Below are positions 1 through 64,000 of a stretch of 64,000 nt of DNA, one piece after another. This DNA comes from Dillenia suffruticosa (lineage: Eukaryota; Streptophyta; Magnoliopsida; Dilleniales; Dilleniaceae), in assembly GCA_033439265.1 (NCBI GenBank), contig JAVTVX010000002.1, forward strand, positions 4,908,001-4,972,000, read 5' to 3'. The stretch's first letter is position 1; the number at the start of each line of letters is the position of its first letter. The translations under genes and the position numbers were made by a program. Below the pieces are notes generated by a model. It had not been told where the DNA came from, did not search any database, and saw only the letters and a program-made list of their open reading frames with translations.

Positions 1-268
1 AATCAATTTTTGAAGCAAAGTTGGATGAAAATTTGTTAGGGTTATCCTGAGATTCCTGACAACTTCTTGCCTCGATGTTCCAAAGTATTCAGTGTTCTCT
101 AAGTTGATTTTAAAAAATTAAAAAAAAAAAAAAAGCGTGGAGCATATCTCAACTAATGTAAAGTTTTGGTATTAAAAAATATGTAGTAATTATATGTTTC
201 CAACAACAAATTTAAAAATGACTGTCCACCCTCCCTTTGTCCCATTGTGTTATGTGAGGCGTGGGAAG
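1..268. other. AT-rich intergenic DNA, no gene seen
   Basis: Low-complexity, AT-rich sequence with an A-run near 119-134. The open frames here are short and resemble no known family. I see no gene. Confidence 0.6.
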
Positions 269-284
269 GATTTTGAGTGAATTT

Positions 285-472
285 TTTTTTTTTGGTATTA
301 TGACTAAGCCATTGACCCAGTATTCGGGGTTTCGTCCCGATTAATTTGGGTCGATCGCTTGTAGGATCCAATTGAGGGGACAGGTCTCCCGACGCTGATT
401 TTTCTGTTCCTATGGGAGATCGAACTCCCGATTATGATTAAGGAGCGTCAGCCCTCGCTATCAGACGTAAGT
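285..472 (-). mobile_element. tRNA-derived SINE, minus orientation
   Basis: A 188-bp insertion bounded by a perfect 16-bp direct repeat, GATTTTGAGTGAATTT, at 269-284 and 473-488. Read on the minus strand, it begins with a tRNA-like head (an A-box-like GATAGCGAGGG near 450-460, then a B-box-like GAGTTCGATCTCCC near 415-430) and ends in an oligo-A tail, seen as a T run at 282-293. Head, tail and long target-site duplication are the hallmarks of LINE-mobilised SINEs. I do not recognise the family. The unbroken target duplication suggests a fairly recent insertion. Confidence 0.75.
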
Positions 473-488
473 GATTTTGAGTGAATTT

Positions 489-1440
489 CGGTGTAAGTAA
501 GTTTCATCACATCTTATGCCGTTAAATGAGGAGCTAAATACTTATGAAGTATTGTACAAGTAGATATACACCGAGGAATATATAGTTTGTTAACTTTCAT
601 TGGGAAGCAAGTTCGACTTCTAATGATTTGAGGAGGTTACCCTCTGATTATAGTAGAAAGGTAAAAGGGTTCTAATATACCAAAAAAAGAACCCAATGTA
701 TTAATGCTTTGATCTACCCTAATTTTGGGCTGGAAAATGTTGTTTACTAAATTACTTGTTTGGGAAGTTACGAGGTTAGTTGAGCAATGAATAATATTGT
801 AATAAAATAATCATTTTTAGTACATTCAAAATTCAAATTTATTTTTTATTTTTCAACAAGACAACTTGCAAATGGTACACTCCACGACTCCATTTTCAAA
901 TTAGTGTTCAGAAAGGAGCATTGCTTCTTGTTGTAAATGGGATCATAACTGTAACGCCCGTTTGTATACCAACAGAGGCTTCCTCTATTTCACAGAATGA
1001 TGAAATCTAATGTCATAATTTTCTTTTTTTTTTAAATAATTATTTTTATGCTCATTTATTGAAAAATTAAAAATATTTAAAAAATATATGTTTTTTTTAC
1101 CTAAATATTATCTTTCTTATTAAAAAATATTACAAGTAAAATAAAATTTAATATCAAACCCCTAGAAAAATTTTTAAAAACTCAAAATTTTATGCAAGAA
1201 AGCATAATTTGAGGAATGTATATAAAATAATTTTTTTAGTAAAATATGTTTGAATTTTTATAATCTTAATTTATTAGTGATTATATAAGATAATTATTCT
1301 CTATTGAGTAGTTTAAAAAACACAAAAAAAAATAAATAAAAATATATATATATAATATATTAATTAAAACAAAATATAGATTAAAATAGGAAATGAGAAA
1401 TACTAAGTTTTCGTTAAGTATAATGATAACATAAAAGCCC
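489..1440. other. AT-rich intergenic DNA upstream of the kinesin
   Basis: No coding signal. Strongly AT-rich, with short homopolymer runs and a TA-repeat patch near 1342-1360. The function, if any, is not visible from the sequence. Confidence 0.5.
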
Positions 1441-1599
1441 ATTGGAACACCGTGCTACATCATCTCACCCAGATACTGCCGTCCTCGTACGGTTCAAAAA
1501 TCAAAAAAGAAAAAATGGGGTTCCACCAGTAAAAACACTTGTCGCAAATATAATTTCAACATCTCCTGATTTCCAGGTGGCAATATCAGATCAAGTCAA

Positions 1600-1830
1600 G
1601 TCGAACACAGTATGGATTTGAACGGTAAGCCAGGCCACTTTCTATTTTGAAAAACTCAAAAACAATTTCTTGACGGCGTCAACTTCAATTCCGTTACGCA
1701 AATCACGAGACGAGGTGGTGACGTCACACCTCGTTAACTTTTCAATGTTCATTTTTATTGTTCCGAACAATCCCAACGGTTATTTCCTTCAGGTGCTTCT
1801 GTCTTCTCTTCTCCCAAAGTTTAGCTTCTC
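1600..1830 (+). promoter_or_regulatory. Proximal promoter of the CH-domain kinesin with MSA motif
   Basis: The stretch 1772-1782 reads CCCAACGGTTA, a perfect match to the mitosis-specific activator consensus YCYAACGGYYA, which MYB3R factors bind to drive G2/M expression in plants. A second AACGG core lies at 1620-1624. A TGACGTCA palindrome (1719-1726), typical of bZIP/TGA factor sites, lies between them. The assignment to the kinesin rests on position, about 660 bp upstream of its ATG and just before the pyrimidine-rich leader. That the gene is cell-cycle regulated is inference. Confidence 0.5.
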
Positions 1831-1843
1831 TCTCACACGTAGA

Positions 1844-1858
1844 AACACACACACACAC

Positions 1859-1895
<37 letters not shown>
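1844..1895. repeat. (CA)n-(CT)n microsatellite in kinesin leader
   Basis: A short CA run (1844-1858) passes into a CT run to 1895. CT-rich tracts of this kind are common in plant 5' leaders around the transcription start. Confidence 0.9.
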
Positions 1896-1896
<1 letters not shown>

Positions 1897-2113
1897 GCAT
1901 TTAATTGAACACACTCTCTCTCCGTCTCTTGTGAATGAGGCTTCACAACACACGAGAATCTTGTTTCAACTTCCAAGCATTCTCAACAATTTGAAACAGA
2001 TATCTCAGACTAGAGATCTTTAGTCTCCTCCGCTTAAATTGAATTTCTTTTTCTTCTTCTTCAATGTTTGGGTCAAGCGAATTGTAAAATTTAATCAGTA
2101 GCCTTCGGTGAAG

Positions 2114-2195
2114 GTGAGATATTTCATTAACTCTATCATCTGCTTTTAGTTTTTAAGCTTCTTTGAATTCTCGATTCTTGATTCTTGAGAGAGAA

Positions 2196-2243
<48 letters not shown>

Positions 2244-2431
2244 ATCAGTTCAACTGTTCGCTTTTGATTGTCTATTGGGTAATCAATGAAAGATTCGGGT
2301 TTAGCCGTTTTCAAGAGGGAGAGAGATTTGATCAACATTTTGATTTGTTTTTGCTCTGTTTTCTTGAATCAAGTAGCGGATACTAATTTAATTCTTGCTC
2401 TTTTTAGTTCATTTTTAGATTATTTCAACAG
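2114..2431 (+). other. Probable 5'-UTR intron of the kinesin
   Basis: A strong donor (AAG/GTGAGAT) at 2114 and an acceptor (TTTCAACAG) ending at 2431 leave 12 bases before the ATG at 2444. A leader intron would exclude the long AG repeat at 2199-2238 from the mRNA. This rests on splice motifs only. Confidence 0.5.
2199..2238. repeat. (AG)n microsatellite
   Basis: About 20 uninterrupted AG dinucleotides inside the putative leader intron of the kinesin. It is likely length-polymorphic. Confidence 0.95.
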
Positions 2432-2443
2432 ATAATTGGAAAA

Positions 2444-5400
2444 ATGCCACCAGAGACGGTTCTGAATTCTATATTCACTTCTCCGGGCAAGAACCTGAGA
2501 GGACTCAAGAGTTTGGGTTGTAATGAGGCCGAAGACTTCTTCAATGACGACGAATTGGCTCTCCGAAAAGCCGAAGAAGCAGGTTCTTCCTTGCTTATGT
2601 CATATCTTTTATCTGTTTCTGGAAATTAATCTCATCCGAAGAACAAGAAAACTCCTCTAACTTTGAATTCCTTCAATAATTAATGTAATGTTGTTTGGTG
2701 GGATTAAGTGATCCCAACATATTATAATGAAAAATACTAGGAAAGAATTATGGGGCATCATGGAGTCGAGGAGTTGGAGGGGGCAGCTGCGGAACACCCG
2801 GAATTTAAACAAAGAATATGGTTAGGTTTGTGGCATCCCATTTTCGAGGTCATCCCTTAATCTTAGATCTTAAAGGGTGGAAGGTGGGTCCTAAAGCACT
2901 CTATTGCTTAATTGTTAGGGCCCATCTTTAAGCCAATCTCTCTCTCTCTCTCTCTTTCTATGGTGGGGTTTAGACATTTTGATTAGTGATCATCCCCTCT
3001 AATTAATTTTTCTTTTTTTCTTTTTTTCTTTTTAATCATAGGTGCTTTCTTTCTTCTTTTCCTTCTTTACATTTTTCTTTATGGTGTTGAATAGCCGCAC
3101 AAAAGATAAGAAAATTAGTTGACCTAGTATAGGTATCCAATGGATTTCATCATTGTACTTTTCTCAAGGGAACAGAAGAATATTACTAGAAGAGAAAATT
3201 TGTCATCATTATAAAAGACAATCGAGGACATTATAATATCTGGACAACCTGGTTGAGCTTTATTAAAGGATTGGATTTAATGGGATTTTGGATTTCTCTA
3301 GTATAAATTTTTCTATAAATTATTATATAACTAACTTTTTTTCAAATTTTTAGTCAAATTTCTATAAATTTTTTTGGTCAAGTAAAAAATTCTCAATCTT
3401 TAATCTTAAATTTCAAAGAAAAGCTATCACCAACATATCTAATTATTGTACTATTCTTGGATCATGCTAAGACCTTTTTTTTTTAATATTACACTAACAG
3501 AATTAAAATTTAAGATAAAAACAAAAAATGAAAGGAAAATGCAGCCATTTCACCTTATCGATTATTAAAGTTATATCTGCATTTCCTATATCAAAAATTT
3601 TAGGAGTAATGTAGAGTAACATTTGGAGGAGAAAATTCTTGGAGTAATACCTGAAAAATAAGACATTACAATTTCATTGGATTAGCAAATAAAACAAGGG
3701 GAGAAGGAAATGAAATAATAAGACAATAGAATTACTAGTCATGTGACTTGTTTATGGAGCTAAAACTGTCTCCTCACATTGATTTGATGCTTTACATCAT
3801 GTAATTATTCACTTAAGTTAAAGATTGATTGAAGCAAGTGATGTGCCAAAATAGGAAATTGTAAAACATGTTCATTAACATGTTCACCTTTCTGTAAAAG
3901 TGCAGCATAAAAATACATAAGGAAGCACATAGTTTCCTTCTCTTCATTTGAGGAACAGACAGGTTACACGAAAAATGATCATATTCCTGTTCTCGACATT
4001 TCCATGCATAGATGACATTATCTCTGTTGTTGTGGCGATTACAGCTTCAAGAAGGTATCAAGCAGCTGACTGGCTGCGTCAGATGGATCAAGGTGCATCA
4101 GCGACACTGCCCAAGGAACCTTCGGAGGAAGAGTTTTGTCTTGCACTCCGCAATGGACTTATTCTCTGCAATGTTCTCAACAAAGTCAGTCCTGGTGCTG
4201 TTTTAAAGGTCTCTGATCGATGCTTCATGACATTTAAATTAAACATTACTTTTGAAGAAGCTTAGATGAGATTGAAAGTTGCTAATGGTCATACCATTCA
4301 CTTCTGCTTCAAACATTACTTGGTTGTAGGTGGTGGAGAACCCTGTCATTGATTACCAATTGACTGAGGGAGCCGCCCAATCTGCAATTCAATATTTTGA
4401 GAACATGAGAAATTTTCTAGTAGCTGTTGGAGAAATGAAGCTCTTGACTTTTGAAGCCTCTGATTTGGAAAAGGTAATTGTTCTTTCTTTTCTTAAGCGT
4501 CTCTTGTGCTACATGACTGATTTATTTAGTTTCAACCCAGTGATTTGCACCTTTAGTTCTGAGATAATCCTAAGGTTGAGTATTGCCTTGAGGTCATCTA
4601 TACACCGCTGCAAATGAAAATTCAGTACTCAATGTTAAGACAGAAGCTTCAACTATTTACTGTTTTCAATTACCTGAATCTTGTTCTATTCTACATGCGG
4701 ACCTTGTGGCATTTTATGTTCTTTTAGGGTCTTTTCAGGAATTGAGAATCTTTGTTGTACAGGGAGGCTCATCAATCAAAGTTGTTGACTGCATACTCTG
4801 TCTAAAAGGTTTTTATGAGTGGAAGCAGGCTGGTGGTGTTGGTGTTTGGAGGTATGGTGGTACTGTGAAGATCACCTCCTTTCCGAAGCGGCCGCCATCC
4901 TCATTGATGAGCAGTGATAGTGCTGATGAGTCACTGGATGATTCTGACTCATCTTATTATGAACAGCTTGTGGAATTTCTCCATCTTTCCACTGAGATCT
5001 CATTCGAGGAATCAAAAGCAGTGAATGCTCTCACTTTTCTCTTTGATCATTTTGGGCTTGAGCTCCTGCAAGCTTATCTTACAGATAAAAATGGAATGGA
5101 AGGCCTCCCTCTGAATGAAATGGTAGGTAAGATCCAACCTTTCCTTTTGTTTCAAGAGTGTAAATAGAATAGAGTTGGTGTGTATAACTTCTTCAGGAAA
5201 ATATTTTTAAATTGAAATTTGAAAAAGACAAATGACCGGAAAATGTTCAAATTTTTACATGCCGATGATGTCATTGCAAATCAATATAACAAGTATATTT
5301 CTTCAGGTCTATAGATGTTCCTGATTGTATATTTCACTAGTCAAGGATGGTGAAAAGCAGGAACTTTAATTTTCCATTCTTGCATAAAATTTGAGCTAGT

Positions 5401-6323
5401 TATGCTGTCAGAGACTGATAATTGTGTCTTTAGTCTATCATACTAAGTCTTTGTGGTTTAATGGATCTCTCTACTGTTATCCTAAGCTATGGCTGTTTAC
5501 ATTTATGATATAAGTTGTACCACCGCACAGTGCATGGCATGATTGGTTGGAAGTGCTTATTATCTGAAGATGATTTCCAAGGAAATTTCTTTTTAATGTC
5601 TGATATGGTTTTTATGTCAACTGTAAAAAGTGTATAGATTCTGATAATATACAATTGTAAATGACATGCAGGTCATTGATACTGTACTCAGGAAGATTGT
5701 TAAAGATTTCTCAGCTCACCTTGCTTCTCAAGGCAATCAGGTAATAGCAGTGTTGAGGTTGTTATCTTTGCAATTGCTTATATATGAGTGTATGCTTGAT
5801 TAAATAAGCATTAAAGACAAGAATTCTGGTCAGAACCAAATCAACTTGTTAAATTTTCTATTTTTACTTTATATAGCTAGGACAGCTCTTGAAGAAGGTC
5901 TTGAAAGGAGATTCTGGTACTTTATCGAAATCACAATTCATAAAAGCCATCTCTCAGTATCTTGGTCAGAGAAACTATTTGGAATCGTGTATTTTCTCAA
6001 AATTCTGCACCTGTGGTGGAAAATTTGATGGCCTCAGAAATAGGTCTAGTCAGCCTGCTGGAAACCTGGAAGTACTTGATGCCCAAGAAGAAAGGCTCGA
6101 GGTACTAATTTCTTCTTTTGAACTTACCATTCTTTCAGTTTTGTTCTTTTCTCTATGGGGATGGTTGGCTGCACCACTGTTCTCTCTGGAGCATTCTGTA
6201 ACACCCAGAAGTGGGCAGGGTGAAACAATGCACTTGTCCACATTGACTATGGAAGATTAAATATGTATATATATATAATTTCACAGAGGTGGAACAATTT
6301 ATGAGTATGAAGTGGGTTAAATA

Positions 6324-6370
<47 letters not shown>

Positions 6371-9300
6371 AAGTATTTTGTGGACCATTTACTCCTGTAA
6401 AGTTGGTACATTATGTTCCATAATCTTGCACTGCACATTGACTTTGGAAACTCATCTCTTTTAGCTTGTGCATTAAGATAATGAATTTGTGATTGACGCC
6501 AACGTATTTTATGCAAAACACGTTTGTCACAACATGCGACTGTTGCTGCTTTGTTTGTGTAGCTCCTAATGTTGCCATATCAACTGCGGCCATTAAAATT
6601 TTGATTCTGTTGCAATTTTACATTAATCCTTTTTTTTCTTGCCTTTTGGAATGCTTTTAGGAGCTAAAGACATATTACCTAGAGATAAGACGAGAAGTTC
6701 AACAGATTCAATCAAATTGGGAGCAAGAAGTACAACGATTTGGTAAGTCTTGTTATCTCCTCCTACATCTGCTTTGGTAGAGAAAATTTGGTTATCTATC
6801 ATCTCGGTTTACTAGCTTCCCATTGGTCTGCAAGTACAACAATTTTTGTTTTCTTTTTTGCCTCAGGGCATCATATAAAGGGCCTTGAACTGGCCTCATC
6901 TTCTTACCAAAAGGTGTTAGAGGAAAATCGCCAACTGTATAATCAAATTCAGGACCTAAAGGGTAGGTTGACAACATACTAGGCATTTTGATTTTTGGTC
7001 AAAAGCTCTATTAGTTTGTCTTAGTTGGACTTTTACTGATTATTTTCTTCCCTACAGGGACTATCAGGGTCTACTGCAGAGTAAGGCCCTTCCTATCAGG
7101 AGAATCTGATAAACAATCTACCGTGGATTATATTGGAGAAAATGGAAACATTATGATTGTGAATCCTAAAAAGCAGGGAAAGGAAGCAAGAAGGGTATTT
7201 TCATTCAACAGAGTCTTTGGAACAAATGTGACACAACGTATGTTATCTTTCTGTATATTATCATCTATTTTTATTTATTTATTTATTTATTGGCTTTATA
7301 GAACAGCAGGAAATGCCAGTGCTATTCTTGGCTTGGACTAGTTTTCTTGAAGTTACAACTCACCATGCTTCTCATGGTCAAATGCAGAGCAAATATATGC
7401 TGATACTCAGCCACTGATTAGATCGGTCTTAGATGGCTTCAATGTTTGCATCTTTGCATATGGCCAAACTGGCTCTGGGAAGACGTATACGATGGTAATT
7501 CTTCAGAAACTGCAGTTTCAGATTACACATTTTTTGCCATTGAAAGAATTTTTTTTTGGTCATACGTATAGCAACTATATTGCGTTTTCTTTTTCTTGGG
7601 TAAACATTGTTTCATTATGTGCTAATCAAATGATTCATTTTCTTTTTCCTGACATTAATAGAGTGGACCTGATTTGACATTAGAAGAGACTTGGGGTGTA
7701 AATTATCGAGCATTGTGTGACCTATTTCAAATATCAAAGGCAAGGATGGATGTCATAGAATATGAAATTGGAGTCCAAATGATTGAAATATACAATGAAC
7801 AAGTGAGAGATCTGCTGATCATGGATGGTTCCAATAGGAGATATCCTTTCAACATTTTTTATAGTATCATATATGTGAGCTCCACAGATTCTGTATGCAA
7901 ATATAAGATGGACTAGCATTGTCAGATTATTGTCCTTTTTTTTGCGCAAAACCTTAATCACTTGCACATTAGATATACGCAACCATTCTCAGTTGAATGG
8001 TCTTAATGTGCCTGATGCGAGTTTGGTTCCAGTTCAGTGCACCCAAGATGTCTTTGAGCTGATGAAAATTGGACAAAAGAATCGTGCTGTTGGTGCTACA
8101 GCTCTGAATGAGCGAAGCAGTCGCTCCCACAGGTTTGCCTAAAACGCCTCATTATTTTTTTTCTTTTCATATTTACTATTTCTGTCCACTGCTTTTACCA
8201 CATTCTTGTGCATCTCTTTCTCCTTATGTAGTGTCCTGACAGTGCATGTCCATGGCAAAGAGTTGGTCTCTGGATCAATCTTAAGGGGTTGCCTTCATTT
8301 GGTTGACCTTGCTGGAAGTGAGAGAGTAGATAAATCTGAAGCTGTTGGTGAGAGATTAAAGGAAGCACAGCACATAAATAGATCACTTTCTGCACTTGGG
8401 GATGTTATCGCTGCTCTTGCTCAGAAGAGTACACACATTCCTTACAGAAACAGCAAGCTTACTCAAGTATTGCAGGACTCATTAGGTAATTTATTTTAAC
8501 ACTTGAACATGACCTCCTTTTCTTCTTTTTTTTTGTGGAGATAATGGTGCTATGGTTAGAGAAGCTACTGTTTCTCCGCTTTTGCAAAATCAGCTTCTTC
8601 CCTAGAATCCTGATACCCTGTGGTTAGTCACTTGGACATAGGTGGGATTTTGTTGAACTGTGTAAATACTGGTGTTTCTACTTCTTTCATTCTGATAACT
8701 TTTCTCTCCATTGAACTTGTTTGGTGTGTCTTGGGTTCAGCAAAAACCTGCTTCCATCCACAGATATTTTCATGACTAGAAAGTAATTATTTCATTGCTT
8801 AGAAACCTGACTTTCAATCTACCACTACCCAGATTTTGTTTAGTAGCATCTCTTCCTCATCACATTAGTTGAAAGTAGTCATTTCATCACTCTTTTTTAT
8901 TTTACCTTTACAAAATAATTACTCTAGTGGTCAATAATGATCAATCTCTTTGTAGACATTGGTAAGATTTCCCCAACATATATCTCACATGAGGCCTGAG
9001 GGTTGGAGGGAAAACTGGGGGCTACTAGGTTACAAGGGCTTGTGGTTCATTTTGCTAGTCTTTATTAACATTAGTTTTGTATTGTGTGCATGTCCTGGCA
9101 AAACATTTTTGCCTAAAAAAAGACCTAAAAATGAGAAGTGTCTCATAATTATTATGATCTTGTTCCAAAGTGTTTTATTTTATTTTTTTCTGTTTTAAAT
9201 TAATTTGACCATTTCCTTCTTTCCTTATAGGTGGGCAGGCTAAAACCTTGATGTTTGTTCATATAAATCCTGAAGTTAATGCTCTTGGTGAAACAATAAG

Positions 9301-10898
9301 CACACTCAAATTTGCTGAGAGGGTTGCATCTGTAGATCTTGGGGCTGCTCGATTTAATAAAGAGACCGGTGAAATTCAAGATCTCAAGGATGAGGTTTTG
9401 CCCCATATTTCATTCTTTTATGTCTTGCTAATTCTTCTGTTGATTTTAAGAGAAGCTTAGCATGTAAGGTTTTTCTTTTTTTTTTTTTTGTTTTTTTGTC
9501 TTTCTTTTTTTAGATTTCAAATTTGAAACTGGCATTGGAGAAGAGGGAAGCTGAACTTGAACGAACGAAAGTTTGTAATACTCGATCCACAGTAGAACCC
9601 AAAAAGCCAAGAAATGTTTCTCCATTACCTATGCCAAGACATGGCACCGGTGCCAACATGAAACCTGAAAGCTTCCAGCGACCAGCTGATGAACCTAGAA
9701 TCTTGGAGGTAAATCATAACATCTACATTCTATCAAGTACAAAATTATTCGTCAAAAAATTTGGTATTTATTCCACCCATTTCTTTGAACAAAAATTCAT
9801 CCATTTGTTGCTGTAGATAAATCTTTAGCATTGAATTATTACTGAAGCATATGCTGCTGTCATATAGAATACCCTATGCTTTCTTAATGAAGAAAAAGAG
9901 CCTGGATTTTGACACTTGATGTGAAAACTTGAATTTTAGGGAAGAAGCTGTTCTTCTGGAAAACAAAGAAAGTCGCGCTTTCCTTCTGCTTTTGCAGACA
10001 AGGAGGCAACATCAAGGATGCCTTTTCTACTAGAAGAGAAAGTTGCAAGCTCTGGAAAGCCAAGGTCACCGTCGCCTCCTGTTAGGATATCATTATCCAC
10101 AGACCGAGGGTCCCTTTTCAGAAGTAGGAGCAAACCCGATGCTGTTGACAACCCACCAATTACAAAACAGCCCTTTCCAGCTATAGTGTCAGTAAATAAA
10201 TCCATTGCTTCAGGGCCAACAATTACATCGAGGGTTGGCAATTCAAAAGGTTTATTTCCTCAAGAACCAGTGAGACAGGAAAATGCTGCTGATGCATTCT
10301 TCAACACACAGAGGAACAACCATCGGAAGCTTAACCAGGAGCACGAAGATGAGCAATTTAAGCAAGCCCTCACTGTAAGGCAAGGCGGCATTAGAAAAAG
10401 CAAGAATGAAATTAAGGTGAAGCCAAGGCATCAAGGCTCGGTTAGGGTTCAGAGGTCTGATTTGGCACCAACATTGCTTTCTGATTCTGATGGAAATGAA
10501 AAGTTCGAGGAGGGTAGAAAGAGTGATTTCTCTGAGCCTGAAAATCAACATGAGCCTATTGTATCACCTGTTCATAGTACTATGAGGATGAAAAAACTGC
10601 CGCATAACTACTCAAGAAATCCACAGAACCATGAAGCAAGGTACTAGTTATATCTTCTATATTGAAATATCGAGCTTTCATTTGAACCTCATGTCCTATA
10701 ATTGATGTCCTAAGCAGAAGATGGCGTTTTACTTGCAGAGTGCTAGTTCATGCAGTGGAGCCTTTACTTGGGGGAAGAATTAACAGTAAGTTTCCAAATG
10801 GTGGAACTCGGATATTAAAGGATGGCAGTGACAATTCCATGCCTGTATTCCGAAGGAGCCGGTCTTCACCACGTGGAAATTTTATTGTTTATCCTTGA
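2444..10898 (+). CDS. Kinesin-14 family motor with N-terminal calponin-homology domain
   Basis: Seventeen coding exons: 2444-2582, 4045-4208, 4330-4473, 4763-5122, 5672-5740, 5877-6101, 6661-6742, 6867-6962, 7058-7237, 7388-7494, 7662-7840, 7968-8132, 8232-8485, 9231-9394, 9514-9708, 9940-10640, 10739-10898. Phases sum to 1127 codons plus a stop. Residues ~50-170 form a calponin-homology domain ([11 protein letters not shown] onward), a plant hallmark of kinesin-14 and usually an actin-binding fold. A coiled coil and kinesin-14 neck (~365-426) run straight into the motor at [11 protein letters not shown] (427). The motor has P-loop GQTGSGKT (512-519), switch I NERSSRSH (629-636) and switch II DLAGSE (662-667), all intact. 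A second coiled coil follows (~770-800), then a basic Ser/Pro-rich tail. Family members are minus-end-directed microtubule motors that can link to actin. The exon 11/12 intron is AT-AC (U12-type). The gene looks functional; the exact subclass letter is not assigned. Confidence 0.95.
6326..6370. repeat. (CA)n(TA)n microsatellite in kinesin intron 6
   Basis: Pure CA dinucleotides from 6326 to 6360, followed by TA to about 6370, between the exons ending at 6101 and beginning at 6661. Confidence 0.95.
7841..7967 (+). other. U12-type AT-AC intron in the kinesin motor domain
   Basis: This 127-bp intron begins ATATCCTTT, a full match to the minor-spliceosome 5' splice site, and ends GCAC. A branch-site-like AACCTTAAT (7950-7958; consensus TTCCTTRAY) places the branch A 10 nt before the 3' splice site. 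No GT-AG choice restores the conserved motor sequence, whereas this one joins AG+A to give Arg and continues in frame with [16 protein letters not shown]. The call is read directly from sequence and is strongly constrained by protein conservation. Confidence 0.9.
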
Positions 10899-10967
10899 AC
10901 TTTTCAAAATATTACGAAGTGTTGTATTTTGTTTGATTTAATTGTTGAGATCTTGTACAGTAGCGGT
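10899..10967 (+). other. Start of kinesin 3' UTR
   Basis: AT-rich sequence right after the TGA stop at 10896-10898. The polyadenylation site is not obvious and may lie in or beyond the tandem duplication that follows. Confidence 0.5.
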
Positions 10968-11237
10968 ATAATCCTACAGGGTGGAGTCATTTCTTTGCGA
11001 TGAATTATGGAGATGGAAATAATCTCTTCTTCACTTACTTCATCTCTGTATTCCTGTCATTGTATTCCTACTCGCTATATGTGGTTCCATCATAAGTGTC
11101 CTAATCATATAATCCTACTGGGTGGAGTCATTTCTTTGCGATGAATTATGGAGATGGAAATAATCTCTTCATCTCTGTATTCCTGTCATTGTATTCCTAC
11201 TCACTATATGTGGTTCCATCATAAGTTTCCTAATCAT
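10968..11237 (+). repeat. Tandem duplication in kinesin 3' UTR or flank
   Basis: Two adjacent copies, 10968-11108 (141 bp) and 11109-11237 (129 bp). They differ by a 12-bp indel in the CTTCTTCACTTACTTC segment and about three substitutions. The high identity shows a recent local duplication. Confidence 0.9.
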
Positions 11238-12045
11238 ACTCAATACAATGTGCTTGTGTGTTTTGTAAACATGTGAAGGATATAGATGCTTAACGATTGA
11301 TGTTTTTCTGGTTACCCTAGTTATGTAAATGACCCGAGTTGTAAAGAGTGAAAGAAACCTCATTCTCGATCTGCACCCGAGTTGAGCGAGTTAGAACAGG
11401 TTCCAAATCAATTATTTTGTTTTGTTGATCAAGATGAACTGAGTTTTAAATAAACATTACTCACATAAATTGAACTATATGTTGCGGCTCGATTCTTTTG
11501 CAAACGGTGAGCAAGCTATTCCATGGACCTTGTCGCAAATAATTTATAAACAATTTGATTCATTTTTGAGTTTCGTAATAAATAATTAGTTTTTATGTAA
11601 TTTATATCGGATCACTTGGTGTTTTTGTTTATATTAACCTAATATGAGCTATTTTTTCTCTTATGCTCATCTAAAAAGTTGTAAAGTTAAGCAAAATACC
11701 CAAAATTAGAACAAGATGGAATATATTCATATGGCAGTTTCTTACAGGAACACAAATAGAGAACCAGTTAAAAAGTTTATGGGTATGACTAAATACAGAT
11801 GTTTAGGAATTGATTTTGAAATTTCACTTTTTATTGGAATAGTCAAATTTAGACACATGGTCATGAAATGTCGAGAACAAACTATACATGGGAAAGATTT
11901 AGGAAAACAAAAACTAATTCTTGTTTAAGAAGACCTCACCATTTGCCAAACAACCGCTGCTTGAACCTCTTTCTTGAATTCATTTTATAGAATCTACAAT
12001 GAGATCAAAAGAGGAAACAGATTCTTCCTTCTTCCTCAAAGACTC
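11238..12045. other. Intergenic, no gene supported
   Basis: AT-rich spacer between the kinesin and the DUF868 gene. A 70-codon open frame at 11716-11928 resembles no family I know and is not conserved-looking. The last ~100 bases are probably promoter and leader of the next gene. Confidence 0.5.
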
Positions 12046-12101
12046 TCATATCTGTCTTGGATCCAAACTCATATGCTTGAACAACCCATAACAAGGGTAG
12101 A

Positions 12102-13022
12102 ATGGTCTCAGAATCAAGTATGTTGAGGGATCAGCTTCAACAAGCTCAGGCATTGTCCCAGGAACAACAGGCTTCAAAAGAGAAATCCGACGACGATTTG
12201 GCAAGGAGCAGCAAATCATGCATTGTGACATGTCTGTACCAAGCCAAATTTGGTGACTCGTTTTGTTACGTGACGGTGACATGGTGCAAAAACTTCATGA
12301 ACCACTCTCTCACCATATTGGTTGAAAATGCGTCTGAGGACAAGAGTGTTAGTTGCAAGATTGACCTAAAACCATGGCAATTTTGGAGCAAAAAGGGTCT
12401 GAAATCATTCAACATGATGGATGACAAAAGGGTTGAAGTCTTCTGGGATTTTCGCGCAGCCAAGTACTCTGATTCATCCGAGCCTCATTCAGATTACTAT
12501 GTTGCCCTAGTCTTCAAAGAAGAGGTAATCTTATTGTTAGGAGATCTCGAAAAAGACGCATTTAAGAGAACAAAAGCAAGACCATCAACAGAAGACGCCT
12601 CATTAGTCTACAGAAAAGAGAACGTGTTTGGAAAAAAGTGTTTTTTCACAAAGGCTATGTTCATTGAAGGCAAAAAAGATCATCACATTATCATAGAGAA
12701 TTCGCTTTCGGGGCCTGGTGATCCTGAGATGTGGATTAGTGTTGATGGAAAATTGTTGCTTCATGTCATGAATTTGCAATGGAAGTTCAGGGGAAATGAG
12801 ACTCTGCAGGTTCATGATAAATGTGTACAAGTCTTTTGGGATGTGCATGATTGGGTGTTCAGTCACCCTGGTTCGAGCTACGGCTTGTTTATTTTCAAGC
12901 CTAGTGAGCCCAAGGGTGCGCCGGAGGGTGGGAATGATCACCACACAATGCATGAATCGGTAGCGGAGCTCTCATCAGATGCAGAGTTCTCTCATTTTGT
13001 CTATGCTTGGAAAACTGAATAA
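12102..13022 (+). CDS. DUF868 family protein, single exon
   Basis: An uninterrupted 306-codon frame. After a polar, Gln-rich N-terminus (~1-36) the protein matches the plant-specific DUF868 pattern: SCIVTCLYQAKF then YVTVTWCKNF (~39-64), a KRVEVFWDFRAAKYS segment, YYVALVFKEE with LLLGDLEKDAF, RKENVFGKKCFFTKAMF, and the C-terminal hallmarks LQWKFRGNETLQV and VQVFWDVHDWVF. Length is normal for the family (~300 aa), and most members are intronless. The molecular function is unknown. The N-terminal 36 residues are unlike the members I recall and the second Met (codon 7) could also serve as start. No signal peptide or membrane segment is seen. Confidence 0.9.
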   Translation: MVSESSMLRDQLQQAQALSQEQQASKEKSDDDLARSSKSCIVTCLYQAKFGDSFCYVTVTWCKNFMNHSLTILVENASEDKSVSCKIDLKPWQFWSKKGLKSFNMMDDKRVEVFWDFRAAKYSDSSEPHSDYYVALVFKEEVILLLGDLEKDAFKRTKARPSTEDASLVYRKENVFGKKCFFTKAMFIEGKKDHHIIIENSLSGPGDPEMWISVDGKLLLHVMNLQWKFRGNETLQVHDKCVQVFWDVHDWVFSHPGSSYGLFIFKPSEPKGAPEGGNDHHTMHESVAELSSDAEFSHFVYAWKTE

Positions 13023-13283
13023 TGTAGTCATCAATTTATTGGATTTTTTTCTTATTTTGTAATTTTTTTAAATAAACTTTTTGTTTATACTAAGAATAAT
13101 GTCTTTAAAGTTACTATTTTTAGATTGTTTTTTTTTACAATGTCATAATATCTGACAATTGAGCCAAGAACAAAAGATTTACATTTTTATAATTTTTGAA
13201 AAATTTTCATGATCAATGAATCAAGAAATTATCGGGACACAATTTCTTAAAATAGACATTTATTTCATTATCAAATACAAATT
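13023..13283. other. 3' flank of the DUF868 gene
   Basis: AT-rich downstream DNA with T-runs, probably including the 3' UTR. Nothing else is recognised before the SINE target duplication. Confidence 0.5.
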
Positions 13284-13292
13284 AATCACTTA

Positions 13293-13477
13293 ATAGAAGG
13301 TGAATCTTGATACAATGGTTGAGTAAATCCATTAGTGACATTGAAATCAGGTATTCGAGACATGGAAACGGTTTTTTTGCAAAAATACAAGGGGAATATT
13401 ATGTATATATACATCCACCCTCTCCCTACCTCCGCACTAAGCTAAAGAGCACTTTGTGCACGGGGTGAGAAAAAAAA
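13293..13477 (+). mobile_element. Au-like SINE
   Basis: The layout follows the plant Au SINE: a decayed tRNA-like head with a B-box-like GGTATTCGAGAC near 13351, then GGAAACGG...TTTGCAAAAATACAAGG, a ...CATCCACCCTC...TCCGCACTAAG block, and the typical GAGCACTTTGTGCACGGG end before an A-rich tail (13470-13479). Short direct repeats AATCACTTA flank it (13284-13292 and 13478-13486). Au elements are non-autonomous retroposons spread widely among flowering plants. The eroded head and short target repeat suggest an old insertion. Confidence 0.7.
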
Positions 13478-13499
13478 AATCACTTATTACATTAAAGTT

Positions 13500-14120
13500 A
13501 AAGATTCAAAATATCCCAAATGCCTTGAACTCTAACACAAAAATGGCCTCAAGAGTAATGATGTATATGCAAGCTCAAGCGTGACTCTCTAAAGAATCAT
13601 CTTGGATTTAGCCAAACCCTAATGATCATCTTGGAGATATTAATATTAAAATTTTTAGCTCATAATACTTTTAAAATTAATTTTACCGTAAAGAATTTTA
13701 AAAAAAATTAATTATTAAAAATTTAATTATGTTATGATAATTATATAAGAAAATATTTATATTTTAGAATTGTAATTGCTAATGGATTAGTCAAGAGATT
13801 GTTGAGGGCTTTTCTTTTTATGTTATTATTTTTCAAAATTTGGAAAGAAACCCCATACGGGTCTGAGGTTAACCACCAACGGCCGGTTCAAAAAGAGCGG
13901 ACCGGATAGGGATACATGTCGGTTCGGTTCAACTAGTAACTCGGAGACCGTTTTCCCGCCCAAATTTTTAGGCCGCTTGCAAACGAGTGAGTCCCACAAG
14001 TCAGAAAAAAATAAAGAAAGAATGAAAAAACTCATCAGCGATCCACGCGCCGTAGCTTTGTGTGAAGCAGACACTCCAAAACAAAATCAAACGAAACCGT
14101 ACTTGAGTCGCATTTCAGAA
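13500..14120. other. Intergenic and promoter of the RecX gene
   Basis: No coding region is supported. The last part is richer in G+C and probably contains the RecX transcription start; the open frame at 13977-14219 overlaps the true first exon in another frame. Confidence 0.45.
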
Positions 14121-14129
14121 TTAGGGTTT
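14121..14129 (+). promoter_or_regulatory. Telo-box in RecX leader
   Basis: TTAGGGTTT, the reverse complement of the plant telo-box AAACCCTAA, lies about 40 bases before the RecX ATG. Telo-boxes are frequent near starts of genes expressed in dividing cells. The motif is short and may be chance. Confidence 0.3.
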
Positions 14130-14166
14130 TTGTATACTTTAATGTGCTGTTACTTCCATTTCAACC

Positions 14167-16717
14167 ATGGCGATTTTCGCGGGAAATCTCTACCGGAAAC
14201 TCCCTCTCTCACTCCATAAGCTTCATCATAGTCAGCCACTTGTGGTTAGATGGTGACTGACTCACTCTCTCTCTCTCTCTGATTATGACCTAATTCTTTT
14301 CAGTTTTTCAGTTTTTGTTACGCGTGCTAACGCATCGAATCCATTGGTTCAATTAGGTTAAAGAAGCAGAATTTTGTCAGCTGTTCGGAGGGAAAATCCG
14401 AGAGTTTTTCCGGTTCTTCATTACCGGTTCGTTACATTCCTAAGAATCTTCCGAAACCTAAGGAATCACAAACTAGTTCTCCGCGAGCAGAGAATTCGAA
14501 GGCGAAAGATGCTGGCGAACATTCAGGTTCGAGTTTATTAAACCCTAAAATGACAAATGATGGACGGGTTGCGCAGAGAAGCTTCGTTACAGATAAGAGC
14601 TCTCGCGGTCCAGACCAAAATAAAAATCAGACGCTGAAATCAAAACCAATCTTCAATTTCGAGCACGGTATGGTTTTTCCTTGTTTATCATAATGTATGT
14701 ATTTGTGTTTAAATAATCATACAACTGATTAAACTTTTAAGTCGTAGATTTGCTCCTGAATGTGATGGAATTTCAGATCTTGAAGAAAAGATCAATAGTG
14801 TGATGGGGTTTGAAGAGACTGAATTCATGGAGGAACCTGAGGAGCTTGTTGATGAATATAAATTAAATCAGGAGGATAATCGCAAACAGTTTCATAGAAC
14901 TATAGAAGACGCTGAGAAGTTGGCTGTTGAATTGCTTGCTGCGAGGTTAGCTTACCAAATTTGTTCTCAGTGTACTCTTCAATTTTTGAATATTGGTTTG
15001 ATTTAATTGGAGTTCATTAACAAGTAGAAATCACAATCATAGACCCGTTGTCAAAATTTTATGTGATATAAGTTTTAATATAATGCCTCGCTCAGAGTTC
15101 AATAAACTATAAGACCTCTTCACTTGCTTGATTGATTGTATGCAATCTTGGATACTTGTAGAGAGCCATCAACTTTGGACAACAATGTTAAGCTTATTAT
15201 GCTATCATTTCATTAGTGTTACTTATATGGTGAGTGCCTGAATGGCTTTTAGTTTAATCTAAATTGATGGTAATTGTAATCTCTCTCTCTCTCTTATGTG
15301 GCCTTCCATGCAGAGCATTCACAGCACTTGAGCTGCAAAAGAAGTTGCTTCGGAAGAGGATCCCACTCAATGTTGCCGAAGAAGTAATAAATGATTTCCG
15401 CCAAAGGTGTGCAGCTAATTATGTGTGAATTTTAGGCCTTTCTCTTCTGCTATACTTTCTCCCATCTGAAATGAGGTCTTCTTCAAAAAGTTTTACGAGA
15501 CTTTGACCTTTTTGCTTGTTCTAGGGGATTGATAAATGATTTCTTGTATGCGGAAACTTTTTCTCGCTCTAGATGGTCTTCCTTGAGTTGGGGGCCTAGG
15601 CGTATTAAGCAGGTTTGCCACATCCCTGCAACCTTTTATTTTTATTTATGTGTATGTATATTTATATACATATTGCATTTAAATTCTTTGACTGCATAAA
15701 AAGAAGTAATCTCAAAATCTCATGAATCAATTTTGTGATTTATGAGGTCATCAAGCTAAAGAGTGGGCTTCCTGTTTGTTGAATTAAGCAATGTAAGAAA
15801 GCTAAAATTGGCAGTTCTGTTTTATCTTAATATCAAAAGTGACAAGGTATATATTATAGACACTGGGGGGGGGGGAGTAGGGAACTGTAATAGGACCTAT
15901 AGACCTTCCTGCAGATTCTTTGATCTTGAATGATCACCTATAGACAAATTTTGAACCCAGTCTGACTGGTAGTCCTTGTGGTCTAGCTGATAGGGATGCA
16001 GGCCTATTCCTACATTCTTGGCGAAGTTGATCTAGGCAGTTTGTTACTAGAAGGACCAACTATTCGATTGGAAATAGTAGTAGAACAAATTTACGTGGTC
16101 ATCTAGCTGGTTAATCATTGACTTTGATACGGTTAAATTTTTTAATAGGCTGATTTTTATTATTCTCCGATTTCTTTTCCTCAGACTGGTATGCGAAAGA
16201 GCCCTTGGAAAATTGTAATCTTTTGACCAATTTTACCCCTTTGCTGCTAGTTGGATGACAGCAATCAGACAAAACCAATGTGGTGGATTTATTAACAACT
16301 AACTGAGGCTGATGACTTTTCAATGACAGATTATGTGCCATGACTTTTCTCTTAGATTACTTTTTGTTGTCAAAAACAATTATCTTTCCACCTATCTACT
16401 GACGCGTATATATAATATATATTTAAATAAAACAGGCACTTCAGAAGAAGGGTGTAAGCAGAGTGGACATAGATAAGGCGGTAAAACTGGTCTTTGAGGA
16501 TGGTGACTCTGACGAAGATCAAGAATCAAGACTTGGCCTGTCGAAGTTTTCAATGGATCACTTATTTGTTCAGGCCTCGAAGCAATGGCTGCGAAGCCAC
16601 GACATGACAAATGAGGTACGCAAGTCAAGGATTATAAGGTGGCTTCAGTATCGTGGGTTCAACTGGGAGGTAATAAATGCTATACTGAAGAAGTTGGAGT
16701 CCCATATCCCCCTTTAG
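14167..16717 (+). CDS. RecX-family regulatory protein, probably organelle-targeted
   Basis: Six exons: 14167-14252, 14357-14667, 14777-14945, 15314-15406, 15525-15612, 16436-16717, giving 342 codons plus stop. The N-terminal ~190 residues are basic and Ser-rich, then acidic; the first ~40 (MAIFAGNLYRKLPLSLHK...) look like a plastid or mitochondrial transit peptide. The C-terminal half carries RecX helical repeats: AFTALELQKKLLRKRIP, VAEEVINDFRQRGLINDFLYAETFSRSR, GPRRIKQALQKKGVSRVDIDKAV, and a final KSRIIRWLQYRGFNWEVINAILKKL. Bacterial RecX binds RecA filaments and inhibits recombination; in plants the homologue is thought to modulate organellar RecA. Stand-alone in the genome, with no operon logic. 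The structure looks intact. Confidence 0.9.
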
Positions 16718-17565
16718 ATCTCATCCCTCATGCCATGTTAAAAATGGAACAGTTGTCCTTTATGAGTCTAGCATAAAAATTTTATGATGTACATTCCGTT
16801 CCCATGTGTTGTATATGGCTGCTGGTAGCAGTTCCAAGGGTCATGGGACCACAGGGGCAAGTCTGAGAGTTTAGTTAAATTGGTCCTCGTGCCATGCTAC
16901 CTCGTGTGGGCATGCGGGACACAACACCCAACTGCAAATGTTATCCTTAAAGAAGTTTGGTGCTAGCACCAAGACAAAGCAACCAGAAATTTACTTGGTT
17001 AAGCTGTTGTTACTCTAACAAGAAGCCATGATTTATTTACACCCATATATATGACGTAAGTTGAAAGTAATCAATGAACAACAATGGGAACCTGGGTTTT
17101 CACATGAGGTGCATCACAATGCATAGCAACTACTTGAGTAATTGATAAATTGATGCTCCACCAAGGGTTACTGGAGGTTTGATGAGCTTTTGACAATGAT
17201 GTAGCTATTTTGAAGGGCTTTTTCATTTCATTGCTGACTGGTTTCAGTCAGGACAGCACATGAACATGTGGTTTTAGAAGTGGGGGACAATTTGTGCATT
17301 GCTGGTAGAAAAGACACCATGAGAGGGAGAGAGATATAGATAACTGAATTCATTCCTTTTCATTAAGTTCGAATTATACAAATCCAAAACAACCAATGAT
17401 TGGTACAACTGCTGCTTGGCCTTCTGTCACTCTTCTCACTTTAGGAAACACTCCACACTAGTGCCATCAAGGTTTTAGCCCCATGTGCAAAGCTTGCAAA
17501 CTCTTATAATCATTTTCTTAGTTACAATTTCACCTCCGTTTTCAAAATTTCAACATAATCAGTTA
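16718..17565. other. RecX 3' UTR and intergenic spacer
   Basis: Downstream of the RecX stop. No gene is recognised. The sequence is of mixed composition with no strong repeat. Confidence 0.5.
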
Positions 17566-17653
17566 TTAATTATTACATTTCAATCTACGTGAAATTGTAA
17601 AATAGTTACTTAATTATTACATTACAATCTACGTGAAATTGTAAAATAGTTAC
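17566..17653. repeat. Two tandem 44-bp repeats
   Basis: Copies at 17566-17609 and 17610-17653 begin TTAATTATTACATT and differ at about one base. They lie downstream of the receptor-kinase pseudogene's stop codon. Confidence 0.85.
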
Positions 17654-17768
17654 ATGTTCTTCTTAACCAAAATACAAAAAGAAAAATTTACTCATGATTG
17701 CATTCTCGGAACACTTTGTACTCTTCCCTAACTTTATCCCCACTCGAGTATACACAGGATATGAGTAA

Positions 17769-17855
17769 TCAGACCGAATCATCAGAAAATGCAATCGAGC
17801 AATTTGATGATCTTTGTAGATCAATGGTCCTTGCATGTGCCGGTGGAAAAGGAAC
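17769..17855 (-). pseudogene. C-terminal tail of the receptor-kinase pseudogene, cut off by Copia
   Basis: On the minus strand this encodes the last ~29 residues of the receptor kinase, ending RSSNCSIAFSDDSV and a stop (complement of 17769-17771). The tail matches the end I recall for the Arabidopsis RGI3/RGI4-type receptors (RGSSNCSFAYSDESV). It is continuous in frame with the kinase fragment beyond the retrotransposon once the element and one copy of the 5-bp target duplication are disregarded, so the insertion hit the last part of the coding region. Confidence 0.8.
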
Positions 17856-18348
17856 TGTAGGTGATTTATGCCCATTGTGGGGCAATTTGGTAAGAATGAG
17901 ATAATGGGGTAACTCCCATTATTACTTACCAATATTAACCAATATTATTTGGTAACTCCCAAATCTTAACCCTAATGGAGATTATTCTCTTGATTCAATT
18001 GAGAAAGAATTATTCCTACCTTGTGTGTGGAGAGCATCCATGGGCAACCATGATGGAGGCTAGGGTTTCACAAAAACATATTCTCTAGAGAGAGAAAAAT
18101 AGAGAGAGGGATGGAGATTTTCGCGTAGGAAAATCTCCCATCGTCAGACGATTCACCGGACATGAGGATTGCGGCGTTGTGATGCTGTGGTGGTGATTCG
18201 ACTAACCTCGTGATCACCATCCGACCGTGCGATCCGTTCAAGGGACATCGCGACACGGTGGATTTTGGAGACCGCCCAATATAGGTATTTATCCCGAAAA
18301 TTCCGATCTATTTAATTCTCGCTTCCGCATGCGCGATTAAATCCAACA
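17856..18348 (+). repeat. 5' LTR of the Copia element
   Basis: 493 bp, TG...CA. Base-by-base reading against 24441-24933 found no difference. Confidence 0.95.
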
Positions 18349-18349
18349 T

Positions 18350-18361
18350 TGGTATCAGAGC
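18350..18361 (+). other. Primer-binding site (initiator tRNA-Met type)
   Basis: TGGTATCAGAGC lies one base after the 5' LTR. It is the standard minus-strand primer site of plant Copia elements. Confidence 0.95.
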
Positions 18362-18879
18362 GGTCGTTGGATTTAATTTAATAATTTTCGGAATTATTTT
18401 TGGGGTTTTTAAAATTTTGGGGTCCGGATCACGGATGAGTTTCGTGAATCCGAGAACACTGCAAGAATACCCATGGCCCAGGGATCACAAATATATTTTT
18501 TGTTTAATTTTCGGAGCATGTTTGGGCCATGAAAAGTCCGGTCGAAGTTTGCGACCCTACGGACATAAAACCCTTAGATCTGTGGCTTTAGAGGGCGGAT
18601 CGATGCATGAAAATGATAGAAATGAGTTCCTTGCATCTAGATCTACGGTTTTATATATTTTATTGTGTGATTTGGGTGCCGGAAACTGGGATTTCCGAAT
18701 GGCCGCGGAGGGCCGCGACTGGGGTGGTTGAATCCCACCATTTTTGGGCTTGAATCCTCCTAAAATCGAGTGTAGGATGTTTGGAGGATACCCACAAATT
18801 TTTCCCAGTCGAAAAATGCAAGAAACAACAGCCGGAATCGAGTTTTCCAGAAAACGGGTCGAAAAACCCGTTGCAGGAC

Positions 18880-19400
18880 CCGTCGGGCGAAGAAGAACCG
18901 GCCCAGACCCGCGGGCGCGTGACACGCACGCGCCAGAAGGCGCGTCTGCTAGGCGCGTGGACTTCACGCTCCACACAGGCGCGTGAACGGGCAGGGGGGT
19001 CAGCGGATCGGGTCGGACCCTGACCCGGACCGACCCGCAAACCGACCCGACCGGGTCGGACTCGAACCCGTTGACCGGTCAGTCGGGTCAACAGTGACCC
19101 GTTGACCGGGTCAGTCGGGTCAACCTTGACCCGTTGACCGACCCGGTCAGACTCGGCTCAACACGGCTCAGCGCGTGAGGTCGCGTGAGCCGCGCGCCGC
19201 GACTGGGCGCGCGTGAGCCGAGCCGCGCCAGGCGCGTGGCAGCGCGTCTGAGCCGCGCCGCGCGTCCGGCGCGTGAGCCAGACTGCTGCCAGCGCGTGGA
19301 GGCGCGTGGCAGCGCGTGAAGGCTCACCGCCGGCGCGTGGCGGCGCGTGGAACGCACCGCCGGCGCGCGGCGGCGCGTGTGGGCCCCGGGCGGCGCGTGA
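18880..19400 (+). repeat. GC-rich short-repeat leader inside the Copia element
   Basis: About 500 bp that is far more GC-rich than anything else in the window. The first part (to ~19150) is built from GACCCG / CGGGTC words in both orientations; the second from more than a dozen copies of GCGCGTG-like words. It lies between the primer-binding site and the gag remnant, i.e. the untranslated leader where packaging and dimerisation signals usually reside. It is CpG-dense and probably heavily methylated. Confidence 0.85.
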
Positions 19401-19829
19401 AGTCGCTAAAATTTGAATTTTTTCAATTTTTTTGGGGTTCTACATCCATAAATGTGACTTTTTGTGGGTTTTTGTGTGCCGAATCACAGTCCAAATGGTA
19501 AGATGCGATTCCAAGTTGTGGTGTATGGTGTCCGTTGACTCATACGCTCGCTTTGGGGTCGGACTCAAGTCATTTTGGTCTTCATGATTCGTAGGGCGTA
19601 CAAAAATGTGATAATAAGCATCTCCAAGTCACAAATATCTCTCTTAATGCGTTGAGAACTGTCGTATTAAATTTTTTGCAAGGAGAGTAAACTGAATGAT
19701 ATGATCTGCGTTATTTTATCAGTAGATTCAGTTTATTCTCGAGAGGCAAAATCTAACGGGAATCTGAGGCAAGAGATGATGGGCCCCAGGGTGGGTACCG
19801 CGCCTCAGAATATACGAGATAAAGAGATC

Positions 19830-22800
19830 TATCGTGTATGGGACAAAAGAATATTTGCCAAGTTAGGGCAACGCTTGACAGTGGCATACACGATGACTTA
19901 GTCTCGTTTTTCGAGTCATATTCTATGAACATGTCGGTTCGACTCGTCCCAAAAGAGCATAGTGTTGCTCTCTTCGGCTCCTATGTGAGGATGCAGAAGA
20001 AAAGGGTTAATCATACAATGAAGCAAATGGCGAGTATGATCACCGAGTTAATATATACGGACGAGTAAATTTCGGATGGAATTTGGGTATTGGATGTGAT
20101 CCATTTTTTTACCTGATTCATGGGAAACCGTGAAATCCTATTTCACATTTGACGAAAGTATTCGTACTTTCGTTGACGTGAATACAAATTGTGAGCTCGA
20201 TGAGGAGCACCTAGAGGCGAGTAGGCCACACTCGAGTCATGCTTATTCAGAGGAGTCAAGTAAGGACTTCCCCGGCGCTAAGCCTAGCGAACGTGACTCG
20301 AGATCTAGGTAATAAAAATCATCCGAGAAAACCGACAACGAGGTACAAGAACGCAAGAAGAAGGAATTAGATTAGACCAAAGTAAATTGCTACGTTTGAG
20401 GTAGATTTGGTCATTTCGCTCGTGAGTGTGACGAGCAGAAATCAATATTCTTCTTCTTTACGTGGTGTGAGATTTGTCTCATTCACTATAATACTCGCTG
20501 ATTTCTCTCCTTTGAAATCAGGAGCAACCGACCACGTAACTCGAGACAGGAGTGCGTAAATATAGTTCCGTCAGGTGAATCCTTAAACTTGGAGGATTTA
20601 CGTTAAGGACAGATCATTTGTCGTTGTCAGAGGGAACGACACTTGCTATGACGTCCTCAATGTTGTAGGCATTCGACGGATCTACAATTTAGTACCTTGT
20701 CTAAAATTGACTACGATATGTGTGAAATCATTCCCTTGTTTTTAATACGATAATTTTCTAAATTATTCTGGTTTTAATCCATGATGGAATGTATGCACTG
20801 GGTACAACTCCTTGTAATGGTTTTTTTTTTTTTTTTTGTAGTTCTACTATTGACTTTACATCTGATTGCGTAGATGATGATGTAAATGAATGACATAGTA
20901 GACTTAGACACATGGGGTAAGAGATGATGAATCGGTTAGTAGCGAGAGGTTTCTTGGACCCGCTAACCAGATTCGAGTTACCCGTATGTGAGTTTTGCCT
21001 AGTCGGCAAAATGACGACAAAACCATTTGGCGATGCAATGAGAGCTGGGACTCCATTGCAGTTAACTATTGTACCTTCCTTCTTTTTATTGTGGTCTCAT
21101 AAGCATGAGAGCCGGAAATGGAGTTGTGTAGATAATTATAGATGTTTACGTGTGTTTCGGTTCATCTATCTGATCTCGCACAAGTCTGAGGCATTTGACT
21201 GCTTCAGGAGGTTCATAAGCGAGATTGAGAATCAGTTAGATTTGAGAAGTACAGACTTTCAAGAACCGAGCGAGGACGCAAGTATTCGTCTAAACTACAC
21301 ATGAGACTCTGTTTCGATAAGAGTATTACGAGACTACTGACTAGTAGTCAGTTCCCCATTGAGCTTTGGACAGGGAGGCAGCCTGACCTTAGCCACTTGA
21401 GGTTATGGGGTTGTGCCACGATTTCTCGCATTCACACGGTGAGTTAGACCCGCGAGAAAATATGTGTTCCTAGGCGAATACGAACGGCACTATAATCGAG
21501 ACTGAGTCTCGTAATACTATATTTCTTGAGAATGATTTCCCTAAGAGAGGTGAAATCAATTAGGACCTTACCCTTTATGCGATGGATTAGCCTAGTGGCT
21601 CGGGGAGCCCAGCGGCGGGATACAAGAATCCACTACGGATCTTGATCTCAGTGGGAGCGATCCATCAAGAGGTAAAGATTTTTCTCTCCTCCTAAGAGTG
21701 TCGAGAATGCGTATTTAAACGTTGTTTTCTCGATTGAGGGTGAGACCCTCATTGCGACTTTAGAGGATGATGAGAAATCTAAACGGTCCGAGAGGCTCTC
21801 GAGAGGATGCAAAATGCCGTTTAATGAAGGCCATAAATGAAGAGAAGGAATTGATGAGAATCAACGGGGTCTGGGACCTAGTTGATTTGCCTAAGGGCAG
21901 AAGGACTATTGGGAACAAGTAGGTTCTCAAAGTCAAGATAAAGGTCAACGGATTGATGAAGAGATAAAGAACCCGTCTAGTAACCAAGGGTTACACTTAG
22001 ACTGAGGGGTGGACTATCGAGGAGTCATAGTCCAATTTATCTCGATCCGTTTATCTTTCAGCGATTGTCACGAACATAGATCAAGAGTCACATCACAAGG
22101 ACGTAAAGACCGCTTTCGTAGTGGAAGTCTAGATGAGGCGATCTACATGGAGCATCCCTTTGGGTTCGTTCTAGTAGATCAGGTGGATAAGGTCTATTGA
22201 TTTTAGAAATCAAAATACGACCTTAAGCCATCATCTAGACAGCGGCGCTTGGATTTCACGAGAAGGTGATATCTTATGGTTTAGTAATGATCGAGTAGGA
22301 TCATTGTATCTATCAGATACGCCCCGATGACTCTTTTATGAGCATGTTCTCATATGTAGGTGACATACTGTTGGCTGGGAACAACAGAGAGTATCTAATG
22401 ACCATTGTAACATGGTTATGAGGTTTTAGTTCATTCTCAGATTTTGGATCCATAGGGATCACTTAAGAATGGTGTTGACTCTTTAACAAGAGTTTTACAT
22501 CAGGTAGATTCTTAAGCATTTCGAGAAGAGCGATGACAACCTAAAAGATACTCTAATCGTTAAAGATAAAAAGACTTGAATCTTGACACATGCCCTAGAA
22601 TTTATAAAGAAATAAGGGAGATGAGCAGAATCCCTTATTCCAGTGCAAAATACATTTCTAGTGTATGCGATGAGGTATACACGTGTGATATACAATTTGA
22701 TGTATGCGATGAGGCATACATAACCAGACGTTTATTTAATGGTCGATCTGGTGAGTAGGTATTAATAGAATCCTAGAAGGGATCACTGTAGAGCAGTGAA

Positions 22801-23250
22801 AAAGGATTCTGAAATATCTCATTTGAACTGCGGATCTCTCCATGTGTTACGGATGAGGTGATTTGCGTTTTGTGGTTGAGATTCAGATACTGATTGGGAG
22901 TAGTGATCTGAATAAACGCAAAAGGTTTTATCTTCTTAGAGCAGTAAGAAGAGAACCTGTATATCTCTATTTACTATAGAGACTGAGCTTGTAGTGTGCT
23001 CAATTGCAGTTTATGAGAATAGTTGGTTTCAGAAATTTTCTGAGAAACTTGAGGTTGTGACAGATAGTGGGAGGTCAGTGATGATTATTGTGATAATCAG
23101 ACCGACACTGTCAACAATTGAGACCCTAAGTATAATAGTAAAGCCAAACACATTAATACCGAAGACCACTATGAGAGATATTACCGAGAAGGGTATTGTG
23201 ACATCTAAGTACACCTCAGCATGAGAGCTGATCTCTTCAGAAAACCCGTT
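19830..23250 (+). other. Copia gag-pol remnant (fossil)
   Basis: Recognisable pieces in order: gag-like (about 19840-20310), zinc knuckle (about 20380-20430), a protease-like ATDHVTR word (about 20520-20545), GAG-pre-integrase (about 20920-21020; CEFCLVGKMTTKPF), integrase (about 21030-21480), reverse transcriptase (about 21820-22400), RNase H (about 22600-23230). Integrase before reverse transcriptase is the Copia order. Broken in many places; no intact long frame remains. Confidence 0.85.
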
Positions 23251-23259
23251 GTGAGAGAT

Positions 23260-24430
23260 TCCTTTGTGAGATAAGGAATCATTGGGTTTAGTGTACTTTA
23301 ACATTTCTCCTTATATACTGTTTTAGATGCTTATTTTAATATATGACATGCATGCACTAGTGGGTCACATATTTAATTCATGCACTATTTGTTGTCATGT
23401 ATTGTGATCTTGTGATAAAAGATGTGTCAGGCAGGCGTGGTTGACTCTCTCACACGAGTGACCACCTCCGACTCTGAGTGAGCGGAGATGAGACGGATTC
23501 TAGTTGTAAGAGGCTTTGAGAGTAGCCCTACTAGAACATAAGTCGCCCTGATATGTGTTCAGGATGAGGTCATATGCGATATGACCGACATGGAAATACC
23601 CACATCCATGTTGCCTGTAAGTAGCCAGGTTTGAGATCTCAGATATCACCTGCGATTTGTGATATTGTCTCTGAGTTGCTCTCTCTGAGATCTCTGGGTA
23701 AAGTCTTATGTGTAGACTGAGTCCCGTACCTGTACGGTGTTAGAGAAATCTGACATATGCCCTTTGAGAGATGGGGGAATAACACTGTGGCACGTGTTTC
23801 ATACCACGTGTGATGAGACGACCATGGGATAGTGGGAGCTATTATTTGAGACGATAGTTTGATATTGATCCCCGTTCCCACTGTGTGAGACCTGAGATCC
23901 ATTGGGTGGGATCTCTTATGCCCTTATTACTTTCGGCTGTCTCTAGAAGTATTGGTTCAGTGTTGCTACTTTAGTCTGTTTACCTATGGCCCGGAAGATA
24001 AATTGAGGTCTAAGGGGCAGGTCTAGGAAAGCAGCTGAATTGAGACCGATAGATTCGAGTTTGGGAAAAGGAAGGCCAATAGTCATTACATCATTGTTAT
24101 GTATTCATAGGTCGACCTATTGTGTTAATCCATGTTGGGATTCAAACATAATAATGAATACATAGTCGAGCAAATTGATTGGGGATCACTTTCGATGAGG
24201 AAAGTGGCTCGATGGATGTAAATGCATTGAGTCTGGGGTATAGCGAGTTATTTTTATATACTAACAGTGACTACTCGATCATCCTAACAGGTGTATCGAG
24301 AAGTCTTTGCTTGCAGGTGTACTCGCCGGTCGCACGACGCCCAATCCAGTATGAAAGTCCAGTAGGGTGATGCGATAGATTGCATGAGTTGCGATCTTGT
24401 GATTGACGGAAATGAAATGCCCTAATGTGC
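23260..24430 (+). other. Non-coding 3' region of the Copia element
   Basis: About 1.2 kb between the end of the RNase H remnant and the polypurine tract, with no recognised coding content on either strand. Confidence 0.6.
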
Positions 24431-24440
24431 AAGTGGGAGA

Positions 24441-24933
24441 TGTAGGTGATTTATGCCCATTGTGGGGCAATTTGGTAAGAATGAGATAATGGGGTAACTC
24501 CCATTATTACTTACCAATATTAACCAATATTATTTGGTAACTCCCAAATCTTAACCCTAATGGAGATTATTCTCTTGATTCAATTGAGAAAGAATTATTC
24601 CTACCTTGTGTGTGGAGAGCATCCATGGGCAACCATGATGGAGGCTAGGGTTTCACAAAAACATATTCTCTAGAGAGAGAAAAATAGAGAGAGGGATGGA
24701 GATTTTCGCGTAGGAAAATCTCCCATCGTCAGACGATTCACCGGACATGAGGATTGCGGCGTTGTGATGCTGTGGTGGTGATTCGACTAACCTCGTGATC
24801 ACCATCCGACCGTGCGATCCGTTCAAGGGACATCGCGACACGGTGGATTTTGGAGACCGCCCAATATAGGTATTTATCCCGAAAATTCCGATCTATTTAA
24901 TTCTCGCTTCCGCATGCGCGATTAAATCCAACA
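24441..24933 (+). repeat. 3' LTR of the Copia element
   Basis: 493 bp, preceded by a purine-rich tract (24431-24440) and followed by the GGAAC target duplication at 24934-24938. Confidence 0.95.
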
Positions 24934-26990
24934 GGAACAGATGACAAGCAGTTCTTTAGGTCAGCCTCGGGCCTTGTAGAATCAACATGACTAATCTCTC
25001 TTAGCATTGCTACGACATTCTTCATGGTTGGACGCTCGTCAGCACGAGTGCTGATGCAGAGAAAACAAACTTCGAGCGTTTGGAGCATTTCATGCATTTG
25101 TGGGTCAGCTCTTCCTCTCAGTTTCTGATCTAGAATGTCGACAGGGTATTTGTGCTCTGCAGATGCTCTCTAACTTGCGCCACCAGGCAGGGTTGGATCC
25201 AATGGATGCCTTCCTGTCAGAACTTCAAGAAGGACTACACCGCAACTGTACACATCACTCTTCTCTGTAATCCGCTGCATTGAAGCATGCTCTGCAGAAG
25301 TACCCAAAAAAAATGAACATATGAAATCAAATATTAAACAAAATCATATTACGAAATGCTAGGTTGAAATATTACCAGGAGCCATGTAACCTAGGACCCA
25401 GCAAGAAGAGGTTTCTGGTTCACTTTACTGAACTCATCAGAACCTGTGACATTCACAAGCCTAGCCAGGCCAAAATCAGAAGATAAAGCTCGACGTTAGG
25501 ACCCAACAAAACACTCATAGCCTTAACATCACCATGCATGATTGCAGGCACACAATCATGATGCAAGTAAGCTAAAGCATGAGCCACTCCCACCAACACA
25601 TCATATCTGGTTTCCCATTCAACTGCACCTTTCCCAGCTTCCTTGAAGAAGAGAACTCAAGCTTCCATTCGATAGTAATCATAGAAGAAAAGTTTCAGGC
25701 TCTGATTTGAACCCAACCCAACAACCTGACAATATTTCGATGCCGGACTGAACCCAGAGTTCGAATTTCAGACATGAATGCTCCAGACTCTTCAGAGGAC
25801 CACATTTTCTTCACTGCCAGAGAAGGCATTGTTTCTGAGATCTAACAATTGTTCCTTACTGCAAGAGAGGATTTCTGCTGGAATTGTGCCAGAGAATTGA
25901 TTATCCCTGGAACCAGTTTGGCAATTCTGATAATAACCCAATACTAGAAGATATTTGACCTATAAACCTATTGCCTGAAATATCTACAAATTGCAGGCTT
26001 TGAGGTAACTTATCTGGGAAAAGTCCAGAAAGCCCATCTGAATGAAAATCAAGAAACTTCTAGTTTTTCACACCCAGATATGGAAGGAGGAATTCCTCCC
26101 ATAAAATGGTTGTTGCTCAAGCCTAAAAGGTTCAGGCTCTTCAACTTGCCGATCTCTGCTGGAATACTCCATGCCAGCCTGTTGTAGTTTACTCGAAAAT
26201 GATACGGGTTGGTGCAATTCCCTATATCCGGTGGTATGAAACTGGATAATTCATTGGAGAGAAGCAATAATTTGGTCAGATTTTGCAATCCAAAAATCTG
26301 CCTCGGTATGGGACCAGTGAGGTTGTTGTAGGAGAGATCAAGAGCCTGAAGATTTTGGCAATCAGAGAGACTTGCTGGAATGTTGCCTGTAAGTCTATTT
26401 TGCCGGGCAAAGAACAGAGTCAAACCCGTCAGTTTTATAAATAGTTGCCAATCTCCCAAGGGCAGCTCACCCTTAAGATTTTGATTCCCGCCTGCTCTGA
26501 AGACTTCAAGCTTGCTCAATTTTCCAATGCTTTTGGGAATTTCACCACTCAACTGATTGTCATAATAGTCAGATAGACTAAACTGGAAAGGTTTCCAATG
26601 TCTGAAGGGATTCCACCTGTGAGCGAATTCGTGTTGAGAGACAATGTCTGCAGTTTCATAAGCATGCAAATTTCAGCTGGGATTTCGCCTGAGATGGAAT
26701 TATTGCTGATATCAATGTGAACCAGCTCATGATATTCTCCAAACTCTTTTGGGATAGTCCCCGTGAGATCCGTTGATGAGAGAACAAGCGACTTTAGTGA
26801 CTTGAGTGATTGAAAATTTGAAGGTAATGGACTCTCCTCTACTTCGCCATTTGAGTTGCAGACTATCCCAAACCACCCGCAGGGACTTAAGTCTGCTGAA
26901 TTCCATGAACTCAGCGTGTCTTTCGAGCTGTTTAGACTGCTCTTCCATGTAAAAGAGCTTGACCTTGTTCTTCAATGGATAAACAAAGGG
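24934..26990 (-). pseudogene. LRR receptor-like kinase pseudogene, RGI/RGFR clade
   Basis: Minus-strand remains of a receptor related to Arabidopsis At4g26540/At5g56040, root-meristem-growth-factor receptors at the plasma membrane. From the N-terminal side (~26990) there are the cysteine-bearing cap, leucine-rich repeats (e.g. LSGEIPKSIGKLSKLEVFRAG, then TGNIPASLSDCQNLQALDLS), a kinase stretch with HGDVKAMSVLL (catalytic loop), GYMAP, SDVY and RADERPTMKNVVAMLREI. An 84-bp GT-AG intron (25292-25375) survives between MAP and EHASMQR, so the copy is not retroposed. Several central LRRs, the transmembrane region, the N-lobe of the kinase and part of helix G are missing, and the frame is broken repeatedly. 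The signal peptide is not recognisable. Non-functional. Confidence 0.9.
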
Positions 26991-29900
26991 AAAAGAAAAG
27001 GAGAGAGTTTACAGCTAGTAGTGGGGTAAAGGAGAAGAAATTAGAACAAGAAAGCAAGATATTCCTTAGAATTGCAGGCATTACCGAGAGAGCAGAAAAC
27101 AGGTGATCTGTTGTGGGATTTTAGAGGGGGGGAACCCCATGTTTTGTTTATAGAAGAAAAGCAGAAGATCTGGATCTGAGAGCAATTTCATTTTTTTATT
27201 ATCGATTATCTTAATCAAAACAGGTATTTGTTTTTTATTTAGGAGATGTTGATGCAGATGGGTTTTTTGTTTTATTTATGTTGATAGCATTTTTTCTCCT
27301 GAACTTCATAGCTTCTGTTGTCAATCATTGAGCAGGTGGTTTTTTGTAGGGTGCTTTGTAAATGGATATCTGTATGTAACTTTTGTGGAGTAGGAGGGTT
27401 CTGCTCTAAGGCAAAGCAAAGTTGGTAAATATTGTGTTTTTTCAGTTTCATTTAGTTTGTTTTCTCCTACTGTCCTAATTGTACTCGTTGGTTTTTTCTC
27501 TTTCCCTTTAGCTTCTTTTTTTTTTTTTTTTTCACCTCTCAAGTTTATTTTCTGTGGTTATGAGCTTTGAAAAATAGATTTAACATATAAAATATGCACT
27601 GTACTGTGAAAGTTACAGTTGTAGTAACAGAAATAACTTCATAGTACATCCAACAAATTTGCATTTAATGATTCAAGAAACAAACATTAATGTTCTTTAA
27701 TTCTTGTTTTCTTAATCAATTTGTATCCACTGTCCACCATGGGCAAGCCAACAAATTTGAAGGCTTTGTTATGTGCTGTATTCTGAGGTTCTTCAAAGAA
27801 CTATAAAGCCTTATCTAACACTTCCTTACCAAAATTTTTAAAAATACAGTTAAAAATTTTTTAAAATATCTATTCTCTAAAAATTATAATCTCTTATGTT
27901 TTTTCCGCATTGTTCATGCATAATATGCGTCGACTGCTCACAATAAAATTTTGATTTGATTTCTACTCACGGTGATGACAAATTTTATAAGGGAAGGTGG
28001 TGTTTACTTTGATAATATTTATCAGGGTTGTAAGCATTTCTCAAACAAATAAGAAGAGAGAGAAGCTGATTGAGATTGACAGGAAAGGTAGATTTTGGCT
28101 CTCCTCTTATGGAGGTCAAATTGCGGAAAGGGGATGATGAAAGCTCAACTGGGTTTTAACTTAACGAGATGAAAGTGAAACTGTTTCACTTTCCTTCTTT
28201 AGACAAAAGACTTCAAAATTACCAGAATTTCAGGGATGTAAAGACCAATTCTTTAGAAAAGAAGAAATGGGGTTTTTTGGATTTGACTAATAATATATAA
28301 TGGCATTGATGGAGAGATTTATTTTAGGGTTTGTTTAATCACTCATAGTGAAGTATTGAGAGGAATCCAGAGTACCAAGTAGTCAGCGCCAAAAAAGAAA
28401 AAAAAAGACTACCAAGTAGCGAAATGCTCATGCAAGTACAGTACTGCAAATCTGGTCATGTTGTCGGACACCCTTTCGCAGTAAAGGATTAAAAAAAAGG
28501 GCAAATCGGAGAAAACATTACATCAACTTAAGAGCTCTTTAACATCTTTCCTTTTACAATTTGGCCAAAATCATCCACACAAAAGAAAAGGGTGTTTCGT
28601 TAAAAATAGGTTAGATGTTGGATCAACACCTCGTGCCATCGCTGTTAGCAGTATTAGCTCACGGGCCCAATCTAAATATAAATACCCTCATGTTAAATCC
28701 TAACTTTGCTTGTTTAATATTTTTAAACAAAAAATATTGATATTTTTAAATAAAAAATTTGAATCTCCTTAAAAATTCAATTTAAATCGAATCGAATTTG
28801 GTCAAATCCAATATGATTACTGAATACTGATAATTTATAAAAAATATATATATATATTTTTGGAATAAATTTGTTGGGTTTTTCTTTATGTAACATGCCT
28901 ACACATGCTTTTGTTTAACCATGCCATGACAAGGTATAAGAAGGAACGGCACGTATATATATGTTTTTATTTGGTTTGATTGAATAATTAAAAGAAAAAT
29001 AGTCTATCATTTTCTTGTGCTTTTTAGAAACTACCGAAACAAAATATAATTTGAAAAAAGAATTAGATTTTTTTTTAATTTTTTATTACAGAGTCTCCTC
29101 AAATCTTTTAAAAAAAATGAAATATGGAAAAATATCATCTAATGACAAAAGTTTTTTAATTTCAGTAATGTGAGAATGACTCCAATTTTTGATAAAAATG
29201 GGAAAAAAGGTACATGAAAAATAAATCTTGTGTTCAAAAATTTGTTTTTCCAAAGTGGAAAAAGGATTTTCCTTTTTTTTTTTCTGAAAAAAAGTTCCAT
29301 CTTGGAAAACATTGAAAAACATGCAAAAGATGTTTTCCAAAATTTTCTACTAATTAAAGAGCAATGGAACACACACTCTTCTCTTGCTCTCCAAAATTTA
29401 CTTTTGTACAAAGATTTTTAGAATCATGTTAAAATCATGTTAACATGGTTTCTAATTTTTCATTAGAATATAATAATTTGAAATTAAAAAATGAAAAACG
29501 TTTTCTATTTTTGAATGGACAAAAAACGAAATTTCTTCAAAGGATAAAAAAAAAAAAAGGTTCATCCAATGGACAAACAAGCTAAAAATATAGAGAGAAA
29601 AAAAAATCAGAGCAGAGGACATAAGGATGGATAAGAAGTAAAATCAATAGATTTGATTTTTTTTTTTTAGCCACGAATATTTGGAGTCATATTTCAACTA
29701 ATCGGTTAGAGTATCTATGGATCTATTTAGAGGATGACTCTCTAGCATATTGTTTTTTATTTTCAAATTTTAAAATTAAAACTTGATTAAAATATTTAAT
29801 ATCTTATTTCATTATTGATAATTAATAAAATACATTGTGTTTGTTCCTTTACCATGGGATAGGAGAGTAGAGACCTGATTGTAAGCAGATGGTGAGTCGG

Positions 29901-32600
29901 GATCAGAAATTCATTGATCCCCCGCATCCATCCTTATTTTTAGGAAGATGTTAAAATTGATTTCCATTTTCACTAAAATCATTTGCTACAAAAAGATGCA
30001 GAGGACAATCCTCTTTTGTACAATCTGACCATATATTTGATTGAGTAGCTTGCCTGCCACAGCCGAAGTACCACCACTATGCAATGCCATCATCAAAGAG
30101 AAAAAAATATATATATAAAATGGTAGCTCTAGTGAAAGGAAATGAAACTATCAACCATGTTTGAGAAATAAAGGAACAACAACGACAACCATGAAAGAAG
30201 AGATAGAGGACAACCCAACAAAAAACAAGTAGAGAAAAAAAGAAAATTATATATGAGGAAAATGGTCCCTCCTCCCAACCCCACAATTTTTTGTTTTGTT
30301 TTTTTTTTTTTTTTACACGTTATATCAATTAGTATTTAAATTCATATTCTGATTAATTCGATTCAAAATTTACAATAATTTATTAAGAGAATTATTCTCC
30401 CAACATATTTTTTTATATCAAATCACAAGTCGAACTTAAAAATTTAATTAAACGATCTAATATCATATTTTATTAGATCAACTGTCCAATATTCTAACCC
30501 CACAATTTTGGTTGCTTTTGTTTTTGCAAAAGATCACTCCTGAGATATATTGGGTCACATGAAATGCATCCGTATGAAATGCCAAAAAGGGTAGTACACC
30601 AGGTGACTGTCATTTTTTGTTGAGCATTGAAGGTTAACTCATTATGTTAAAGAGGAAGTACAGAATTTAATGTCTTTTATTGTAATTACTGGCACTAATT
30701 AATGATGAAATGATCAAGGCCTTTTTGTAGTTTTTCTTTTCTATTCTAATTTGTGGATCAAAGGGTGGGAAGAGGCAGGCACCCGCAACACTGTGTTATG
30801 CGCATGTGAGGATTTGATCATAACCAAAACATAGTGTTATTTCATTCTTCACTGCCCATGGAAAAGCTAAAACAAAGACAGGCTATCGTATTTACTTATT
30901 CTGAAATATTTAATTTTAGTCATTGTCTATTATTTTTTATCATAATTTTATCAAACTGTGAAGCAAATAAAGGTGAGAGTACACTGATTGCCAAGTTCAA
31001 TTCAAACCCTATTTATTATTTTTTTAACATAATTTTATCAATATATCAAACAAACAAATGTACGAATACTGATTTGTTATTATTATTATTATTCAATAAA
31101 GGGTTTATAAGTCTTAAACTATACAATACAGATAATCATTCCTATACAACTATTAAATAAATTATAATTACTATTAAATCTCGAATTTGTTTTCTTAAAA
31201 AAAATTATCAAATATATCAATTATAGATAATATCTACTTCTTTATTCAATCACACTTTCCCATTCTTCTCTAGCTCCTACAACATGAGAAAAAAAAAAAA
31301 AAAAAAAAAAGGAGAGGAGTAGGAATGAAAAGTTGAAGTTCTTTCTTTAAGTGCTGATGTGAAGTTCCAAATTGAGTTCCATTTCCATCACAAATCCAAA
31401 AAGTTGCAGCTCCAAATGAACAGCCAAAAAGGGCAAGCTCCTTTTTTGTTTGCATGCTTTTATATCATTTTTATAAATATTAATATTTATTAAATTCATA
31501 ATTACAATAAATACTATTTCTTATAAAACAAGATAATAAAATGATCCATCATTATTAAATAATAATTCAAAATCATTATTCTTGTAAATATCAATAATGA
31601 TAGATGATTTTATTATACGGTAAATATCAATAATCTAAAAAACATTTTATATGCAACACATCAAACATTTAATAGAAAATATAATTAAATTTTATTCTCG
31701 GGGAAGAGAACAAGGTTGATGGTGTCAGTAATCTCCTCGTCTCGGATGGCTATTTGAGCTAATAAATTTCTGTTATGCTGTTCTGTTATGTAAACATGCC
31801 ATCCTTAATTATGCTGTTCTGTTATGTAATAGTTTAATACGACAGTACAGTAACCAAAACCCAGATGAGACATGTTAACTCTAATGTATGTATGTATACA
31901 CATCGGATGAAGGTGGGATGTTATTTCACTTTCCCATTAAGAGCTTTTGTTGGTCAGCATTTATATTATTAAAAGGTATTTCATTCAGACATTTTTTCAC
32001 GCATGCATATGATCAATTAGGTCTTAGCAGTCGCTACAAATTTGGACACGAGTAACAAAAATATGCCATGGTAAAAGTATGGCCACAATTGACTTTAACA
32101 TAAATTATGTAACCAATTTGAATTTTAAACACATAAAATCGCTTGTGAAGGAGATAGATTTTTCCTATTTATAAACCTCCAATACTTATAGAGTAGTCAA
32201 TAATATTTGTCTTGTAATTGTTAGTCCAATTGTCCAACCAATGCACCAACATCTCATCATGTACTATGTAAGAGCACAAATGAATATTACAGCATGTCTT
32301 TTTCCAAGGGAAAGGGAACTCTCAATTGTGTTTTGACCACTTTACCGTTGAATGTGCATTGATGTGAATGCTACCATTTAATTAACAAAAGTGTTTTCCA
32401 AGAGTGCCAAGAAAAGAAAACCCAATAGGGTTTCATTGTTTGATCAACCAAAACAAAAAAAACAAAAAAAAAAAAAAACCATTTGTCATGTAATAATATT
32501 TTCATTGCGATCTACATAACTCGGAAAAGATCTTGGTAACTGATCATTTCAGTCCAGCATAACAAGAGGACAAAATGTGAACATGGACAATCGATTTCGC
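26991..32600. other. Long AT-rich intergenic region
   Basis: No gene is supported on either strand over about 5.6 kb. The sequence holds many A/T homopolymers (e.g. 27519-27532, 30299-30314, 31290-31310), an ATT run near 31078-31093 and T-rich stretches that generate short meaningless frames such as 29086-29421. Diverged transposon debris is likely but I cannot assign families. Confidence 0.55.
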
Positions 32601-32777
32601 TAACGAGTCATAGAAGATAGGTTCTTAGCATTTCAACAATACATTAGTAGATCAGCCAAATACAAGACAGAAAAATGTTAGCTGCCAGTAACCACCGTGC
32701 AGCTGTCTCTCTCTCAGACAACTCTCAACTACTGCAGAGACATTTTTTAAGCTAAACAAGCATAATAATGAATCGTG

Positions 32778-35700
32778 TCACCTGCCGAAGCATTTTAGCA
32801 CTGAAGATGTAATAGCAGAAAAAATGAATTTCATCCCCGTGGATCCACCAGGAAAGTATGAGATCGCATAGTAGGCTAGTGCAAGGACCTGTGGAGATAG
32901 ATAAAAATTGGGATCGTAGTATTGCAATCTTTCATACTTTCAAGTAGAACAACTAGAAAAGGTTAACAAAGGGGGTAAAATCCAGCATAGAAGAGATGGG
33001 AAAACTGCAGGAAGAAATATAAGAAATAGTACACACTAAAATTGAGACGGTTAATTTCTTACCTGTAATACAGAGAAAAGCACCGAGAGGATATAACTGT
33101 GGAGCACCATTGAGACATAAATAGTGCCCACCATGCTGCCTACAAACCCCAGTGTAAATGGAAGTCTCTGGAAAAGAAAAACAAAAGGACCATGAAGGAT
33201 ATACAGAAAGAATTCACAAGACATTAACAAAATTAATTTTCATTTTGTTGAACAAAATTAAATACACCATGGAACAAAACAATAGAATTGGGACAAAGCT
33301 TATATACCTCTTTTGATGACATGTGAACAAGCTGATTTTTCGGACCTTTAAGTGCAAAGAATGACCCGATTATAAAACAACAACCAAGAGTAAAGCAGAT
33401 GGCAAATTTTTGGGGCATCAGCACCATGACAGGAAGGAACATGGTAAAGGCAATGAAGACAAAGAACACCCCTGAAGCAAGGAGTATGCCAAAATACATA
33501 AGAGCCTTTCCTGAAGGAACAGTACTGGTTGCAGACTGCAAATTTCCAGGTAAATCTCTAACTCCTTTTGAAACCCTGCATCAGAAAATGGCATGATTAG
33601 CATTAAATTAAATGTCATGTCCCAAATAAAGCAACACACCAAATTATCCCAATTAAACTCAGTTACAGCTTAATATGACAAAATTTTGACATTGGAAATA
33701 CTAGCAATTTAGATTAAAAAATGTAACTGTAGAAAATTAAAAATTAAAGCTAGTCAATAACACCTTCAAACTGTCATGACACTTGCAAGACGCTCTCCCA
33801 ACCCAACAAAAATCGAACCAAAAAAGACGGAAGAAAAGAAAGAAGACAAGAACGAGTCTGACACAAACACGCCAAGCTGTTGTTATTGTAGTAAACGAAT
33901 GTTGCTATCAAGGTACATTTTGCTATTATGCAGGGCTCATTTTGGAGATTTGTTTCCCTCCTTCCTTATTGGTAACCATTCGCTACAGGGCACCAAGAAG
34001 TCCAATTACAATCCAAGCACACAAACAAAGAAGTAAATCATGTAGAAGATGTTTAGCATCAAACAAACTACTTTGACAACCTGGTTTCACCTATGGTCTT
34101 ACTCCTATGCCATAAACAGAGGAAATAATCCAAAAGGCAATAAATGAAGACAAGCTCTCCTTTTGCTTAAGAACCTTTCCTTTCTCTATAAAATTTATCA
34201 CTAACAATAATAATAATAATAACAACAATCGAATAAAAATTCTTCCTCATTTTGCGGATCTGTTATTGAAAAACAATATACCAGCTTAGCACATACAATG
34301 ATACATTTAAAATGTTGACTCAAGTCTCATACTTCAAAAAAGCTTTTTTGGTGGGGGGGGGGGGACTAAGTACCTGATATGAGCTCATTCATAGAAGGGA
34401 AAGAAATATGAATTTCACTTCTACTTTAAAATCTATGAACATTTTTGAGTAAAAGTCCTAAAAACCTTGTGAGACAAGCTTCCATGCCAATGATGTTACT
34501 TCGCAAAGTGATTCTCAAACTAACACCTAGGAATTTGCTTTCATATCCTCAAATTTTTCCTTTGAAAGACAAATCCGCTATTCGAGTCCCAAATCTAGCA
34601 TTTGGAAACTGAAAAGGCTAAATTACATGGATAGTCTGTGAACTATTGTACAGATATCAAGAAAGTTCTAGTATTTCATTTTGTACCGACTAAATCCTTA
34701 AAACTTTGAATGTGATAACAAATAAATCCTTAAACTGGCCAACTCAGAATTTTGGACTGAACTTGCTGCGGTAGCTTTTGAAAGCTGATGTGGCATGTGA
34801 CACATTAAATCCACCCCAGCCCTCTTGCCATGTCATTTTATTCTCATGACCTTAAAGTTACCAACTCAACTGACTTCAGCAACTTATCACCAACAACAGT
34901 TAACTAAAGCATATTATGAACAACATTTTGGCCACAGCACTAAGTTCCTATTATCTGTCACCATTCACACCATATGAAAAATAAATTATACTTATGCCAC
35001 AATGCTTTCTTAGACCATCCAACCTACAAACACACTAACTAAACCATAAAAAATGTTTCATAAATTCCTAAATGCTGACACATGTTCAGAGCAGCTACTT
35101 TTCCCAATTTGATAAACATATATCATTCTGCAATCAGAAAAACAAGTATGAAACTGCTATAAAGGGGGTTGTAGAAGTCCAGTTTTAAAAGAATGATAAC
35201 ATAGTATTTGGAAAAAAAAAACATAGTTCTTCAACCCTGACTCTTCCCAAGCCTGTGTATGAATTTGGGTTTAGGTTTCCTATCCTGTTCCTTCCATGCA
35301 TCACTCAACCAAAAGAAGGTTATTCCAAACAATTTTCTTCCTCCCTTCTTTGCCACTTTTTTCTTCCATTATTACCATCATTAAAGCCACAGTGATCTCA
35401 AATGCTCATGCAGTACTAAACCATTACAGCAAAGCCTCCGATTCAGTTGATCACTGTTCGGCAACTTAATGATAATGTTGTCATATGAAACTATCATAAT
35501 CACAAGCAAGGCAGCTAATGACTGCATAAACCATGCCAAAGACTAGTTGAAAGCTCAAAGTAAGAAGGGATTATAAGAAGGTCCAGATTTGATAAGATTA
35601 AAGGCATGCAATTACAATCCCAGTTAACAAGTTACTGAAAATGAATATAGGAACTACGTAAGATCTATAGGGCTAACTTGAGGGTGTGGTATCATCAGAG

Positions 35701-36871
35701 CGAATTTTTCCTCCACTTCACAACATATATGCTGCCACCCCTGCCTAGAAGAGTTTCAGCCCCTCCCTGGCAGCTGCCCAGCAAACGGAACTAATCCCTG
35801 CCCTTGACCACCTGTGCCCCCACACTATTTACTACTATTTTCATCTCTATATTGGATAACATTTAATATTCAGCAAAGAAAAAATTTACTCAGGCCTCTT
35901 AAAAGCAAACTTATAACACCATATATATCTATTAATATGAGAAGGCTTATAAAGAACCACCTATAGAGAGCCTTTAAGAGACAAAAACTTATGTTTGTCA
36001 TTCCCCAACACTCAAATATAATCTTTCAAACATAATCAAATCAAGAAACAGAACCCGTGTAATAGTTTCAACCAAGAAAATAACAACATTCAGAAAATGA
36101 TTACTAAAAGGAAATAATGATCGGTCAGTTGCTTCTGCGGCACACAATTCTCTCTTATATGATGGCTTCTCGTTTTTTATGTCAACAACAAAGTCTAGAC
36201 TTGGCACCTAACTAGTAATTGGCATGACTGCACTATGAAATCATTAGGCTTCGCTAGCAAACTTAGCACATATGTCCACTATATACTTTATGCCAAATCT
36301 GAAACCACATGGCTGTACGAGCTGCAATTTCTAAGGTAATTAGTCTTCATTCGCGAGCATCTATTACTAGCGTGTAAATTTCTGCAAATTTCTTTTCGGC
36401 AACAACATAAATTAGGGTTGTATCTTGCTCACATAGACAAATCAGCGGTCCTAACAAAACAGTAGAAACAAGCTACTCGTTCCACAGCGTCAGATGTAAT
36501 TTTCGTTCCCAAACCGCACGTTTCAGTGCCATAATATCACTCCCCAATCAATTAAAACCCTAATCACCCAAATGAAAATTCTCAACAACAACCACAACTG
36601 ATCCAATCAAATTTAAGACGAAAACCCTAGGATTGGAGTTAGGAATAAGATTTGGAGAGATAGAAATGAGAGCTTACACACTGAAAGTACCGGAGACGGT
36701 GTCTTTGGCGGTGCCGACGGCGGCTTCGAGATCAAAACCAAGAGAAGCAGAGGAATTTTCGGCAGCTTGAGAAGAAGCATAAGAGTTCCAATCGGCTAAC
36801 AGAGACGACGAGGCTTGTTGTTTCTGCGGATCTTGGAGGCTCTGCCCTCCTACGAACCATGATTGCGCCAT
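32778..36871 (-). CDS. SFT2-like vesicle transport protein
   Basis: Four exons on the minus strand: 36678-36871, 33308-33575, 33063-33167, 32778-32888; 225 codons plus stop. The protein begins MAQSWFVGGQ and follows the Arabidopsis At4g26550-type Got1/SFT2 sequence closely: a polar N-terminus (~1-70, with LLADWNSYA), then four hydrophobic segments: ALMYFGILLASGVFFVFIA, FAICFTLGCCFIIGSFFAL, LGFVGSMVGTIYVSMVL with ILSVLFSVLQVLALAYYAI. It ends SVLKCFGR. Yeast SFT2 acts with SFT1/GOT1 in fusion of endosome-derived vesicles with the Golgi. A longer upstream start (36970) is possible but encodes a Ser/Leu-rich stretch typical of leader sequence, so the MAQSWF start is preferred. Intron 1 is 3.1 kb. 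Looks intact. Confidence 0.95.
34610..34870. repeat. Probable dispersed repeat in SFT2 intron 1
   Basis: The stretch beginning GGCTAAATTACATGGATAG and continuing through 'gaactattgta...' resembles a phrase common at the ends of plant dispersed repeats. I could not find inverted ends or target duplications, so the family is unassigned. Confidence 0.3.
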
Positions 36872-37000
36872 TTGCATATTGTTTGTGTACGAGAGAGAGA
36901 GAGAGAGATTCAAATTTGGGAAACACAGATAATTAGAAGAACGAGAGAGAGAGATCGAAGTTTGAGCCAATGAAAACTGGCGTCTCGCTTAAATCTGAAG
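36872..37000 (-). promoter_or_regulatory. SFT2 leader with (GA)n tract
   Basis: Pyrimidine-rich on the coding strand (36891-36909 and 36942-36955 read as GA on plus). The gene's 5' UTR and core promoter should lie here and just beyond. Confidence 0.45.
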
Positions 37001-37129
37001 AGTGAAGAATTAATAATTTTTTTCCAGGATTCATACAAAGCCAAAGCCTTAATTATGAAGCGACGCGACAGCTATTGGTTAAGCTTGCGGCCCCACCCTC
37101 CTTTTTTAATAAACCAGGGGAGGTATCCG

Positions 37130-37379
37130 TTTATTTATTGCAATTTTATATTTGTCTTTTATGTTCATAAAAATTAATAAAAATATAAAATATTATAAAT
37201 AATAATTTAATTTTACAAATAAAATAAAATTAATGAGTGTTTCAATAATAATACGTACAAATAAAGTGTAAATATATATATTTTATAATTATAGGGATAT
37301 CCAAATAGTAAAAATATTTCACTTAAATATTTTTTTCTAAAATTTAATTTCACTTAAATAACTCTTTTATAATAATTTA
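37130..37379. other. AT-rich spacer
   Basis: Very AT-rich DNA between the SFT2 promoter and the Copia remnant; no feature recognised. Confidence 0.5.
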
Positions 37380-39760
37380 AGAATTTCTTAAGAGTAATTT
37401 AGATAAGTCTGGATTTCTATACAAAAGAGATGTTATTAAGATCTTTCATCTCAAAACTTTTAATCGAAAATATTTTGATTTCATGCACTAAACCTATATC
37501 ATTATTGACAAATAATTCATCGGTATACAAAACCAGGAAATTGTACTTATTTTTGTATAACCTATGGTATACACAATTATCAACAAAATTCATCTCAAAA
37601 GCAAACGAAATAATAATTTAGTGAAATTTATAATACCACTATTGGGATACATACTTGAACTCATAAATGAATTTTTTAAATTTGTAAATCATTTCGTTTA
37701 AGTCATTTAACCCAAAATACTCTGCTTACACCATATAAATCTTTTCATCAATGTCGTTATTGAGAAACGTTATCTTTACATCCATTTTAAGATCAAAATA
37801 TGTTACCAATGTTATTATAATACTTAAAGAGTCATTCAAAAAAATCAGAGAAAATGTCCCTTTATAATCATTGTCTTCTTTTTGTATAAAGTTCTTTGCA
37901 ATAAGACGATTCATATACATTTTCATATTATCTTTTGAATCCCTTTTGGTTTTAAATATTCATTTACAACCAATAGGTTTCATGCCTTCAAGCAATGTGA
38001 CAAGAATCTTATACGTCATTGTCATGCATGAACTTTAGCTCTTCCTTCATAGCATCTATACACTTTTGAGAGTTAAAACTTTGCATGACCCGATAAAAAT
38101 TGATTGGATTATCTTTTATCATTCAAATGTCTGTCTCATATTTTTTAAAAAATACAACATAACCATTTGAAATTACAAATTTTCTTTCGTTAGTGAATTT
38201 TCTTAATAGTATAGGCTCTGGAAGTAGTTGAATTTGTTTTTCAGATAATTCTTAAGGAATAATTTCATAATTAGAAGGTTCTTTAATATTGTCATGATCT
38301 GTTGATTCTTGAATACTCTTAGGTAAATCCTGAATAGGAATCAAGACACGTGTGAGAATATTTATATATTCTCTTCAAAACCAATATTCAACGCTAAATC
38401 TCCCCTCCGCAAACTCAATATTCTTAAAGAATCGGATGTTTCCTTTCCCAAATATAACCTTATTTATGATATTATAAAATTTGTATCTTTTAGATCTTTC
38501 AAAGTACCCTATAAAATAACAATTCATTGTTCTAAAATCATGTTTCCTTTCATTAGACCGATAAAGCTTAGCCTCAACTGTACAATCCTAAACGTGGAAA
38601 TGTTTTAGACTAGGTCACCTTTTGGTTCAAAACTTGTAAGGGGTTCTGGTAGTTGTTTAGTAAGAACTCTATTAAAAAAATATGCTACAGTTTTGAGTGT
38701 TTCTCCTTAGAGTGACTCAGGTAAGGTTGAATAGATAATCATATTACTTACCATATCATAAAGAGTCACGTTTCATCTTTCAACAACAACATTCATAAAT
38801 GGAGAGTTAGGCATAGGCTATTGTAGGGCAATACCACATTCCTCTAGGAAAAGAACATATGGTTCTGGATGTTATTCAATTAATCTGTCATTTCTGTCGT
38901 AGTGCTCTCCACCACGATCAGATATGATATTCTTAATTTTTTTACCGAGTTGATTCTCAAATATTATAAACTTTGAACACGTCTAGAAATTGAGATTTAC
39001 CTATAAGGAGATTTATCTATAAACATAATAAAATATTATTGACCATTCAAAAAACCAAAGGGAATGACCCATGAATATCTGTATAAATTGGTTTTAAGAC
39101 ATAAGAAAATCTATTGATTTCAGATCTCTTTTTGTTAGTTTGTTTACCTATTTAACACAAGTATCTCTATTCTCCGTCTAGAAATATAACTCAATCTCTT
39201 GTGCTATAATAAATAAAATTTTTCATTGGTTAATTTATACTTTACACTTCAAGTACTTGTTTGTTGGGATTCATTAAAAGAAGTCATAGTATCAAATAGA
39301 TAAAGATTATTGGATCATAATAAAGAACTAAATTCAATCAATTTTGAATCAAAAAATAAACTAACTTTTCTATTTCTTAAAAAATAAGTAAAACCAAATT
39401 TGTTTAATATAGAAATAAAAATTAAATTCCTTCTAAAAAATGATACAATAAATGTTTCATATAGATCCAAATAAATCTAGTTCTTAACAATAATCTAAAT
39501 CTACCGATGGTTTTAATTGGAACTTTATTGGCGTCGCCTATATAGATGTATCTTTCACTTTCAGTTGGTTGTCAACAATTAATCTAAATCTACTTATCGC
39601 ATCAATTTAGTTTTATCAAAAGTCTACCAATTTCAGTTTTTTTATTTTTAACAAAATATTTCTCAATATCTATAAGAAAAGTTCTAACTGATGTGGTAGA
39701 ATCAGACATGATGTCTCTCAATGTCTCTTGGATAAGCTGTTTCATGATCATTAAACACAT
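37380..39760 (-). mobile_element. Old Copia pol remnant (fossil)
   Basis: Minus-strand traces in Copia order: gag-like near 39700-39760, integrase around 38550-38950, reverse transcriptase around 37400-38000. Recognisable words include STLPESL (integrase) and MDVK with a following IDEKIYMV (reverse transcriptase). The copy is heavily broken, with many interruptions, and no LTR pair, primer site or target duplication could be found. Much older than the element at 17856-24933. Confidence 0.8.
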
Positions 39761-41000
39761 GCAATCGAGGTACTCTTATTTGTAGGTGGTGGAGGAATGT
39801 CAATCCTTAATGTAAAGTCTAAGTCCATAACTCTAAGAACTATAAATAGATTCTTTTGCTATAAATTGAAATTTGAACCCTTCAATATAAAAATTGAACT
39901 AAGTTGGGCATTGATATTTACAGAAATTAAAGGTAAAGCTGAATAAAGAATAATAAATAATCAAAAAATATATTCACAACAATCTAAAACTATTAATTAA
40001 TAATTCAAATAAATGTAAATCTCATCGCAAGATATCGATAACTCTATTAATATTTTATTTTTGGACAAAATAATTAGCTTGTAAATGGTATTCTGATATA
40101 ATAATCAAACACCAATGATAAATTAGCATGTCAAATTATGAACTTTCTTTTAGATGGATTCACAATTTACACGTAAAACAAAATAATTATAATGTGTTTA
40201 TTACCGCAGATCATTTCTATTAGAATACTAATCTTCCTTTGGGTCCGTCATTATTCACATAAGTTGTATGACAAAATTTTTTATATTTCAAAATAAAATA
40301 ATTTTCACAAGAAAACTTATTTTGATAAAATATCGTTTCAATTATAATATCTCAAAATATATACGTAACAAATATTTGAATTAAAAGTTATTTTTTTAAT
40401 TATATTTATATCCAATTTTAATGTAATGGGTTTACATTTGAAAATTAGACTTACACTTAAATGTAATTTTATAATCCATTCCAACTCCTAAACTTAAAAG
40501 CTCCATATTTTATATTATCCAATGGGTTAAAATATATTTAATCTAATGGGTTTTGAAAATTGAGTTTGCTAGAGTCCCAATAAAAATTAGGGTCAGTGAC
40601 CTAATGACCTTTTAACCCAAATTTTACATCAAAAATCTGGTCTATAATTTAATACCAAATTTGGGTTTGTGAGGGTCTAATTAAATCGATCCAAATCTGA
40701 AATAATGATGGGTTTTAAATACTTCATGATGGTCTAGACCCAGTGACCAAATAATCCTTTCTTAAAATTAGGCTCAATGGTCCAATTCATAGTGGGTGCA
40801 GGCTTAAAAGCTTAGCATTAGATTTGGACTCAATGGCTCAAGACCATTAATGGCCTAATAATGTTTAAAGTTTGAATTGGATTCAATGTCCCAATTAAAA
40901 CATGCTCTTAAATTGGGTTCAATAGTCTAATTTACATTTGGCTCATTATTATTCAGAATTTAGCCCAATTTAAGTTTTTTTTTTTTTATATGGTAATTGT
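39761..41000. other. Repeat-like AT-rich DNA next to the Copia remnant
   Basis: No gene. From about 40430 to 40980, words like CAATGG, TGGGTT and CCCAAT recur every few tens of bases in both orientations. This may be the decayed leader or LTR of the fossil element, but no boundary is visible. Confidence 0.35.
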
Positions 41001-41026
41001 TCATCTCCTTAATTGTGAAACCCCAA

Positions 41027-41054
41027 CCGCCGCCGCCGCCGCCGCCGCCGCCGC

Positions 41055-41087
<33 letters not shown>

Positions 41088-41091
41088 CGCC
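41027..41091. repeat. (CCG)n trinucleotide repeat
   Basis: About 21 CCG/GCC triplets with scattered CTG variants. It produces artefactual poly-Pro and poly-Ala frames on the two strands. Confidence 0.95.
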
Positions 41092-41540
41092 TTTCCGCAT
41101 CGTTGACCTCTCTGTTCATCTAACCACCGTATCTGATGATGAAGGCCATCGGAGATATCTTGTTTGTCGATCGGAATCGGGAGAGAGAGAGAGAGAGACA
41201 CGAACAGTCTCTGTTCTCTCTCAATCCGCCACTCTTCAACTGCAGAAGGCCAATCGACGTCGAGTTTTGACATCTTCCGACTCCTCTGCTTCCCTTTGTC
41301 GTCATCTTTGATGATCGTTCATCGGAATTTTTTTTTCTTATCACTGATATCGCCATCTTCGACGATCTATACATTGACAGCCTTCTTCATCGTTGACATC
41401 ATCCTCTCTTCTGATCGGAGTCGATGCCGTCATCGAAAACTGTCTCCGATTCACCACATAGAGAGATAAATGGACACTAGCAGATATGCATATCTGAAAC
41501 TTAGAGAGAGAGGAAAATTGCGATGTAATTCCAAAAGGGA
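41092..41540. other. GC-richer island of unknown nature
   Basis: A ~450-bp patch of near-even base composition in very AT-rich DNA. It contains recurring words such as ATCGTTGAC, CATCTTCGA and TCGGA and a GA run (41189-41203). Open frames on both strands are 60-105 codons and match nothing I know. It might be a gene leader fragment captured by a transposon. Confidence 0.35.
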
Positions 41541-41693
41541 GAGGGCGAAATCGGAATGGGCAAATACATTAAATGCTCCCCTTTTTTATTATACTTAATT
41601 CTCCCCTTGAAATATGAATGGAAGAACATTTAATGCTTTCCTTTCCGGGGTTCAAATTGCACATGAAGGCATTAAATGTTCATTTCTTGTTGG

Positions 41694-41725
<32 letters not shown>

Positions 41726-44700
41726 TAACACAACAAGTCCTAAATTCCCATCAAAATAAGATTTTCAAAAAATCAAAAACCCTATTTTCATTACAATGTC
41801 TCGGTGATTCAAACGGGAATGCCTCTGATATGAAATATTAGAAACTCTAATTTAATAAAAACTATTATCAATGTATTCACATATCCTATATTTTATATCA
41901 AATCTCTAAAAAAATATGAGATAAACCGAAAAAAAAAAACCCAATTCCATTTTGATACAAATATGTATTTAGATATTGGGTTTTGATCTTCTAAATTATA
42001 TATATCCCTAGATTTTCTTGAATGATGGAGAAATAGAAGAGTTATGGGACACGATAATCCGGAAACCATAACCTATTTAAGATAATGATCTTTTAGAAAT
42101 TACAAATTCATCTCTTATTTTTTAAAGTATTTCTATTCTAATCCATCATAAAATAAAAATTATTATTTAATCTATGTATTTTTAAAGTTTCATACCCTTT
42201 TATATATATTAAAACTTTATAATAAATATAATATAATAGATCACTTTAATTAAATAAATTATTTTTAAATGATAGTTAAAATATATAATTATTTTATACA
42301 GCAGTGGATTAAAAAATCCGACATGAAATCGTCACGGGAAAAAAAAAAAAAAAAAGGAAAAGTGGAGGAGACCGCAGATGCAGTTGACGCATGAATGCGT
42401 GTAAGGTTTTTTTTTTCTTTAACTATTATAATATTTTTTTCTTTCTACGTGTGATATCGATGTGATTTTGGTGCCTTCAGAGAGATTGGGTCATCACATA
42501 AAACATTTAGCAATGCCTTTTTTTTTTTTTTTTTGGATCAGTGGTACCTTTTTTATTCTTAATTTTTACTGTTGCTTCATCAAACATCACTCTAGCCCGT
42601 TCACAACTTGTGCTTGAGAGAGGGGGGTGGGGGGATAAAATAAACGGACGATTGATTTTGCAAGAGGAAAGCAATTGAGGTGGCTAAAGCCCTTCATTGA
42701 GGAGCTAACACCAATGGAAGGGATATATCTTCCAAGAGTATAGTTACATACATTGACTTCCAAATTTTTGACATATGTATCCTAAACCAATATTATTCGA
42801 GTATATAATCAAAGGTGAACAAATATTTCTAAAAAAAATATATAATTTTGTAATCCTATGTATAAAGAACATAAATAACCAAACTAAAAATCAGTAAAAC
42901 ATCATCAAATTCTTTGGCATCAGGTTTTAAAAAGGAACGAAAATTGCCAGCCTGTTTTTTATATTAATTTAAGATTATTTGTAACAAATAAAAAGTAAAA
43001 AAAAAAAAAACATAATTGAATTTGGCGTTCTCTAGCCCAACTGGCCTTTTCACTTGGCTCTTGCAACAACATTATGTTGGCCCAAAACAAAGGAGCAATG
43101 GGCCATTAACATCTCTCCCACGTGAATTATTTTCCCAATTGAATTAGGTGCGGAGATGTGGTGAAATTAAAATCAAAATAATCAAAATTAAAGTAATTGA
43201 TTTAATTCGTTTATATAATTCAATAAAAAACCAATCATTTACTTTAATAAAATTAGACGATTAATTCGGTTTATCTATTCAAATTGTTCAAATTATTTAA
43301 ATATTTACCGGGATCTAAATAATGATATTTTTTATTTTTTAAATCTCAATAAATTTATTTGATGTATTAAAAATTTATGATATTACCAAAAGTAATTAAT
43401 TTTACAAAGCTGACACAATAGATAAGATTGATTAAAGTGGCCATCAAGCAACAATAAGGTCATGAGATGGTTTAGACTGAGGTTCATCACTTGTGTCGTG
43501 TAACCAGGCAAAGAATATATCTTCTCCAACCTTCCATAACGAGGCAATTGCGTGTTCACAAAGGCAAGTCAAGTCAGAAAAGAGGGGGAAACCTCAGTGG
43601 GCTAAGAAAAAAGAATTGCAGTGGTCGAGCAAGATCCCGCCAGTTCATCACAGAATTGTCCTACCATTCAGAATCTAATCAAACCGACCGTCTAATCTAA
43701 AACTTACACATTCCCTTTTAAATTTTAATTTAAAATTCCCCATACTTATCATAAAGTTTCCACTTCCATGGATAAGGCAGGGTGACTGAGTTGATACTTT
43801 TACTTTCTTCTTTACCCACGTCTCCCCCACCACAGACATTGAATGCAAAACTACAGCGCTACCAAGTGGGACATTTGGTGTGCTGTTTTCTCATGGACTA
43901 AAATCAGAGTACGAAACAAAGTGGTTGGGTGTGGGTGATAGACTAGACCCTCTTATTCAACTTTTGGAATTTAATAAATTAGACAATCATGTTATTTTGA
44001 TTAATTTGATTCGAACAGAAATAAATTTTTAAGAGTCAAAACTCTCGTAATCTATTTTTTCCATACATTAAAAAAATCATATAATACCCAACAACTGAAC
44101 CAGTTAACCAATAGTTTTCAAACTCTTTTCTAGTTCTAGAACTAGTCAAAATCATAACATTAAATTATTATTTCCAACTTGGCAACCTTGCCCATTGAAA
44201 CAAAGAAATTATAATCACAATTTAATTACTCTTAATCAATTTATAATAAAAAATAAGAATATTAATAAAATATGCTTTAAAAGGGATTGAAGTGATTTTA
44301 AAGTCCATGCCACCTTATTATCACTTCAAAAGGTTTAACAACCCCAATGATGGCGAAAAGGTAACAGCCAAAATTGAAAAGGAAATGAAAATAATGTAAA
44401 ACCACACCCCAATGAAATTAAAGTCAACAAATAGGCCAACTTATTTTCAATAAAAAAATAATCGAACTGATAATGGATTGTATAGCCTAATAATTTTAGA
44501 TTGTCTTTCTATTGGATTTAATTATAATTTTTCAAGCTTGACCTAATTCGGCTAGAAAATAAATAAATTTCACTATTTAAATAAAATATATGAATACTAA
44601 TAGATTTTATTACTTAAAAAAAAAACTTGAATTAAGTACAATTTAAATATCTAATATTTTTATTAAACCTAATGTAGATTTGTCAAATCCAAGAGACTCA

Positions 44701-47700
44701 ACTATTGATTTGTTTTTTTTTTTTTATTTAGTGACACTGAATTTCTTTTTAAATTAACCGAGGTAGAAAATATCTCTTTTTTGTTGATGTGCATTTAAAA
44801 AAAAAAAAAAAAAACCCCATTGCCATTACTGGATGTATGGTCAAGAAATAAAAGAAATTAATAAAATAAAGAAAAAGACTGCAAAATTTTCCCTGATTTT
44901 TTTTTTTTTGTTTTTACAAATAACCTTGAACTTTTAATTTTTGCAATGTCTTTCCTTAATTTGTCAATTTTGGCAAATTGATCCCTCGTTCAAGTATGTT
45001 AGCCATCTGAAAAGTCACATGGCTTACACGTGATAGGGATGATAATAATAATAATAATAAGAATGCATTGTTGGCCAGATAAATACTTCCCATAAATGAG
45101 CGATTCTCCATTATTTTCGGTGATGGACCTCTCTTCTTCGGCCAAATTTATCCCATCATCACCTCTTTTCTTTCTTCCTCCCTCTTCCTTTCAAGAAATT
45201 AGAGCCCTCATCTTTTTGTTAAGCTTCCATACCTACGATTATAGTTCATAAATGATATTTTTAAACAAAAATTGAAAAAAAAAACTTTTTTTGTCTACAA
45301 TTTGATATTAAAAATTGACTTGTTATGTAACAATTTTTTCATTTTGTGGGTCACATAAAATATAATTTGATGAATTATGGTTCATAAATCACCATTGCTA
45401 GCAAATAGAGCAAAAATCAAAGAAAAAATATTGAAATTTAAAATTCCTCTCTTAATAATGTGAGAGAGAGAAATGACACTGAGTTTAGAAAAATTTAATC
45501 TATAAAATTATTTTAATTTTTAATAAAAAAATAACATTTTTTTTTCAATTAAATGACCTAATAGAAGAGAAAGAATGAAAGAGAGTGGGACGTCATTTTC
45601 CTTAACATAACATTCGTCATTTCGTTTGATGTTTGGATGGAAGAACAAAATTTTCAAAATCGACAACTTGGGGGAGGATATTACAAAAATTAGGATTATT
45701 TGTAACGAACGTGAAAGTTTGGGGCGGCAATCATGCGGCTTTTCCAAGAATGATAAAAGTGCTACAGAGGCAGATCGAATGATTTGGGTGACCCGCCAAA
45801 AGTATTGAATTATAAATTCCGTATATTCGGTGCCAGTGGATCTGATCTGTCCGTACCGACGGAATGGGGGCGTCATAAAAATAATATCTCAGATTTTCCA
45901 ACTCATGAATTTCACGTTTCCCGTCGGTCCCCCTCTCTCTCAGTGTCATTTTTCTCACTTTCATGGTGTTTCAAAATTTTCATTCACCAACTTTTTTTTC
46001 TTTTTTTAAAAGAGAAAAGGAAAAAGCAAAAAGAAAAAGATTTACGTGATTTTGAAGCGTTCTAACTCGTGATTGGAATTTGATTCCTTCTGTAACTAAC
46101 TTGGACACTCAATGAAATTAGACCCTATAATTTCAATTTTTCCTTTAATTTTTTATTTTAATTTTTTTAAAGAAAATACAGAGAAAGTGTGATGAAAAGG
46201 AAGAGAAAAAAAATTAATCATTGAAAAAGTTTATAGAATAAATAAACAAAATCGCGTTTGTCTTTATGCCACTGCCTTTTCTTTCAATTTCATTTTTTTT
46301 TTTTTTTTTGTGTTTTCTCTCCGATTCTTGTCCCAAGTTTTTAACAACCGCAAGTAAAAGCCAAAAACTTGTAATGAGAGAATTGAGGGCTTCCATCGAA
46401 AAACCAAATATTTTAAACTTAATAAATCATTACAATATATTGGGTTTATATAAAAATCTCATTATTATAAATATAGAATTAATCATTATAAATATAAAAA
46501 TAAAAAAGAATAAAAAATCAAATCAGATCAATTTAAAACAAATTTCAGCATACTTTTACAAACTAATTCTTTGTTAAGATTTTAATCAGTGGTTACAAAA
46601 ACCGGCCAAAGAAATGTAATTTACTTTTTCATAATCAGATTTTTCTTTTTTAAAGAGTAAATTATGAGATGAAAATTTTATATTTTATTAGAATTTTTTA
46701 TTATATTTTATGTTAACTCATATGATAAATTGATGACTAAGCAGACTATGTTTTCATTAAAAAAAATAGTTTGTAATATTTATAAAACACATAAATTATA
46801 TAAAAAAGTTGAAATAGTTTTTACACTAAAATATTAAAAAAAAATTAAAATTTGCAAGATATGCGCGTTATCCGGTTCAACCATGTAATTAGGGAAAACA
46901 AAAGACAAAACCCGAGTAAAGTGAAAAGGTCCCACGTTCCGACCCGGACATCGTAGTCTTGGAATGTAGGTCCCACATTCCGATCTCTAGCTGACGTTTT
47001 ATCTTGATCGAATTGCTTGTTTTTCACCGGCACCACTCGGCGCGTACGATTTTTAAAACATCGCGATCTCATCCTACTGACCTCAGGTTTTCCCTCTTGG
47101 CTCGGTTTGTTTGGCAAAATTACCCAACCAAAGAAAATATTTTTCGAAAACGCCCTTTCCTAAAATCAATTTCCAAAAATAATTTTTTGTTAACCTAATG
47201 CCGAGCCACGTTGATTGAGCTGCTTCTCGAGCTACTTCTCCGTAAATCCCCCAAAATATTAACAAATTTTAAATTTATTAATTTTTTATAAATCATTATA
47301 TCCGATTATTATGTTAAATTTAAATAAATACATTTTTGATTGCATTCGATTATTAAGAGATAAAATTCTTCTGTTACTTTTATTATATAATACTTGAAAT
47401 CGAAACTCTTTCTTAAGAATATTAGTAATCAATCATTAAGTCAACTAATTATCGATAAATTTTATATTTAATTATAAAGCAAAATATAATATACTCGGGA
47501 TAATTGAGATGGACATTATAATTTTTTTAAATAAATAATATTTTAAAGTATTTTAGTAATATTTTTAAAATTTTTAATAACATTTATATTCCTCATGGTA
47601 ATATTTATAACCATAAATAAAATTTTCATCTTTTTATAGAGTTAATTAAATTACAATGCATGGCCAGTTTTCGGCGCACGTAAACTAGTAAACAACATAT

Positions 47701-49030
47701 ATGGCATGATTAATAAGGTGGTTGCAAGTTTTATATAGACACAAATAACTTTTCGAAAGATTTGTTTATGAGTATATTTTTTTGTTGAAATTTGACACAA
47801 TTAATGATTTATTAACAATAATTAAAATAATAAATTCTAAAAATGTAGCATGACGAGAAATTAAGAAAAATATGATAAAATCTTTTAAATTTATTGTACT
47901 AATAAAATATTAAAAATATTTTTATTAAAAATGTGCCTCCCTACTATATGCAATCGATTATTTTAGTATTAATCATAGTATTTGGATTTAAACTTAGACC
48001 GAAATAGATCTAAAATGGGGTTGGATTTTGAAGGGAAGTGGAATTCAAAATCAAATCTTAACAAATCATCCAACAATTTTTAAATTTTGGTCCAGATGGG
48101 AAAGGGGTTTATCAATGAAAATATACTGAAATATGTTATCCAAACTTGCTTATTTGAACATCATCCAATGTAGACTCTCTAGCCAATGGGGATTAAGCCA
48201 TGCCCAACTTTAATACCATTCTCTATTCAATTGCCAAATATTGAAAATCCACAATAAAGACACTTTTCCTTTTATTTTTTTACTTTACATTTGATGGGAA
48301 GGAAATTTAAACTTTCAATTTACTCGAGAAGAGATAGTATTAGATTACAAGAATTGATAAAATAAACAATTCGTATAGAATCATCTCTGTCAATATTATC
48401 AAAATTAAATATAATCGATGAGTTTTTGAGATTCAATCTATATTTAATAAATATAGCACATCTTCGATAGCCAAATGTTGAAAATGGAGATTTTTTTTTT
48501 CTGGTGAGATTTAATTTATTGGTGAGAGGGAATAACGCTAAACTACAAAACTTGATTAAAAAATGAGCAATTCTTATAAAATCAATTTTTATCGATAAGT
48601 AAACAAAATTTAGGTGTTTTTAAATTTCGGTTTTTCTATTACGAGGTGTATATTTTAATTTTTATTTGAAAGTGATTGAATTAAATAATAAATATGAAAT
48701 TTCGTAAAACATTAAGTCTATGATCTGGGTAGATATAAAATTTAATTTTGAAATCTTTTATTAATAATTTAAGAACACTTACCATATTTCTACTCTTTAA
48801 TATCTAAAGTTTACTTATTAAAATTATATTTGGATTTTAAGAGTATATATATAGAATTTATTTAATCTATTTGGATATTATTTAAATTATAATTAATAAA
48901 TTATTATGCATTAGTCCACAAATGCATAAAAAGAAAAAAAGAAAAAAGAGAGTTTGTGTCGCAGCGTGAATTTGATAAACCTTACTGAAGGTCAGTTCAG
49001 TAAAAGCACAGATTTCGGTGTACGGTCTCC
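41541..49030. other. Long repeat-rich intergenic region
   Basis: No gene is supported on either strand over about 7.5 kb. The region is AT-rich with many A/T runs (e.g. 41692-41720, 42339-42356, 42518-42534, 44798-44816) and an ATA run near 45046-45060. Open frames at 43491-43700, 45520-45964 and 46845-47265 are short, overlap in several frames and match no family. The stretch 44880-45020 has the flavour of a dispersed repeat ('accttgaacttttaattttt...'). Confidence 0.5.
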
Positions 49031-49039
49031 CTCTCTCTC

Positions 49040-49201
49040 CCGTCAACCCCACCTATTAAATCAATGTTTGTCTGCACTCTCTCTCTCTCTAAAATAAATA
49101 GAGCAAAGCAAAAACCCAGGCGAAGAGAAGCACAGAGAAATCAAAAGAAATTGTGTAATCGGGTCTTCAAAGATCTTTTTAAATCTGAAGCCATTCCCTA
49201 G
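49040..49201 (+). promoter_or_regulatory. Probable leader exon and promoter of the uridine kinase-like gene
   Basis: A CT-rich tract (49075-49091) is followed by a purine-rich leader ending at a strong donor, TAG/GTACGTTT at 49202. The nearest good acceptor before the ATG ends at 50105 (TTTGTCAG), giving a ~0.9-kb leader intron. Based on splice motifs and position only. Confidence 0.5.
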
Positions 49202-50121
49202 GTACGTTTCAATGTCTTCATACCCTGATCTCTGTAAAAATTGCTTATGCATTTATTCAAATCGGTGTTAATTTTGGTTTTTATATGATATTTCAATTTA
49301 TTCAATTTATTCAATTTTTGTGGGTCTTGTCTGGGTTTTTTCAATTCTCTGTTGTCTGCATTTGGATCTGAATTTTTAATTGAGTTATGTAAATCAACTT
49401 CTCTCGTCTTCTGCTTGCATTTGATTGCCAACTGTGTTTTCACATTGTCCGTTCTCATTCTCTGATTCTAAATTTCTCAAAAGGGCATTTCATTTAAATG
49501 AATTTATTGATTTCATGATATGCTTTCGGAAACTCCGAGGTTTTCTTAAACATAGTATCGGACTATTGAAGGTTTTTCGCGCAATGAACATTGCTTCAAT
49601 TTATACTGGAGTCATCTTAGTAGTGTGATCCAATTGATTCAAGCGTTGGGAATTTGAACAAGTGGGTTTGACTGTATGATTGCGATTCTATATAATAAAG
49701 TTTTTGATGGGCAGCTATTGTTTTTCTCAACTCCTACGAATGCCTATCTCGATCGGCAGACTTTAGACCCTTTAATCATCGGGAGAGTCAGGGGAAGATT
49801 TGATTTGCTTGTACGGTACAGAAGTATGACTTATAGTTTTTCAGTCCTAACAATCTCCACATCTATGGCCATAATCTTGAAAAAAAGAAATTGCATGTAT
49901 TCTAGAAATTACAAATCACAGCTGGGGTAACTTTTGTCCTAAAGGGAATGCATATTCATTTTTTAGTGGTTTTGCTTATTATTTCATGTGGGAGCCAAAG
50001 CCTATGGTATCATACCCCAGACATACACTCACTGGCCGTGGCATTACCGGGATTTCTTTTTCAGTATAACCTCTCTTGCCGGTTCTTGATTTCTGCCTTT
50101 GTCAGCTGTAGGTTTCTATAA

Positions 50122-53100
50122 ATGGGTTCTGCTTCTAAATCAGTGGAGGACATGATAGAGGCTTCATCAGGCGTCCATTTTTCTGGGTTTCACATGGATG
50201 GCACAGAATCAAGAAATTCTGGATTGGACCAGCCAACAACATCAACTGATGATGTACATAGACAACCTTTTGTAATTGGTATGTGCCAGTACAAGAATCT
50301 TTTTTGTTCTTTGTAAATGTTGCTTAGATAGATGCTCAGGACCATGAAGCACGGACATGGACACTTGACACTAATATGACATTTTCAAAGAGAACATTGA
50401 CTGAAATACGGCACTTACACATGCCTTTTGTTACGGTTTTAGAATTTTATATAATTCTATTTCATTGGAATGTTTTTAGACTTACTTATGTTTTCTTAGT
50501 GAGTCTGCATGTACATGACTTTTATGTTGGGATCTGCAATCAAGGACTGCTTCCTTCTACTCCTTAAATGAATTGCTTCAACAAACCATGTGACCATATG
50601 CCCTAAAGTAGAATTCTTACCCTTTAATGTAGAAATCTGTGCCTGCAGAACCAAAGGAAACTTGATCCCCATCTTTCATTCTCCTTGCGAATTTAGCACA
50701 TGCATCATGGCAATCTAATTTTCAGGTTTCATATGGATTTCATGATTGCTAGTTAGATATTTGGTATTAATATTTTCTTTCCAATTAAGAAAATAAATAT
50801 TTCACTAGATCAAGGAAAGAAGTTCATAAGCAAATTGGACAGACTGGGGGAGTACTATTGATGTAGGACAGCCTAGGAGAAAGCTGCCTACTAGGCTTTG
50901 TGGTGGGATTATTTTTTATTTTTATTTTTGTGTGTGTGTGTGTGTGTGTGTGTTTTAGATGTTTGGAGAAGGGAATTGAGGTTCGATAAGTGACGGTAGG
51001 GCTATTGGTTGTGAACGAAATTAAGAATAGAGAAAGAAAATTGAGTTGATGTTGCTGTGACCCGTAAATCAATGTATTGTAACACAGCAGATAAGAAAGA
51101 GAAAATTAAGTTTAGAGAAGAAACGCGCAGCTAGATCTCTAGGATTCCATACCCAAAATAAACTCTTATTCACTAACAATATTTCTCTCCCCCAAACCAT
51201 GATGAATACAAGCCTTCTTATAAGCTTCTTAGAAAACCTACTTGGGAAACCCTAGTCTAACAAGAACTCAAATTACCATAAAGACCGACTTTAATGACTT
51301 AAATACAGAAAAACATAAATAAACCTTAATAAAACTTCAAAAGACTTACCGGACAAAAAAAATAGGCCAGGTCCAATAAAACAAAAATTACTAAAATAAC
51401 CTTAGACTAAAATAACTTAATTTGATGCCTAAGAACTACCACGGACACTTGCCCTTGTCCCAAAATGGCTTGTGTATTGTCTCTTTAGCCCTTGGCTTCC
51501 AAAGAAGGTAACTCTTGTCCATTGAGCTACTGACATGCCATCAACTATTCACCTGAGAAATGAACCAAGGAGGAAGAAAAATAGAAATAAGAAAAGGAAG
51601 ATTTCCAGTTATATTGGATGACAACTGTAACATGTTGCTTTAAGATGTTAATGAGCAAATCACACATGGAAGTTCAGAATATTTCATTTTATTTTACTTT
51701 ATCTAGAAAGAGAAGTTGTAAGTAAGGAATAGCTCTTAAAAAGAGTCTAGAATATCCTTGTGAGCATATGAAACACATGACTGTAAACAGCACAGCATGC
51801 TGTAACCTCTTTTCTTTCTGTTTATTTTTTCTTCAAACCCTGCAACTTGGAGGAGTGCAAAACTTTTAATTTTTTTGGAGAAATACCACGAGCCTATTGC
51901 CCTCTAAAATACCTTGAGTTTGTTTTGAGTTGACCTAGGAAAAGAGCAGCAAGAAAAATAAAAAGCCTCTACAACACATTAGTCATATCATATTATGCAT
52001 ATATTAGAGCACAATGCTCTTTGGGATCGCTGTTGATTTATTTAGCTGCAAATCAAACAAAATCTTGACTTTGGATGGGATGTTAGATCCTGAGGAGAAA
52101 GGAGTGACATTGGAAGGGGATTTTGGAGGGTTGCGGTTTATATTTAATTTAAATTCAATGATATACCAAATCTGCTTTACCCTCCACTTCAATAATTTTT
52201 TAACATTCAAACAAGAGAAGGGACATCGCCTTGCCTTCCCTTCCCCCTCCCCTTCAAAACTCCCAAACAATATGTCATGAAATTTTTTTGGGCATCTTGA
52301 TGATGTTAAAAAGTATTAGGTTTCTTGTAGCTACGTGCTTTTGGCTCCTGTAAACTCTAAGTAGTCACTTTTTTTTATAAATAAACCCTCCACTTAGCCA
52401 CGTTATGGTAATATAAGTGCAAGGAGTTCGTGTGTAGAAGTGCACATAGTTGTAGCTTGTAATGTAGAGACTAACAACAACAATAACAACCCGTGCCTTA
52501 GTTCCAAAATTTGGAGTTGGTCATTTGAGAGACAGATATAGTGAAAAAAAAAGAATACAAAAGTGTTGGTTTAGTTTGTGCGAATTTTCCCATGCCACTC
52601 ATTCTTATCCAAGTCCTTCTTCTCAACTAAATCCTTAACTATCATAGCTTTGTGAATAAGTTACATCCAAGTTTTCGAATAGTCTATCTCTACGTTTTAC
52701 TAAATCTTTTATATTTAAGTTCTCGATCCTCTTCATCGGTGTGAGAATTAATAGACTAAAGAATAAGATAAACAGAGTTAGGCAAGAAAAGAGACTGATC
52801 TTTGATTTATAAAAGCACCAAGAATTCATGCAAAGAAGATACTTGGGAGTAAGATAATTCAATATCATTCCATAATCGATAAGAATTGCTTATCTGAAAT
52901 TGACTTTGTGGCCTATATTTATATAAAGAAGTCCTAAATAATTTATAAACCAGATCCAATTACAAAACCTAAAAAATTTCTTAATCCTAATACAATAAAA
53001 AACGAAATGCATAAAATATGGTTAAATTCTTCTAAATTAGTTCAGAAAGATTTCTTTGATGTTGTATACATTGATCCTCCCTAGATGGAAGAGCTCTCCT

Positions 53101-56100
53101 TCCCCATGTTTTCCCTGATCATTATGCAATTTCTAGGCATATAAATATAGGATACTGCCATATATTAGGGCCATTCCAACCTTGATTTGCTTTAGGCCCA
53201 AGCTAGATAGCCTTTGATTGCCAAGCATTGCATAAAATAGGCGTGCAAGCCATGCTCCGACCAATTAGAGGTAGTCACATCTGACTCCGAAGAAAATTAA
53301 GAATGCACCACCCTAAAATAAAGCATTTTCCTAGTTATTATATATTCTCTCGTATATTCTCATTGTTTGACTCATCTTGCTTCTATCAAGCTTGCAACAG
53401 TATTATTCAATGATACTCGTTCGGTTCTTTACTTTTTTTTTTTTTGGTTAATGCTTATTTCTTTGCTTGAGTTCTCAAATGAAGTGTTAATAAATTACAA
53501 CATTCTTGGGGCAGGTGTAGCTGGGGGGGCAGCATCAGGGAAGACTACTGTTTGTGATATGATAATCGACCAACTCCGTGATCAGCGTGTTGTTCTTGTT
53601 AACCAGGTATACCATTTAGTTGTTTTCTATCTGCTAATTAGCAGTTAGACAAAGTTCAGTTATTAGAATTTCATTTTACAAATTGGCAAGCATTATTGCT
53701 GATTCTCGTGAAATTGATCGACTTTAGTTTGGGGTTAATAGTTAGAGTTTGTATCTGCATTTCAATGGATCCAGAGCAGCTGACTTTGTGTTACATAGTG
53801 TTGGCCAGTAATATGATGTATGGCTCAGTTATTAGAAGTGGACTCATGCCTATCTACCTTATTCTATGCCTCGTGGTAATTCCCAGTATAAGTGGGGGAT
53901 TCCATGGAAATGGTTTCGAAGCCCATTCCATCATGGTGCATTCATGAGGTAATGGTGTCTTGACAACTGACAATGTTAGGCCAGGATGTTTGCTGTGGGG
54001 GCTCCAGCATGGTGAGGCATCTTCTGGCTTACCAATATGAAGCAACTTGTTGGTCTAATGTCCACCAAAGTTGGATGAAAGTCTAAAAAACAAAAAAAAA
54101 GAGGTCAGAAGCACTATTGCTAAGAGTTTCCTAGTGTCTAAAAGTGGTCCTCTTAACTAGCTAATTGTAATTTTCATAGGTTATGGCTTGCATGGCTTGA
54201 ATGCCTGGCTTGATGAGCTGGTTGATATCCATCTTGATCATCTAGGATGACCTAATAAGGCCACCCATCATTACAACTTTTGTCAGTAAAATGCATGGTC
54301 ATGGATAACGCTATTGCATCATACTATGTTATGTCATGTCCATGCTGCACATGGTTTTTAGACATCATACAATAGAATATGTAATTTATAATAGTGTAAA
54401 ATTTTGTTAATTTTGCCATGCCACCGTGGCCGTATGGTGTCACCATATGTCGCATAGCTCATGTTTATGTTGATGCCTCATAGGGTGAGAACCATATTCA
54501 AGTTTCAATATGCATTTGTTATAGACAAGGCATCCAATTTTGAGAACTCGTGCTTCATAGCATGTCTTTGTGAATAGATGCAACCCCTATAATGCAGCCA
54601 TGCAATCCCATGAAGGAGATATGCCCACTCATAATACTATTGTAGAATTTGGATAGGTTGCTTGAGCATGTAAACTTGTTTTCATTGTCATTTAGGTGAT
54701 CATTTCTCTTAAATCTTGAAATGTGCCTGTGGGTCTTATTCGAGTTTAATCCACGGTGATTATATGAGATGATATGCAGATGCCAATAAGATCCTCTCAA
54801 ATCAATTGGGGTGTTAATATTTGCTTTTGACTAGGAATAGATGCTATTATGTCTTTGATCATCTTTCCATATCATGGCAATAAAAATTATGGTCCATCTA
54901 TAGGTGACCCTTAATGAGGCATGTGATCAAACTCCCTTCACAGTTGAAGGAATCTCTTTGGCATCTGCTAACATGGTCCATCTGTATGTGACCCTCAATG
55001 AGGCATGCGATCAAACTCCCTTCGCATTCCGAGGAATCTCTTTGGCATCTGCTAATATTTATGGTTTTTCTATGTTCAGGTTTTCCACCAGAAAATAAGA
55101 CTATCAAACCAGGCATAAATTTCAGCTATGGACAGCTTTAGAATTAGCGTGATACTTGCTCTAGAACTAACTTTAAGTGAAGCTAGATTTGAAGAAATTT
55201 AAACTTCATCGGCCTTATCTTGCCAAATCCCAATGGATAAACTTCAAGTACTTTATTTACCATTTCTTGTAGGTGGAAGTTTCTAGCCACAGTATGGATT
55301 AATCTGATTTTAGCTCTTTTGCATGTCTAAGAGATTACACGGGTGTCAGCTTTTCTGAATTGCTGTTGATTCTCGATCATGTATTTTTTTAGTTCTTTTT
55401 TCACCATTTCATAAGACCAATTTGTTACCTCCTGTCGTTGGCTGCAAGAATAAAATTTCATCATTGTTTCTTTCCTGTGCAATACAAATGATATTTTTAC
55501 AAGAGTATTGGGTTGATTAAAAGATTGTTACTTCAAGCGTTCAATCCTTTTTCTCTTCTCTTTGTTCTATTTCTTTATTTCATGCATATTTCAGTGCATA
55601 AACTTGACTGGATATTACTTACCATGTTCTACCCAGAAGAACTCTTATTTGTTGAAATTATACTTGTCCTGAGAAATACCTGTTCAGTTTTAATATTTCT
55701 GGGTTCCAAATAAATGTTCCAAAGCAATTGTAACCATTAAGATTTTCCATTGTGGAACCTTGTATTTTATTGTGAGTGATGTGCCTTATCTTCATGCTAA
55801 CACAGCAGCAGCTTAATTTAGCACTAATTTGCAGGTCTTGTTACTACCATAGTCTTCTGTCATTTTCTTAAACATTGTGTCCCTTTTTACCTTCCATGAC
55901 GCCTTTCCTTATTGCATAACTTGTCAGTTCGTATAGTATTATTAAGAGTGAACTTGCAGTCTGGCTCTGGTGGAAGAGGTTTTGTTATTTGTGTTATCCA
56001 ATGAGACCAAGCCAGCTTTATATATTTATTTCTTTCAAATTTTGCAGGATTCTTTCTATCTCAACTTGACAGAAGAGGAACTAGCACAAGTTCATGAATA

Positions 56101-59100
56101 CAATTTTGACCACCCTGGTAAGAGCCCTACCAAAAACATGTACTGCTGTTTTTCACCTGAATAATTGTTGCTGAATCTTAGTAAATCATAAAACATATCT
56201 TGTCCTTCTTATTCACATTTGAAAAATACCTTTTTATTTTTATCCTTAAGTATCTCATCAATGTGTAGACTTCTGCTTCTTGAGTAGATATTGCTCTTAT
56301 TTTTTTTATTTTTTATTTTTTTTTATTTTTTTCATTTTCCCAAATTTTACTGTAGAAATGAGAATGAGCTGCTGTATTGTAGTTCAGCATTACCACAATG
56401 TTTGGAAGTCTTGGACATGTTCTGTTATTCACCCACCTGACATCTAAATAGATTTAACTTATATGTTCATAGAGTAACAGTTGTTTTTATGATATATTCT
56501 GGTAGTTGTCTCAATAAAATGCTATAGATTGGTTTAATTGTTTATGAAAATTCGTAATTTGTAGATAATGAGCTCATCACTTATCAATTTCAGGGAGATT
56601 AACAGGTTATAGTGTGTACATTGCTGTTATGAGTACATATAAACTATTATTTTTTAAAATTGGACAGATGATATTTTACCAGTTTGTTTTTCAAGTGCAA
56701 GTACTCCACTGGTGATTCATTTTGTGCCATGTGGCGGGCTCTGTTTTTAACAATAAGATCGATGTTACTTATGAGACACAATTGATCTTATCAACAGATG
56801 CATTTGACACTGAGCAGTTACTAAGCTCCATGGAGAAGTTGATGCATGGACAGGCTGTAGATATTCCAGTTTATGACTGCAAGAGCTACAAAAACAATGT
56901 GCTTCCATCACGGAGGGTACAATTTCTTGAACCTTGACAACATAAGACGTGATTCCGTATTTGTCTTCCATATTCTAGTTTGAAATATCATGCACAAAAA
57001 TATATCTAAATTGGGGTTTCGAAATGAAAACCTTTCTTTTAACTTCATATTTTTGAGATTGCCAACCCAACTTGTTGGTAGATGATCCAAGGATGAGCTG
57101 AGTTGAGCATGGAAGAGGTCATCTAATTAGCATTTTCCTACTTGCTTTGACAATTTTGAGTTCTGTATAATGGTCTTCATTCTTACCATTTAGACCAGTT
57201 ATTATGTCTGCAATACTGTCATGTGGCTCCATCAGGCTGTCCTTGTGATGCCTTGTTTAACACATTTACCAGTCCCCCTCACCTATAGAAAATGCTGACA
57301 ATTTATTAATCAACTTGTAGAAATCTGACATGCCTTATATTATTTTTATTTTCAGGTTAACCCTTCAGATGTCATAATTTTGGAAGGCATCCTCATTTTC
57401 CATGATCCTCGTGTTCGAGATCTGTTGAACATGAAGATATTTGTTGATACAGGTTCTTTTTACCCCCTTTTACTTTTGACTAAAAGATATTTAAAAAAAA
57501 AATTCTTTATGGTGTTTAACTATCACTTCTTTTTCTCTATTGGTTCGTACTATTTTGCTTTTAATCGGCCACCAAACCACCAAATCCCCCCCCCCAAAAA
57601 AAAGAGCATAAAAAGGTAGAGACCTGGATTCACATTTTGGAGTTTCTTTTACTGTTTCTTTGTTTAATTAAGAATTTCTATGCACTGAGATACTGTATCT
57701 GGTGAATCTTTAAACTTCAAGGTATTCTAAATGGGTCAAATAAATACTGTAAATGTTAAATTTGTACAAGGATGGTGCACCTTATGCAACCTGAAAATTA
57801 GACAGTTTTCTGCTGTACAAGTCACTTGGTATGTAGTTTTAGGCAATGACTGATTGTGTAGTTTTCTCGAAGACTTCAAGCACCAGACCAGAATTTTTTA
57901 ATGAGCAGATGATAGCCTTGTTCTCCGTGACCCGGTCAAAATTCCCTTAGGATGATATTTTGCACCCAGTGTGTAAGCATTTTTCCAAGCTTGAATATCA
58001 TGCTGGCATGGGCCTCATATACTTAGATTTGGCATTGTTGCTTATGGCAACATGAACAAATTTGCTTATGATCAAGTTACAACCTGGTGTTAAAACAGAT
58101 ATGATAGGTTTGTTATCTATTGTCCCAAATTGAAATTCAAGGCTGACACTTTCTTCAAGCCTTCTTGTACTCCGCAAGCAGTTCGGTTTCCTTGTGGTCT
58201 CTCAAATGAGTCACCTGCCTGTTGTTGTTATGGCTATGGGATTTTTCAAAATGCTGCACTACTTTTCACATCGTCAACTAATTTACCAGCGACCAGATCT
58301 CATGTTACTTAATCTAATTACTGTTGACACTAAATGTATTAGTAACATTAATTTCATTGACTTCTTCATTCAGGTCAAATCTTTTTCTTGCCAATTTGAT
58401 TTGAAGTATGCTTAATCGAACTGGATTTTTTTTTCTGTGATAGAAAAAAAGAAATTCATTTAGAAGAGAGGAAAGACTAAAAAATATATTTTTTTTTCCT
58501 ATTTATATTACTCCTTTTAAAGATTAGTTGTTGCAAAAATAGGGCTGTTACTTTTATGGTTTTCACATTGCAAAATTTTCAGTGCAGATGCTGATGTACG
58601 CCTGGCAAGAAGGATAAGGCGTGATACAGTAGAGAAGGGTAGAGATATTGATGTGGTTCTTAATCAAGTGAGAATTTTCATTTGTTTTTTTTTTTTGTTT
58701 TTTTTTTTGAATTGGAGGTAAAACTATGTATGTGGTTTATTATGCCATGTTTCTAGTGACAAAGCAAGACCTTTTTTTTTCATTGATTAGAGAATAATAG
58801 TTAGGTGCCGGGTTGTGGATAACTATAGTTCCATTTTTATACAAGTGGGTGTTATTACTCGATAACTGTATACCTCTGTCGTGAGACCATTACTTACTAG
58901 CTTCTACAAAATGCTGCAGAATGTGCTTCCAGCTTCAAGAGTTTGGTTAGGATATGCTTTGTTCTCTGTATAGATGTGTAGTATAAGAAGAAACTTTCCT
59001 GAAGGAGGCATCATTGCTCATATAGACAATGCGAGATTTGATGGCATTATAACAACACCTTAAGTTCATATACTTGTAATGAAATTTATCATGTCACTCT

Positions 59101-62100
59101 TGCTATCACTTTTTTTCCTAATTTATTTTTTAATTTGGTGCAGTACTCAAAATTTGTTAAGCCTGCTTTTGATGACTTTATACTTCCAACAAAAAAGTAT
59201 GCGGATATCATTATTCCCCGCGGAGGTGATAACCATGTGGCAATCGATCTGATTGTGCAACACATACGTACAAAGCTTGGTCAGCATGATCTATGTAAAA
59301 TATATCCAAATTTATATGTCATTCAATCGACATTTCAGGTACCATTTCTATTTATATTTGGTTTATATACTGATATTGATCTATTCTGTCACAAATGTGG
59401 TTTCTTACACCGATTCAAGTTTTCGTATTCTATTTTAGTCGCTTAGTTTTAGCTACTTTTTGATGTTAGAGCTGTTTCTTTTATTTAGATACGAGGGATG
59501 CATACACTTATCCGTGATTCTCAAACAACGAAGCATGACTTTGTCTTTTATGCTGACCGGTTGATTCGATTGGTGAGAATTTATTGCTGGGAACTGAATG
59601 CATTTTTTTCTTTTAAATTCCTGGTTAGAGTATTTAATGTTGCTTTCTCATCATCTCCTGCTTCTCTGTCAGGTTGTTGAACATGGCTTGGGACATCTCC
59701 CTTTCACAGAGAAGCAGGTGATAACACCAACTGGTAAGCTTTCATCAGCTCCTGATTCTGTAATCTGCAAGTTTATCTTCAAGAATGTTAATAAAGTTTC
59801 AATATTTTTTCACATAAATTTGAAGGTTTTTTATTATTTATTTTTAATACAAAGAACTGGCTTTAGTGAAGTGCAAAGGAAGTTCCTTGTTTCTCATGTT
59901 TTTGCATTACTTTGATGAGTATGGATCTAAAAATAGTGCAAGTAACTATAATAATGAATAAGCTGTTAATCATTTCAATAGTGCAGTTGAGTTGTTCCTA
60001 GAAAAGCTAAAAGCACATGACTTACAATGTTAGCTAACAACTGAATGTTCATTTGTTTGTGTTGTACTAGTCTGGTATTGCATTGAGGAGTTTGGCATCA
60101 TTATTCCTTATTTTTAAGTTACTTCTACATGGTTGTACATTAGTCCAGTGTTCATGTTTATTTTTGTATGAAGCTCCTAATGTCAATGATGATGCCATTA
60201 AAGTTCCTTTTTTTTTGTTTTTTTAATATCTGGACATGAAGTAGCATCACAAATTTTCAGTTTCTTTTTTCATTTTTTTGGGGTCAGGGTTTTGGAGATG
60301 GGAGCAGCAACTTCTTCTTCTTCCTTTTTTTTTTTTTTTTTAATTTTTTAATAATAGTCTATTTAAGTTATCAGTTGTCATTATTATTTCAACGATTTTA
60401 TGTTTCTGTTGGGCTGCTAACTTGCTTGATGTCAACCGGTGGTTGCCTACAGCTGTTTATTTTTGTGTTTTGTGGTTGCTATTGATGGTGGTGGTGTTGC
60501 CGATTTTAAAGCAGGTCTTGATTTCAAGAATGTTGATTCTATGTTATCTTCTTACCATGACTGCAGAATCTGTGTACACTGGTGTGGACTTCTGTAAGAG
60601 ATTGTGTGGCGTCTCTGTTATCAGAAGGTACCAATCCTATGTTGTCAGACAGAAAAAGAACCAAATCCATAGAATTTTTTGAACTACATGATTTTGAGAT
60701 GTTCATTAGATATTTGCTCTGGAAGGTCCCATATAAAATCTGTGTGACTTTATCCAGTTGATCAAAAAGAAGATGAAGAATAATTAACTAACCGGATGAA
60801 CTCTAATTGATGTTACATGCTTTAAAATCTGAAGCCTGGGCAATTTTTATAATACGTAATTTTCTTCCCTGCAATATATGGCTGAAGACCGACAATGCAC
60901 ACAGTGTTCATCAAAGTTCAACACTTGCCTACTAGAATCCTTAATGGCCGTGGAATTTGAGTATTTTCTCCTCCTGGATTTGTTTTCACTTTTGGCTTCA
61001 TGCTGTGCCCTCCTCTGAACTGAGTAGAAATAGTTAGAAGCCTGTTGTTTTTCAGATGCGATGCTAATGATGTGCATGCTAACAGTGCATGCCTGACGTC
61101 GAGCGGGAAAAAAATGTGATGCATGATTTGTCCATTTCAGACATTGCTCGGTACTTAGCACACGTTGCAATTTCTTCCTTGGACAATAGCAGTTGCAGGG
61201 TGAATTGGTAAAAACTTGCAATGATGTGGCAATAGAATTGGTGAACCAATTCACTAATGAAAGACTTGTAGACTATAAAAAGAAACAATAAAAATGTCTT
61301 TTGTTCAAACAAACTGGCAGTATTTTGACATGGGTGCACACATGGGGATTTGGGGGGGGGGGACTAGCTATAGCTTGTTCGTATTTTGATGTAACCCACA
61401 TTTTCTTAAGTCTAAATAGTACGGTTCATTGAAGTTCTTTTATTTCTGAATTTGTTATCAACTGTTTGGCAAATGATGGCAGTGGTGAGAGTATGGAAAA
61501 TGCCCTTCGCGCTTGCTGTAAAGGTATTAAGATTGGGAAAATTCTTATTCATAGGGAGGGTGACAATGGTCAGCAGGTCTGTGCCACCAATCTGTCTCTC
61601 TGTCTCTCTATCTGCATTTTTAAAAAAAAAAAAATAAAGTAACTTAGTATCATGACATTTTATTTTATTTTTTACTGGGTACAGCTAATTTATGAAAAAC
61701 TGCCAAAAGATATCTCTGATAGGCATGTGCTGTTATTGGATCCTATACTAGGAACAGGTTTGTTCAGCTGCACTCATGAAGTTGTTACCTATAGTTTCTG
61801 ACTAATATTATCAGTTGTCAGAAATATTATACTTCTATCCCGGCCTGGTGCTGGAAACAGCCTTTTCTAATTCTTGGTCCAATTTCAGGAAATTCAGCAG
61901 TTCAAGCAATATCTTTACTAATACGAAAGGGTGTACCTGAATCTAATATCATTTTTCTCAATCTCATATCTGTAAGTTGGCCCTACTACTAGCACACCTT
62001 CTCCACACTTGACCTATCTAATTTTTCAACTGTATGTGGAGATTTACTGCAAATGATTTACCTTTTCCCTTAAATCCTTGCAGGCACCCCAGGGAATTCA

Positions 62101-62257
62101 TGTTGTCTGCAAAAGATACCCAAGAATCAAGATTGTGACATCTGAGATTGAAATGGGCCTAAATGACGATTTTCGTGTAATCCCTGGCATGGGTGAATTT
62201 GGTGACCGCTATTTTGGAACAGACGATGATGACCAAGTAGTGGCCCCGAAACAATAA
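50122..62257 (+). CDS. Uridine kinase-like protein (uridine kinase + UPRT-like domains)
   Basis: Fourteen coding exons: 50122-50278, 53515-53606, 56048-56117, 56798-56916, 57356-57452, 58588-58667, 59144-59338, 59489-59572, 59673-59733, 60567-60627, 61483-61576, 61685-61757, 61889-61971, 62084-62257; 479 codons plus stop. Residues ~50-260 are a uridine kinase, with P-loop [11 protein letters not shown] (53-63), DSFY, the EYNFDHPDAFD substrate loop, ILEGIL and the lid [13 protein letters not shown]. Residues ~270-475 are a uracil phosphoribosyltransferase-like domain with [31 protein letters not shown] (PRPP loop, ~386-395) and the [12 protein letters not shown] end. It phosphorylates uridine/cytidine in pyrimidine salvage; published work on Arabidopsis homologues finds the second domain has little or no UPRT activity. 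Closest Arabidopsis relatives are UKL3/UKL4, but I cannot choose between them. The gene looks intact. Confidence 0.95.
50930..50953. repeat. (GT)n microsatellite in intron 1
   Basis: Uninterrupted GT dinucleotides within the first coding intron of the uridine kinase-like gene. Confidence 0.95.
51080..51560 (-). repeat. LTR-like sequence in intron 1 (fossil, antisense)
   Basis: On the minus strand this reads like the transcribed part of a plant LTR: a '...aagaagcttataagaagg...' word, then a '...aataagagtttatttt...' word. Paired ends and target duplications were not found, so it is a possible solo or broken LTR. Confidence 0.35.
52640..53290 (-). repeat. Second LTR-like sequence in intron 1 (fossil)
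   Basis: An AT-rich block containing 'gcctatatttatataaagaag...' and 'cctaatacaataaaaaacgaaat', phrases typical of plant LTRs read in antisense. Boundaries are not resolved. Confidence 0.3.
54891..55058. repeat. 84-bp tandem duplication in intron 2
   Basis: Two 84-bp units, 54891-54974 and 54975-55058, both starting GGTCCATCT and containing ATCTCTTTGGCATCTGCTAA. They differ at about ten positions, so the duplication is older than the one downstream of the kinesin. Confidence 0.9.
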
Positions 62258-62640
62258 TGGCAAAGGGTGGCGTTTATCAATACAACCCTAATGTCATTTT
62301 CAGGTTTAGAGGACCACTAGTTGGAAATCTTTCATAAGGACATGGCTTGGGCAAAGGAATTGCATATTTACAGTTTTTAATATAAGTTTTGACTGCATCA
62401 GACTTGAGAATTTCATCTTGTTTGCGTCATTACTTTTGTCCTTTTGTCATTGAGGGCTAGGTGATAGCCTTGTGAGTGAATTTTTGCGGAATCCGGGTGT
62501 TGCATGGACAGAATGGAGGGGTTGGGGCGCGAGTTCTACAATTTTATGGGGTCATTTGGTGCGAGTCATGTCATATAGACTAAGCACCAAGCTTATAATC
62601 TTTGTATGCGAACAAATATTTTACCATAATTGATCTATAT
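62258..62640 (+). other. 3' UTR of the uridine kinase-like gene
   Basis: Sequence after the TAA at 62255-62257. No canonical AATAAA is obvious; plant genes often lack it. The transcript probably ends within this stretch. Confidence 0.45.
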
Positions 62641-62688
62641 TTTTATATAATGCCATTGCCTCACTCTCTGTATGCTGGTGTTCATGCA

Positions 62689-62689
<1 letters not shown>

Positions 62690-62717
<28 letters not shown>
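62690..62717. repeat. (GA)n microsatellite
   Basis: About 14 GA repeats downstream of the uridine kinase-like gene. Confidence 0.95.
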
Positions 62718-62721
<4 letters not shown>

Positions 62722-62739
62722 GAATAGTACCTTAAAAAT

Positions 62740-63205
62740 GGGTCCGTTAAATGTTTAAATTAAATTAATCGGAATATATTTTTGGATATACGTTGTTATA
62801 ACAACGTATGTTGCATGGAAATGAAAATAGGAAAGAGAAACAAAAACGAAGTGACGTGACGAAATAACATTTTGTAAGAATATAAGAAACAGAAATATGA
62901 ATAAATATAAAAAAATATAATAATTTTTATATAAATATTAATTATTTTATTAAATAATAAAATATTAATCTTTTATAATAAAAATTTAAAATGATCAAAT
63001 ATATAATTTTTAATTATAAAATAATTAATATAAAAATACAAATTATAATTAAATAAATAAATAATTTATTAAATATCAACATATATATATATATATATAT
63101 AATTATAGAAAATATAAGAATTTTTATGTAAATATAAATTAATTTAATTTATTAAAATATTTTGATGAAAAAATATTAATGTAGAGAAATTTATTGCGTC
63201 ATGGA
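62740..63205. other. AT-rich spacer
   Basis: Extremely AT-rich DNA with a TA run at 63081-63101. No gene seen. Confidence 0.6.
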
Positions 63206-63209
63206 TAAC

Positions 63210-64000
63210 AATTAGACAAGTAACCAGGTCGGTTTGGACCCGAAAACCGGCCCGCCTGGCCCGGGTAAAGCCCGGACCCGGAACCGGCCCCTGCTACATT
63301 AAATCAGCCCGGCCCCGAACCGTTTACTGTAGCGGCCGGGCTGGTCCCAAAAAAATTTGAACCGGGAATCGGCCCGGTTCAGAAAATAGGCTCGGACCGG
63401 AATCGGCCCGGAACCGAAACCGGCACGGAACCGGAACCGGCCCGGGCCCGGAACTGGCTGGAACCGCCGGTTCAGGCCCGCCCCAGCCCGCCCGGTTCCG
63501 GTTCAAATTTTCCCCGATTTTTTTGAATTTTGAAAATTTTTCAATTTTGCCCCTCCCAACAGCTATAAAATGGCTACTTTTAAGGTTATTTTGGTCCATA
63601 GGGTCAAAAAATTTTCCTATAAATACCTTATACCCCATTTCCAAAATCTCCACAACAAAATCTCTCTTTCACTCTCACATCTACATTCTCTCAATATTAC
63701 TACATTCTCTCAATTTTCATTAATTTTCAATTATTATTTCCTTTATATTACCATTTTTTATATCATTTCCATCATTTTCTACACCATTACCTACACCATT
63801 TTTTATACCATTTTCATCAATTTCTACACCATTTCATCACCTTATACACCATTTTAATTTTCTCCATTATCTATATTTCCACCATTATTTACATTTCCAC
63901 CAATTTCTACACAATTTCTATTATCTTATACCACATTACCTACACCATTTTTTATACAATTTCCATCAATTTCTACACCATTTCATTATCTTATACCCCA
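63210..64000 (+). mobile_element. Probable 5' part of a hAT-like DNA transposon, cut by window end
   Basis: From about 63225 to 63510 the sequence is packed with CCGG, GGCCCGG and GGAACCGG words in both orientations, as in the subterminal regions of many plant hAT elements. A TATA-like CTATAAATACC (about 63617-63627) and a CT/CA-rich leader follow, as upstream of hAT transposase genes. No transposase is reached before the window ends, and neither the terminal inverted repeat nor the 8-bp target duplication could be fixed. The alternative is an unrelated GC-rich repeat. Confidence 0.45.
63725..64000 (+). repeat. Imperfect tandem array of TTTCTACACCATT-like units
   Basis: Words such as TTCTACACCATT, TTATACCATTTTCATCAA and CTTATACACCATT recur every ~15-25 bases to the window end, within the putative hAT leader. 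Confidence 0.7.

Follow-up and report, generated by a model that had tools for sequence, protein, structure and literature searches.

Which intron interrupts the motor domain of a kinesin gene in Dillenia suffruticosa, and which spliceosome would remove it? The question arises in a stretch of 64,000 nucleotides (hereafter the window), where an initial annotation had placed an AT-AC intron at 7841-7967 and had spelled out both its start and its CAC end; coordinates and letters are confirmed in the sequence (Table 1). The intron is very probably of the U12 type and lies within the motor domain. This central claim, that the motor of a CH-domain kinesin contains an AT-AC intron of U12 type, finds its backing in the motifs, in an open frame of 1127 aa, in the Pfam domains and in the best profile score among the end pairs scored, while the initial annotation as a whole is partly supported.

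Table 1. Positions, within the window, of the predicted kinesin gene and of the elements of its probable U12-type intron.
Feature	Position	Strand	Basis
CH-domain kinesin gene, 17 coding exons, 1127 aa	2444..10898	+	predicted model, exon ends set by eye
Upstream exon 11, ends with two bases of next codon	7662..7840	+	gene model
AT-AC intron, very probably U12 type, 127 nt, phase 2, intron 11 of 16	7841..7967	+	motifs, gene model, profile score
Putative U12 5' splice site ATATCCTTT, 9/9 to RTATCCTTT	7841..7849	+	motif match
In-frame TAG met on intron retention, codon 607	7914..7916	+	gene model
Putative U12 branch-site word CCTTAATC; second A = 7957	7952..7959	+	motif match
3' terminal AC	7966..7967	+	sequence
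Downstream exon 12	7968..8132	+	gene model

Joined together, the exons of the predicted gene give 3384 nt in one open frame with a single terminal stop, and 15 of the 16 introns are GT-AG, the one at 7841-7967 being the only AT-AC. The predicted product carries a CH domain (PF00307, 36.8 bits, cut-off 26) upstream of a kinesin motor domain (PF00225, 367.3 bits, cut-off 29.3), and its top two solved-structure matches by sequence, within the best 60 of 157 matches, are KIFC3 and then a kinesin-like calmodulin-binding protein. With these two domains and these matches, the product would fit a flowering-plant CH-domain kinesin-14. Across the junction between exons 11 and 12, a one-residue gap on each side suffices to align it with KIFC3. 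Presumably, some Arabidopsis kinesin-14 proteins resemble the product of AT-AC splicing closely at this junction, and at least one lacks these residues.

Other features of the window were recorded around this gene. Downstream of its stop codon, 10967-11238 holds a tandem duplication: copies of 80 nt, at a spacing of 141, are 90% alike, and copies of 72 nt, at a spacing of 129, are 97% alike. The neighbouring open frame at 12102-13022 on the + strand encodes a DUF868 domain (331 bits), and another, at 26049-26672 on the - strand, has leucine-rich repeats (LRR_1, 54.3 bits) and is perhaps, at a guess, part of a receptor-like kinase. Tandem repeats that are GC-rich in a window of 35% GC lie at 19052-19140, 19301-19399 and 63359-63466, and two 84-nt tandem copies matching at 89% occupy 54889-55055. 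No match was found in the window by Rfam at gathering thresholds, and no tRNA by a tRNA search.

What, then, points to the U12 class? The 5' splice site of U12 introns follows a highly conserved consensus, RTATCCTTT. At the 5' junction (7840/7841) the sequence reads G/ATATCCTTT, the sole exact match to this consensus on either strand of the window, and at the 3' junction (7967/7968) it reads TTGCAC/ATT. U12 introns have AT-AC or GT-AG termini, here AT and AC, together with a branch site resembling TTCCTTRAY near the 3' end, a place taken by CCTTAATC. From its second A, the likely branch point, to the last intron base the distance is 10 nt; the initial annotation had put a branch-site-like word 10 nt from the 3' end. 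Against this, the two leading T of the longer consensus are replaced by AA. The T-run of the intron is located upstream of the branch word, which is followed by ACTTGCAC, so that no polypyrimidine tract precedes the 3' end, as befits a U12 intron. Extended by its preceding base, the branch word becomes ACCTTAATC, which by our own comparison agrees at 8 of 9 positions with the published plant consensus TCCTTRATY and carries the upstream A that the same source links with better splicing (PMC5932401). In its folding the intron RNA is unexceptional: z is 0.13, and 108 of 200 shuffled sequences fold equally well or better.

Two broader properties of U12 introns bear on this assignment in opposite directions. 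The intron falls after nt 1745 of 3384, just past the middle of the coding sequence, which counts against the U12 reading since plant U12 introns are described as leaning toward the 5' half of genes (PMC2426677). Its phase 2 agrees with a reported tendency of U12 introns to avoid phase 0, a tendency given as not significant in soybean, rice and maize (PMC7367187).

Taken singly, such motifs are unremarkable in 64 kb. RTATCCTTT, counted on both strands, occurs once against 2.56 matches expected by shuffling, and CCTTRAY-N7-AC occurs twice against 1.95 expected; of 300 simulated 64-kb windows, 42 contained even the full combination. It is the placement of the combination that exceeds chance: within the 310 nt that require an intron, about 3.1e-4 combinations would be expected to begin, before frame and domain fit are considered, a rough figure based on the 4 combinations that arose in 4 Mb of simulated sequence under a composition model that includes the 7841-7967 intron itself.

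How far does the protein itself dictate the choice of ends? End pairs were scanned with donors at 7790-7934, acceptors up to 8011, an intron length of at least 50 and any dinucleotides, and 3870 of them keep the frame open into the downstream exon, including 36 AT-AC, 27 AT-AG, 7 GT-AG and 5 GC-AG pairs. Scoring of the junction fragment against the Pfam Kinesin profile was confined to the seven GT-AG pairs, two of the 36 AT-AC and one of the 27 AT-AG. The best of the pairs scored was AT-AC 7841-7967 at 116.2 bits, followed by AT-AC 7841-7961 (114.5 bits), AT-AG 7843-7972 (112.5 bits) and the GT-AG pairs (108.2, 107.9, 104.7, 103.5, 103.0, 93.4 and 84.5 bits). Over the full motor, the AT-AC model reaches 367.3 bits versus 333.5-359.3 for four GT-AG models. 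The AT-AC pair thus leads the best GT-AG competitor by only about 8 bits and the AC at 7961 by 1.7 bits, and the profile argues moderately against the GT-AG rivals. What singles out 7841-7967 is the set of U12 motifs with their spacing. The assertion that only this choice preserves the motor holds against the seven in-frame GT-AG pairs and is slightly overstated with respect to the AC at 7961, which keeps the frame and scores nearly as well.

Splicing to that nearer AC, in place of 7967 or alongside it in a tandem that keeps the frame, overlaps with the main U12 reading, of which it is a variant. In spite of the frame and the score of this AC we consider its use quite improbable, and 7967 is preferred, because no more than 4 nt separate the AC at 7961 from the branch A (7957). 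Such a distance is shorter than U12 introns normally allow.

An ordinary U2-type GT-AG intron with shifted ends, for instance 7864-7972 or 7828-7972, would leave the motor loop slightly longer or shorter. Both pairs keep the frame, and a U2 branch site could be provided by a TTAAT word; we nevertheless hold this reading to be very improbable. Their profile scores lie about 8 bits below that of the AT-AC pair, and their donors agree with the U1 consensus at two of seven positions each, against four or five in 12 of the 15 GT-AG introns of the gene. The weak donor alone does not exclude them, as the remaining three GT-AG introns score 6, 3 and 2. Stronger cryptic donors fit less well still: the one at 7803 costs the motor some of its conserved residues (84.5 and 93.4 bits), and the one at 7875 breaks the frame with the AG at 7972 and gives 103.5 bits with the AG at 7992. 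Hardly credible, finally, is removal of the AT-AC intron by the major spliceosome: U2-type AT-AC introns do exist, one having been described in a GFP reporter in Arabidopsis (PMC5873924), but both U12 motifs are present at 7841-7967, and the class is reported to be set by the 5' site and the branch site rather than by the termini (PMC3584512).

Motifs, spacing, open frame and domain fit can be read directly from the DNA, and for the preferred U12-type intron at 7841-7967 established knowledge of splicing suggests how they would be used. U11 snRNA, and then U6atac snRNA, would pair with ATATCCTTT, and U12 snRNA with CCTTAATC, leaving one A unpaired; the minor spliceosome would then splice exons 11 and 12 together in phase 2, completing the kinesin motor domain. 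Excision of U12-type introns depends on U11, U12, U4atac and U6atac. Constitutive removal in this manner is the most likely course. Were the intron retained, translation would meet the stop at codon 607, inside the motor, so that retained transcripts could yield no full motor; by the same general knowledge, transcripts keeping the intron would be expected to decay. Might the intron then act as a gate, held by the minor spliceosome, on a motor that possibly connects microtubules with actin? Slow splicing would lead to retention and truncation at codon 607, rarely used nested sites that keep the frame (GT 7864 to AG 7972, or AC 7961) would give altered loops, and minor-spliceosome activity would tune division or growth. 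We think this improbable, and any regulatory use of intron retention in this kinesin gene is speculation.

AT-AC introns constitute a rare but established class, of which 7841-7967 is an ordinary further example. The rarity claimed for them in plants is upheld by an average of 0.06% of introns across 121 species (PMC6310983); representative transcripts of Araport11 (Arabidopsis) include 81 (PMC5716242). One database lists 269 U12-type introns for Arabidopsis and puts the AT-AC share of this intron class at 26% (PMC7367187); a much lower AT-AC share, 4.8%, is quoted from another source (PMC5932401). The warning that gene finders restricted to GT-AG would mis-model this exon pair is supported, non-canonical introns being completely absent from a first gene set predicted ab initio for Arabidopsis Nd-1 (PMC5716242). 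Here a wrong join could go unseen, because seven in-frame GT-AG substitutes keep the frame open. The finding matters mainly for a correct gene model and leaves knowledge of splicing unchanged; with it, the genes that may need the minor spliceosome for their expression come to include a cytoskeletal motor.

Relatives of a 206-aa part of the motor were sought in viral and prokaryotic collections, where none was confirmed among 9 and 20 pattern-matched stretches, respectively; given the nature of these collections, this null result is uninformative on plants. Among the literature matches listed, no title or abstract opening describes a plant kinesin with a U12 or AT-AC intron, which is no claim of absence from print, and the word kinesin has no occurrence in the main text of the splicing papers examined. 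In Table 5 of a fruit study (PMC8547070), a kinesin named KIFC3 has an alternative 3' splice event that is conserved across four species; nothing links this event to the gene at 2444-10898 or to the 7840/7968 junction.

Closest on the side of the protein are the KCH kinesins, CH-domain members of kinesin-14 described as a flowering-plant group, in which, as in the product predicted here, a CH domain lies upstream of the kinesin motor (PMC1434745). On the side of the intron, the nearest counterpart is intron 4 of plant CBP20, which likewise combines AT-AC ends with a U12-type branch site and stands alone among ordinary introns; it differs in its host gene and in having been published as conserved in the plants studied there (PMC5932401).
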